A stretch of 64,000 nt of DNA. It comes from Pomacea canaliculata. Its lineage: Eukaryota > Mollusca > Gastropoda > Architaenioglossa > Ampullariidae. This document shows, in pieces, positions 1 to 64,000 of this stretch (positions within the stretch are counted from its first letter, which is position 1; each line of letters starts with the position of its first letter). The notes below the pieces were generated by a model. The model saw only the letters and a program-made list of their open reading frames with translations. It ran no database searches and had not been told where the DNA came from. The translations under genes and the position numbers were made by a program. The stretch is from assembly GCF_003073045.1 (NCBI RefSeq), contig NC_037590.1:11985042-12049041 (forward strand). The letters are read 5' to 3'.

Positions 1-299
1 TAGTCAGTTTTCGTTAAAGATTATATTGTCGATTTGAAGTTTGGACAAAAGCTAGAAATACAAACAGCTGCTTCTAAAAGTAAACTATTAGAAGTGAATG
101 ATAGATCTGACAAAGATGCACACTGGATAACAGATCACTATTGGTTCAATCTGTCCCTTTATAGTGAACTGCCACGATATAGCCTTAGCTGCATAAAAAA
201 CCAATTATCTAAACCCCCCAATTTCACAGTAAGTGAAAACCAAAACACACAAAAAAGAAGCGCTCACACATGGAGGTAACATAAAGTAAGCAAGAATTC

Positions 300-475
300 C
301 ATAGCCTAATGGCTGTAGGAAATGAACATAGGTGGTTGACTGTGTATAGGACACTGCATGTGGAAAACTGCCCTAACCCTGCCTCTGATAAATCAGGTCG
401 GCAAGTCGACAGCTGCTGATGGGCAAAGAATCTTTAGCCAAAATCATGCTAACCACTAAGCTTTCCTACATGCTT
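300..475 (-). repeat. Old SINE-like repeat, copy 1
   Basis: Read on the minus strand it begins with a tRNA-like head (AGCTTAGTGGTTAGCAT resembles a pol III A box). It ends in a stretch (GGCTATGGAATTC) shared, with changes, by a sequence near 23095-23290, along with a shared middle around GATTT-TCAG and GGGTTRGGSC. Both copies are heavily diverged and no target duplications were found. Confidence 0.4.
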
Positions 476-809
476 TTTTGTTTAAACTTTTTTGTGTGAA
501 TGACTAATCCAAATCTTTCACAGGTTAATTTCACAAGGAATAGCAACCATCTCATTACAATAACATCTCTCAGGATCTTCAAGTGAAATTATTAGTCAAT
601 GCCATACAAACATAAATATTAAAAATATCAGACCCAATGAGATTTACATGAAATGACTCTTATATAAGCAGTACCAATTAAAAACAAGTTGTAAAAATCT
701 AATAAAACATATCAGCTTTTAATATTTAATAATGACAGAAGTTATGGAGGTCAGAAAGTAGCCAAGCCTGCAGGCAAGAAAAAGCAGTGCAGTGTTTGTC
801 TGGGAGTAC

Positions 810-964
810 CTGCCACAAATGCAAGGTGCAGATCAGTGACTGGGCCAGGAGAAAAACCAAGAATGAGAAGACTGGACTGTAGGATGTGGTAGATGTAGAA
901 ATAGACAAAATTTGAGATCCACTGTGTAAAAGCCAAGGACTGCCACCCACGGTAGATTCCTGAG
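810..964 (-). other. SLC25A17: SLC25A17 exon 4B (diverged alternative copy)
   Basis: A 155-bp exon encoding SGIYRGWQSLAF, WISNFVYFYIYH and ending TDLHLAFVAG. By eye it is about 40-45% identical to exon 4A. The strongest conservation is in SNFVYFY and the closing TDL-x-LAF segment. The acceptor used is ACAAAG just right of 964 and the donor is GTACTC. The reading frame is open across the exon, and both boundary phases equal those of 4A. It could instead be a decaying duplicate, but the open frame and intact splice sites argue against that. Confidence 0.75.
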
Positions 965-3900
965 CTTTGTATCAAATAAAGAAAATGCCAATGATTTCTT
1001 TTTCTTCTTTTCCACTTTCTGCTACTAAGATATTATGCTGAAATTTTTTTAAGGCAAAAATCCCACGATGTGAACATAAAACTAATCCTTGAACCCTTTA
1101 TATAGGGTTAAAGGGATATGAAGAGTACAACACCTATAACTCATTCAGTACAGGTGTATTGACGCAACTAAGCTGTGGCTATTAAGATTTTTGCATTTGT
1201 GAGCGTAAACTATATATGATTAGATAAAAGATCAGATGCTACATTTTTCGTCATGGAAACAACTACAAATTAGTTATACTCAGTGATGTGCCAAAATCTG
1301 TTTCCCCTCACTTTTACCGGGCATTTATGACCTTCAACTGCTACTCCACTAGCAATCACTCATTTCCTGGCCATATCAATAATACTTAAGGAAATTTTGC
1401 AATGCCAAGTGACCTGTCACCTTTGGCATATGAATGACCAGTCTCCATATATTACTACATGTCCAAACTTCAATGGCAGAGAAACTATGCAGAATAAGCA
1501 AACCAGAAAAATTACAAAAAACCAAGACAAATATTTTTATATTTTTGTTTATATCAAGACAAGCAAAAATCAGCATGTAATAGTGAAGTCATTTAAGGAA
1601 ACATTTGAACACCTCTAGCAAACACAAATTATCACTACACTGTTATGCTAAGGAGAAAATGCCTGTAAGGCAGCGGTTCTCAACCTGTGGGGCGCGACCC
1701 CCTGGGGGGTCGCGACGTGCCTACAAGGGGGTCGCGAAGGTGGTCATTTTTTTAAAAAGTTTCTTATACTGGTATTAGTGAAATTAGTTTACATTGTGTA
1801 ACCGAGTGGTGCGGGGGCTCAAACTCCAAATCTCTTCTCCCTATTCAAGTACACTGTCTCGGCATGCAGTGACTTCTCACTTCCAAAACTCAAAACACAA
1901 TCCCCCTCTCAACAATTAAGCCTCCAATCTCCCTCCTCTTTGCCCTCTCTCTCCCCCAATCTCTCATCGCTGACTCCCCTCTCCCTCTCCAGTCACACCT
2001 CTCTTTTTTTTTTAAACATCTAAAAGGCAGGCATTCAGGAAACGTCCATCATTCACACCCTTTCATTCGCACGTGCTCAGTCCTAGTACTCTATAGGTCC
2101 CTGACAGAAGGCCATGACCAGACAAGGGAAGGACACCACCATATTACAAACAACTGACAAGATGAATGCTTTCGTCCGAAAAATTTCGTTTTGGACGCAA
2201 AAGATACGCCAAGAAAATATTTTTGATATGTTTCCGTGCTTGTGTAAGTGCAAGGCTGACAACTTGAATCTTGATCAGGTGAAGAATGTAATTATTGCCC
2301 ATCTAAACGGACTGCAAGAAAGGTTTCAGCATTATTTCGCTGAAATTGATGTGACTAAATACGATTGGATTCCTAATCCATTTCTGGCGGATCCTAGCAC
2401 AAGCGGGTTGTCCACAGAAGAAGAGCAGCTCATCGACCTTTCGAGTGACCAATCCCTGAAAATGGTCTTCCAAACAACACCAGTGCCAAAATTATGGATT
2501 AGCGTCAACGGTGAATATCCTCTCCTTTCTGAGAAAGCAATGAAAGTTTTTCTAACATTTTCAACTTCATACATGTGTGAGCAAGGATTTTCAGCATTGG
2601 CAGCACTGAAGTCGAAATACAGAAATCGTGTGGACGCAGAGGCTGAGCTGCGAATAGCAGTGGGTACGAACATCGCACCCAGGTTCGCTTCTCTAGGCAA
2701 CAGCAAACAGGCTCAACCTTCTCATTAATCAAAGTGAGTGTCTAATAAAACTAATAAAATAATATTTATTAGCACCACAGAATTTGCTTAAGTAAAATTT
2801 CATTAACAGTTATACTTCTTGCAGATACGAACTTTGTTCTTCCGTTGTTGATTTCCTCGACGCGGCGTTCGAGGTTAGCTAAGGCCCCCCCCCGCTCTTC
2901 CACCGACCTAGCTGGCTAAGGGGGTCGCGGACGTACCGGTGTTCGTCAGGGGGGTCGTCACATGTAAAAGGTTGAGAACCGCTGCTGTAAGGTTTCACAC
3001 AAATAGAAACAAATTGTGCTGCTTAAGTGTCTTTCAAAAATATTGTATGCATGCACACATCAAAAGCAATAAAAATAACAAATTAGAAGAAGTGAAAAAA
3101 AAAGAAATAAAGCCATCAGCCAAAATACTGGGCGCCATCAGCTACCTGATATAAATGCAAGAGAAAGGTCTGTAAGAGCAGATGACTTTTTGCCCTGGAT
3201 AAATTTGGTCTTGAGACTGTTGTATGTGTAAAAGTACACAAAGTTCGAACAGCACAATGCAGTCACCACTGGAAACCACCCAAGATAGAGTCCCATTCTG
3301 AAATTTACATCAAATATTTTTTGCATAGCTAAGCATCTAGAAAATGATCAGTTTTGTTGACAATAAATGATATGCTGCTTTGACCAATCCAAATATCTTT
3401 AGCATTAGCCACAAATCAACTGGTCTGTACCTCTAGAAGTACAGTCAGCCCTTGATATTGGTAGTAGTTAGGTGTGCAGGACCCCTGCAAAGTGAAAATC
3501 CATGAATATCTCTAGGGTCCCTATCCCCAAAACCTTAACTTTTAATAATGTGGACCATATTTAACCCATAAAAACATAAAAGTAAAACAATATACTGCAA
3601 CAGTATGTTTTATAAATTCAAAATAATTTTTGAGAATCTCCATTGTGCAGCCTGCAGTTCTTTCAGGCACTGAAAATTTTACAAAATTTAACTTTTTATA
3701 TTAAGTTTATGCAAACTGTTATGATAGTAAAAAAATACAACAAATTAATAATACATGTATTTTATGCATGCTTAAAATTTACAATGTGTGCATGCTTGCT
3801 AAAGTAATTTATGGTGTAAGAGAAAAAGATATTATTTCTGAGATGTTTTGAAAGAAGAAAAAGAGGGTTTCTTGTGTACATGGAGTGGCAGTTTGTTACA

Positions 3901-6900
3901 GGTGAGTGGACCAGAAAAAAATAAAAATCGCAGTTTGATGATATTAGCATGACTTGGCAGACTTGGAGACAAAGTGATGCACAGACTGTTGTTGAAAATG
4001 GCTCTCAGCTTCTTGGCAGTCAGAAATAAGAATGGTAGTTGAAGAGATAGGAAGCAAGAACTGAGAAAGCTTTTGGCGTGTGCCAATAAGAAAGGCTTCA
4101 GTCTTATCATCATTAAGAAGTTTATTGTCTTTTATTCAGTTCTTGATGTCATTGTAGCAGGTGAATGTTCAAGTCAAAAGCATCTGTATGTTGGCAGGTG
4201 TGTCACTGTCTTGGAGTTGAGGGTCATTCATGCACAGGAGGTTTGATGTGATGCAAAGTGATAACGGCAGACAAAAGAGAGATGTACTGGGCCAAGAACA
4301 GACCTCTAAGTCAGTGGTTCTCAAAGTGTGGTCTGCGGACCACTAGTGGTCCGCCGGCATAAGTCAGGTGGTCCACGGCTGACATCAAAGTGATGTTTAA
4401 AGTAATGTATTCCTCGCATTAACATTTTAATTACAAATAACGAGGTATAACTAGTTTTATGTCAACTTATTACTATATTACTTTTATAAAAGGACATTTA
4501 GTTTTGAATTGTAATGAAACAAATGCTGCAATTTAAATTTGAAATACATAGTACAGAGTGAGTTTTAGGCCTTGGTGGTCCGCCATAATTTTTTACTTAG
4601 GCCTTGGTGGTCCGCCGTCCGAAAAACTTTGAGAACCACTGCTCTAAGTAACACTACAGGTCAGGTCAGACTGATGAGAACACTCTGCAATCTACTGGAA
4701 AGATATAAAAGAACCAATAGAAAAAGCCCTGTCAGTGATGCCAAACAAATGATTAAGTCTGATGAAAAGGATGGTATGGTCAATGGTGTCAAAAGCAGCT
4801 GCAACATCCAGGAAAGTGAGTAGGGAGACTTCCTAATTCAGTTAAATGAAAATCTTAAGAAGAGAAAGGCTGAAATGGATTGAGTAGGTGGTTAGCAAAG
4901 AGATGAGTTCAGACAAGACAGACAGACAAACTAAAAGCTGGACAATAATTCTGAGTGCATCGGGGAAAGATTTTTTTTTCAACAGAAGGTGAATGAAGGC
5001 AGAAGATGTGGTAGATGGTGAGAAAAGAAATGTTATGTCTGTGATGAAGGAAGGATGTAATGGAAGATAATCAGAGTAGAGAGAAGCAGAAAGAGAGACA
5101 AGTTCACAGATCCTATTGGACATGGAGCAGATGGTGTTGAGGATTTCATCCTCAGTCATGGAGTGGAAGGAGAAAAGTGGAGTACTAAATAAAATCATTG
5201 GACAAGGGAAAGATATACCTACATCTAATATCTCACAGAAAGTTTTGATTTTTGAGAAAAAGAAATTAGAAGGGAGGAAAAAGGTAACTCTTTCCAATTA
5301 CAGTCGGCTGAAAGTGGAAAGATTTTGGTGGTGTGAAGGTCCTTTAAGATAAACTACTGTTCTTAAGAAGTGTATTCAAGAGCTTTCTCCCTAAAAATAT
5401 TTGCTTTTCACTAAAATTTCTCTGTGTGCTTTTTGGAGCGCCAACAATGCTCAGCTTGAAAGCGTGCACACTTGACCTAAGTAATTTCCAGAGTGTGCCC
5501 AGGGATTGTGGATGGTCTAGAAGAAAATAGATTACTGCAAAAGCATAGGTATAAAGTTACTGATGGAGTGTAGAATAGAAGTGTGCAATGCAATCCAAAG
5601 AGGGTGCAGAGAGGAGGCATGATTCCTCAGAAACAAGTCATGAGAGTCAGTACTTGTGATGCTACATATGATGATTCGTCAATAGGTACAAGTGGGGATG
5701 AGATCAAGTGTGCAGAAGACAACAGAGTGGTCAGAAGGAAGAGAAGTCAGTGGCATGAAGATAATCATTGAAGGAAGACCTGCAAATAATCAAAGCACAA
5801 AAGTAAAGCCAGCAAATTCTGAGCACTGACTACATTATTAGTGACAGAAAATAAAGCAAATGCAAATTATTTAACTTCACACTTCTGGCATGCTCAGTTT
5901 ACTTACATTCCCTCCTCTTTGATGATATCTGCACATATCTGGTGTGTGTGCTTTGCTTTTCTGTGATCATCAACTGCATAAAATAGAAAACTGTTATGTT
6001 TTCACTTTTAAAACGTGTACACATCCCATCAAATATTGTAGGTGAATTGTATTTAGTTTTTCCAAAGTTATAGACCTCAACTCTCTGCTTGTCTGGGTAA
6101 ATATCTAGACTTTCTTTTTGACAGTTTAAAGATCAGTACTACACTGCTAGCATATCTTGTGATGCTGGAATTTTTAAAGAAATATGTACTTACTCTGTAG
6201 CCGAGTACGAACTGTGTCTAGAGGATAGAAGACTGTAATTGCTACTACACTGCCCTGAAAGAAAAAGAAGAAAAATCTATTTTTCAGGATCAAAAATCAT
6301 CACAGTCCTTACATTAATAATAAATGATCAGCCCATGACAAATAGTCAGAATTATTTATTTTATGCATTTGTAAAACTATTACAAACTTAACAGCTTTTT
6401 TCTTAATAATTTATGATAATTTGTAATAATTATAATCTATTTCTATTGATTTGAATACTCGATGTAGTATTAATAACTCTACATGACAAAACAAAGATTT
6501 CAGTTTTCACTTTTACTAAATTCAAGTGAGAAAATACTGGAAAACGAAAGTGTAAAGGTCCTTCAATAAAGTTTACACTTTGCATCTGACTAGGAAGGGA
6601 AAATACCTCAATTTCAAGCTGTCACTAGTGACAGCACAAATTTGTATCAAATCAATCAAATCACTTTCAAAACAGTGACTGAAGTCTTAGTAAACGGTGA
6701 TTTGCTGCCCTGGATCAGTCATACAATAATCAAAGATTGATTTCAATATCAGTGGCGACGTAAAGATGCTCAGCTTTTGCGGGTGCACCATGCTGACAGT
6801 TCATATTCTTGCCTCCTCAGTATCTTTTCTGTGGGCAACCCCTTGACCCACCGCTTTCAACGCCACTGTGTATCACTGTATAAGTATCCCACAGATTAGA

Positions 6901-7054
6901 CTGCCTAATTATTTCTTCGAACTGTTTAGCAGCCTTCACGGCATCAGATGTGCCTGACTCCGCCACTAAAAAACAAATAAGCAGACAGTAGACCTACCAC
7001 AGCACCAGATACGGCGTGGACGAGATTGGAGTAAGAAAACACCGAATGCGTCAT
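810..7054 (-). CDS. SLC25A17: Peroxisomal solute carrier PMP34 (SLC25A17), 5' part
   Basis: A mitochondrial-carrier-family protein. The vertebrate orthologue moves CoA, FAD, NAD and related cofactors across the peroxisomal membrane. Visible coding exons on the minus strand: 7054-6998 (start, FSYSNLVHAVSGAV), 6254-6194 (GSVVAITVFYPLDTVRTRLQ, the carrier signature PxDxxR with first transmembrane helix), 5973-5907 (basic, ending ADIIKEEG), then either 3297-3146 or 964-810 (helix containing SNFVYFY). All joins are GT-AG and the phases agree (0, 1, 2, then 1 at the end of either fourth exon). Order and residues match human PMP34 as I remember it. The rest of the protein, from the loop after the third helix onward, lies beyond the left edge. 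The start is the first ATG of an open exon and gives the N-terminus expected for PMP34. The gene is head-to-head with MOSMO. The family call is firm; the use of both fourth exons is inferred. Confidence 0.9.
1139..1213 (+). repeat. Interspersed repeat, copy 1 (pair with 40559-40633)
   Basis: About 75 bp that aligns without large gaps to 40559-40633: both contain TCATTCA, GGTGT, TTGA-GCAA-TAAGCT and GCAAACTATA or GTAAACTATA. The opening TAGCTCATTCA-like portion, best kept in the 40.5-kb copy, resembles a tRNA A box, so this may be a SINE head. It lies in the intron or 3' flank between SLC25A17 exons 4A and 4B. Confidence 0.5.
1671..2984 (+). mobile_element. hAT transposon with partial transposase, perfect 8-bp TSD
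   Basis: The element is bounded by terminal inverted repeats CAGCGGTTCTCAACC and GGTTGAGAACCGCTG and flanked by the perfect 8-bp duplication CTGTAAGG (1663-1670 and 2985-2992), as expected for hAT. An open frame at 2114-2728 (204 codons) encodes only the C-terminal part of a hAT transposase of the ZBED5/FAM200 type: ERFQHYF and PNPF, then the dimerisation segment with TFSTSYMCEQGFSAL. The N-terminal BED finger and the DDE catalytic core are missing, so it is an internally deleted copy that cannot move itself. It sits between exons 4B and 4A of SLC25A17, on the opposite strand. Confidence 0.92.
3146..3297 (-). other. SLC25A17: SLC25A17 exon 4A (canonical version)
   Basis: A 152-bp exon encoding GLYLGWFPV, then CCSNFVYFYTYNSLK and ending LSLAFISG. 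It closely resembles the corresponding human PMP34 stretch (YRGWFPV, CCSNFVYFYTFNSLK). It has an AG acceptor just right of 3297 and a GTAGCT donor left of 3146. It enters with two codon bases already supplied and leaves one base, exactly as exon 4B does. Confidence 0.88.
3442..3575 (+). mobile_element. Decayed Tigger/pogo-type MITE fragment
   Basis: It begins TA then CAGTCAGCCCTTGATATT, the usual style of Tigger-family termini, followed by a GACCCCTGCAAAGTGAAAATCC-like subterminal part. The right end could not be placed, so its end coordinate is approximate. It has no coding capacity. Confidence 0.5.
4312..4641 (+). mobile_element. hAT-type MITE, 330 bp, perfect 8-bp TSD
   Basis: Terminal inverted repeats CAGTGGTTCTCAAAG and CTTTGAGAACCACTG are flanked by the perfect duplication CTCTAAGT (4304-4311 and 4642-4649). 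Subterminal GGTGGTCCGCC motifs recur at both ends. It has no transposase and is a non-autonomous hAT derivative in the SLC25A17 intron between exons 3 and 4A. Confidence 0.9.
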
Positions 7055-8746
7055 ACTGTAGTCTTGATCGGTTCCAGTCAGAACAGCAGAGATGTTATTC
7101 AAAACGCTGCTCGCGCTCAGCATTACAGCAAGCCGTCAAAAAAAGCGCCGAAGCGAATATTAATCAAAAGCAAGAAGACACGTTTTCTAACCTGTATGGT
7201 ATAAACATACAAGAAAAAGTGATCGGTAAGCTTTGAGACTTTCAGACATTTAAGGATCTTACTTTTCTCGGATATTAATACCACACAGAGTCTACATTCC
7301 TGCTAAAATATTTTCGGGAATTAACCGGATGCAGAATTCTGGAGACCGGAAGTTTGGAGGCAGTGATGGTAAAGAGAGTGCAATACAATATTACTCCTTC
7401 AGCATTTATGAGTGTCCAAGACCTAGTGAATATTATTCCACTGTTTATTATAGAATATATACGTTGAAAACGTTCTTTCTATTGTTATGTAAGTCACAAA
7501 GTTTTTATCTTCATTCTAATCAATTATTATCCTTAGTAGTATATAAGACTGCTGTAGAGCAGACGACCATCATTGCGTTTAGACTGATAATAATATCAAA
7601 GACGGTAGATTATATTTACTGTCTTTGCTAATAGTAAGTTGCTGCCTCTGTTGGTCTGATTTTATCAGTTCTAGCATATGTGTCTTAAAAGACGCATACG
7701 TGTCTTAATTACAGTTTTAAAACCTAAAAGTAAAGATATATCCGATTACTGTGATCAGAAATCTAGGGTGATATTTGTGACAAGGACTTGTATAGGGATA
7801 TTAATTCGTGGTGACAATCATCATTTTGGACTGAAATTGTATTTATTAAAAGTAAGATCGAAGCACAAAATAATTAGTTCTTGGTGATATCATTATATGA
7901 CATATGAATATTAGACATAGACATGTTCATCAATATAACATAATTACTTATTTACTTAGGCCTCATTGTGATACATAACTCATCTATTAGAGACCTCCAT
8001 TTTTGTCTGTCAGCTGCAAGTTTAGCTACATTATTCTCGGTCATTTACTGAAGCTTTAGTTTTCTCTCTCTGTGCTGACCTTTGCAATGTTCATCTTGAT
8101 TGACCACTTTTCCTCTTGCCATCAACTGCCTATAAGTAAAATAAAGAGTTATTTTGGGTAGTGCCACTGGTTTCATGCTGCACACATCCCGCAACTATCT
8201 CCATCTTTTTTATATTATGGTTGCCATGTTTCTACAGCTTGATCCTATAAGGGTTTTATTGTTGTCGGTTATGCTTGGCCAGAATATCTTGAAGATTTTC
8301 CTCAGTCATTTGGTTTGAAAGATCTCTAGTTTCTGTCTGATATGTTCCAACATTCATTTCCTATCTGATGGGTGGACAGGTGGTTGATGGTTTATGGTTG
8401 GTTGCATAGTAGCTAAAGTGCCTGTCACCATGATAGTGGGAATCCGGTGTCATTGGTTGGGATCTCTAACATATCTTTCTTTGAATGTGAAATCTGTTTA
8501 CAGGGCTGATCATCAATGGTTTTTTGATGCAGGTGTATGAAACAGAGACTGAGTGAGCAGTTAATTTGAATGATGATAAATGAATTTCTAGGATGCATTT
8601 GATGACTTCTGATAAGTGTGTGCTTCTGCAGCTCCGTGTGTATAAGTGGCTTGAGTCCATCTTTCTTGGCACTATGTAAATAAACATTTATTGTTGTTAT
8701 TATTAATTGGTAATATATATTTCAGCTTGTCTGTGCAACAGATAAC
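7055..8746. promoter_or_regulatory. Divergent intergenic region between SLC25A17 and MOSMO
   Basis: About 1.7 kb separates the two start codons. It must hold the SLC25A17 promoter and 5' UTR. MOSMO may have an untranslated first exon here, because an acceptor-like TATATTTCAG ends at 8724, just before the MOSMO start exon. The only other recognised content is a degraded LINE tail at about 7955-8380. Confidence 0.5.
7955..8380 (-). mobile_element. Degraded non-LTR retrotransposon 3' end
   Basis: Minus-strand translation, broken by stops, shows the C-terminal end of an RTE-like/CFDP2-like reverse transcriptase ORF: YGTETWNISDR, a FWP-like stretch, then LAADRQKWRSLIDELC, a very common closing segment of such ORFs. 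It is a short 5'-truncated, inactive copy. Confidence 0.65.
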
Positions 8747-10058
8747 ATGGATAAATTGACAGCTTTGTCAGGGATTCTTTTCTTCACTGCTGATATCTTT
8801 GCCATTGGAAGCTTAGCAAATCCTGATTGGATAGTTACCAGTGAAGCAGGTACTTCAAAAGCTAAATTTTAGACTACATAAATTTCCTACAATAAAGCAA
8901 TATTTTCTGTGATTGCTTTAGTAAATGTATCCTGTATAAGCTAGAGGTGAATGCTCTGTTCGGGTGGTTTGTACCATCATTCTATGTAACTTTGGAATTT
9001 CATCAAACATTCTACCTGTAAAATAAAGTATTTATATAGGTTTTGGTTTGAACAGTTTCACAGCAACTTCAGTAGATCATGATGGATAATATACTCACAC
9101 TCCAGCATTTTATTTGCAGGTAATATGAGACTGGGTCTGACACAGCATTGTCAGATAATACATGGTCGGCCTGAAGTATGCACTTGGCCACAGCTACCAG
9201 CAGAATGGACTCTAGCATTTCTGTGCATTGTTGGAGGCATTCTCTGTCTTACCGCCACCTGCATTCTCCTCCTCCTTTCCCACTGGCATCGTCAGGCAGC
9301 AAAATATGTTCGATGGGTTGCCTTTTTTGGAAGTGAGTTTTTTCTACTATAGTTTAGTTTTCATGGTTGTAGTCAAATTTTCTGCAACATTTAGCCATGA
9401 TAATTAAAGTTAATCCGTATGATATGTCAGTACTCTTCTTGTTGGAAATAGCAATGATGGTAGTAGGATTTTATTTCTCTGCAACTAAGCAGTATCAATG
9501 TGATTGATAATGAGAATATGTATGTATGTGTTTTTATACATATATATATCTACTGGGCTTCACCATAAAGATGAAAAAAGACTTGGATGCATATAAAAAA
9601 ATTAACCAGCAGTAGATAAGAGAAAGCTAGATTCTATTTAGAATAACTATTTTTTAAAAGAAAAGTATGGTTAAAAAGTCTTCATGCTTTGTGCTATAGG
9701 AACAAAAAATAAGAACAATTTATGGCCAGATAATCAACCATTAGTAATGGACCTGAATTGTAAAGTTGTTGTCAGTGGTTTGGGTTAAAAATTAAAAATG
9801 GTTTCATCACTGATTGCAAACAAATGCATGTAATAAAAAAAATTACTGCTGTTAATAACTTTTGTTTCAGTGACGCAGTTCTGCCTTGCTGCTGTGGTGT
9901 TTCCGATTGGGTTTCATATTGCAGCCATTGGAGGTCAGCCTTACAAACTGCCACATCACACTCAGGTTGGCTCAGCTTATGTCCTGTTCATCATGGCCAT
10001 TTTCTTCACTGTTATTTCCGAACTTTTCTCAAGTCGTGTGTGTCTGCCAGTCCTGTGA
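8747..10058 (+). CDS. MOSMO: Modulator of Smoothened (MOSMO)
   Basis: A small claudin/PMP22-like four-span membrane protein. In vertebrates it acts at the cell surface and primary cilium with MEGF8 and MGRN1 to lower Smoothened levels and dampen Hedgehog signalling. Exons 8747-8849, 9120-9332 and 9871-10058 splice in frame (phases 1 and 1) to 167 residues, the human length as I remember it. Conserved stretches include MDKLTALSG, ADIFAIGSLANPDWI, the Cys-containing extracellular segment LTQHCQIIHG, the membrane segments around FLCIVGGILCLTATC and FCLAAVVFPIGFHIA, GGQPYKLP, and the C-terminus FSSRVCLPVL. The Met at the last junction is split A|TG across the splice. A possible poly(A) signal AATAAA lies at 10633-10638. 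The gene looks intact. Confidence 0.93.
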
Positions 10059-13000
10059 TTCAGCCCATGCCTGAAGGTATTCTTGACTGGAGACAGTGTT
10101 ACAGACATCTACCATTGGAGTTCACATGAAATATATTTGAACTAGATATGTTACAAGAGCAAAACAGGAATCAAATGCGGCTTACATATGTGAAGACAAG
10201 TTAATGCAACAAAGTTTGCTCTCACAAAGGCTCATGACTGTCACTAATAGTGTGTTGTAGCAAAGCATGTGACTATAGTCACTCTGCTTGCAGAGGCTGT
10301 ATTGTTAGAAATCAGCACAGACAATACTGCTATCAGACCATTGAAGGCACTCAGAAATACGTGTTTCAATTATCCTATTTGTTGGAAATAGCATGAATTG
10401 CATAACAACTACACAAACTTGTGTAGTTTAGAGGTGGAACTCCCTGTGTTAAGAAGTGTTTCTCTATTCTCTCCCTTTGATCACATTTGGGACATGTCCA
10501 TGCATTCAAACAGATACATGAATTCACATTCATTTTCTTGTCGCTCTCCCTCAACCCAGACTCCACCCACCCACGCAGCTGAGGAAGACAAAGATTACAG
10601 TGATGAATCTGGCAGTGTGTGATTTGTTCAAAAATAAATTGTGTCAGTGTAGGAACAAACCTACAGAGAACCTAGCTGCCAAATATTAAACCTTTATATG
10701 GTACTTCAGGGTCCTCGGCATAAACTTTTTGTTGCAAAAATAACATTTTTCATCAACATATATGCAGGTTTGCCAGGTTTTAAGAGATGGGTGCTGCTTG
10801 AATGATGTACTTTTGTTGGGTTCAGCATTAATTGCGGCAATACCAAACAGTTGTTAGTGTGTTTTGGTATGATCCCCAAAACATTCATGTGCCATTGACA
10901 AATGCTAGTTTTCTAGTTTATTTCTAGATGGGAAACTGGAGTATTAGTGAAGGTAAATGACAGCAGAAAGAGAGGGCTGGCTTCCTTCTATATGCAGTGC
11001 CCTGTAAAACATGTCACACTCTTCACTGTCCCAATAGATCTAAGGCTTTGTGCCCCTTTATTTGAATTTATTTCAAGAATGGCATTCTTTGTTTTTAGGT
11101 GCATTCCTTATAGTTGTAATTTGATATTTTCCTGGTGGATTTATTCAACAGACAGACAAAGGGACAATATCCATGAAAGTACAACTTACATATTTAACAT
11201 TTTTTCTAATTACTTAATCATCACGTATTTATTTGTTGTTAAGACGATTTAAGTCTTGAGAATTCCTTTATGTGCGATTTGTCAGTGATTGCTTGCTTGT
11301 TTGCTATGTTCTCCACAAGAATGCTGCAAATTGCATTAACCATTAGGTTATTAGGAAATCTGCCAGTAAAAAGTTTTGCATCTAATGAATGCTGTTTTAA
11401 ACTGGCAAGTAATTCAGTGTATCACTGGCCTTCCTGCTATGTTTGACCTTAACTAGTAGGTATCAGGCCAAGATGAAATGGGTTACATAGACATTCACAA
11501 GTTTAAAGAGTGTTAAATTAGTTACAGTGTTGTGGGCAAATGATGGAAGCTGGCAGTGATGAAAGTTTTACTTGTATGGCAAGGTAAACTGTAATTATGT
11601 TCAAAATCCGACACTGCACTTAATGCAGAAATTTGAAATGTTACTCTGTGCTTTATTTTTAAAAAGGGGCGTTATTGAAAGCTGAAAAAAACTTGAATGT
11701 TGTAGCACATTTTGTTTCTGCCCACACAAATGACAGCAAAACACAAAAAAGAGTGTTTTTTACAATTATTAATTTCATTTGCATTTACGGTAAGTCTACT
11801 TTTGTAACCACTGTCATCACTTGTTGCCTTGCTGCTTGACACAAAAGAATATGTTGAAAGACTTTCTTAGAGTTCCTTCTATACCCCTCAACCCTTTACC
11901 ATGTGCACATTTTCCTTTGCGAAAGACTACTTGCTTTCCTTACAACTGTCCCAGAGGGTAATTAAATACACACATTCATAGCCCTACAGCTGAATCAGCA
12001 AAGAACAGTTTCCTGTTTGTCCTGCAAGCAGGCATGTAAAATCAGGGAGCAGAAAGTCCTTTGACTGAACACATTTGTTCTCACAGATAATGCAGAGGGC
12101 CTGCAGGTCAGCTGATCAATCCTAATGATACTTTACTTTAAAAAAAAGACGCGTTCAGGTGGATAGCAAGGTCCCTGCTCCCTGCTCAAGCCTTATTTAG
12201 CAGTCCCATGTTGGTCAAGTGCTTGCTGACCAGCCAAGGCCACATTCATTTCTGGTGTGTGAGTGGGACGAATACTTTGCTTACAAGCATGCAGGACGAA
12301 GAGAAGTGAAGGGATAAAATCCACCCATTGTGAGAGGCATTGGGAGAAAAAAATTGTAAGAATGCTTGTAACATTGAAACAGAATTATGGATGTAAGTTA
12401 AGATGGGACCTTTTAAAGACTTATCTACTGTGTATACTGTAACGTACAGCTCCCACAATTTGATGATTAATTACAGTAAGTTTATGATCGCTATTCTCTT
12501 GGCTATTGAAAAATATTAAATCTGTACAATATTGATGAGGGCTACTGTGTTTGAAAACTGCATTTATTGAGTAAAGGTTGAAATGAATTACTTTGTAATT
12601 CTTGTTGAAGGATGAAGGCATGTCATCCTTAGCGCAATTTTGGTTTTTGATTTTATTTTTAAACATTACATTTGGTAAGAAGTAAAATTACATTACCGTT
12701 AACTGTATCTAACTAAAAATATGGTCCTTTTGAAGTGTTTGGCTGAACCACTGGAACTGACCATATATATACACACACACAAACACTCTGATAATCTGAT
12801 GACAGTGATAAGCGTAACAGAATAAATGGTTGAAACATTTTTTGTTTCAAAAAGATATGTGTATGATTTATTGTCAGCAATGTTTTCAGTTGTCCAAAGC
12901 TTCAATGGCATAATAGTTACAAAGACAATGCCATAAAAAGAAACTCTTGTGTGGTACCCATTTCATTTTTTTACTGTATTTAAAAAAAAAAAACATACAT

Positions 13001-16000
13001 TCATATATGTAGTTAGGTGTTTCCAAAATAAAACACTAAATTTTTTTATATATGTAAGAAACTGCTCGACAAAATCCTGAAATCATTTTAAGACAAAACC
13101 ACCTACTATGGTTCGATATTTTTTTTTGGACAAGCAGCTACAATAATTTACCTTTTATATATTGCATAAATCATCAGTATAAACTCTGAAAAAAATTAAT
13201 CTACCATATTGCAAGGCATGACTAAAATTTGAATATTCCAAATATATCAAATTTCTCATGTATCAACTACATTTTTATTTTTACAATCATTCATTTTACA
13301 ATTCACCATACATAAAGAAAGCTTCCAGTAAGATCATCCTTTAAATAAAAAAGGGAAAAAGTGACACCTGCATTCTTGGAATGGGTACAAAACTGAATTA
13401 AGCAAATATTAGGTCCTTTTTTAGCATTAATCTTTCAGGTGATCTATATTTATGTTACAACTGGTATGTAACACTACATGTGGTTTCACGATGTGTGGGC
13501 TCACCTCTGTCTCAAACATTCAGCAGTTCAAGAAATGTATTAATTATTTTGAAGCAAATATGTTTTTGTTTGCTATCATGCTGATGACAGAGTGCCCTCC
13601 CCTTTTTATCCATCAAGGATTTGATTAATCTTAGACATGCATGTACATCACTGCTAAACAGCACGTAAATCTGACACGTTTTGGAAATTGATGTACATGC
13701 ACTGCATAAGGCAGCAGAGTGGTCACAATATTTGTGCAGACAGAATGAAAGACTTTAAAATTCAGCATTTATCATTTCAAATCCAAAGGAACATTACTGA
13801 TGATTCAGATTCCGAGGAATCAAGACAGCAATATTTTTACCCAGACATCTTTAGGTGGTGCTTAGTGTCTAAGTATGAAAACTGGTGCCTAGTTGTTTCA
13901 TGTTCAAATGGTGACACTCCCAGTACTTTGTTGTTTACATAATCCAGACAGCAACATAACATTTGCATATTCACTCTTTAGTGTAATTTTTAACTCCTCC
14001 ATTCATCCTCAGTCGCACAAACTGTTTACTTAAAATAACCATTACACACCTTTAGTCCTGAGGTAGACAGGCTGCAAAGAAAGACATCCTCTTACATAAC
14101 ACATAACTCAGTGATATAAGAAACAGATTAAGACAATCTAACATTTATGTTTTTACATACAATGTAGACTAATGATCAGTTGTGGGCTAACAGGAATGGA
14201 AAAAGAATTGTCATAAAAGCAACTGTTTATGCTCAGTTATCAAAGGCCTACAGTCTGTAAGATGTTATTATAAACCAAAATAAAGTACTGCACTCCATTT
14301 CAGTAGTTTACAATCCCCAGCTTGGCAATACTCAGTACATGTAATTCTAAATATGTATACAAACAAAAAAACAAAATCATAAAATACTGTGGTTTGCTTA
14401 TTGTAAACAAAAATTTATCAAGTTTAAGTTGTCTGCCTGCGTAAAAGGTGTTAAAATAATTTTGAAAATGAAACCAATGATTTACAACTTGAATAGCTGT
14501 TTCCCCTTCAAATAATCAAAATTTTTAATCTGGTATTTAATTACTTTCAGCTATTGGAATGTGAACTAAAATATTTTCTTACCATACATTGTTCGACTCT
14601 TTACTGATTATCCCCAATCTTCCCATTTTTCACAGTAGTTTAGGACTACTAGCTACTGTTTTATAATAAAGTGTTAACAACAGCTTTTTTTGCAAATATT
14701 CTGTTCATCCAATTATCACCAATTTTGTTTACCCTAGACATAAGGATAAAAAGACAGCTCATTGGCAAAATTTAAAAATATTTAATGGCAAGCCTTATCA
14801 TTGATGCATTTGAATCAAAGGCTGGAAAACAGCTGTAAAAATATGAATGCACTTTCTGAAGTTTAGTCTTGTAAGAAGAAATGTCCACTATGATCTTCAA
14901 TTTGTCTCTTCAAAACAAATGTAAACTTCCTGACCTCTTCATTTAACACCACTGTAAACAAGGGTTTTATTTACATCTTTAAATAATCCTCTTAAAACTA
15001 TTTTTTTAAATGTTAAAACAAAAGTTATCTGTATGGCCAGCCAAGTAAAAAAAACAAATTCAAAGACAATGGTACCTTTCTCTACTAAAATTTAGTAAAT
15101 AAATTTGAAATTAAACAATAAAATAATCTTTGATCTGAACAAAGACTGGGGGAGAAGATACAACCCAAAGATAAATGTGCCTACAGAAAAACAATATAAA
15201 CATCAATGAGCAAATGTTTACACATTTTAAGATGTATAACTATTCAAGTGCATGTGTTATTGGCAGCCTGCTGCTCATGCATTCAATCATGTGGTGCCGT
15301 TGATTAAAAATATTGTTTAAATGTACAGGTAGTTTTAATGTGTTCATTTCATGCTTTATAACAACAGTTCAGCTGACTTGAAACTTCGAAAGCAGTAGGT
15401 CATAAATCTTGTCAATGTTACTAAGATCAGAAGGAGGGAGAAAATTTTTGCAGAATATGCTTCAGAGAAGAATGACCCAAAGGGCAATAACACTAAAACA
15501 TAATTTTACATCTAGTAGTAGTAATAACTAGTTAGAAAGATCTGTCAGTTTTAACAGTAAGATGTGACACATCCAAACTTTTGGCATTAAGATAGATCCA
15601 GTGACTGTAACTTGAGAAGACACCTTAAGTACAGAAGAAAAAGTTACCGGCCTTAGAGATTTTTACAACAGAAATTCTAAAAAACATGATGCACTGTAAA
15701 ATATGTTTTAAAAAGCTGATATTCTTCTAACACTTCTTCCCAACACTCATCCCAAACATTCATACTCCAAAGTGTTTCTGGCAGTTAAAAAGAAATTTAT
15801 AAGTTGAGAAAATTATGGCAGCCAACAAATCTCATGTTTACCTTGCTTACTGGTAGTTCATTTTTTTGTAATAAACACCTGTCAAGTTTTGTCTCTTGCT
15901 CATAATTTAATCCTAAGAGAATCCTGATTTCAGCTTGTCATTTTTGAATCCTAATAATGGAAGTGCTTGTTAACAGTCATGGGTTGTCATACAAACACAA

Positions 16001-16184
16001 TTCCATTCTTGGGCCTAAGGGTGCAGATCTTTGAAACTTCAGCTTTTTTCTTTTCAAGTAGTTTTTATGTCCACTTATCCACACCTCTCCACAATTACCT
16101 TGCCCAAGTTCACAAAAAGCTAGCACAAAAAAAAAAAAAAAAAAGAAAAAAACTTAAGTTGGTGATATAAGTTTGGCATGTGAA
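10059..16184. other. Gene-free AT-rich stretch between MOSMO and DTWD1
   Basis: The two flanking genes converge here, so the ends should hold their 3' UTRs (AATAAA at 10633-10638 for MOSMO). Between about 10.7 and 16.1 kb I see only AT-rich sequence with short chance frames and homopolymer runs, for example an A run at 16127-16143. No conserved protein, RNA gene or bounded mobile element was recognised. Confidence 0.6.
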
Positions 16185-19100
16185 TCATACTGAAGGTTTC
16201 CTGTTATATGCTTTTAGTTCCTTTCCACCTTGATACTTCTCACGAATTTTTCTGTAGAAGTAGAGGAAGAAAAACAGAAGGTTATCATATTCATTCATGT
16301 ATGGGCTGCTCAGCACTTCTTCATGATACTCTCGCACAAAGTAGTAAATTGCCTCAATGGTGGACAAGAAAGTGGTTGGTAAACCCTCTTGGCAGCGCCA
16401 GAATTGTGTGTTGTAGTTCATTATTGCTACTCGCCGAAGATCTGTAACAGACATTTCTGGATCTTCATTATGGCATTACTAAAATAAATTTAATAGTGGA
16501 CTTTTAAATGCTAAATCCCTAATGCATGCAGCATATCTGCTAACCAACAAACAGGCCAAAAACTTCCCAGAAGATTTGAAAATTTCCCTTGTGGTTAAGG
16601 CAGCAAATGAATAAACAGAATTTGCAAAATTGAGCTGTTTACTTATTTAAAGAAAATTTAGTCAGTCTCACTACTTGACATAATGCTGACAGGAAACTAA
16701 AATTGTCTTTCTACATCCTTTGGAATCGAGCACTTGTTGTCTATTATCATTTGCCCCATACTCATTCTGTCTCTTATCCGCATGGTGAATCTTAGGTACA
16801 AGAGGCATCCCGACTGAACCTAATTCTCTCTCCATTTTAACGAATTCTAAGCTACCTCAACATGTGCAGTAACTGTTCCCCTTACCTTTTAATCTCTCGT
16901 CTTGAATGATATTCTTAGTTTGGTTCCATGTGCAATCAATGAACACAGCACGCTCAAAAGGCACAGATAGCCTTACTGGCTTGTCTTCTCGCTGAATGTG
17001 GGATTCTGCCACTGGTTTTCCTGGAAGAAAAGTTAAACTGGAAATTAGATTACAACACTGATTATATTTTAACATGCATCTGATCCAGGCTAAATAAACC
17101 CATAAAGCCCTTGTCATTCACCTGCTCTTGTTTTTCAATAACATTGCCCAAAAACGCTTCCAAAGATTCATTTTAACTTTACTTTTAATCTTTCATATTA
17201 TTCTATATTTCTCAGACTAGTTTAAGATGCTACTAGCACCTAAAATTTCGTATTAAATTATTTTAACACTATTAATAACAGAAACAATGAACCAGAATAC
17301 AAACTGCAACAAAAATAACTGAATTGAGTGTTTAAAAATAAGTATACCTTCTATATATTAGATAATTCTTTAATGCAAATATTTATGTGAGTTGTTAAGT
17401 CTTAGTCCCCAAAATGGACAGATGCTCATACAAATAAAAAATATGACAGCAAAACTGAGGACTGATAGGTAAGGGGTAAAATATTACATTCTGTGGGCTG
17501 ACAAGATTAAAACACTCTGAATTGCAACAAACCTGTACTGAAATCTGGTGTACTGGGATACATTGGTGTGGTCTGCAGGTAGGTGTAGGTAGCAGCTGGC
17601 TGCATGCCTGGGGTGGGGCCTGTAGACTGGAAGTAAGCACTGGTCCAGATAGTCTGGAGATCGGCATATGTAGAGGAAGTTGTGATGTCAGCATATCCAC
17701 CTGGGGTGTGTAGGCCCTGGTCTTGCGGATGAGGCGTATGCAGTCCCGAGTCAGTCTGAGTTAGAGGCATGCTGGCTGAGAGGGAGACTAATGTGCTGCT
17801 GGAGGCAGACTGCATCACGTCTTTCAAGGTCTTGGCCTCTGAGCAGGGAAACACTAGCACCACCTGGTTTAATTGTAAAGGATAGGTCCAATCTTGTTAT
17901 CAGTAAGGCACAGAAGCAGGTCAGCAAACAAGCCCAGTTAGAAACAGATCCTTAAATCCATCTTTTAAATACATAAATCATGTGACAATAGCACAGAAGT
18001 TAACCCTTTACAGTTTGGTTGAATATTGTAGCTGAAAAACCACATTTACTCTGTAGGTGGTAATTAGGTGGTAAACATCTTTACTCCAGCCATTTACATC
18101 CATCAAACAATGGATATAGCTAACACATTAGTGATCATAAAAAACCCCAGCTTAAAATAAGACTTCACGTCCAACAGACCAAAGCAAATTTTTGTACGTG
18201 TGAATATTTCTGTTTCATTTTCATTGTAGATAAGCTTTACCTTGTCTCTGTCATAGTCAGGTATGCATGGAAATGTGTAGACTGTGACATCATCGGGTGC
18301 CAGGACATACAGCATGAGGGCAGGTGCTTTTACCATCAGATTCACTCTGATGTTTTATAATATCTATTTTTACTGGCAACTGCAATAAAAAAGTTAACTT
18401 ATTATTATTTTTTACTGCTTTATAGATCTGTAAACACTTTGCAGATGACAGCCAGTTTTATCTCGAGAGTTGGCCTTCAAGTCTGACAAAAAATCGGTGA
18501 ATGAGAACAACAATAACATTATGTTATATAAAATGTTTTATATAAACACTCAATGTGTGCAGCTGTTCCACCCATTTTTGCACTTTTTGATGTCTTGGCT
18601 AGTGGCATTCTGGTTGGTTCTTTTACAAAGGCTGCTGTTGGAGATCTTTTCAGGCCATCTTATTCCCAGAATATGGCATAGGCATCGGTTGGTAAAGGTC
18701 TGGAGCTTGTTGTTGATGGTGTTTCAGAACCATACAGTAGGACTGCCTTCACATTGGTGTTGAAGATGCGGGCCTTACCGCAGAATATATTGCTCGGGAA
18801 TTCCAGATGGGACATAGGCTGGTGATGAGGCTTTTGATGTCATCGCCAGTTTCACCATCCTTGTTAACAATGCTCCCCAGATATGTGAAGCGGTCTGTTT
18901 TCAGGATGTTCTCTCCTTGAAATTGGATTGGGAGTTCCTGCTTGTTGTTGATTCTCATCACTTCAGTCTTCCTTCTGTTGACCTTTAAGCCAGGTCTTCT
19001 CTGCTTCATCTGCTAGCTTACTCAGTTTGGTTTTTGCATGTTGTTGCTGATGAGATAGGAGACTAATGTCATGTGCAAAGTCCAGGTCCTCTAGCTGTTT

Positions 19101-20484
19101 GGTAAAGGTCCACTGGATACCGGTGTTGTTGTCTTGGGTTATCTTGCGCACAATCCAGTCTATGACCATCAGGAAGATTGTTAGTGATAATATGCAACCC
19201 TGTCTTATGCCAGCCTTCATTATGAAAGGTTTAATGCGTATGCTGTTGCCAGGACGCGTCTTTGTACAACACCTGAATAATGTTTATAAGCTTAGGTGGA
19301 ATGCCATAGTAGATCATCAGCCTCCAGATGATGTCCCTGTCTACTCTGTCGAATGCCTTCTCAAAGTCCACAAAAGTTACATAATGGGAGGACTGCCACT
19401 CAATAAATTGTTCAATGATGATACGGAGGGTGGCAATGTGATCAGTGCATGACCTATCCTAGCAAAACCCTGCTTGTTCTGGTCTCAGTCTCTTGTCTAG
19501 CGCCATCTTCAGTCTCTAGAATTACCCTTGTTAGAACTTTACTGGGGATGGACAGCAGCATGATCCCCTGCCAACTGTTGCACTGAGAGAGGTCTCCTTT
19601 CTTCGGTAATTTGACCAGGTGGCCTAGTTTCCAGTCTGTTGGTACCCTGTATGAAGTTAGGTACATATTCTCAGCTGGTTCAACTGGGAGAAATTTGCTC
19701 TATATGGGTATCAAATCGGTGCACCTCTCAGTTCAGATGCCAGTGCTCTAACCACTTGGCTATTCGTTTCTCTGAATGTGATCTATACAATGTTTATATC
19801 ACCTTTAAAACTTTTGAAAACTGCTAACTTAAGACAAAAAAGAAACAAAGTAACAAGACATAATAAAGCAAGAGAAAAAAAATAGCATTACTCCTTCTCA
19901 AAACCAAAGCATAAGAACTGGGATAAATAGTCACCAATACAGCATGCATGATCCAATTAACCTACCGTTCCCTAAATTTCTGGATGCAAAAAAACCAGTA
20001 GAATCATTTTGTCATGCTGAAGCATTTAATAATAACAGTATTATACTAAGGTGACCAGACGTTTCGGGGGCGAAAGCGGGACATGTGCCGATGATAATGT
20101 CGTCACCGTCAAAGAACGCCGAAAAAAGTGATTTTTAAAGACAACCGGGAAATTTTGATGGACTTGCCAGAAAGCCAGAAAGCGGGACATTGGGCGTCCA
20201 GCCCGATGAGCAGGCGGGACACGAGGTCAAAAGCGGGACTGTCCCGCCTAAAGCGGGACGTCTGGTCACCTTAATTATACTATTGCAGAATCAATAAAAA
20301 CAGTACAATGCAATCTCACCTTGACCCTTGGAATTTTATCTTTAATCTGAGGCATGGGTTCACAGCATGAATAGCAGAAGTATTTGCGTGATTTTGTACA
20401 CTTCCGACATTTATGCCTTGACTCTGTTGTGTCAAGAAAACTGGTGTCAGCAATATGGAGATCTGGAAATGGGTCATCAACCAT
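16185..20484 (-). CDS. DTWD1: tRNA-uridine aminocarboxypropyltransferase 1 (DTWD1), frame disrupted
   Basis: DTWD1 makes acp3U in the D-loop of tRNAs from S-adenosylmethionine. Exons: 20484-20320, 18379-18241, 17863-17533, 17020-16886 and 16441-16185 (stop). Visible hallmarks are the N-terminal zinc-type CRKC and CYSC pairs, LPVKIDIIKH and SDGKST, YTFPCIPDYD, the DTW-family motif as FIDCTWNQT, DERLK, FWRCQEG, and TFLSTIEAIYYF then EYDNLLFF. All splice phases agree except within exon 18379-18241. That exon is 139 bp where both its boundaries are phase 0, so it has one base too many. The extra base falls at about 18304-18310, between HAV and LAPDD, and shifts the frame. The exon 17863-17533 adds a Ser/Thr/Pro/Tyr-rich linker of about 85 residues that I do not recall in human DTWD1. 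Corrected by one base, the length would be about 341 residues. The start at 20484 sits exactly at an acceptor, so an upstream coding exon is possible. Confidence 0.85.
18560..19655 (-). mobile_element. Non-LTR retrotransposon reverse transcriptase fragment
   Basis: Minus-strand translation in several frames gives an RT domain in order: DWKLGHLVKLPKKGDLSQC, then IRQGCILSLTIFLMVIDWIV, GIQWTF-x-LEDLDFAHDISLL (the YADD/FADD active site degraded to FAHD), KVNRRKTEVMRI, and FTYLGSIVNKDGETGDDI. The style is RTE-like/CFDP2-like. It is interrupted by stops and frame changes and truncated at its 5' end by the SINE at 19655. It lies in the DTWD1 intron in the same orientation as the gene. Confidence 0.85.
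19655..19780 (-). mobile_element. tRNA-derived SINE
   Basis: On the minus strand the sequence AGCCAAGTGGTTAGAGCACT followed about 30 bp later by GATTTGATACCC matches pol III A and B boxes of a tRNA-derived head. It abuts the broken 5' end of the LINE fragment, so the two may have been placed together or one inserted into the other. Confidence 0.6.
20048..20273. mobile_element. MITE (AAGGTGACCAGACG family), copy 1
   Basis: A 226-bp element with inverted ends AAGGTGACCAGACGT and ACGTCTGGTCACCTT, flanked by the 8-bp duplication ATTATACT (20040-20047 and 20274-20281). It has no ORF. Internally it repeats the word AGCGGGAC several times. About 93% identical by eye to 52327-52551. The end style and TSD length fit a non-autonomous hAT. 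It sits in the DTWD1 intron. Confidence 0.9.
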
Positions 20485-22676
20485 CTGGAAGAAAAAAAAA
20501 GTTCAATTTCACATTTTTCTTGTAAGATCTATAGTATGGAGATCTACAGTAACATTCAATATGAAAAAACAGTTTTTAAATTTATCTCAAGCAAAATGAA
20601 ACCCAGGTATGCATCCTTTTGTTCAGATTGTACCAGAAGAATGATGAATTAAATAAACACTAGTCTCATAATTTTTTTTTATTAACAGCATTAATGATTT
20701 CCTGATAATCTCTACTTAACTGTTCTCTCTAGTACTCAGACTATAGCCAAAGGCTAAGGCAACACTCTTGTGAGTTTCTGAAGATTTGTTTTTTCAAAGC
20801 CAGATAATCAAGAAATTACAAGAACTTTGTGTGGCGAAGAAAAATAATAGGGAAGATAGACCAATGGTAGTACTGATTTTGATTAAGTAATGCCGCACAA
20901 AGTTAATGATATCATCTTGTTCACTATAAATGTCCCATAATATGCACATAACAAATATCTCGCATTCAAGTGTCATGATTCACAAGCACTTGATATTGAA
21001 TCACGAGAAAATCATTTTAAGATGGGTTGGAGCTTAAATTACATAATTTTAATATTATAAAAATGTCAACATTCCTAGATGAAACTCAAAACAATAACTG
21101 CTAGTAAATGACTTAAGAGAAAATTTGTTAAATCTCCGAAACTCACAATCTAAAAAACAAAAAGTCATTTTGCAAAAGACCCCCAAAATTTAGAACAAAT
21201 ATTTCTTTTAGAAACAGATATCTTTATCAAAATATTTAACATTAGACTTTCAAATCTGCCTTTGACTGGCTGGTACAAAAATAATTAATAATAAACAATG
21301 ATGCTGAATACTGGTTTCAATTTACATCTTACTGTTTATAAGTCAATGAGCATCATTTAAGCCATCCCAGGGACCAAAGGATGCCACAAAGAAATCCTAT
21401 ACTTAGCAGAAAATATTTTGTAATCCATTTAAAATCCACTCCAGGCAAAATGAAAGAAGAAAAAAAAATACACTCTCTGGTCCAATAACATGACCACAAC
21501 ACGACTCTTTTATTCCTTTTAAGTTTTTTTTTTTTTTTTTTCCAGTCAACACAACAACTACAAATATGAAAACAGATAAAAATCTGATTTGATCAATTAA
21601 CTTTACACAAGAGAGTAACAAAAGAAAAAATTCATGTCTTTACAATGACAGACTATTTTCACTATTTCCAAGATCAAGTTTGTGATAATGCTGAAAATAA
21701 TCACTAAAGACTTTTTTAAAATTACATTTGAAATGACTACAGATTACGTAAAACAAGTAATGCTTAATGTAAACACTCAAAGCAAATAATGCATATGTAA
21801 CACACATTACTCTATTTCATTCACTTCTTTGTAGTTCCACAGTAAAGCTGGCCATGAATTATACATCAGCCAAATAACTCTCAGAGAAATTAATTTCACT
21901 TAGTTACGACCTCCTGATAAACATAACCTCAGGTGCATGGGTAGCTACATAAAAAATGGTATTGTGATATATAAGTACAAAGTTGTGGTTAAATAAAGAT
22001 GTCTACCACTCAGTTACCATCTTTCCCAATGTCATTTCTTTTTCTTTTTCTTCTGCTAGGTTCAAAAATGCCACCCCAGGTCGTGGTAAGTTCTGTTAAA
22101 CCTTGAACTTGTATTACTGGACTACTTGCAGACGATTTTTTCCAGTTAACTATCATGACAAGGCTGGTGTATACTAAGCTTCTGGTTTAGTTGCATTCAC
22201 TGTTTAGGCTCGCAGACTAACAGCGGAGAACTTCGCAAGAGACTAAGTGTTGGTCTTGGCAGACAGACAGCAGTCCACCTATACAGGTGTGTGGTTAAAC
22301 CAATTAACAGGTTTTTTTCCAGGTTTTTGAGTCACCTAATCCTAGCTGTAGGCACATCTAGTTTCAACTTGTGAAAAACATATTTTAACTTTATAACATT
22401 AAATTATCTCTACTATGACCATATTTCATTGATTTAAAATATTCCATGTCAGTTCTCTCTGCAGACAGCATCTAAAATCATCAGTGTATTTGGGAAAATT
22501 TTCCAAGAACAAGTAGTTATGCACAACTAGGTCAGAATTATTTGCGACTGAGTCCAATAGCTGTGATGGATTACATCTACAGTGAAGTGAAATACTGGAG
22601 ACGTGCAGTTATACACTATGAGCTGTAAACACCGCCAGCTGCATGCACGTTTCCAAGCAAAGTGTGAGGATCTTAC
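20485..22676. other. Region upstream of DTWD1; no confident gene
   Basis: This should hold the DTWD1 promoter/5' UTR and the 3' end of the gene at 22.7-24.3 kb. A pyrimidine-rich stretch and a poly(T) run (21525-21541) are present. A short open stretch at about 22018-22110 on the minus strand could be a terminal exon of the HTH-like gene, but two frames are equally plausible, so it is not called. Confidence 0.4.
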
Positions 22677-24289
22677 ACATTCTGCTGCTACTTTTTCAGA
22701 TCTGATTTCCCGTCTTGCTCCTTCCAGCTTGCGTAATGTTGCTGTGGACACACCAGTTGCTGCAGCAGCTCTTTTCTGATAACTGTGCAGCGGCATCAAA
22801 GTTCGTCCTAATTCTGCTTCGCGTTTAAAGTATTCAGCCACATTTAGAGCTATTTCACGAGCTTGGGCATCAAGTGTTTTTCCTTTTTTCCCTAACAGTG
22901 AAACAGCTGCAACATAAAATTATATTTTGGAAGTTAGTGTTTAAATTCTAAAGCATACTGATAAGAAAAATATTTTAGTGTTATTTCATAATGATTTACC
23001 TTGTATAAAGTAAACCAAAAAATTATGCATTGAAGGTTTTGGGTTTTTTTTTTTGGTCTATGCCCTATTAAATTGTAAATGAGGTAAAGGTACAGAGTTC
23101 CATAGCTTAGTGGCCACAATAGACGTAATAACAAATGTAAGTAGAAGGCAGAGCCCAACCCTCTCCTTCTGAAACTTTTACCTTCCCTGAAAAATCGGGT
23201 ACCCATTTCTACTAATGCAGCTGCAGGGTGAGCGGGGAAAGTGTTCTAGCCACAGACCCAAGCAGCAGGCCTCAAGCCTGTCACCTGCTGCTTCACATTC
23301 CAGCACAATAACCTTAGGTCTAAGGAATCTTCTTTTTTAAACTGCATATATTCATACATTTATCAAGATTCAATATTCTGTAATTTTATGCCTTTGCAAA
23401 GCTATGTGAATTTCAACAACTTGATCTTAAAAAATGCAAATCTTACCTGCTACAGAATCAAAATAGCTACAGCTAGAATTAAATGATTGTAAGTAATGAA
23501 CAAAAGTTTTAGTTAATCATTAACTTATAGTCTACAAACAAAATTTTACACCTATACACTACTCAAGTCGACTTTAAGGTACAGCTGTTTCTGACTAGTG
23601 AACACAACATTATGCCATCTTTAGTGTGTGATATCTTAGAGTTTGAATAAGTGGAAAAAAAGCAATTTTGTAGTTTCACCATGATGCACTCAGCATTGCT
23701 TAATATGCAGCTGATTTTATATCTGTCAAACATGATTTTTTTTTATAGATGCAAACAACAACAAAAATTCCTACACGTAATAAGTACTTAATAATGTTAA
23801 TTTGTTAAGCTTTTTATGGTGACATGCATAAATGATGGAAGTGATGCAGTCAAGATTTAACACAGAAAAATTAACGTTCTATTTTGTTATCGATGATAGA
23901 TTATGTATGTTCCGAATAAGAACATCAGTTTAGGAACACTCACTTCCGTCAACTGGCTTGATCCTGGGTTTATTTTTCTGCTTAGGCTTACAACTTTTCT
24001 TCTTTTTCAGCCTACTGGCTTCGTCGTCTGGTTTCAGCGTGATCATGCCATCGGCAGATTTCTTCTTTCGCTGCTTTTTAGGTTTCGAATTGCTTGACGA
24101 TGATGCAGGAACCGACGTCATCGGCTGTGGATTTTGAGGTGGATTGGGTTGTGGTGGTAAGTGATTAGACATTGCATTGGGGACCACAGCGTGGGCTTGG
24201 GGTGGTGGGAACGCCGTTCGATTTGTGGAATAATTCAGTCCCACCGCAGAATTATCAATCATGCCCATCATCATCATGGGCTCCATCAT
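22677..24289 (-). CDS. Unrecognised Pro/Lys-rich protein with HTH-like module (3' end not resolved)
   Basis: Two exons, 24289-23944 and 22906-22677, join in phase 1. The protein starts MMEPMMMMGMIDNSAVGLNY. It then has a Pro/Gln/Asn-rich stretch (PPQPNPPQNPQPM), a strongly basic region with nuclear-signal-like KPKKQRKKK and RLKKKKSCKPKQKNK, and a roughly 65-residue segment from GKKGKTLDAQAREIALNV through ATGVSTATLRKL. That segment resembles helix-turn-helix modules of transposase-like proteins of invertebrates: an arm, a helix with EYFKREAELGR, then AAAATGVSTATLRKL as recognition helix. The first exon is open from an acceptor at 24414, so translation may begin further upstream. The second exon ends at a GTAAGA donor in phase 0, so the protein continues in an exon I could not fix. 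A DNA-binding, possibly domesticated role is an inference. Confidence 0.6.
23095..23290 (-). repeat. Old SINE-like repeat, copy 2
   Basis: It shares the GGCTATGGAA-type end and several internal words with the sequence at 300-475. It lies in the intron of the HTH-like gene. It is highly diverged and its boundaries are approximate. Confidence 0.4.
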
Positions 24290-24934
24290 GCCCGGGTGGT
24301 GATGAACCGCCACTTTGATGTATTTAGTATAAACAGCTCTAACAAATAATTTTTGGGCACTTTCCCTTATAGTGTCAAGCATCAACACTTTACGTTTATT
24401 GACAAAATCACCACCTAAAAAAGTAAAAAGAAGCAACAAATACTTGCCGCCATCTTTCCTTCACTAACTTCCCTTGTCTCAAATTTTTATATTTGAGTGC
24501 TCTCCCCTGTTGAAACTTGGTAAACTCAGAATGTAAATTTTGAAATACATGTACATGTTTGTCAGACGATCGACCACAGAATGTTGCTGCCAATTTCACC
24601 TTTACTTTTAGAGATCATTTATTAAGTTATTTATCAAAATAGTTTCGTTCTTTTTATGATCAACAGTCTCCACAATAAACTATGATTCCACAAACCTGTA
24701 ACAATTCACAAAACGGTCTTACAGTGGATGCCTTCTCATTGAAATACCCTGGCAATGAAACAGTTGACATGCTGGTAAAGAAGGAAGGGAAACTGATTCA
24801 ACAGACATACTCCTTCAGGTCAGCTTTACTTAAGTCAAAACAATAATTAAAGCCAAACAACAGAAAAGATGGCTCGGACACCATTCCAGCTACATCGATT
24901 TGTCGACTCACTTTATGGGTTAGAGAGAGAACAG

Positions 24935-25478
24935 ATGATCATCTCCTCCACTTTCGAGCAACTGTTGTATGGTCAATCTGATTTTCCGTCAGGCCAAGCG
25001 GTCTTGTGTATATTTTTGTGTGGGAACAGTGACATATGATGTGGTCATTTAAAGCGCAGAAGTCTGCGAAGAGCTCCCGTTTTGATTGCAGGTGCCAACG
25101 CCATGTCTTCCCATGATAAGTTCCTTGTTTGTGTTATCATCTCCCACTTTGGCATTTAGGTCTCCCTTAATGATCTTCAGGTCTCTTTTTGATGTGCGGT
25201 CAAGCAGAGACTGCAGGGAACTGTAGAAGTCTTCTTTTTCCTCTTCATCTACTGCATGGTATTGGATGATAGTGATCTTCCTTCCTTTAGCATTGAATCT
25301 TGTTGACATGAGCCGTGCCAAGACTGGTTCCCAGGCCATCAGTGCCTTTGTTGACATCAGTAGTGCTACTCCTTGGTTATGATCGTGGTCCAGGTCTTTG
25401 TGGCTCAAGTAAATAATGGTTTCTCCTGATGTTAGTCTGGTCTGGCCTCTTCTTTCCCATCTGGTTTTGCATAACCCA
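24935..25478 (-). mobile_element. Non-LTR retrotransposon endonuclease fragment
   Basis: The open minus-strand frame encodes an APE-type endonuclease: RLTSGETIIYLSHKD, GVALLMSTKA, then KGDLNAKVGDDN (usual GDFNAK), MGRHGVGTCNQNG and, after a frame change, ELFADFCALND and NQIDHTTVARKWRR. The style is RTE-like/CFDP2-like and probably the same family as the RT fragment in DTWD1. It is incomplete and inactive; no RT follows it. Confidence 0.85.
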
Positions 25479-25690
25479 TTTTTTTTTTTATATGAGTGGG
25501 TCGTTAGTCCAAAGCAAAACCCCCAACCTAGAGGGCCAGGGTGCAAATTTTAGTGTGGCCTCTCCATTGACAGACCTGTTCAGCTTGGTTAGATCTGCCA
25601 GGAGCACAAGGCTCCTGCCAACTTAGCTCTATGGATCGACAAGGCACACAAGCCACCACACCTCTACAAAGTAAGTTGCCAACTGGTGAA
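25479..25690 (-). mobile_element. SINE with A-rich tail, copy 1
   Basis: On the minus strand about 200 bp end in an A run (T run at 25479-25489 on plus). It closely matches 56184-56420, for instance AGGAGCCTTGTGCTCCTGGC and the GGGTTTTGCTTT/GGGTTTCGCTTT stretch before the tail. It abuts the endonuclease fragment. Any tRNA-like head is unclear. Confidence 0.75.
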
Positions 25691-26902
25691 GGCTATCACA
25701 GCTTTACCCAATAAATTTCTTCACACTTTGTGATTGTCATTTGCTACATTAAAGTGTTCCATTTGGATTCACACACCACATACTCAAGAGTCAATTTATA
25801 AAATGTGACAAAGCCACATTTTCAGGCAAATATAATACTTTATATATTTAGAGTTTGTGTTTGATGTACTTTAAAATTTTATAAAATCCTAGATTGGAGT
25901 GTCAGTATATAAGCTCATTTTTACAACACAGTGTATGAAAGGGCTAAAATAATTTTCCAAATCCTTAAAAGTGAGTGAAACTAATGGCCTCTACAAAAAA
26001 CTCTTGTACTTATTAATACCCTTTGCATCTGTTCATGTCCAGGGTGCACAAACTGATAAGCACGGGCTAGTTGAGAAGAAAATAATACACATCCAACCAT
26101 ACTTAGGCTGTCACTCAGCATTTTGAATACTCTGTGAAAGCTTGTAGCTTTGAACATTGATATGCAGAAGAACAGTTTTTCAAAAGAAATCACCAAGAAT
26201 TATGAAAAAAATAGGCGATGCTCAAGTTCCATGCAATACACCAATAATTGCACCCTCAGTCCCAAACACTCCAACAAATCAGATTATCAAAATCGAATTT
26301 GTTGTTCCAACTAATTGTGAAGATTGTAAATTATAAGCATTGTATTTTTGGTTTGCAATATGAACACCTTTTTCTATAGAACAAGAGAACAGAGTAGTGC
26401 TTCAATATGTGTTGCCAGATCACCTAATACAGCACACCTGGTGAAAAATAACACTAATACACAGTTGTAAGTTGTTGTACCTTTATTGTGGTGATCGCTT
26501 GCTTTTTCTACTACAGCAACCGCCAAACCAAACCTTTTGCCTCTGTTTTAGTCCTCTACCAACTGCTGGTTGAGGTTGTGATAGTTGCTCTTCTCTCTTT
26601 CACAGCTACTTTCTTTAACAAACCTTTCTCTTCTAAAGTTTCCATTCTTATTTTCATCATTCACAGGAATTCAGACAATGAAACTTTATGTCTTTCACAT
26701 TCATTTGTCCCCACAGCTAGAGTCTAAGCAAGCCTCTACTACATATGCAGTCTCCAGTAGCTATTAATTCTGACAAGCTCAATCATAATGTAGTATGGTG
26801 TTCACTTAAACCATTTAAAACAAAATTATAATGCTGGAATTAATATATACTGTCAGTATTTGAGTGAACAGATGTCATCAGAATTAAAGCTTTTCATAAT
26901 AT

Positions 26903-27049
26903 TTAATAGGTTCCTCCAGGAACACCAGAGGCCGTGGACATCAGACTATACAGGACTGTTGCTGCTTTATAGTTGACTGCCAGTTTCATATTGAAAGATG
27001 GTCTCCAAGAGTAACCAAGATGGGCACCACCATCAATGTTGAATGACAT
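26903..27049 (-). CDS. Unrecognised 48-residue ORF
   Basis: A short ATG-to-stop frame reading MSFNIDGGAHLGYSWRPSFN and continuing with alternating hydrophobic residues to ASGVPGGTY. Composition looks protein-like rather than AT-rich noise. It could be an isolated exon, a gene fragment or chance. No family is recognised and no splice context was fixed. Confidence 0.25.
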   Translation of the reverse strand: MSFNIDGGAHLGYSWRPSFNMKLAVNYKAATVLYSLMSTASGVPGGTY

Positions 27050-27352
27050 GGCGGTCGCTGACATTTATCAAAAGTCTACATCAGTAAATTAATAACTACA
27101 CTACCATTTAAATATCTAAAGCATTATACTTTAATAATCTACACAAACCCCCCCTCCCCCAACAATATTCAACAAACACTTTACTCACAGAGGATAAGTC
27201 TGTCAGCCAATTTACAATATAGTAATATTATAACTATACAATGCATTTATAGACAGGTGTAGAAACACATTTTAGATTAGGCATTATGTACCTTCATGAA
27301 CACACACATACTACACACAGCACATGAATTATTCAATGCCCGTCTTTATCTT

Positions 27353-28591
27353 TCAAGTAAGAGCCCTCCTCATTTCCATCTCCCACAATCTCTCCTTTCT
27401 CTCTTTCCTTCTCTGTTCTTTTCTAGAAAGTGTTCTCACATTTGGTTTCCTCTGACTGCTTTTCTGAATACTGTGAACACTATGGACAGCTGATGTATCA
27501 TACGGTTGAAAATGAGTTATCTTACTTTCGCCATTTTTGTTTCCAAGACCTTTTCTATCCCTCTTTAGGCATGTTTTCACAGGATATTTCTGACCCTGTC
27601 CATAAGGTCCTAATCCTCTGTTATCCTCCCAACCACTCTTCAACAACATACGATAGCCTACATTTGATGGAGGAATCAAAAATGCATGGTCTCTTGGTTT
27701 GAGACCTACATTAAAAAGATGTACAGTGGATGTCAAATGAGTCTTTTTATTATCACATTGTATCTGGCACACATCACAGTAAAATTTTACATTTGGCAAG
27801 ACTGGTGTGTTGATATGGGGCTGGAGTGTGCCATCTCTTCTTTCCCTTTGAATCTTCTCGATGAAATGTACTACAGAACTATGACCCCGGCTTTGTGCCA
27901 ACTGCACTGCTGTTTGCCCAGCATTGTTGGTCTGAGATAAATCAGCTCCTGAGTCAACAAGACATTTCAGCACTTCTGAGTGGCCTTCAAATGCAGCACA
28001 CATTGCTGCTGTCCACCCAAACATGTCTGAGACATTTATATTAATCCCGAGGCTAATCAGATTCTGAATCGGCTCCACCTCACCATTCTGAGAACACCAA
28101 AGAAACTTTGCCTCTTTCTGAGTAAGAAGTTGTAGACTGTGATGTTTCTGACAATTTGCAGTCACTTTCATCCAAGGTCTCGGTGACATACTTGTCTGCA
28201 ATTTGGCTTTGGCATCTTTAGATGAAGTCTTGCCTACTTCTATAATTCCAGTAGCACATAATTTCATAGCTTTATTATTGTCACAATCATTTTTGACATA
28301 TTTTGATCGTTCATTTTTAGATTTTTTAAGTCTTTTATCCTCACATTCTTGCTGCCATTGGTTCCCCTGCTGTTCAGTTTCACATGCTTTTGCTGTTTTT
28401 AAAGACACTGAGGCAGGTAATGATAGGAGTTCTTCATAGAAGGACCTCGCCTCATCCCCACCAAGTGAAATCTGTTTCACAAGCGCTGGATTCTGCCTCA
28501 GTGATCTTTCTCTGTGACCATTTGGGTTATCTTCAGGTTTTACAAATTCTATTAAATGTGCATGCTCTCTGTTTGTTGCAGAAAAGGCCAT
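27353..28591 (-). CDS. GPANK1: G-patch and ankyrin-repeat protein GPANK1
   Basis: 412 residues in a single uninterrupted exon, slightly longer than human GPANK1 (356). Domain order matches: an N-terminal ARSFYEELL segment, a low-complexity Lys-rich spacer, two ankyrin repeats (about residues 180-245, with DMFGWTAAMCAAFEGH and NNAGQTAVQLAQSRGH), a C2H2-like finger (FYCDVCQIQCDNKKTHLTST), a G-patch (about residues 315-360, GYRMLLKSGWEDNRGLGPYG and KRDRKGLG) and the basic tail VRTLSRKEQRRKERKERLWE. The G-patch suggests interaction with an RNA helicase; the exact role is not known. A TTTCAG acceptor just upstream of the start indicates an untranslated first exon. A short ATG ACA TGA uORF precedes the start, and MAFSATN is the first ATG of the long frame. 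Confidence 0.94.
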   Translation of the reverse strand: MAFSATNREHAHLIEFVKPEDNPNGHRERSLRQNPALVKQISLGGDEARSFYEELLSLPASVSLKTAKACETEQQGNQWQQECEDKRLKKSKNERSKYVKNDCDNNKAMKLCATGIIEVGKTSSKDAKAKLQTSMSPRPWMKVTANCQKHHSLQLLTQKEAKFLWCSQNGEVEPIQNLISLGININVSDMFGWTAAMCAAFEGHSEVLKCLVDSGADLSQTNNAGQTAVQLAQSRGHSSVVHFIEKIQRERRDGTLQPHINTPVLPNVKFYCDVCQIQCDNKKTHLTSTVHLFNVGLKPRDHAFLIPPSNVGYRMLLKSGWEDNRGLGPYGQGQKYPVKTCLKRDRKGLGNKNGESKITHFQPYDTSAVHSVHSIQKSSQRKPNVRTLSRKEQRRKERKERLWEMEMRRALT

Positions 28592-29344
28592 ATTTGTTCA
28601 TGTCATCTGTACAATCTGAAAAAAAATATGACGCCTTTAGTTATGTCAATTTCTATTTTTTAACTATTGTAAATGTGAACTTGTTTCTGACCCTGACTAA
28701 TAATTGATAATTGATTTGGACAGCAATTTATAACTCAAACTTCATTTTGAGTTGTTCATGGATATTTTCTCCTGCTCCTAGGAAGCAGTCAAAACTCCGT
28801 TCATCGTATATAATTTATTAATGAATCGCTGCAGCTTTCATAGCTGCAATAAATTCATTTATTAATAATATTAATAGCAAGCGGTCACATAAAGATCATT
28901 AGCGAAGGCATGTTGATAAAGTTTTAGGACCATTTTCATCTATCATCATTGTAGCAACATATTTAACAAATACATATTATTGTAGTTTGTCAATTGAAAA
29001 GCCTTTCTCAGTTTTCGACAAATTCGGTGTCTAATAAGAAACAATGTTTTACAAAACTTAAAAGCTTACATTCATTTAGTTATTGCTCCAGCCACTAGCT
29101 TGTTTCGGTGTTCCAACCACGGACATGTAATACTGGTTCGTGCTCCAACCAATCTCGATACGTTTCTTCCTTACTTGCGGAATTTTCATCCTTTTGGCTG
29201 ATCATAAAAATTAATAATAAATGCAAGATGTAGAAAAATAACCATACATTTCTATAATTAATTCATTTATTCATTACATTTGAAGATTTTTGTTACCGAT
29301 ATTTTACATACTTTAGTTTACGTTGCTTAGGTGATAGCCTCAAA
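28592..29344. promoter_or_regulatory. Shared upstream region of GPANK1 (minus) and TEX47 (plus)
   Basis: Only about 750 bp separate the two start codons, including the GPANK1 5' UTR intron. Just before the TEX47 ATG lies GTTGCTTAGGTGAT (29322-29335), a degenerate RFX X-box-like motif (four mismatches to GTTGCCATGGTAAC as I count it). Confidence 0.5.
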
Positions 29345-32300
29345 ATGGCGAACGAAGAAGGAGCACTCGATGATCCATTGTTTGAATCTGAACGCACGTC
29401 CCTTCTTGAAGTTATTGAAGAAAGAAACAGATCTTTAAGTAAGGTAAAAGAAAAATGAAGAAACTTTATATAGATCCAAGTATATCCATAACAATGCACA
29501 CACAAAATCACGATAAATTCGTTTAAACTAATACACATTATCTCGATCCTTTTTTCTGATTATTCCACAGTTTTAAAATATAATAACTTTAAACAATTTA
29601 TCAGTGTCGTCAGAATAAACCCCATCACAATGCGTATCAGTCAAATGCATTCGTCTGTGGACGAAAGCTTCTTATTTACACCTCCATTTCTCGATCATAC
29701 AAATAGTAATTCCTAGTATAATCATATACATGCACCCTTCATGATAAATCCTTTTTGGGTGTGTGTCTGTAAAGCATTTATAAAATGCAGAGGGTTTAAA
29801 CTAGGTGTAGTAAGATAGATCAGCTTATATAAAACTGGAAAGAAGCCCAGTGTTTTATAACTGAATGCTTGCTTTTTCTTTAAATGTTAAACAGCTGAGC
29901 ATGTAACAAGAAGTACATCAAAATAGTATGTATATGAGAAGTGCCCGTACACACTTACCGCTTTATGTGACAGGTATTTTGAGATCTAGCCTACACTGTA
30001 AGCTGAACATGTACATTTGGTAAAGCAGATTACATTTATCTCTTAAGTCTGATGAGAATTATTGACACTTAGCCAGGTTGGAAATCAGCGAAAAGAAACA
30101 CATTGACCACACGGTAAGGCTTATCACATCTGCTCTGAAACAAATCTTATCAAGTGCTGAACTGAGGGTTCAAACACATGAAACATGTATATGCATGCAT
30201 ATCCCTACCCCCATCCCTGCTCCAACACACAACAGAGGACGAGGTAGGGTAGGAAAGAGGGGGAAAACACATATATGGTCAAAAAGTGTGTGAGACAGCT
30301 TGGACAATCTCAAATTTTATGCAAAGTATAATGAATATTTCAGTAATGTGTAACTGCAGAATTGAGAGAAAAGATCTTATGGTCGCTAAACTCTTTACGA
30401 TCATTCTGAAGAGACAATTAGTTTACTATTTACACTACATTTACTGTGTGTACCCATTCTGTCAAATAGGGTAAGGCTTATCAGCAGTTCATAAAACCTG
30501 TGGTTTTATTGCTACCTTAATGAGTCATTGCTTTTAGTACTGTGAGAATTTAAGTCTGCTGGAATGACATCACTTCAAACTGTAGAGGCAGAAAGCACAA
30601 AACAAACTTTAGGAGAAGGGAATGCAGAAGCTGGTGCAGGGGTTAAATACAAAAACAGACAAAAGATCCAGAGCACTAAAGGCCATGAAAAGGTGTTTGA
30701 CTGGCCCAAGAAAAGCCTTTATGAAGCACATTGGGTTGATTCAGTCAGTGAAACTCAGGTGCGTTGCTGTTTACTTCGAAGCTTTTGATATTTTTGCTTC
30801 CAATCTTTCCCATGTTATATAAATTTGATTGAAGCTGAGCTTTCAGCTAGATGAAATCTTTACTTTTTATTCCTCTAAAGTTTCAGTTTCTGAGTGGTCA
30901 TTTCACTAAGCTATGATTTGATTTTGGTTTTTTAATTTGCTGTCTTGTTGCAGAAAAATCTAATACACCGTGTGTTCTTCATTTCCCGACTTGGAGAGAG
31001 TGTCATTAACAGAACAGATGTTGGAAGTCAGTTAAAATTTTGGTATTATTTTGTTCTATGTTCTTCTAGATTTCTACGGTCTTTACCTTATTTTCAAATA
31101 AAGAAAATTCAGTGACAGTACACTTTCTCTCATCTTGACCCTGTAGTCTGGAGCACATTAATTTTCTTTATCTGACATTAAGATAATGTATACTATTTCA
31201 AAAAATCTTGAAAAATCCATCTTCTCTGATCTGTATACAAATTCAAACAGTCACACCCTCTCCACACATGCATGCACTTTTTCTGGTTTTTTTTTCTTTC
31301 CAAATTGTCAGGGTTGAAGGAATAGATGGGCTGATTGGATGACATAAGTGTTTTAAGTATAAAACTTTTATTTCCATTTGCTGTGTACATTTGACTGTAT
31401 GAGCTGTTTGGGTGGACAAAAGTATTTTTTGTGGGTTTCTTACCCTAAATATTATAGGCTTTCCTATCAGGGGAAGCTGGAGGTATGTCTGTATAAATCT
31501 TTATTAATTTTTTTCATTATTGTTCCCAGCTTGGTGGTGACATTAGTAGGAAAATATACAGTCTTGTACTGCTCAAAATTTGACACACTGTTTAACTATT
31601 ATGACTGGAGGTTTTTATTGATACTGATTATGCTGATAAGATAATTTTGATAATGGTGAATAGTTTGGGACCTTACCACAGTTTATTTTTATCATTTCTG
31701 GAAAGTTTTAAATTGCATTAATGTATTTTTTTCAGATTATTATGAACTTTTCATCAAGCGGCTGAAAAATGATTTTCAGACAGAGCCAATAACAGGACTT
31801 ATGCTCATCTACATGAAGTATGTTGTTCATGTTATGGAGGTCAGTAAGCATTTGCATCATTGCTGTACATATCGATAAGCATGAATTACATGCTTTTATA
31901 AAACACACCTTCACGTGCATGCAGATTGTCTCCCTGTGGGTGTGTGTGCTTGCATTCGCATGCACACTTGAGTACAATACAAGTAACTGCCCTTTCTTAG
32001 ATTCTGATTGAATTTTTACAGGAATTCTTCTTTTGTCTATGGTAAGGTCATAGGGTATGTTTTGTTTGTGTACTTCATTGCTTTACAGCATCTTTATTTT
32101 AAGATGTATTAATTCTTTATAATTCTTTACCTATAACTTAACTATCTTAACTAAAAATAAGAATCGACAATGTATGTGACAAGGGCATCATTTAGAATAC
32201 ATCCTGTGAAAGAGGGAGCACAAATATGTGCATTAATTCACTCATCCCTTGACTAGTAACAGTTGACTCACCACTGATACCTGTTAGGCGATGGTGAGCC

Positions 32301-35300
32301 AGTACTATACGGGAACAACAAGGCAGTTCTTCTTCTGTTCACCTCAGCATTGATCCCTTTCCAAGATAGTTTGAAGAATAGTTTTAGACAGAACCACTTG
32401 GCCAGATCAGACCAGACTGTGCTGCTTGACTGGTGCAAGAAGGGGTTTCTGATATCCTTCAAGGGTGGAGACTGTGTACAGTCATGCATGGTTTTATGTA
32501 CTTGTATGTGATCTGGAGCAGCCTTCTCAGGCACTTTCTCATATTTCTGGCTTTTCTTTTCTGTATTGGAAAGCAGAGTTCATGTTACAAATCTGTACTG
32601 CAGGGTTAGGAATTATGAAGAACTTGTACAATCAGTACTTTTAAGCAAACTTACTGATGTTGCTGCACAGTATAAACTTCTCCATTCTGGCCATTGTAGC
32701 TGTCATTGTTGCTACCAAGATGGAGCTGTGACTTTGGAATGAGTGACTCCCAAGTACTTAAAGCTATTCACTTCCTCAAACTGTACCTTGTTCATGTAGA
32801 TCTCTGCTTTGTTCTTGCTGTTGGCCCTAACTTTGGTCTTGTCAGTCTTTGTCTCCATTCCGTATGTATTTGAACTGTCTGAGAAACTTTTTGCAAGAGA
32901 GAGAGCAAGAATATATGAGCACTTATGTCCAAGTGGTAGAGCATTCAAGAGTGCACATGCTGAAGAGGAAGATGCATGGCAGTTGGCCCTTTCCATCATA
33001 GCTTTAGGAGTTGTTGAGATGCAAGCTCCCCAACCATGAGAAGTGAAATAAATAAATGCATTAACCATTAATCACCATATTTCACTTGTTTCAAACTCAT
33101 CTGGCATATCATGCTGCTTTTTTGTTCTCACAGTCATCAGCAGACATGATTCTTGAGCTAGCAAAGGAAATGGCTGAAGAAGAAAAGCGACCAAAAGGCC
33201 ACTTTATGAAGTCTAAGATCCTGATCATCTCTCATGACATAACTGTGGTAACTAGAGGCTATTTAAAAAAATAAAACACTATGAATATAATCTTTCATTA
33301 TGCCTGCTGGACTCTTCTGGTTTAATGTCACAATCACTGACAAAGACATGTGCAACATTAAGATAAACATGACTAACCCCAAGTTATACATAATAAAAGG
33401 TGGATGGTGACAGTCAGGAATTATAATGAGCTTCTATCCCATACAACACTTCAACATAATTTAGCATCTGATGAGTTTTCATTTTTTGGTAAAAGATACT
33501 CAATATTTAAAAAAGGCCTGCATCATTTTTGCAAATCGCTCAACGAAAAGGTTGTCAGGCTCAACAATACTAAGAGGTACATACTTGACGAACGCCTATG
33601 AGTTGATGGGCTTTTCTTAGTCTTTATTGTGTCATATCTGAGATTTATTCTTAACAAGGTTTTTAATATTTTTAAAAAGGAGATCCAGTGGTCTGTGTTT
33701 GTATTTGTGTGTGTGTGTGTGAGAGAGAAATAGTGTGTGTGAATAGTAATAACAATGTACACAAATGCAGATATGCAAATATTTGGAAGTGTACAGATGT
33801 GTGTATTTGTGGTTGGCTGCAAACCTTTCTAGGTTTTTTTTTTTTTTTTTAGAGACAATATCAGTCCTGGAATTTCCGCACGTTGGACATTGTGGAACCA
33901 GGGATAGAAGCCTATGAGCCAGGAGAAAGTACAGAAAATCTTGTTATAGAACTTCTTACCCAGCTACTGAGATTAGGAAACTTTTTGGCCAAACAACCAA
34001 AGGTATATGCATTTTAGTGTCATATTTCTGTTGTATAATTGTTGATAATTAACAGTCATTTACTCAGAATACATTTTTCCTTCTGTCTTTTTTTTTTTAA
34101 AGAGAGTATTCTTGAATTTTGTTTATTTTACAGTGGGTCTTTTTGTTTTTGTTTTGGTAACTCTTTAGGTTGATTTTGAATTATTTTTTATAGGCAAAAA
34201 AAGCATTATAAACTTGCACCCCTCACTATATTCTGATTAAATTATTTATATTTATTATACCTACATAAATTCTAATTGATAAGGGATAACAGGATACCTA
34301 ATATAAAATTAAGTAGTATCAAACTCAAATTCTTTGTTTTGCATTTGTGAAAAATAACACTGTCGTAAAGAAAAGTCCCACAATGCCTATAGTTGATTTG
34401 CAAATTAAGCTTCTTAATTAATGATTGGTTTTGCTCATTACTTTATTTTTATAATGTGTACACAAGTTTACAATTAAAAAAAGTAATGGAAATCTGGTGC
34501 GAATGATTTTGTCACTTTATGGTGATTGTGAGCATTAAGGGGAAGCATGCACAGCCACACAGTGAATTATGACAATATATATATATTATCAGGATCCTGG
34601 TAAAGTGATAAATCAACAAATGTTAAGTCTTACAAGTGCTACAGAAACACTTTTGCCAGCAGTGATATTCATGGGGATTGCTAGAGATTGAAAAAGGCCA
34701 GCAACTGGCTTTTAATATTACCACCATTTTCTGTCTTCTTGCCAGCTTAACTTAAAGAATGCAATGGATTCTTTGCATGATAAAGTTCCAGAACTTCTTC
34801 CACAGCAAGGTTTGTACAAATAGCTGAATTTCACAAAGCATTTGCTTTAGCATTATAATGGAAGTGCTTTGTTGTTCTTTGTTGACATATAGTATGTGCA
34901 ATTGGTTATTTTAAACTTTAAAGTTAAACATAATGAGAAGGTGGGAAAGTGAGCACTTTCCTAATGGAGCTTCTATGAAGTATATCTTTTTTCATGAAAA
35001 AAAACCTAAGTTGTGACCAACTTAATTGTTGTGTTTTGTCTTCACTTACAAAAATGCTTTAAGTATACTTTGGGGCACCTTGTCAACTTTTCATAATGCT
35101 ACAATGTTATTTTATATAGCTGTGGTACACTTTTTGCTGGAGGAGAATGATCCATGTATGATGACACCAAGTGAATATGTTGAAATGCACACAAGTCCAT
35201 TTGACATCATTCTTGACAGTGGTATGCATGGATGCTTTTTTCTCTTTATCAGTATCAAACTGACACTTTAATTTTTTCTTCAGAAAAGGTTAACAAAAAG

Positions 35301-35697
35301 AAACTAAGTACAAAAAGAGGCTTCATTTGTGTGATAGGAAATGGTGTCTAGCTGAAAATTAGCATACTTGTGGGATTGCAGTAAAAGTTGGCATTGATCA
35401 AAAAGCTATGCATGTCATTCAGTTAAAAACCTAGAAAAGTGGAACTTTACCAGTTTTCCATTTTTCATGGACCATGGTACATGGCAGCAAGTGGACATAA
35501 ATTACGTATATATATATATCTATGAATATATGCATGTATGATGCAAGTATGTATTGTGTGTGTGTAAATGAGAGCAAGAATAAAAGAGAGAGCACTAAGT
35601 TGTATTCAGAGTAAAAAGACATAATTTTAATCTGGTCAAAATGATATTTTCAGATCTTGTCTGGCCACTCCCCACGAGACTATTTCCATACAACTGA
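29345..35697 (+). CDS. TEX47: Testis-expressed protein 47-like, BLUF-like domain (TEX47)
   Basis: Nine coding exons: 29345-29443, 30555-30758, 30954-31026, 31736-31839, 33134-33247, 33853-34002, 34746-34809, 35120-35221 and 35654-35697. Phases agree throughout and give 317 residues. The core (exons 3-5) has the BLUF-like pattern: NLIHRVFFISRLGES, DYYELFIKRL-like segment, ITGLMLIYMKYVVHVMESS, then KSKILIISHDI. The C-terminal half has SWNFRTLDIV, ELLTQLLRLGNFL, LHDKVPELLPQQ and the last exon VWPLPTRLFPYN. It matches the architecture of vertebrate TEX47 (C7orf62), a sperm/cilia-enriched protein of unknown function. BLUF domains of bacteria bind flavin; whether this one does is unknown. The least certain join is the exon 2 acceptor (TTTAAG before 30555). 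LINE remains lie in the fourth intron. Confidence 0.82.
32270..32900 (-). mobile_element. Degraded non-LTR retrotransposon RT C-terminal fragment
   Basis: Minus-strand frames show KTDKTKVRA, VNSFKYLGV, LLSNTEKKSQKYEK and a closing basic LSWKGINAEVNRRRTAL, the order of the thumb and C-terminal part of a LINE reverse transcriptase. Several stops interrupt it. The family seems different from the RTE-like pieces elsewhere. It lies in TEX47 intron 4, opposite strand. Confidence 0.65.
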
Positions 35698-38640
35698 AGA
35701 AATTGTTTGCCAGATTCTCACTGCTGTTGGACATTTACTTTGGCCAATCAACAGAATCAATTTATCAATGAAACCAACCCTAACAGAGGCAGATTTGATC
35801 ATAGTATTCTTCTGAACTTTCAGTGTTTTGGTGCATGATATTTCAATATAGATTAAGAGTAATTTTGCAGTAGAGAGCATTTTACATTTTTGCAATATTT
35901 TCCTCCTCCCGTGTGTTTTCTATTCATGTCCCAATATTTATTTTTATAGAAACTTTAAGTATCATTTACCTTTTGTGTGAAGTTTCCTATAAATTTTAAA
36001 TGACTTTTGATAATTTAGCCAAAAAAAAAAGGGAGGGGCGGTCTATGCCCTTTAACAGATATAAAAAGAACAATCAGATTGACAAATACACCATACTGTG
36101 ATATAGTTCTTTCTGTTTGTTTTCTGAAACTCATCATAAGTATAAATAATTATAACTACGCTGGCTGCTTTTGGGGCTCCTTTCATGAATGAGTGTTTAT
36201 GTCTATTGATGTATTGATCATACTAAAAAAAAAATAATTAAAAAAAATAAAGATAGTTGTATTTAGACATCAAATTACATAATACATAAACACACACAGG
36301 CGCATATATACCTTCCTTCCTCTCAACCACTTGTTTTCAACATCCATGCACTATCCAGGTCTTAAAGTCTAAGCTACAGGTAACTATCAGCAAGTTCCAG
36401 TTAACTGAAGGAGTATATGTACTGTTGGGAGTGATGGTGAATGAATGAATGACTTTTGAATTAGTGGTACATGAAATGAAATTCTATACTAACATTAGCA
36501 ACTTTAGCAATGGTAGACTCTTTTTCCTTCTCCCTCTTCCAGAGCATATAACCAAGTCCTCCAAGCCAATCCACCCATTACCAAGCTATACTTAACCTGC
36601 TTACTTGCATACTCACTGATCCCATAAATCAGTTCCTATAATTTGATGGCAAGCATTTTGCTAATCATTTATTTTGGTCAAGTTGCCTGTTTGCATGTCA
36701 GTGCTTTAATTGTCTCTGTGTCACGTGTAGTATGGTAAAAAGCAGTGAAAATTCATATATTATACTTTCTAGTTATTATCAAAGGCTATTTTAATATTAA
36801 ATATTATCCAGGAGGAACAGACTTTAAATAAAAAGGAGAAAAGTGACAGTAATATGCACAAATTGTGCTACAGTACTATAGCCTTCCTGCAAGTTTATAG
36901 AATAATGCAAGGTCTTGGCTTTACTTTCAGGACCTTTAACCTTCTCAATGGTGTTAAGTTTTCTGTAAAATGATCGACCTACAAACTGACATTTCTCCAT
37001 GAATCTGTACAGTGGCCTATGTTGCCCAAAAGATAAATAAATAATTAGTTGCAGCAAATATTACATTTTTATGAAAGCAAAGCAGCAATTAATGAATGAC
37101 ATGCATTGAAAATTAAAAATTTCCTGCGAATTTAAGTTGATTAGAAGAAAAAGGTCACAATTATATGCCTTTCCCTTCCTCCTTTACGCACTCAAGTGCG
37201 CTCCCACACATACACCGCAAGCCATATGTAGAAGGAACAGCTAGCCTTTTCAACTGTCATTTTTCCGAAGTCTTGTCACAGATTATTAGAATGAATTACT
37301 GGCGAACGTCAGGCTTACGATTTGTCATAAAAGACCTGTTATGAAACTATGGCCAAGCAACAACGAATCGTTGATCACCGACGTCCTGTTAACTGTCTCT
37401 GTTACACACACACAAGTGAGGGAAGGAAAAAAAAAACACCCGATGATCCATTCCTTCTGTTTTGTTGAGTCGGTCAACGTTAAGAAAATTGTCCCCATGG
37501 TAACATTCCGGGATCTGTCGACTTCTTTGATAACGAAGGATCGCCTGTCGCAAGCATGATATACTATATATATATATGACTATAATATACATCCGTGCTC
37601 CAGCAGGCTGGAGGCTGACTCCATCACAGACGTTATCATGGACGTGCCGTGGCTTTGTACCATCGATAATGTCTGAGAGCAATAGAAATCACACAGTTTA
37701 TTATTATTATTCATCTAGAGGTTTGACTAGAATCGTGACATCGATCTATACCATATACTGCAAATGAATGCTTTACCGATGCGATTTAACATCATGATGT
37801 CTCTTACGCTGTTATATGTTTCACAGTTCTTGCGAATGTCTTATAATTATTACTGTGCGGAGTAAAATGTTCCGATTTTAATTTGCAGTTCTTTTACATG
37901 GAGAATCTGTTACTCTTTTGTCTTGCTAACGCGAGGACTTTAAAAAAAAAACACATTTGGTCCTGTTTTCCAGATGCTGGTGGTATAAGTTCAATTCCTA
38001 TTCAATGAACAATTCTCATGCGGTACAGGTGATGTACAACATATAGCTTTAAAAACACCTGGTTTTGATTGCGTTAAGTGACATTGCTAACTTTTTTTGT
38101 GAGGGTGGTTTACCTGTTAAAAAAAAATCCCAACCCCACCTCTCAGCCTGGACTCGTCAGTGTGGTATCGATTTACCAGACTTTCCAGTTCTACCTACTG
38201 TTTTTTTTTTCCTCTCTGACGTCAGGAACACCAATTATCTTAAAGGTTCATTGCTGCAATGCCATCGTATCGATTAAGAAGCATTGATCACCTTTCTTTG
38301 AAGTATGTTTTACTTTAAATTCTAGTAAATTAGAAAGTATATTTGCTAAGCAGTCAGGAGAAACAATAAAAAGGTGTTTAAAAAAAGGAAACGTTTAAAC
38401 TGTTCTCCATCAGAACTACGATGAATACGGACCAAACAGCTGCCTTCCCAGGTTCAAGAAGTGACAGCTCTGATGTTGGTGTTTGGCAACGACTAAACTG
38501 ACAAACTGTTCTGCGGCAATGCTAGTTATTTGAGGTGTATATACATTGATATTTTTCGCCGACTTTTCTGCGTGGGTTTTGAAATTCACTTGCCATCCGT
38601 TACCCTGTCAGTACTGAGGAAAGCAGGAGTGTTGACAACA
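35698..38640. other. Gap after TEX47 with one strong X-box
   Basis: No conserved gene is seen. AT-rich DNA, a (TA)n tract at 37561-37576, and a locally GC-richer island at about 37.3-37.7 kb containing a strong X-box-like site. Short ORFs there are not conserved-looking. Confidence 0.5.
37491..37504. promoter_or_regulatory. RFX X-box-like motif
   Basis: The sequence GTCCCCATGGTAAC matches the X-box (GTNRCC-N2-RGYAAC) at all but one position and is nearly palindromic. It lies in a CpG-containing patch. No cilium gene start is visible beside it, so the target, if any, is unknown. The site may belong to an untranslated first exon of the 38.7-kb candidate. Confidence 0.45.
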
Positions 38641-38708
38641 AATTTTCCAGGCGCCGCAGTTAATTATACAGCATCAGACCAAGGTCTAGCAGTCACTGTA
38701 GTTGAGAC

Positions 38709-38975
38709 ATGGGTTGTTCTTCTAGCTGTGCGTCCCAAATGGCCAGCAGGTCGCCTCAGGAAAACGACAGCACCTACGACCCTCGCCGCCTTCTGTCAGA
38801 ACTGGTCGAGGTACAGACCGCCCTCATAGCACCGGAAGTGACCGTTCGTCGCCAGGGTACGTCACACTTGTATCCGCGCGTGGGAGTCACGTTCATTGAC
38901 CTACGATCGCAGGCTGAACGTAACAAGGAACATAGCAAGAGACTTGAGCAAATCGGCACGATATCACATGACTAA
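38709..38975 (+). CDS. Candidate small N-myristoylated protein, 88 aa
   Basis: The open frame starts MGCSSSCASQ, a textbook N-myristoylation signal (Gly2, Ser6) with adjacent Cys3 available for palmitoylation. It continues with DPRRLLSELVEVQTAL and a charged amphipathic C-terminus (DLRSQAERNKEHSKRLEQIG). Local base composition is GC-richer than the flanks. A donor-like GTACGT follows RRQG near 38860, so the frame may instead be a first exon. A poly(A) signal AATAAA lies downstream at 40477-40482. I do not recognise a family. Membrane anchoring is inferred only from the N-terminus. Confidence 0.5.
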   Translation: MGCSSSCASQMASRSPQENDSTYDPRRLLSELVEVQTALIAPEVTVRRQGTSHLYPRVGVTFIDLRSQAERNKEHSKRLEQIGTISHD

Positions 38976-40476
38976 ACTATGCTTCATCAAATCCTGTTTC
39001 CAAGAGTGTGGGTGGTATAATGATTTCTCGATAAGTATGTCAGAAACATATTCCACTCACATACCAAGATACATAAAAAGCCTATAGGTGATTGCCCTGT
39101 TAAGGAACAAGTCAAAAACAATTTTTAATTTAACAAATTTATGCATAGTGTTCTCAGAAATAAACTGAAACTGAATGACTGCTAGGTTAATGCTGTTGTG
39201 GCTCAAGTTGTAAGCCTGCATCTTCTTAGGCAGAGACAAAGGGATGGTACGTACTGACACTCCATTACTCACCAGTTCTGTGCTACGCTGTTCATCTTAG
39301 GACGAACCTTTCATTTTCTACAGCTTACATAAGTCCCGGTTTGGTTATTTGATATTCTACAAGTCATGCCATGATAACACTGCAAAACTCCATGAAAGAA
39401 GGCAGAGGGAAAGGGAATGCAAAAACTACTCATCAAAGAGTAGACCTATTCAAACATTTTAGCACGGGACAGATCATAACTGACAGATGCCTTGAAATTC
39501 AAGCTGAGATTGAATAGTGCTGCTACTCTTTATTACTGTATGGTATTTTTACAGTATGTCTAAGAGCAATCTGATAACTCAATAGTAATTATACCTTTGA
39601 TTTTTATAGTTTTTAACTGGTTAGTCTTGTGAACTTTTCTCTGATAACATAGTTTTTAACTTTTGCTTTTCTGTCCCTTATGATCACCAACAAAGAAACA
39701 TCAAGATCTTTACCTTGTTTATTTCTATTATCTTATGTAGCTTAAATTTTGTAATTATTCTATGATTGTATGTGTTGCACATGTATTGTGGGATAAAAAT
39801 ATTTCTAAAAATTGTTAGAAGATATTTGTTTTAAGAGACTTTGATACCTTACTCTGTAATTCCTTTACTGAACAATTTTCTGGTTCTTTTGATCTGTCTG
39901 CATTTGCTCCCCACAAATGCTTGCTGTTAAGCATAGAAATTGCTGGAGTGTCATAGGTTTGGTCACAATTTTTCGTTTGAAGTACCATGTATGATAAAGT
40001 AAACAATGTTAGCAAGGTGATCTGTAATTTTATCACTCTAAGAAGTTAACATGTACATAGATAAAAGTAAACTGTGTCTGCTAAGTGTGATGGTATTTGC
40101 ATGTTATTTCACTTCATTAGAGGTAGTTTTAAGAACATTTTTAAACATTTTTGTGAGTTTGCCACATAATGTGTTCACATTTTCAATTTGTTTTACTCTC
40201 CATTCTACTTTGACAACATTGAAACTTTGTGAATTCCATGCACTGTTTAAGTCAGCCTCATTTAAATAACTATGTGAGTCAGTTTTGATTTTATAAATAA
40301 TTGTTGGTGTATTTTTATTGCATCTTTTCGCACATCACAATTTCTTTCAAATGTTTATGTCCATAAATGTTTTACTTCATTTTCTTTTTATTTGTTCAAG
40401 TAGCTTTTTTCGTTAATAAGGTATCTGGGCCTATTCGTTAAATCGTTACTGTAGTAATGTGGAAGCGTCTGAACAT

Positions 40477-40482
40477 AATAAA
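40477..40482 (+). promoter_or_regulatory. Candidate polyadenylation signal
   Basis: AATAAA followed by a T-rich then A-rich stretch. It could end a transcript carrying the 38709-38975 ORF, giving a 3' UTR of about 1.5 kb. Confidence 0.35.
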
Positions 40483-40558
40483 TTGTATTTGATATAATAA
40501 AAAAATATGTCAGCATTTCACTAAGCAGATAAACAGTTTGATTCTACTAGGACCTTTA

Positions 40559-40633
40559 GCTCATTCAATATCGGTGTTTTGATGCAATTAAGCTACAGCT
40601 ACAAAGACATTCACATTCATGGATGCAAACTAT
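40559..40633 (+). repeat. Interspersed repeat, copy 2 (pair with 1139-1213)
   Basis: Same orientation as the copy at 1139-1213. TTAGCTCATTCAATATCGG at its start is tRNA A-box-like. Diverged and without recognisable target duplication. Confidence 0.5.
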
Positions 40634-41895
40634 AGGAAGAGTTTAAGAATATATTCCTTTGATGGAACAGTTTATTCTTTCATACATTTTCTGCCTTATG
40701 AAAAAAAATCTAAAACTTTTTTTTTATACATTAAAAAAGTGAACATTTCTGTCTCTTGTATATCTCATAATATGGCTTAAACATGCCAGCCAAATTTTAA
40801 AATACATTAATTTGAAATCTGAGCTATGATGAATGAAACAAGAAAAATGGAGAGAAGTTCAAGGAAGCTATCATGGATGTGGTGTGACTAAGTATGCATC
40901 CTATTGCATAGTTTCAATAACATGTTAGATATCAAGTTCTTACCAAGCTTAGCATGCTGTATATTTGTGAGAAAAAAATACATTTTTTTATGCATTCTCA
41001 TTAGTTTCACATCAAATAAACTCTACAAACTTGCAAAACACACCCATAGAACAGGAGCAATTTTTGTCACAAATGAGGTAAGTTTTTAAGAACTGCAATA
41101 ACATTTGTTGCTTGGTTGCAGAATTATGCTTTTGCCCGTTTACAGCCCCATTTACTTTGGCATATTTCTTTGATTACCTGATTAGCATGAAACGCCAAAC
41201 CTATCTAACCTCACCACTTCAACATATTTTACGATCTGGGGAAGTTGGTGTGATCTTCACCCTCGATCTGCTGACTTTTGTTTCATCTGGAGATACATCA
41301 AGCACGCTTATCACACACATCCATGTTGTCATTTCCAGCAAAGCATTTAGCTTCCTACTTCTAGGTGGTTGGTGCAATTCCCCCTGCTTAAAAGAATAGA
41401 CTTACCAAACACTACATTCTGGCAGCACCCAGGACTGCCCTTAATATGTTGAATTAGGTACAATTTAAAATGATTCAAAATACTGCCAGCAAAGAGAAGA
41501 ATATAGCATACACTCTTAACAAAAGCTAATGTGCTAATCCACAACTGATAATTCAAACCATCAATTATAAACTCTGCATTGTCATGAGTATGAATAGAAG
41601 AGATCTTGTTACTCTGCTAATACATTGCATCCACATGGTTTTTATTGTACAATATAGATTGTATCAACATTGAGCAAAACTCATCATCACTGCTGCATAG
41701 ACTTGCAGTTTTATTGCATGAGATATAAATAACACTTTCCTATATTTTCCTGAATCAGAGATTCTGCATCAGTTTTGCTTTAGTCAAGAGTTTAAACTAT
41801 TTTCTTCATATCTATTTTAAACCTTTCATGTTTCCTGTCATTGCAAAGATATTGCTATATCTAACAAGCATAAACTCAATACTAAATGAAATGGG

Positions 41896-44800
41896 TTATG
41901 ATGCTGCAGTTGCTTTTGATCCCACCTTTAAACTTTCATCATCGTTAGATTTAGACTTCCACTGCTTCCTGCTTATCCACATCAAGAGCAGTAATGCTGG
42001 CAAATGTATTAGGCTGAAGCGAAACAACTTTCTGGAACTTTTACTGTCTCCATGTCGATAAAACTGCCAGCCCAGATAGGTCAGGTACAGATTAAGAGGT
42101 AGGGAGTCCACTGCAAAGGTCCAGGTGGTAAGGTCTAGTAAAGGGGCAACCAGGCAAATTCCTGTGGAGACCACGCTGTAGCGCAGAGCCACTCGCTTAC
42201 ACAGTCCAGGATTGACAACAGACATCATGCGATAGCCAGCCCGCGAGTATTCTGGACGTAAGTTCCAGCTTAAAGCATTGAAGTGAGGGAACTGCCATGC
42301 ATACAGTATACCTGCTAAGATCCATGCTCCTGCAAGTATTTCAGAAAAATCAAACATAAAAAAGGTATTTCTCAGCTCATATAATGAAAATTACAAATTT
42401 GTCAAATCTGAAAACTGCTAAATAAGACATAGGTTTGGTGACTTTGCAGGCACCTAAAAAGATTCCACCGTTAAAATTAAATAAAAGCATTTTTCACAGC
42501 AACATAAATTTATATAAAGTGAATCATAAAAATAAAGTAAATTTTAAGGGACAAGCAAAGAAAATTCATTACGGGACAGACATGAACGCAACCCATCTGC
42601 CTGTATTGTGGCAACTCAGAGGACAGTGCCAAGTAGCCAGATAGCGTACATGTTGCGGAAGTGTTAAAGCCCTCTGTTAAATAACCGCTTGACAAAAAAT
42701 AGCAGACTAATGAAAAGTTGATAATTTTGTATGACTCATGAATGATGCTATAAATATCCATAGGGCCCTTGTCAGAAAAAACAAGTCCCCTACCCCAAAT
42801 ATGAACCTCTTGAAATGTTGAAGCGAGAGGAAAATTGCTCCTATGTTCCAACAACAATGAAAAATAATCACACAATATAGTACATACCAGTTTCAAGTCC
42901 ACCTGTGCCAGCAGCCCAGCCCATCATAGGTGGGATGGCCCCCACCACAGATCCCACCCATGTGTTCACAATGCTGATGCGCTTAAGAGGAGTGTAAACC
43001 AGAGTGTAAAGAACAAGATTAAAGCCACCAAGTAGAGCTGTCACTCCATTAACTCCAACAGCCAAGATGGACAGACCAGTTGCCCCACATATCACAGCAA
43101 ATGTAACTGCATGAAGAGGACTGTTCACAGAACAAAAAATACTGTTAGTACCAAAGAAAAAATTCTCTTTGTCTATAATTCAGTTCACCAGAACATCTTT
43201 TTTCTGCAGAAAAATTTAACCATTCATCTTCTGGGAGTCTATGTCTATATTTTCCTTTAAATCACCCTGACAACATAAAGGAACACAGGAATATTCCAAG
43301 GCTCAAAAGACTAGTGCCTACTCTCCAGTTTAGACTTGATGAAAACTTATTAACCTTATGTGTGTGTGTGTACTCTGACATATATGGACTCTTTCTATTA
43401 ATTTAAGCTTTAATATGTATTAAATCATCTCCTGTAGAATGAATAATCAGTGTTTAAACAAAAGGACACATCCCAAAATCCATTATAAAGTGCATGAACA
43501 AATAACTAAGCAAAGAAAGCCATGTGGACAGAGGTCAGCCACTCATTATTATATTGATTTACACTACAAAAAGCAAAAATGAGAACCTAAAGAAAAGTTG
43601 TATCTGAATTTTTATGTACATTTCTTTTAAAAACATACATTATTTTGTTTAATCTGTTTGCATTTAGCACATAATTTCTTTTCAATTAATGCCCCATGAC
43701 CAAACTTCATGACTATAGCTCTTTGTTATCACTATAACTTGGCTTTCTGAAGGATAAGCTCTTCAGCTCTTGTTGCAGTCTGCATAGTACAGAATCATTC
43801 ATAAGAGCCTTTGAAATATGTCTGAACAAACAAAGATGATTTGAAGAAAAAGACTGATTTTTAACAGTCTTACCTGATTTGTCCTCGAACAAGAACCCTG
43901 TTCTTCGTGCGATTCATTTGTGAGTCATATGGGACTTCAAAGAACTGTAACAATTTCAAGACAAACTTTTAACCAGATGTATTAAACACCTTAATTTCTT
44001 AAATGATGTGCCAGTTTAAAGAATATAATCATAGTTAAGCTTTGTAAGCTCTAAAATTTGACTCACTTGGTTGATAGAGTTTGCACAGCAAGATGTCAGT
44101 CCAGTCCCAATGGTACAGAGAACAAAGGTCGTCGGTTCAAATGCAGCTGGAGCCATTGCATATCCTGCCATAGTTGTTATGACAACAAGACCTGCCACAA
44201 ATGCTAGAGCTCAGTTGTGAAGCACAATCTGTAAAGACCTTTCAATGGTTATTTCAAGTTTATTTAAAAACTTCTAAAAATAGCAAGTTGTTTTTCTTGG
44301 CAGGCCTGTATCTTCACGTTAGATATGACACTTCTTCAACATAATTTAGTTCTAATTAATAGGAAACTGTTAATGTAATTATTTTTTATGTCTAATGGAC
44401 TTTTTAACAAATCTAATGTTTTTCTTGCACACAATGTCCCTCACGAACAACTAGAACTGCCGTGTTATGAAAAAATGTGCATCAATGTTGACTTTATTTT
44501 GATTAGTCTGCTTCCATTTACAATGTTCTGTCTCTTCAAACAGATTGTTCATGTGCCAAGTGAATTATCATGGTCTTTTTTTATTATTACACTTATGGGT
44601 GGGAGATGAATTGGTATTTTACACTGAGCCAGCAACCAAGGCTATATCACGGCAAAGCAGCAAACCCTGTAAACAGATGCCACATGCAGAGAAGGAATAG
44701 CGTGCCCAACATGAGATCTGAACCTAGGACAGCCAATCCTCACTGTATTGGTGACAGGCACTAACAGTTGCACCATTGGACCACCTACAGCTACATTTAA

Positions 44801-47800
44801 TATGAATCATGTTATTACTAATGGTTTTTGTGTGATCATATGACAAAAAAATGACCAAACTCTAGCATGGGGGATGCTTGTATCGTGAGGCGCAACTGTA
44901 CATCTACTCCATCAAATCAATCCTTATGCTCATAAACTCATATCTGAACATGTATTCTTATTACACTAATTCCACATCAAAACAGAAAAACAAGATTAGG
45001 AGCTCATGTGTAAACTTAATAAAACTTACTAGTAAGTCGGATTTTGGATAGCCTCAGGTAGTAGTCTGGAAGTTTCCGAAATTCTAGTACCTGCTCCTTC
45101 CACTGATGCTCTTCAATGGAGTCAATCCTCTTGGCAGGATTGGTCATGTCTGTCTGTACTACTCCTGAAGTCACACGCAGAGCAGTTGTTGGGACAATCG
45201 TGTTGTCTTGGAGCACTGTATGAATTACCTATACCATGTGCATGCAAAGGATCTTGAGTTCATTTACTCCATATCTTATAAAGTTAATATCCTAGAATAC
45301 CTTTAAAATTAACAATAAACACAATTTCATTTGTGTACCAAATAAGGACAGTAATACCCATATGTATTTTTTGTTATCTGGGAGGAGTGTAGATGATTGT
45401 TAAAATGACAAATGACCTGACACTAATTACCTCATTAAACAACTATTTGCACACCCATTCATGTACTCTACATTCATGTACAGGTAGTCCTCGACTTACG
45501 ACGGGGATCCGTTCTTAACGCGACGTCGTAAACCAAATTTCGACGTAAGTCGGATCATACGTTCATACAGTACTGTACCATAATAACAGTATAGTACTGC
45601 AAACACTTAGCCTGTCCAAACACTTATCCTAACACAGTACCCTACATAATTATCAATAAACATAAGTACAATAAAATATTGTAGTACAGTATGTTTAATA
45701 ATGAAATACTGTACTGTAAGTGCTGTAACAGTAATAAACAGTGTTAGGTTAGGCAGACGTTACCAACACAAGCCTGTCTCATCCACGTTGAACACTTGTT
45801 GAGCACAGTAACCACCCTCCTCAATTATCTTAGCCAATGCTTTAGGAAACTCAGTTGCTGCTTTCTCATCAGCACTAGCAGCTTCACCTTGCACTTTAAT
45901 GTTATGGAAATTGGCACGATCCTTAAACCTCATAAACCAACCCCCACTCGCCACTAATTCTTCACTTTCACTTCCTTCCCCCTTTTCTCTTTTCAACGCC
46001 TCAAACAGTCTCCTAGCCTTCTCCTGAATAACCATAAAACTCACAGGGATACGGCGTTGACTTTGGTCTTCCAACCACAGCGCCAATAATCTTTCCATCT
46101 CAATAATCAGTCCACTACGTTGCTTTGTTATCACTGTCAAGCGTGTGCGGACGTTTTGCCGACGGACGTTTCGCCGCCGGACGTTTCGGAGCCGGACGTT
46201 TTGTCGACTGGACGTTTCGCCGCTGGACGTTTCGGAGTCGGACGTTTTGCCGACCGGCGTTTCGCCGCCGGACGTTTCGCCGCATTATGTCAGAGAGAGA
46301 GCGAGAGCTTACTTACTTCTCAAAGAATGAAAGTAACTACTAGATTACACAATAATTCTTTATTTCAAACAAATTTTACACACAGACTTCACAGACAGTT
46401 TACTTTGATTGTCACAGATTATGCGCAACAGCTTTGAGAAAAAACATTGATACAATGGCGAGAAATGTGTGAGCGAACGGTTCACATGAGGAGGGATAGT
46501 GAGAGAGAGTTCACTGATACATTGATACAATGGCGAGAGAAATGTGTGAGCTAACGTTCACATGAGGAGGGATAGTGAGAGAGAGTTCACTGATACATTG
46601 ATACAATGGCGAGAGAAATGTGTGAGCTAAGGGGCGTCACACACTTGACTTCGGCTAAAGGTCCCGCGTGAAATGCCGAAATGAAGTGCCCCGCGCCGAA
46701 ACGTCCGGCGGCGAAAGGCCGGTCGGCAAAACGTCCGACTCCGAAACGTCCGGTGGCGAAACGTCCGGTGGGCAAAACGTCCGGCTCCGAAACGTCCGGC
46801 GGCGAAACGTCCGTTGGCGAAAAGTCCGTGTACCACTGTCAATGTAAGTGGGAATGAGTGTCGTAACCACGAAACGACGTAACTCGAGACCGTCGTAACC
46901 CGAGGACTACCTGTACCCACTTTCATGTACCCCATTCATGTACCCACAACTCTTCATGTACTAATGATGCAAGACCTCTCGTTCTGACGGAGGTATACAA
47001 GTTTAGTTATGCTTACTGGCTTGGCTGCCTATATTACAATAAGAGTGCTTAAAAAGATAAGATGAATAGAAATAAGCTTTTATTAAACAGCCACCAGCAT
47101 TTTCAAAAGGTTCCAAATGATTCTGTCTCAGAGAACAAAATACAAAGAACAAATTAGAAAATAGTTCACAGCTAAAAAGGAGTTATATTCAAGCATGAAA
47201 CAAAAGGTCACACAAGCTGTCCAATCAGATTGACTCCTGTGACATCTGGAGCAATTACTTATTTAGAGCTTATGTTTGGGCTTGGGTTTTCCTGATTGAT
47301 GTTAAGATTTCTTGGATAAACTGTGTCACATATCAGCTTGGTGAAGCAGATGATGCGACATCATATGATTTGCAAAACTCTTTCTTCTGTTTCACAACTT
47401 TTGCCACACACACTGGTGGTAAAGGTTGGCTGCCCAGAGTTCATTTCTCGTCTCGGGCACGCTGTTCTTTCTCTGCACGTGGCATTTATTTACAAGGCTG
47501 GCTGCCTTGCAGTAATATAGCCTTAGTTGCTGGCATGGCGTAAAAAACCAATCCCGCCCCTGGTGGTAAGAATATAGTTCCTTTGTTAATACTTAAGTTT
47601 TTCTCCTGTACGGTCTGTATCTGCCATATTTAGATAACTTAAGTCTCATTAGCGTGCTGATAACATACACCCTTACTGTTAATGTTCCAAGTTTTCTAGA
47701 AATTGAAGTAATAATAGTTGCAAGACATGAAAGCTATTCTTTGGTGTAATACAAAGTCAGTTCATGTTTCTCTCTCACACACAAAGTCAAAAGGGGAGAG

Positions 47801-49383
47801 AGAGAGAAATAGAGCTATGCACAGTACAAGAAGATCAAGGCTCTGGTTCAAGAAAGAGATAAGTTTCTAAAGACCTTTTGAAAGAAGAGTTGTTTTTTTG
47901 TAAATACGGAGGGGCAACTAGTGTAGTACAGATGGGGAGGTCCTTAATTACAAAGTAATCCATAACACAAACGCGTGTATCTTCTAGAAATACTTTCATG
48001 CGCTTCTTGTGTCTATCAGTAAGCATTTGTTTCTTCAAAACCCTTTTGCCCATTGATGAAAGATTCAAGGATACTCCGCAGGCAGCACATTGTGCACAAT
48101 GTTTATCTTTAGAATCTTTTATCAACCAGTCTTTATATTTTTCTTCCTTTAGCCAGTTCTCCTGAAAAGAACACTTTCCCGGCATTTGTTGAATCATCAA
48201 AAAAGACAAAGAAATGTGGTCATCTGTCAAGACTAAAATCTTGCGAAACGTAAGTTCTGGTCGCGAACGCGACTTGGCAGTCGTGTGATTAAAATAGCGG
48301 CAAGGAAGAATTGTCTGTATTTTACGCCAAAGTTGACTCCGAAAATAAATTTGTGGATTTATAAGAGGCATGAAAAATAAATCTGTGGTAATATTTTATC
48401 GATATAAGGACTTGTAAGGGTCACAGAGAAAATGTAAGGACGTGTGTGAGGAATTGTAAGGACCACATGGAAAATATAAGGACTTATAAGGCCTCACGGT
48501 GAAAATTCTCTACGTAAGGATAGGTAAGGACCCTGCTAACTTTGAAACATTAGGAAAAATGTACACAACTATGATCTACAACACTACATACGATGAACAT
48601 TTGAGTGGTTCCTATAGTTCACCATGATCAGTAAAAAAGAATAAAAGCAAAGACAGATTAAAAAAAAATAACAAATTCTCCTTCCTACTCACTTGTTCAG
48701 AGGGAGGAATATGAACACTGAAGACTTCATTCCGCTTTGGGATGAACAGAGTAAGACCGCTGGCTATGCTACCTGCTTTTACATTCACTATCTGTTCTGC
48801 ATGCTTGAAATGTAAAGATATTGGTTCAGAGTCTGCAATATCAACAGTCTGTACTGACACATCTGGACGTAAAGTTGAGGTATTGGTTGCTGAAATCTGT
48901 TCTGAAACGACATCCCCATTGATAAAATCTTGAGACACTGGCTTAGTTCCTTTAGATGCTGCCGCTGCTTTTAGGGCATACTGAAAAGTAAATTCAGAAA
49001 CAATGTGAATGTCACACTGTCAATATTTAACCTAAATGTTCGGGTCATGAATAAATAAAGGTAAATCATTATTTACTCATAGATATCATGCTGTCATGAA
49101 ACTATTTTTGCCGATGTTTTGTAATTATGTAACGTATGCGTACTCAAATTTTAATAAAACAAAATCATATCCATTTTAATTTTACTGTTGAAATGCCAAT
49201 GTCGGATCACAAACATATTAATAAAAACATTTCTTATTATATTTGCGCAATAATAATAATCACCCTTCTGCAATAAGTAGACGGTGGATCGTTGAGGTAC
49301 AACGGCTTGGCTAAAGTGGGAGGAAGCTGCCCAGGCACCTTGCACACACGGCTCAAGGTGAAACACACACGATATGTATTCAT
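41896..49383 (-). CDS. COX10: Protoheme IX farnesyltransferase, mitochondrial (COX10)
   Basis: COX10 converts haem B to haem O with farnesyl diphosphate, the first step of haem A synthesis for cytochrome c oxidase, in the inner mitochondrial membrane. Exons: 49383-49264, 48980-48693, 45228-45030, 44191-44067, 43944-43874, 43120-42888 and 42329-41896. Phases agree (0,0,1,0,2,1) and give 489 residues. The N-terminus [18 protein letters not shown] is basic, lacks acidic residues early and fits a presequence. The UbiA core shows [35 protein letters not shown] split over an intron (first Asp-rich site region), [37 protein letters not shown] and [12 protein letters not shown], with multiple membrane helices. 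The second exon is a poorly conserved linker. It is head-to-head with RPP21. The gene looks intact; its 3.5-kb intron 2 is packed with mobile elements. Confidence 0.93.
44574..44787 (-). mobile_element. tRNA-type SINE, copy 1
   Basis: On the minus strand it opens GGTGGTCCAATGGTGCAACT, has a B-box-like GGTTCAGATCTC, and ends in TAATAATAAAAAAAG. It closely matches 47400-47571 across GGGCACGCT, CTCTGCA-GTGGCAT and ATATAGCCTT-GTTGCTGGC. It lies in COX10 intron 3. Confidence 0.7.
46141..46833. mobile_element. Foldback-type element with tandem-repeat inverted arms, 9-bp TSD
   Basis: 693 bp flanked by the 9-bp duplication CACTGTCAA (46132-46140 and 46834-46842) inside the Tigger. The two arms, about 145 bp each (46141-46285 and about 46690-46833), are inverted relative to each other. 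Each is built of 15-16-bp units of the form CGGACGTTTYGSCGMC in a three-unit cycle (TTTTGCCGAC, TTTCGCCGC, TTTCGGAGC) of about 47 bp. Arms made of short tandem units and a 9-bp TSD are the hallmarks of foldback elements, which have been linked to Mutator-like transposases. It carries no transposase, so it must be mobilised in trans if at all. Confidence 0.88.
46445..46636 (+). repeat. Central tandem repeat of the foldback element
   Basis: Two full 75- and 76-bp units beginning CATTGATACAATGGCGAGA (46445 and 46520) plus a partial third from 46596. Units are nearly identical, differing by a few bases, which suggests recent tandem growth. Confidence 0.9.
47400..47571 (+). mobile_element. tRNA-type SINE, copy 2
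   Basis: Same family as 44574-44787 but in the opposite orientation, with shared GGGCACGCT, CTCTGCACGTGGCAT and AATATAGCCTTAGTTGCTGG. Head region weaker and boundaries approximate. In COX10 intron 2. Confidence 0.65.
47835..48371 (-). pseudogene. BED-finger-like transposon-derived ORF
   Basis: A 178-codon open frame. The middle reads [18 protein letters not shown] followed by [20 protein letters not shown] and DRHKKRM. This is the C-x2-C ... H-x-K pattern of BED-like fingers at the N-terminus of hAT-type or related transposases (CFQ-x-WL, then C-x2-C, then H). No transposase core, inverted ends or target duplication was found. It is most likely a fragment of a DNA transposon in COX10 intron 2, although the open frame of this length is notable. 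Confidence 0.55.
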
Positions 49384-50017
49384 ATTGTCAGTTTAAAAGC
49401 GACGCTAAATTTATTTTATGAACTATCCCTTATTCATAATGGTGCGAATTTCTAGCCATTGTAGAACAAAATGTCAGTTAAAGAAATGTAATTTTACAAT
49501 GTCAGTCACGTCGTCCACACACGATCATACACCGGAAGTTGAGTGCGCCGGTAGCTACCGTACGGACGGTGACAACACACATTTTGTACCCACATATTTT
49601 ACCCAAGTAAAACAAATATTTCATAATACGGAAACAAGTGTACAAACTTGGTACGATTTTCGTTTATTTTAAAGAACATTTAGAATGATAACTATCGATA
49701 ACTGATAAAGTTTAAGGGATATCTCAGGATAGGATCTCTTAGTCTTACACACATGTGGTGGATAATTTTCCCGAGGGTAAAGGAACTTTAATCAAAGAGC
49801 AGATAATCACCGACGTGTATAATGCAAGTCTGGGATAATCACCCTTAGTTTGGAGAGGGTTGTAGACCATGGACGTGTATTTAAGGGGATAAAAGTTCGT
49901 GGTTATAGACGTTCTGTCAGTGACATTCTTTTTCACGATATTGTTAATTTGTATCTTTCACGTTGTGGGTTCAGTAATATTAGGTGCAAGAAACTGAGGT
50001 GCTTTAGGTGCCTGGTT
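49384..50017. promoter_or_regulatory. Divergent promoter region of COX10 and RPP21
   Basis: Only about 630 bp separate the start codons of the two oppositely oriented genes. The sequence contains a CpG-richer patch at about 49500-49570 (GTACGGACGGTGAC, ACACCGGAAGTTG with an ETS-like CCGGAAGT), typical of housekeeping promoters. Confidence 0.55.
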
Positions 50018-52985
50018 ATGGGTAAAGATGGATCACGTTTCGTCAACAAAGAAGTTTTTCAACGCATTAACTTTTTATACCAGGTGAGATCCCATAGAAT
50101 GACAGAGACCTAATGCATTCAATATAATACATTACAAAATTGTTTGAACCTAGTAGATGTTAACTACTTCTATATTTATGTCTCGTCGATTCTTGAACCC
50201 GTGTACCAGGGCTTCTGCTAAGGCTAAATTCTTTGGGGTCCCAGGAACCCTTCAGATTTTTAAGGGGTCCCTGTTCTTCGCCCAAATTTGAAGGGGACCC
50301 CATTGACGAAAATTGAAGGGGTCCTCCGAACTTTTAATGCGTACTGTACGCAATGTTTTGCGTAAGCAGAAGCCCTGAAATATTTCATTTACTATATCGT
50401 TTCCTTAGATCCTGTTATAGCTCAGATTTGATATAGGAAATTCAGCAGTAGGGAGCGCATTCAGCTTACACCGCAGTACCAATGGATATTATTCAGTCTT
50501 TTCCAAACGAGGACTAATCTAGGACGTGTATAGGATATTATGGACTTATGGACTTCAGGGTTATGAAAAATTATGGTAAAGTAGGCCTATGTGCTTTACC
50601 ATTTGTTGACATTTATTTACACATGATGATACGCTTGCAGTCAGTAAACAGTAAATCTAAATATTGTAAGTGTCAAGTTTCATTTTCTGAGAACTACCTT
50701 GAAAAACACTTCATTATTTATTAATATACAGTCGAACCTTGATAAGTTGAGCTCAAAGGGACCCGAAAAAAATTCGACTTACGGAGTTTGCGTTAGGGAA
50801 AATTGCGTAATAGGTGCAGGTATTTGGCCGGGAACTAACAATTTGATATAAGGAGGGTTTCGACTTAGGGTGGAGTCAAAGCAGAGGATTCTGACATAGT
50901 TTTATTGCTTTATTAAGTTTTATTTCTTTATTATTCTACAAGTAACCTTAGCGTATAGCAAGGAAAATTGGATATGAAAAGTAGATCTTTCTTTCATGTA
51001 TTTTTTTTAAATGAATGTTCACATCAAGACTCCAATGTTCACATTTATTTACATCTTCAAAGTTTAAAAATATCTCTTACAATTACCATATTCTGGGATG
51101 TATTATCACATTTTTCAGCTAAGTGTGATTACCACTAGTTAAATGCCAATGAAAATGAAAAATAGTAATATATGTGATAGTATATTCTTTTGCTTTTTTT
51201 TAACTGCTAAGAAAGGCATGATTAGTATGAGCACATCACAGAAAAAATCCTTATTTGCATCATGCTACCAATTGCAAAGCAGTGGCACACAAACATATTG
51301 CAAGTGAAACAAAAATACAGTTTCAGTCTGGTGATTTTTTTGGAAGTGTTTGTTCTTTGATATTCGTAAATGTAGAATGTGGATTCCGAATCCAGTATCA
51401 CAGACCGTTGATACATAAATTAGTTTTGGTAGCCACTACACTCATGAAGTCTTGTTCCTGTTTTGAAGACATCACTTGCATAAATAAGGTCCATGTTGGT
51501 CATGGAGTGTGTAGACATTTGCAGTACATATGTCACGGGATAATTCCTATTCAGTGATGGTTTTATTATGTCAGTTTGCTTTTGGTAGATTTTTGCAGTC
51601 AATGATTAAAAGTAGTCATGCATGTGTTGTATGTGGTATTGAAAAGACACTGCAAAAAAGTTAGTTGTGAATATGTAGAAAAATGACAAGATGAGGTTAT
51701 ATATTTATTTATCTTTGACTTAATTTTATTTTTCAGGCAGCACATTTTGCCCTGGTTCAGACACCAAGCCAGCCTCAGTTGTGCTGCTTTTACATTAACA
51801 CTTTACGTACAGTGGCAGAAAAACATGTTATTAGACTGTAAGTATCCTTGGCCATAAAGAATCTTTATTCCTTTCAATTTTATTGATTGAAAAAAATGTG
51901 GATCAGAGATTGATTATAGTTTATTTTTACCAAGAGATGTACAACACTCTTGAACGTTATGATGTAAAAAAGTCTACTCACACCGAAATTTCACATTAAC
52001 TACACTGTGGTAATACATCACACTTTCTGGTATATCAAAGTAACTATTTTTTATATTTTCCATCAACAGACATCCAGAAATGAAAAGAACTATATGCAAG
52101 AAATGTTGCATCTTACTGCTGCCAGGTATCACAGCAACAGTGAGAAGTAAAAGTAAGTTATGTCAAAGAATAATGAAACTTTAAATAAAAACATGGCTAG
52201 CATCATATACAGCTTTTGTTTTTTTTTTTTTTTTGTCGTTCGCCTCTTTTATCACACTTGGAGACCAGCTCTTGATATGAAATTGGTGGTCTTCTGTAGT
52301 CTCCACTGGCCCGTACAGCTTGTTGTAAGGTGACCAGACGTTTCGGGGGCGAAAGCGGGACACGTGCCGATGATGGTGTCGTCACCGTCAAAAAACGCGG
52401 AAAAAAGTGATTTTTAAAGACAAGCGGGACATTTGATGCACTTGCCAGAAAGCCAGAAAGCGGGACATTGGGCGTCCCGCCCGATATTCAGGCGGGACAC
52501 GAGGTCAAAAGCGGGACTGTCCCGCCTAAAGCGGGACGTCTGGTCACCTTAGCTTGTTGTGCAGGGTCTCCGACTGTGGACACATCTCTTCCCTCAGGGT
52601 ACGGAGGTTCCTACAGTCCTGTAGGATGCTATTTTTGTTTTAATTGCATATATGTGCATTTGTATGTAGATGAGAAAAATTATGAAGGGGTGCAGAGTAA
52701 AATAGATTAATAGGACATTATCACTTTTTGAAATAGACCCTCACACTAGAGCTTAAATGCTCTTGCCATGAAAGCGACCTGTCCTTTAAAATAACTGCTT
52801 TATGATGAAGTAGAAAAAGTTCAGTGCCAACTACATTCTGAATATATATATATTTTTTAATTACAGAAAAGGGAGAGAAGTGTACCTTGGTGTCCTGCCT
52901 AGAATGTGGAAATGTCAAACGTTTTCCATGGAGAAAGACCCACCAACTATGGATTGAAAAACCTGATGCTTGGCTGCCCTCTTAG
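50018..52985 (+). CDS. RPP21: Ribonuclease P protein subunit p21 (RPP21)
   Basis: RPP21 is a zinc-binding protein subunit of nuclear RNase P, which removes tRNA 5' leaders; in animals it is shared with RNase MRP to a varying degree. Exons 50018-50083, 51737-51837, 52070-52152 and 52867-52985 splice in frame (phases 0, 2, 1) to 122 residues, shorter than human (154) because the variable C-terminal tail is missing. Visible: NKEVFQRINFLYQAAH, CFYINTLRTVAEKHVIRLHPE, the zinc cysteine pairs CKKC and CLEC, LLLPGIT, and the C-terminal LW-x-EKPDAWLP. The start at MGKDGSRF gives the N-terminus expected of the family. A poly(A) signal AATAAA lies at 53630-53635. Introns 1 and 3 carry MITEs. Confidence 0.93.
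50207..50376. mobile_element. MITE with CAGGGCTTCTGC ends
   Basis: 170 bp with inverted ends CAGGGCTTCTGCTAAGGC and GCGTAAGCAGAAGCCCTG and internal inverted GGGGTCC words that would fold on themselves. No clear target duplication was found. Non-coding. In RPP21 intron 1. Confidence 0.7.
50729..50880 (+). mobile_element. Tigger-type MITE, right end degraded
   Basis: Begins TA-CAGTCGAACCTTGATAAG, a common Tigger/pogo MITE end, with the related words TTCGACTTACGG and TTTCGACTTAGGG further in. The right terminus is unclear. In RPP21 intron 1. Confidence 0.6.
52327..52551. mobile_element. MITE (AAGGTGACCAGACG family), copy 2
   Basis: 225 bp, nearly the same as 20048-20273, with flanking duplication GCTTGTTGT (52318-52326 and 52552-52560, 8-9 bp). 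The few differences from copy 1 include small indels. In RPP21 intron 3. No coding capacity. Confidence 0.9.
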
Positions 52986-54019
52986 ACCAGAAATAATTTT
53001 AAGATGTTGGACATACATTTAGTGTCTTGAAGGAAGCTAAGTAAAAATAGACCATTTTACTTGGTTGGGTCAAGTTTAATTGATACCTAATCTGTTCTTA
53101 CAGAAGACAGAGCTGGTACTTCAGAGGAATGAAACTATGTGCGTTTGCACAAAACTAGGGTGTAAATAATGTTTGGTGTGTATGATTGATTTGCAGATGA
53201 TTGTATGTAAATTACATGGTTTTGGCCTTTCCTTTGTAAATAGCCTTTTTGTCAGTTTGCACACTGTTTGGACCTGTTTGATTCACCCAGAAGTGCTTAG
53301 CTTTTTTCTTGCCCATATCCTAAACATCATTTATTCTGGAACAGGTGTTTGTTTATTCTTATGTACATGAACATGAGAGTAGCAGGTTGCTGTGTCAGTT
53401 TTAAGGGCACTTTTGGCAGATGGGATATAAGTATGCTGATACTTGTTCCATTTTTGTACGGTTGACTGTCGGTTTATTTGTAATCTTTTGTTCAATGTCT
53501 ACACATGGAATTTATTACTCGCATCTGGTGGGAAAAACATAACAGCCACATTCATATAGTTTGATTTTTAATTGCATTTGTGGTTCATCCATCTCTGCAT
53601 GCCACATAGCGGCTAAATCGTGCAATATTAATAAATGGAGTGTTAAGAATTTGATATACTTTATTGACACTAATAGCAGTAGGAGAGAGTGCAGTGGCTT
53701 CATATACACAAAGCTTCAATTCTTAGATTGTATATTTATATAGAAAGCATACATCTATACAAAAGATAAAAATGTTGCTGTGTAACAAAACATGTTTGGA
53801 ACCAGCCCAAAAAAAGTTTTAAATACCATTTTAATTCTGATATTACAAAAAATTAAAGCCATTTATACACAACCAGCATCCCTGATTTTAAATAAAAAAT
53901 ATTTTAAATATTCACAAAGTTTGGAACAGATTTCTTTATGGAACATTCTAAGACCTATACAGTATAAACTAAGCATACAACTATCATCTCAGTACAAGGG
54001 ATGTTCACTTCCACTCAAA

Positions 54020-54400
54020 CTTAGCAATAAAAGAACTTGAAATATTTTTTAAACATTTTTCTTTTATTCTTCAACTCTTTTTTAAAACTTTTTCAGCATA
54101 GTCGGCACCAATTGCAAGACATTTTTCAGCCCTATGGATTCATTTTTGAAAACACTTCAAAAATGCCAATTCTGGCATCAATTTCAGCTGTTCCCTTACT
54201 CCAGCAATGAGTTCCTCTTGAGTTTCAAAGCTCACTCCATGCAGGAGTTCTTTCAGCTTTTGGAATAACCAAAAATCACATGGGGCAAGGTCTAGTGAGT
54301 CAGAAGGAAGCTTCAAAACCTTGACACCCAATTACATAAGAAACTCCAATGGATCACTCAGTGGAGCATACATCGACTTGCTTCTCCTCTCCATCCTGGG
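54020..54400 (-). pseudogene. Mariner-type transposase C-terminal fragment
   Basis: Minus-strand translation gives SLDLAPCDFWLFQKLKELL (the last catalytic-motif region, DLAPCDFWLF), then FETQEELIAG and, after a stop or frame change, KWIHRAEKCLAIGADYAEK, matching the end of mariner (SETMAR-like) transposases. The N-terminal half is absent. Degraded and inactive. Confidence 0.8.
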
Positions 54401-56183
54401 AAAACTCGGAGGGGAAAAAATAAAAAAAAAATGTGGAAACACCCTGAAGAATCACTAGGAAGTCTGCATGCTTGTGAAATACTGAAATCTGGGTGAAAGT
54501 GGAATAACCCTTGTACATGCTAAACTATGACAATGCATGCATGGTTATAATGTTGATATTCAATAACCTGAAAAAGAATTGAAATATCTTTTAAACCAAG
54601 TCTGTCTAAAGTTGTTAATGCAAATAGAATATATAGATGTTCACATAAATAATAAATTTCCTGCCTTAGCCAAACAAACCTAGTGATAGTATTCAGGTTC
54701 ATCAAACAGATAAACACCTTTTTTCATAGGTTACAGTCCTTCCTCAAAGACCAATTATTAAATACTAAAAAAATTTAGAGAGCTACAGAAAAATTAATCT
54801 CAGAACGGTAGGAAAAAAATATTAAGTTAATAAAGCCCACATGGATAAAAAATTTAAAAATCAGGGGTAAAAAACCCATGGGATTCTGGGAGGAGAAAAA
54901 TAGGTAGCTGATCCAAACTGAGGGTTCAAAAGTTTACCCCGTCAATCACATACGCTCCCTCCTGGCCTCTCTCTTCTCTCTCTCACACAGTCAAAACCAG
55001 CTGATAAAATTAGAAAAAACAAGGATAAGCACAGACAATCAGCAGTCAGCAAATTCACAGTTCCACTAGAGTTTCTTCCACCTTCAAGCCATCCAGAATG
55101 GCTTGAGCTCAAAAGCTTCAATAATTCTGCTTGGACACTGTGATCCGCCAATTGTTGTTTCTTCTGACTTAAAGATGAATCACTCTCTCAGTTTCACAAC
55201 AGTTTAACCTAGAATGATGACAAAAATGAGCAATAGTTGTAAAGAAAAACTTAGTTTGATGTATCATTATGAAGGCACATGAATACATACCTGAAAATGC
55301 TGCATACAATTATTTTGCAGGCAAAGCAAGGGTGAGACTTTTGTGCACAAATGACAGTCATTTGTTCTGCAAACTATGGACAGTATTGCTTGACTCCATA
55401 TATTATGGCATTGACACTGGTCAGGCACAAGCCCATTTATTACAGAATCTAGCGTGTAAAGGTCATATACAAGTAAACCTTATGCCACCTAAAGTACACA
55501 TACATCAAAGACCTGAGACATAACAATGAGGTGAAATTGACAAATGTTAGATTTAAGAGGGTAAAAAGGATCAAAATATGAACAGACTATGCAGTAAAGG
55601 TAATGCGATGCTTCCTCAATTAGTCATCACAAGTTTCAAACAGTGAAATAAATGAGCAATATGGAAAAGATTACAAAATGAATTTCCTCAACCCCATAAA
55701 TATTTTTTTCTGATTTTTATTGCTTTAATGCTTGGGAATGAAAAAGCCGCAGAACAAATGTGAAAAGTCATAAGCTGTGATAAAGTGTGACTGAGAGAGT
55801 GAAACACTTCATTCAAATGTCAATCTTAGCCAAATATTCTGGAAAAGAAAGCAAATGGATCGTTATTATTATAAATTATTTACTCTATTTTAATAGTTAT
55901 ATTGTTACTTTAAACAAGTTCCCTATTATAAAGAAAATTCAGATACAAATGACAGAAACTTATATGAATTATGTGATTGTCCTCAGAGTAATAACATTCA
56001 AACCCATTAGTGATGGGATAAAAGTGGGAGAATTTTGTTAACCTATGAAAAATTACTTTTTTAATATTTCATGTCAAAGTACATAACAGCAATACAAAAT
56101 AACAGTAACAAAGTTAGTTTAGTTTAGTTCTTGTTTTCCTCAAGGAGCATGGACCGCACTGCTATGGTTTCTGTAACAGCTGG

Positions 56184-56420
56184 GTTTTTTTTCTTGTTTT
56201 TATTTTTTATTTTTACATGAGTAGGTTGTTAGCCTAAAGCGAAACCCCCAACATGGAGGGCCAGGGTGCAACATTTTAGTCTGGCCTCCCCCTGACAGAC
56301 CTGTTCGGCTTGGTTAGACCTGCCAGGAGCACAAGGCTCCTGCCAACATAGCTGTGGATTGACAAGGTGTACAAGTCACCACACCACTACTAAGTAAGTT
56401 GCACCAACTAGTGGTGGCAC
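56184..56420 (-). mobile_element. SINE with A-rich tail, copy 2
   Basis: Partner of 25479-25690. On the minus strand it ends in an interrupted A-rich tail (T-rich block 56184-56214 on plus). It lies just downstream of the MSRB1 stop, in its 3' UTR or 3' intron. Confidence 0.75.
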
Positions 56421-56713
56421 AGTAACAAAGCTCCCACAAAAATAAGGACCCCCCCCACCAAAAAACAAAACAAAAACAAGACAAAACCACACACACACTT
56501 TTTAACCCCCTTTCCTCAATTCTTCTAAATTTTCACAGATAAAAGTATCGTTACATGAGGTAAACTCAGGAAAAATTTACTACATAAATGATTTGCTATG
56601 CCATGATAAAGACTAACCAGAATGCATCTTTTATTTTGTTACACTTTTTTTGGTTTCTGTCTACATATTTTACAATTTAATTTTTTTTTTAAATTCAGGG
56701 ATGAGCATACTTA

Positions 56714-57550
56714 CTAATCCTTGGGTATAAACTTCAGCGAAGAACTGAATATTCAGAAGCGTGACATTCCCTTCTTTGGCCCATCATTTATAAATTCATG
56801 ACCTAGGCCATTACCACATTTTCCACATGAAACCTGAAAAGTGGTTACATATTAGGAATAAATGCTCATGTGGCTACATGGCTACACATTATTCACAGTA
56901 AATTATAAATTGATCACAAAAAAGCTGTAAATAGTTATGAGAGAACTACACAGACTACCTTAAATGCTCTGTCTGATTCTGGCCGTTTGCTGATACTGTC
57001 TGGATGTATGGTTTCTGTGAAGGCTGGCCATGGAGACGAGTGTGCATACTTGCTTTTACTGTGAAACAGCTCGTAGCCACATTGAGAACATACATATATA
57101 CCTGATCATAGACAGGAAAAAACCTCACTAGATTAATGATGAATTTTTTTTAACCCACTTAAGCAAAATCTATAAAAATCTTATTAAAATGCAAAAAATA
57201 AAAATAACTTAAACTCGTGTACATGTATTTAAAACTTACGGGTAAATGACATAATAATTAAAGTTAAAAATGTGTTAACTTAGGTCTCAGAAGAAGTTTC
57301 AAAATTGTGGTATATCTGTTTACTAATCAGCCACGGCTCTGTTAATACTATCTGCTTTGAGTACAATATTATTTTAAAGTTTCTATCAGAAATTATATTC
57401 AATTCCACTTAGTAATGCCATACTATTTCATATTTGTATATTTATCAATCGTCTTCGTACACTTTCCTCCATTCTTTAAAAAAAAAAATTCTTACCGTTC
57501 TCAAAATTATCTCTATAACGTTCACCTGAAAACCATCCACAAAAAGACAT
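56714..57550 (-). CDS. MSRB1: Methionine-R-sulfoxide reductase B1, selenoprotein (MSRB1)
   Basis: MSRB1 reduces methionine-R-sulfoxide in proteins in cytosol and nucleus. Exons 57550-57496, 57101-56959 and 56833-56714 splice in frame (phases 1 and 0) to 105 residues (human 116). Visible: [19 protein letters not shown], zinc cysteines CSQC and [32 protein letters not shown] and the catalytic segment [14 protein letters not shown]. The codon at 56755-56753 is TGA exactly where selenoprotein MSRB1 has selenocysteine, and the frame continues with conserved residues for 12 codons to the TAG. That TAG overlaps a strong donor (TA|GTAAGT), so the 3' UTR may be spliced. An acceptor at 55208 would also restore TAG. 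The required SECIS element was not located by eye. The codon could in principle be a real stop, but conservation beyond it argues for selenocysteine. Confidence 0.92.
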
Positions 57551-57718
57551 TTCTTGTTAATGTTTATGCGGTAACTAGTACGTAAACAATTCTTCTAAAA
57601 GCTTCTTATGGAACTTAGGAAAAGCCACTATTATTTGGCAGATCTTATAGAAATTCCGTGTTTCGTCTGTTCTTTCGAAGCCCCGTTTCCGTCTGCAGGT
57701 AAGCTGGGCAATACCTAC

Positions 57719-57872
57719 TTCCGGTTGCGTTCATCAGAATAGCAGTAGACTTCTGTGTCCCCTCATTACGACTCTTATTAATGTATTTTAGATCCGAGCC
57801 TTTATTTTTCATTAAAGCTATAAAACAGATCTTTGAATTTTTGAATGTCTCCTCCAGAGTTCTTAAAGCCAT
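57719..57872 (-). other. Possible alternative first exon upstream of MSRB1
   Basis: An open stretch starting ATG at 57872 (MALRTLEETFKNSKICF) and ending NATG before a GTAGGT donor at 57718. The exit phase (one base) equals that of MSRB1 exon 1, so it could splice to MSRB1 exon 2 in frame. Phase agreement alone has a one-in-three chance. No homology recognised. Confidence 0.3.
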
Positions 57873-58920
57873 TTAGATTCGGCTCATATTTAATGTTGGA
57901 AGTTGGAAGTGAAAAATAGAATATCCGTTATTAGTGTTACAACTTTTAGTCTATAATTGTGACATGCAGAATAATCTCGTGTTAAAAAAATATCCTCTGT
58001 ATATTTTCATGTAGGAACTTTAATCTCGGATCTTTTGCAGTCGAATAAGAGGACTTATTGGAACTTTGTAAGACCTGCATCAAGGAAAAAGTGTGGAAAA
58101 AATTCGTGCACTTGATGAGATCATGGACGTAGATAGGTTCATGATGAGATGTACATGTAGTCACTTCAGTTGCTTTTGCCACGACTGTGTTTTAAAACTT
58201 TTAATATCATGATTAGCAATCGCGTTTGGCAAATTTTGCAAGACAATTAAGATCGAATCCATTACATAGAAAAAGGTGATCCAACACGTAAAAATGCAGA
58301 AAATGATATTACTAATTATACATCAGAAAAAGAATTTTGCAAAAGCTTAAAAAGTTGAAGTACCAATTAAGAAGAAAGAGTATATAATATATATGAGATC
58401 TTGGATATAGATCAGAATCACTTTTTCAGGTGACAGTAATTTAAGTGGTCCTGAAAGCACTTTAACATTTTTAATAGACAGAGGACTTGTGAACCTGTAT
58501 AAAATATACAGCTTTTGTTTGAAGATCTTGAGAGCCATGTTTAATGGATGTACTTCGATCTCTTTTACTTTCAGGAATGTACGTTCTACGTATATAGTTG
58601 CATCTCGATCCGTGAACTGTTGAACAGCATTTTTATATTCTAAGACCAATGCGATAACAAATTAAAATATCCTTATATAATACCCAGTTCATTAACGTCA
58701 TGCAGCTCCACAACTGCCGCTAATATAAAATGATGCAACCACCCAACTCTCTCCTAATTAATGTATTCTGTTCACTACAGGCAGCTCATTAACAGCAGAC
58801 AGCATGACGCCCCATCCCGAACTTCTCTGGTAACACTGGATGGTATCTGAACCTTACTCCCCTCTGTTTAATAGGATCGACCCATAGCGTACTACCGGAA
58901 GTTCTACCAATGAGCTTTTC

Positions 58921-58934
58921 GTTGCTGTGGTAAA
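58921..58934 (+). promoter_or_regulatory. X-box-like motif next to the FAM227-like start
   Basis: GTTGCTGTGGTAAA differs from the X-box GTTGCCATGGTAAC at three positions, one of which (T for C) is allowed by the consensus. It lies 5 bp before the start codon at 58940. RFX binding is inferred. Confidence 0.4.
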
Positions 58935-58939
58935 TCAAC

Positions 58940-61900
58940 ATGGCGGGGATAAATCGAATAGGATCTCCAATGGATCTCTGTGACGAAGGACTTGACGAAG
59001 CTCCTGAACAAGTGGAAAAAAGAAAGCGCGAATTAACAGCTAAACAAACATCCAAATCCCGTATCCTTTTATAAAGTAATAACTTATTTCAAACAAGCTC
59101 AATTAAGGTTTTAAAAATGTTTTAATATATTTTTTTAAAGTCACGTTAAATACATGTACATCGAGTGCGTTTTATTAGTGGTGAAGGGATTTGTCGATTT
59201 TTCAGTATTTGTAAAGAAGCTCATAGAGGAAAACTTGAAAGGATGGACTGTAGAAAGTATAAAGATCATGTGGTATGTTTTTTTTAAAAATTACGATAAC
59301 AATAATTTCGATATTGCCCCCCTCACCCATAATTTCTATATTTATTTATTGTAGTTCTTGTATGCATGTGGATTACGAAGAAAAAGTGTAATAGGGGGAA
59401 GATATGGTGGGGGTGGGTGAGTAGAGGAAAGACATATTCAGAAAATTTCCATGTCCTTTTGAACATATATTATCTGATTCTTGACTTTTTAAACAGCATT
59501 TTTCATTGGTTCCATAGAAGATGTAAACCAGAAAATTGGAAAACTTGAACGAAGACTACAAAACCACACACAGTTGGTAGTGGAAAGCCGAGCATCAGAA
59601 CAGGAATATCTACCAGAGTTTGCACCTAGCAGTGCTCGCAGTAATTACAGTTATCATCAAAGAGGTATAAAAAGTCCAGAGATCAGTATATATGATTTAT
59701 AGATGGGACCAGAGGTGCCCTTTTGGGTTGGTAACCAGGGCCACCGCCCCAGGCCCTGCACCTGAGGGGGGCCCCACAATAGGAGATTCTTGTGATACGG
59801 TATATAGCCTACACTTAGAGCTCTTGGCCCCATATATGATCGACACTCACCCAGAGCTCTGCAGGGCTTCCTCTGGATGGGACTATGAATAATTAAACTA
59901 TTGTTAGCTCATGTTATGCAAAAGATCCAGAATAAAGTGAGCTGCTGCATCTGGAAACTGACATTTTAGATATGTTTATATCAACATGATGTATACAAAT
60001 TAGTGCTATCATTTTAAAATGAAGATATGTAGATATACTATTAAAACTTAATTGATTTTTTTTGAATGTAGATTTTGTGTATTTTGATCTTACTTTTTAT
60101 GTCATCAGCATCAACTTATATCTAGTGCCAATAGTGGAAGAGATTTTCATTTATAGGAGCTAATGTGGGTTGTCCATTTTAAACTTTCTTATTCAGTCTC
60201 TATCTGTCGCCTTGTCTTAAGTGAAAATTATTTGGGTTGAAATGTGTTCAGTCTGTTTGTTCATAGCAGGAATACTCAGGAAAACAATTAAGGGTCATTG
60301 AACAAAATAATTTATTTTCAGAGAAAGAAAAGAAGGACATACAGAGATTTGCTGGATTCTTTGCCTTCAAATCAAGTGAGTGTTAGCTTAAGTGTATCTA
60401 GATAATTTTTATAAATAGCATCCTTTGATCTTGAAGGGTAGTATGATGAAATCAGTGTGTCATCACAAAATGCCCAAAGAGCATACTGTAAGTTTTAAAA
60501 GAGAATATTCTGTTTTCTTTGATGCCAGCCACACGTTCGCACACGTTCGCACATGAGCATACATGAGCAAAACTAATCACCATCTCCTGTGGATTTTATT
60601 TGTTGAACATCCTGTCTACATAATTGTGTTCAGTGTCATCCTTTCCTCGTAAAGGTTCTTTGTGCACTTGGAAAAAGTAATAGTGTAGTAGCTGACCCCG
60701 GTGTAGATTACCTTGTATTTGCATCTAAACACCTGATAACAGTAAGTTGAGCTGTATTCTTAATAATTGCTTGACAGGTCGAGATTTGAACTTCAAGTTG
60801 AAATCCTTCAGATTTAGACATTATTAATAAAACTGTTTGATGTTTTGGTCACATATATTGCCCATGTTGCTTGGTGCTTTGTTTGGATAGTGCTACTGCT
60901 GTTTGATATTTCAATCAGATGTTGCTAATCTGTTGGATGCTTGATGCCATGGATGTTTGTATAACTTACTTAGAGACTTTAAATATGATATTTGTTTTTG
61001 ATGCTACTCCCAAGAGACTTTAATTTATTCTGCCACCCCTCATCTGGAATGGAGCTGCTTGATTTTGCATAGTCATTTTGTAGTAATTGTATTTGGTACA
61101 CCCCTTTCAAAGGGACCTATAGTCTTGCATAGGATAACACCTGTTGATTAAAAATAAGGAAGATAAGGAAAATTATAAGTTTATTAGTTCAGTTGTGCTG
61201 AGCATAACATTCATGGAAACTCCACCAGTGCTTTGTTGAGCACATTAACATTACTATGTAAACAGTCCATCACCTGTGAATTTCAAAGACCACCAAAAAA
61301 AAAAGAGATTTAAACATTCCCCTTACTTATTTATTACACCTTTCACACACAATTCTTTCATTAGATGCCACGTACAGAGGCTTTGCTCAATAATGGTCAG
61401 TTCCTGACCGGTGGTAAAGTGGGAGAGATTTGTAAGTTGTCTGATACTTTTTTTTTTTGTTCTCAGCATTTTTTCCAAAAGTGAGCACAAGAGTAAAAAA
61501 CATATCAAAAATAAGTAAAGAGACTGGGAAAGAAACAACAGTAAGTAAACTATGAAACAGCTTCTCACTATAAAATAGATACTGCCATTATAAGCATTTG
61601 TGGCACTATAAATGTATCTTCAACATGAACATTTGAACAATATATGCTTCTATCTTTATTTTATGCCAAATACCTTAAGATCTTGTGTTTTAATTTCCTC
61701 TGACACATTGACACTTAATGATAGATATTTCATTTTTAAAGATGTAACAAAGTATTTTTTACAATGCTTCAGTAGAGACATTTTAGTTGTCTTGAAGTTA
61801 AAGAATCAGCAGAAATAGTTTCAAATTTAGGTTTTAGATTATAAGCTTACAGAATCAAACTGATGTCAATAACAAACTAAACTAATTAAAAGTGATGGTA

Positions 61901-63516
61901 TCAGTTAAAGAATACTTATATCATTTCATTATCGCTAGTTGATTTGTTTTTGTTCTCACCTTTTTTAAAACTTTTAGGTCCATTTGAAGAAGGAGAAAGA
62001 TGCTGGGAAACCCAAATTTGCTGAGGTAACATTTAAGAAATATTTGCTAGGTATCCATAAACAAACTGTCTCGGTCTTTTTTTCTCTTTCCTTTTTTATA
62101 TCTGAAACAAAAGTACTTTTTCTGTTACAGTTTTGGAGTCTTGTATTGTTAATGTACTTTTTACAGCTTCATCAGTTTCCTGGGTATGACCCCAATAAAT
62201 TGACTCCATTACCTGGTCACCTAACATCTGAGGAGATACTGAATGTTGTTGTACAAGCTTCAGTAAGAATAGATAAGATGGTGAGTTGGAGACCGACACG
62301 TCATTTGAAACAAAAATTGTTTTGAATGATTTAACTTTTGAATTGTTAAATAGCTCCTACTTAAACAGCAAAATTCTTAATTATTCCTTTTTATAAACTA
62401 GCTTATCATTCTTTATTTCAAATCCCATTTCTAAACATAAGTAAATATGCAAGTGTTTGTGTGAGGGATTTGGGGTTAGGAGATGCATATTTGACTGTGT
62501 GTGAGTTAGGGTACATCATGTGCCTAATTGCCCACACATTCATGTGTTTATGTTCCCCCACCACCAGCACACACACATCATCATCAGTGTATGGAATATA
62601 CATATACCAAGAATGAATAATGAGTGTGTGAATTAATAATTGAGCAACATAAATTTTGTCCTCTTACAAAAACCTGCTTTGAAAGAGAGATAAACTGCAG
62701 GAAAGAAGAAAATATAAAGCACAAATAAAGAAAGACATGAAAATGAAGGAAAGAATAAAGACAGAAAGAGTATTAAATGCAATGAGGTCCAGATCTAATT
62801 TTTAACTTTATCTTTGAAAATCTTCATTACAGCACTCATATCGACCAGAATTTCAGCGCCTATTGTTCTCAACAGCTTCTCAAGCTATTCTGCAAGTAGG
62901 TCATCTTAACTGTATTATCTTTTGATATTTGCTTATCAGCTTTTGCTGAACAGCAACTGGAAATTTTTTGATTTTATGATAGGTATCTTGGCAAGTCATT
63001 TAAAAAAATTTTCCTGTAGAGTGGTATCTGTATGTATGATATAAAGAGTTCATTATTTACAATGTTAAAATTCCTGTAAAATGATAGTCATCTTTGTGCA
63101 TAAGAAGTTATATCTGTTACTATTTTTATATCTTTCACATGCAAACAGTATTGGTGTCAAACTTTTTTTAAAAAATAAATAAGAAAGTTACATCTTTTTT
63201 TGTTTCCTTGCTATAAACAAATGGATTACAGACACAAATATGATAGAATAGGTTTTGCTTGACAAGAAACATTTTGCACTGTAGTCAAGGGAGATGTATT
63301 ATTTTTAAAGTTGTAGAAATTAATTGAAGTTTGCTGAGCCCTGCTTCATGCAGCTTTTGGACTTTGTTTACGCAGGACACATTTTGGTATTTCTTCTTGG
63401 AGAAGTTTCAGAAAAGTCCTACTGAACAGCAAAATCTTTTTAATCGTGTGGCTCACAATTATGTGAGTCTTCTCTTTGATGCAAACAATCCCTACTTCAG
63501 GGACACTTTTTTGAAG
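58940..63516 (+). CDS. FAM227-family protein (FWWh domain), 5' part
   Basis: Eight coding exons: 58940-59060, 59497-59664, 60322-60375, 61467-61540, 61978-62025, 62167-62280, 62833-62895 and 63376-63516. Phases agree (1,1,1,0,0,0,0,0), with 261 codons so far. N-terminus: MAGINRIGSPMDLCDEG, then a coiled-coil-like IEDVNQKIGKLERRLQNH and a Lys-rich segment. The FWWh core follows: HQFPGYDPNKLTPLPGH, HSYRPEFQRLLFS and the name-giving DTFWYFFLEKFQ with RVAHNYVSLLF. The family (FAM227A/B in vertebrates) is enriched in testis and ciliated cells; its function is not established. I cannot tell A from B here. The gene continues beyond the right edge. It is head-to-head with MSRB1, with an X-box-like motif beside the start. 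Confidence 0.78.
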
Positions 63517-64000
63517 GTATGTCAGTTTCATGAAACATAAATAAGTGAGCTTAGCATTATTTGTAGGCAACTTAAAGTGGACTTACAATAAAACAATTTG
63601 CAAATGCTAAAATGTTAATCAAATCTACCTATCATTAGTGTGTAACTGTTGATTATTTATTTATTAAAAAGTACTAATTGGCTTAATGTCACATCAAGCA
63701 TTATATCATTAGAACACTGTAAAGAGGCTGCAGCTCATCTGAGAGCAGGGAACATTAAGGGTGGGCTAATTAGGGGCTTCTCGAGTGACACATATACTAC
63801 AATGATACCAAATGTCTCTTCCTCTTTCCACACATCATGAGAATTTGTTGCTGGAAGGGAAGTATCTGTAGGGCATGGGATAAATCATTTTGCATTTTAA
63901 ACGAGTTAAAAAACCTAATTCATTCATTTGAAATCAGAGTTTTACTTTGATAAAACATAAACAATGAAACAACTTTCTAAACAAAAGAAATTCTACACAA

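What the first reader, a model, noticed from the sequence alone, without database searches (positions are those of the whole stretch)
810..3297. SLC25A17 carries two alternative exon 4 copies that are forced to be mutually exclusive by phase
Exons 4A (152 bp) and 4B (155 bp) both encode the SNFVYFY helix region of PMP34. Both have intact splice sites and share identical entry and exit phases. Using either keeps the frame, while using both (307 bp) or neither breaks it. The replaced segment spans a transmembrane helix and its loop, so the switch could change cofactor specificity or targeting of the peroxisomal carrier. I know of no such alternative in vertebrate PMP34.
Basis: partly seen in the sequence, partly recalled or inferred. 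Interest (0 to 1): 0.8.

Follow-up and report, generated by a model that had tools for sequence, protein, structure and literature searches.

The report
Two swappable exons in peroxisomal carrier
An animal's (probably a snail's) gene for a peroxisomal cofactor carrier holds two old, well-kept versions of one exon, of which a working message can use only one, so the animal can probably make two carriers that differ in a helix lining the transport channel.

Summary
One PMP34 (SLC25A17-like) gene runs on the minus strand from the window into the neighbouring 10 kb. It has nine coding positions, the fourth in two versions: 4A (3146-3297, 152 nt) and 4B (810-964, 155 nt). Either gives an open 306- or 307-residue carrier. 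Both together stop after 165 residues, neither after 91. Genome-wide searches with 4A and 4B found no other close copy, so a second gene is unlikely. The copies share 23 of 52 residues; pS is 0.77 and pN 0.34; 1 of 4000 neutral simulations kept that much identity. This is an old, protein-constrained pair, most likely mutually exclusive. The swap covers helix 2, with changes at the probable substrate contact point (A to T, L to Q) and loss of a gate lysine. Changed transport is the likeliest effect. Changed targeting is less likely, because the loop called essential for it lies in shared exons. No transcript or second species could be examined. Mutually exclusive exons are known in the same family (SLC25A3), so this is a new member of a known kind.

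The parts
6998..7054 (-). PMP34 coding exon 1 (57 nt, phase 0 exit)
   Evidence: (E 0.004), 17: MTHSVFSYSNLVHAVSGAV, donor GTG|gtaggt
6194..6254 (-). PMP34 exon 2 (61 nt), helix 1 with PLD signature
5907..5973 (-). PMP34 exon 3 (67 nt); leaves two bases (AT) of a split codon
3146..3297 (-). Alternative exon 4A (152 nt): canonical version of helix 2, loop and start of helix 3
   Evidence: closest to the human PMP34 recalled from memory (27/52 identical)
810..964 (-). Alternative exon 4B (155 nt): divergent version of the same segment, one extra codon in the loop
   Evidence: 23/52 identical to 4A
1671..2984 (+). hAT-like transposon in the intron between 4A and 4B; 8-bp target duplication CTGTAAGG at 1663-1670 and 2985-2992; ORF 2114-2728 looks like a hAT transposase C-terminal part
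   Evidence: read from sequence; ORF; family name is recall, no profile search run
1..809 (-). Window part of the intron after 4B; it continues to exon 5 at G000:C1:11984235, where exons 5-9 lie (down to 11982182)

Best explanation
The PMP34 (SLC25A17) gene of this animal carries an old tandem duplication of exon 4 that works as a pair of mutually exclusive exons. SHOWN: one gene, two homologous exons, same phases, and only single inclusion giving a full carrier. INFERRED: the spliceosome joins exon 3 to either 4A or 4B, and transcripts with both or neither are frameshifted and removed by nonsense-mediated decay. INFERRED: the two carriers share everything except helix 2 (end of the linker, contact-point region, cytoplasmic gate residue), its loop and the start of helix 3, so the peroxisome can be given a carrier with changed substrate preference or gating, probably by tissue or condition, with both forms still going to the peroxisome.
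For: One exon set with two exon 4 copies. Genome-wide, 4A and 4B are each other's best match; the only other hits of 4B at E up to 10 are at 0.88 and 0.93, and 4A has none. Isoforms of 306 and 307 aa without a stop, but 165 and 91 aa for both or neither. Both versions of repeat 1 pass Pfam Mito_carr: 74.2 bits with 4A, 66.5 with 4B, cut-off 22.3. pS 0.77 against pN 0.34; 283 of 4000 neutral simulations had no stop and 1 of 4000 reached the observed protein identity. 4B keeps YRG and FVAG, as in the human protein recalled from memory, where 4A has YLG and FISG, so 4B is not a decayed copy of today's 4A. The pair meets the published criteria for predicting mutually exclusive exons (similar length, matching splice sites and frame, homology); in that paper 90 of 16180 fly X-chromosome exons that are not mutually exclusive share these features (passages). 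Against repeat 2 of bovine ADP/ATP carrier 1okc both helices align without a gap, putting T and Q (4A: A and L) opposite G182 and I183, and Q (4A: K) at the lysine of YDTAK. A 2020 review places substrate-binding residues at such positions of the even helices (passages; the offset between its numbering and 1okc is my inference).
Against: No RNA reads, annotation or second species could be examined, so use of 4B is unproven, and a recently lost exon would still look constrained. The 4B acceptor is AAG; both alternative donors lack G at +5, which all 7 other donors have, although their computed pairing with U1 is not weaker. Intron pairing did not stand out clearly from shuffles, no U12-type donor is seen by eye, and the exons are 2181 nt apart, so no device for enforcing exclusivity was found other than the frame. 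4B has lost the gate lysine and the basic loop, which could also mean relaxed function. In the fly paper 29 of 94 exons with these features belonged to alternative promoters or poly(A) sites rather than mutually exclusive clusters, though 4B is internal.
Confidence: 0.72

Rival explanations
1. 4B is an old alternative exon that fell out of use recently: a dead duplicate still intact by chance.
For: No expression evidence; 4B acceptor is AAG while the other eight acceptors are CAG; 4B lost the gate lysine and loop charges.
Against: No stop, frame kept, GT and AG present, conserved stretches (YRG, SNFVYFY, TDLxLAF) kept; 283 of 4000 neutral copies at this divergence lack a stop and 1 of 4000 keeps this identity. 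Loss would have to be recent.
Confidence: 0.15
2. 4B is a regulatory poison exon: included with 4A it breaks the frame and lowers PMP34 level through decay, and its protein never matters.
For: Double inclusion stops after 165 residues.
Against: A poison exon needs no protein constraint, yet pN is far below pS, and the phase match that makes single inclusion productive would be unneeded.
Confidence: 0.06
3. Both isoforms are made but the main effect is on targeting (peroxisome against mitochondrion or ER), not on transport.
For: 4B removes all four lysines of the loop after helix 2. A review describes membrane targeting signals as basic clusters next to membrane segments (passages). Its reference list names Wang et al. 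2001 on Pmp47; I recall, unchecked, that this work found helix 2 and its cytosolic neighbour to be part of the signal.
Against: Another review states that the essential PMP34 loop lies between helices 4 and 5 and works with either TM1-3 or TM4-6 (section read); that loop and TM4-6 are in shared exons.
Confidence: 0.07

Closest known systems
SLC25A3 (mitochondrial phosphate carrier) exons 3A/3B
   Same: Same carrier family; mutually exclusive exons giving isoforms with different kinetics and tissue pattern (passages).
   Different: Different carrier, organelle and substrate. That its exons cover another part of the protein (around the first helix) is recalled, not checked.
coq-2 exons 6a/6e (helminths, annelids, molluscs)
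   Same: Mutually exclusive exons remodel the core of a metabolic enzyme and are proposed to switch its substrate; reported in molluscs too (passages).
   Different: Unrelated protein; supported by exon deletions in C. elegans and by RNA-seq, which are lacking here.
Vertebrate SLC25A17 / PMP34
   Same: Apparently orthologous carrier; exon 4A matches its helix 2 closely (human sequence recalled).
   Different: The passages seen from four PMP34 papers mention no alternative exon in this gene. Zebrafish instead has two SLC25A17 genes.
OGDH exons 4a/4b
   Same: Metabolic-gene exons spliced mutually exclusively (listing and start of abstract only).
   Different: There distant branch points in a length-restricted intron enforce exclusivity; here the intron is 2181 nt and holds a transposon.

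Membership tests
Mutually exclusive exon pair | Neighbouring internal exons of similar length, with matching splice sites and reading frame, and sequence homology (criteria of PMC3228551, passages) | tested here: met
   152 and 155 nt, same phases, GT-AG, 23/52 identical residues
Mutually exclusive exon pair | Transcripts with one or the other exon, none (or only frameshifted ones) with both | not testable with these tools
   No RNA data held. Predicted: both or neither frameshifts
Mutually exclusive exon pair | Enforcing device: competing RNA structures, steric limit or U2/U12 mismatch (not required: in 629 human clusters steric 9%, U2/U12 0.79%) | tested here: inconclusive
   Pairing: 4 of 10, 1 of 10 and 3 of 3 shuffles as strong as observed; 2181-nt intron, so no steric limit; U2-type donors by eye
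Mutually exclusive exon pair | Conservation of both copies in related species | not testable with these tools
   No related animal genome could be searched; one viral scan gave 1 short match (14 residues), one prokaryote scan none
SLC25A17 / PMP34 | Three Mito_carr repeats | tested here: met
   3 stretches in each isoform, 202.6 and 194.5 bits
SLC25A17 / PMP34 | Closest to PMP34 along the whole length | tested here: inconclusive
SLC25A17 / PMP34 | Peroxisomal location and cofactor transport | not testable with these tools
   Needs experiment

The most novel reading that the evidence does not exclude
[quoted passage not shown] It may predate the split of protostomes and deuterostomes, since 4A is closer to (recalled) human PMP34 than to 4B, with 4B later lost in vertebrates.
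Probability: 0.25. Interest if true: 0.75.

Novelty: new member of a known kind. Interest (0 to 1): 0.47.

Why it matters
[quoted passage not shown] A natural pair of carriers differing only around helix 2 would be a ready-made test of which residues set substrate choice, and would show that peroxisomal cofactor supply can be switched by splicing. The switch itself is of a known sort, so the surprise is moderate.

Tried and rejected
Second gene or stray copy: rejected. In the 20 kb searched (L009 plus window 1-10000) there is one set of the other exons, and no further close relative of exon 4 in the genome (only the best candidates are scored there).

4B as an exon for another repeat of the carrier: rejected. 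4B scores 29 and 25 against the gene's own repeats 2 and 3 (62 and 37 of 500 shuffles reach these) but 105 against 4A (0 of 500). 4A itself scores 42 against repeat 2 (0 of 500), as expected of a threefold-repeat protein.

Competing intron RNA structures: best duplexes -58.1, -57.2 and -56.5 kcal/mol for the three intron pairs; 4 of 10, 1 of 10 and 3 of 3 shuffles were as strong (the last stopped at 3 for time). Only 120-nt chunks were paired and the two transposon stretches were masked, so this is a limited test.

Control for tandem exon copies in other carrier genes: translated self-comparison of 20 fetched loci plus the PMP34 gene (20 of the 32 loci wanted). It failed as a control: it did not recover 4A/4B, even with relaxed settings, and ordinary carrier repeats scored up to 44.1 bits. 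No rate is claimed from it.

Weak donors as a sign of regulation: mixed. Both alternative donors lack +5G, but their U1 pairing energy (-7.7, -7.1) lies within that of the other seven (-4.8 to -8.9).

NCBIfam gave no match to isoform A, the only one scanned. Literature: one search listed 1 paper (cattle blood, not read), one search listed 7 (passages seen in 2, the other 5 not read), none; one search listed 15 of 23 papers (passages seen in 1).

Full report
What is there. The window lies in a genome of 440,159,624 bases in 24 contigs. Size and contig C1 (45.4 Mb; the longest of the ten contigs whose length I saw) fit the published golden apple snail, Pomacea canaliculata: 440 Mb, longest scaffold 45.4 Mb, hAT-Charlie expansion (passages). 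That paper gives 27.2 Mb as the shortest chromosome and 440,071,717 bases, whereas contig C14 here has 19.4 Mb, so the species is likely but not proven. On the minus strand, from 7054 leftward and on into the next 10 kb, lies one PMP34 (SLC25A17-like) gene, start codon to stop codon.

Gene structure. Coding exons are 1 (7054-6998), 2 (6254-6194), 3 (5973-5907), 4A (3297-3146), 4B (964-810), and 5 to 9 outside the window at G000:C1:11984235-11982182. Exon 3 leaves two bases of a codon; 4A and 4B each complete it, and each leaves one base that exon 5 completes. With 4A the protein has 306 residues, with 4B 307. With both, translation stops after 165 residues; with neither, after 91; in the reversed order, after 124. 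By the exon lengths the stops lie upstream of several later exon junctions, so decay is expected from general knowledge.

It is one gene. A genome-wide six-frame search with the 4B peptide gave 4 matches at E up to 10: itself, 4A (E 3.0e-5) and two weak ones (E 0.88 and 0.93). A search with 4A gave only 4A and 4B.

It is old and was kept as protein. 4A and 4B agree at 23 of 52 aligned residues and 56% of bases; differences are 22, 15 and 32 of 52 at codon positions 1, 2 and 3. Synonymous differences are saturated (pS 0.77) while pN is 0.34. Among 4000 neutral copies of 4A brought to the same base identity, 283 had no stop and 1 reached the observed residue identity; indels were not modelled. 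4A is closer to the recalled human sequence (27/52) than to 4B (23/52), and 4B matches human at 20/52. So the duplication is either very old or 4B has changed faster; 52 residues cannot decide. 4B keeps YRG and FVAG, shared with the recalled human protein, where 4A has YLG and FISG, so the two have evolved separately.

What the swap changes. Both versions of repeat 1 are recognised as mitochondrial carrier repeats (74.2 and 66.5 bits, cut-off 22.3). [quoted passage not shown] Opposite G182 and I183 of 1okc, which I recall as contact point II, 4A has A and L, and 4B has T and Q. A review lists such positions on even helices as the substrate site (passages); the numbering offset is my inference. 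The S and N opposite Y186 and R187, and the following FVYFY, are the same in both. At the lysine of the YDTAK motif, which I recall as part of the cytoplasmic gate, 4A has K and 4B has Q. The loop after helix 2 has four lysines in 4A and none in 4B. This pattern, helix kept and contact and gate residues replaced, points to altered transport rather than a broken protein, though loss of the gate lysine could also be decay. Targeting is less likely to change: a 2026 review says that the loop between helices 4 and 5 is essential for PMP34 and works with either TM1-3 or TM4-6 (section read), and that loop and TM4-6 are shared. Against this, I recall without checking that helix 2 and its neighbour contribute to targeting of yeast Pmp47.

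How the choice may be made. Intron-intron pairing did not stand out clearly: 4 of 10, 1 of 10 and 3 of 3 shuffles were as strong for the three intron pairs. The exons are 2181 nt apart and the donors look U2-type by eye, so steric limits and minor-spliceosome mismatch find no support. All 7 other donors have G at +5 and neither alternative donor does, and 4B alone has an AAG acceptor, but U1 pairing energies are not weaker. The likely device is trans-acting regulation plus removal of frameshifted products. In a study of 629 human clusters, 377 (60%) hold exons whose joint inclusion would give non-functional transcripts because of length, while steric and U2/U12 cases were 9% and 0.79% (passages).

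Known background. Mutually exclusive exons exist in the same carrier family (SLC25A3, passages) and, in molluscs among others, in coq-2, where they are proposed to switch the enzyme's substrate (passages). The passages that I saw from four PMP34 papers mention no alternative exon in SLC25A17 (in, 12 of 16, 12 of 16 and 12 of 19 places were shown). Searches gave no title or abstract start that reports one, but five of the seven papers were not opened, and most subscription papers and all database annotations are outside the library.

Verdict. The feature is real, and mutually exclusive use is the best reading (0.72 for the whole explanation). The functional step, changed transport, is inference. 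Expression is the missing proof.

Noticed in passing
window 1671-2984: A hAT-like element with matching ends (CAGCGGTTCTCAACC / GGTTGAGAACCGCTG) and a perfect 8-bp target duplication sits in the intron between 4A and 4B; perfect flanks suggest a fairly recent insertion.
   Followed up: partly
window 4312-4641: A short element with hAT-like ends (CAGTGGTTCTCAAAGT / ACTTTGAGAACCACTG) and an 8-bp duplication CTCTAAGT lies in the intron between exons 3 and 4A.
   Followed up: no
window about 8747-8849, + strand: An ATG and open frame (MDKLTALSGILFFTADIFAIGSLANPDWIVTSEAG, read by eye) ending at a GT, on the strand opposite to PMP34 and pointing away from it; possibly a coding exon of a neighbouring membrane protein gene.
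   Followed up: no
window 41896-42357, - strand: ORF that looks like the C-terminal part of COX10 (haem A farnesyltransferase); identification by eye, no search run.
   Followed up: no
window 27353-28591, - strand: 412-residue ORF with ankyrin-like and G-patch-like stretches, resembling GPANK1 by eye.
   Followed up: no
window 45760-46140, - strand: ORF resembling a Tigger/pogo-type transposase DNA-binding region by eye.
   Followed up: no
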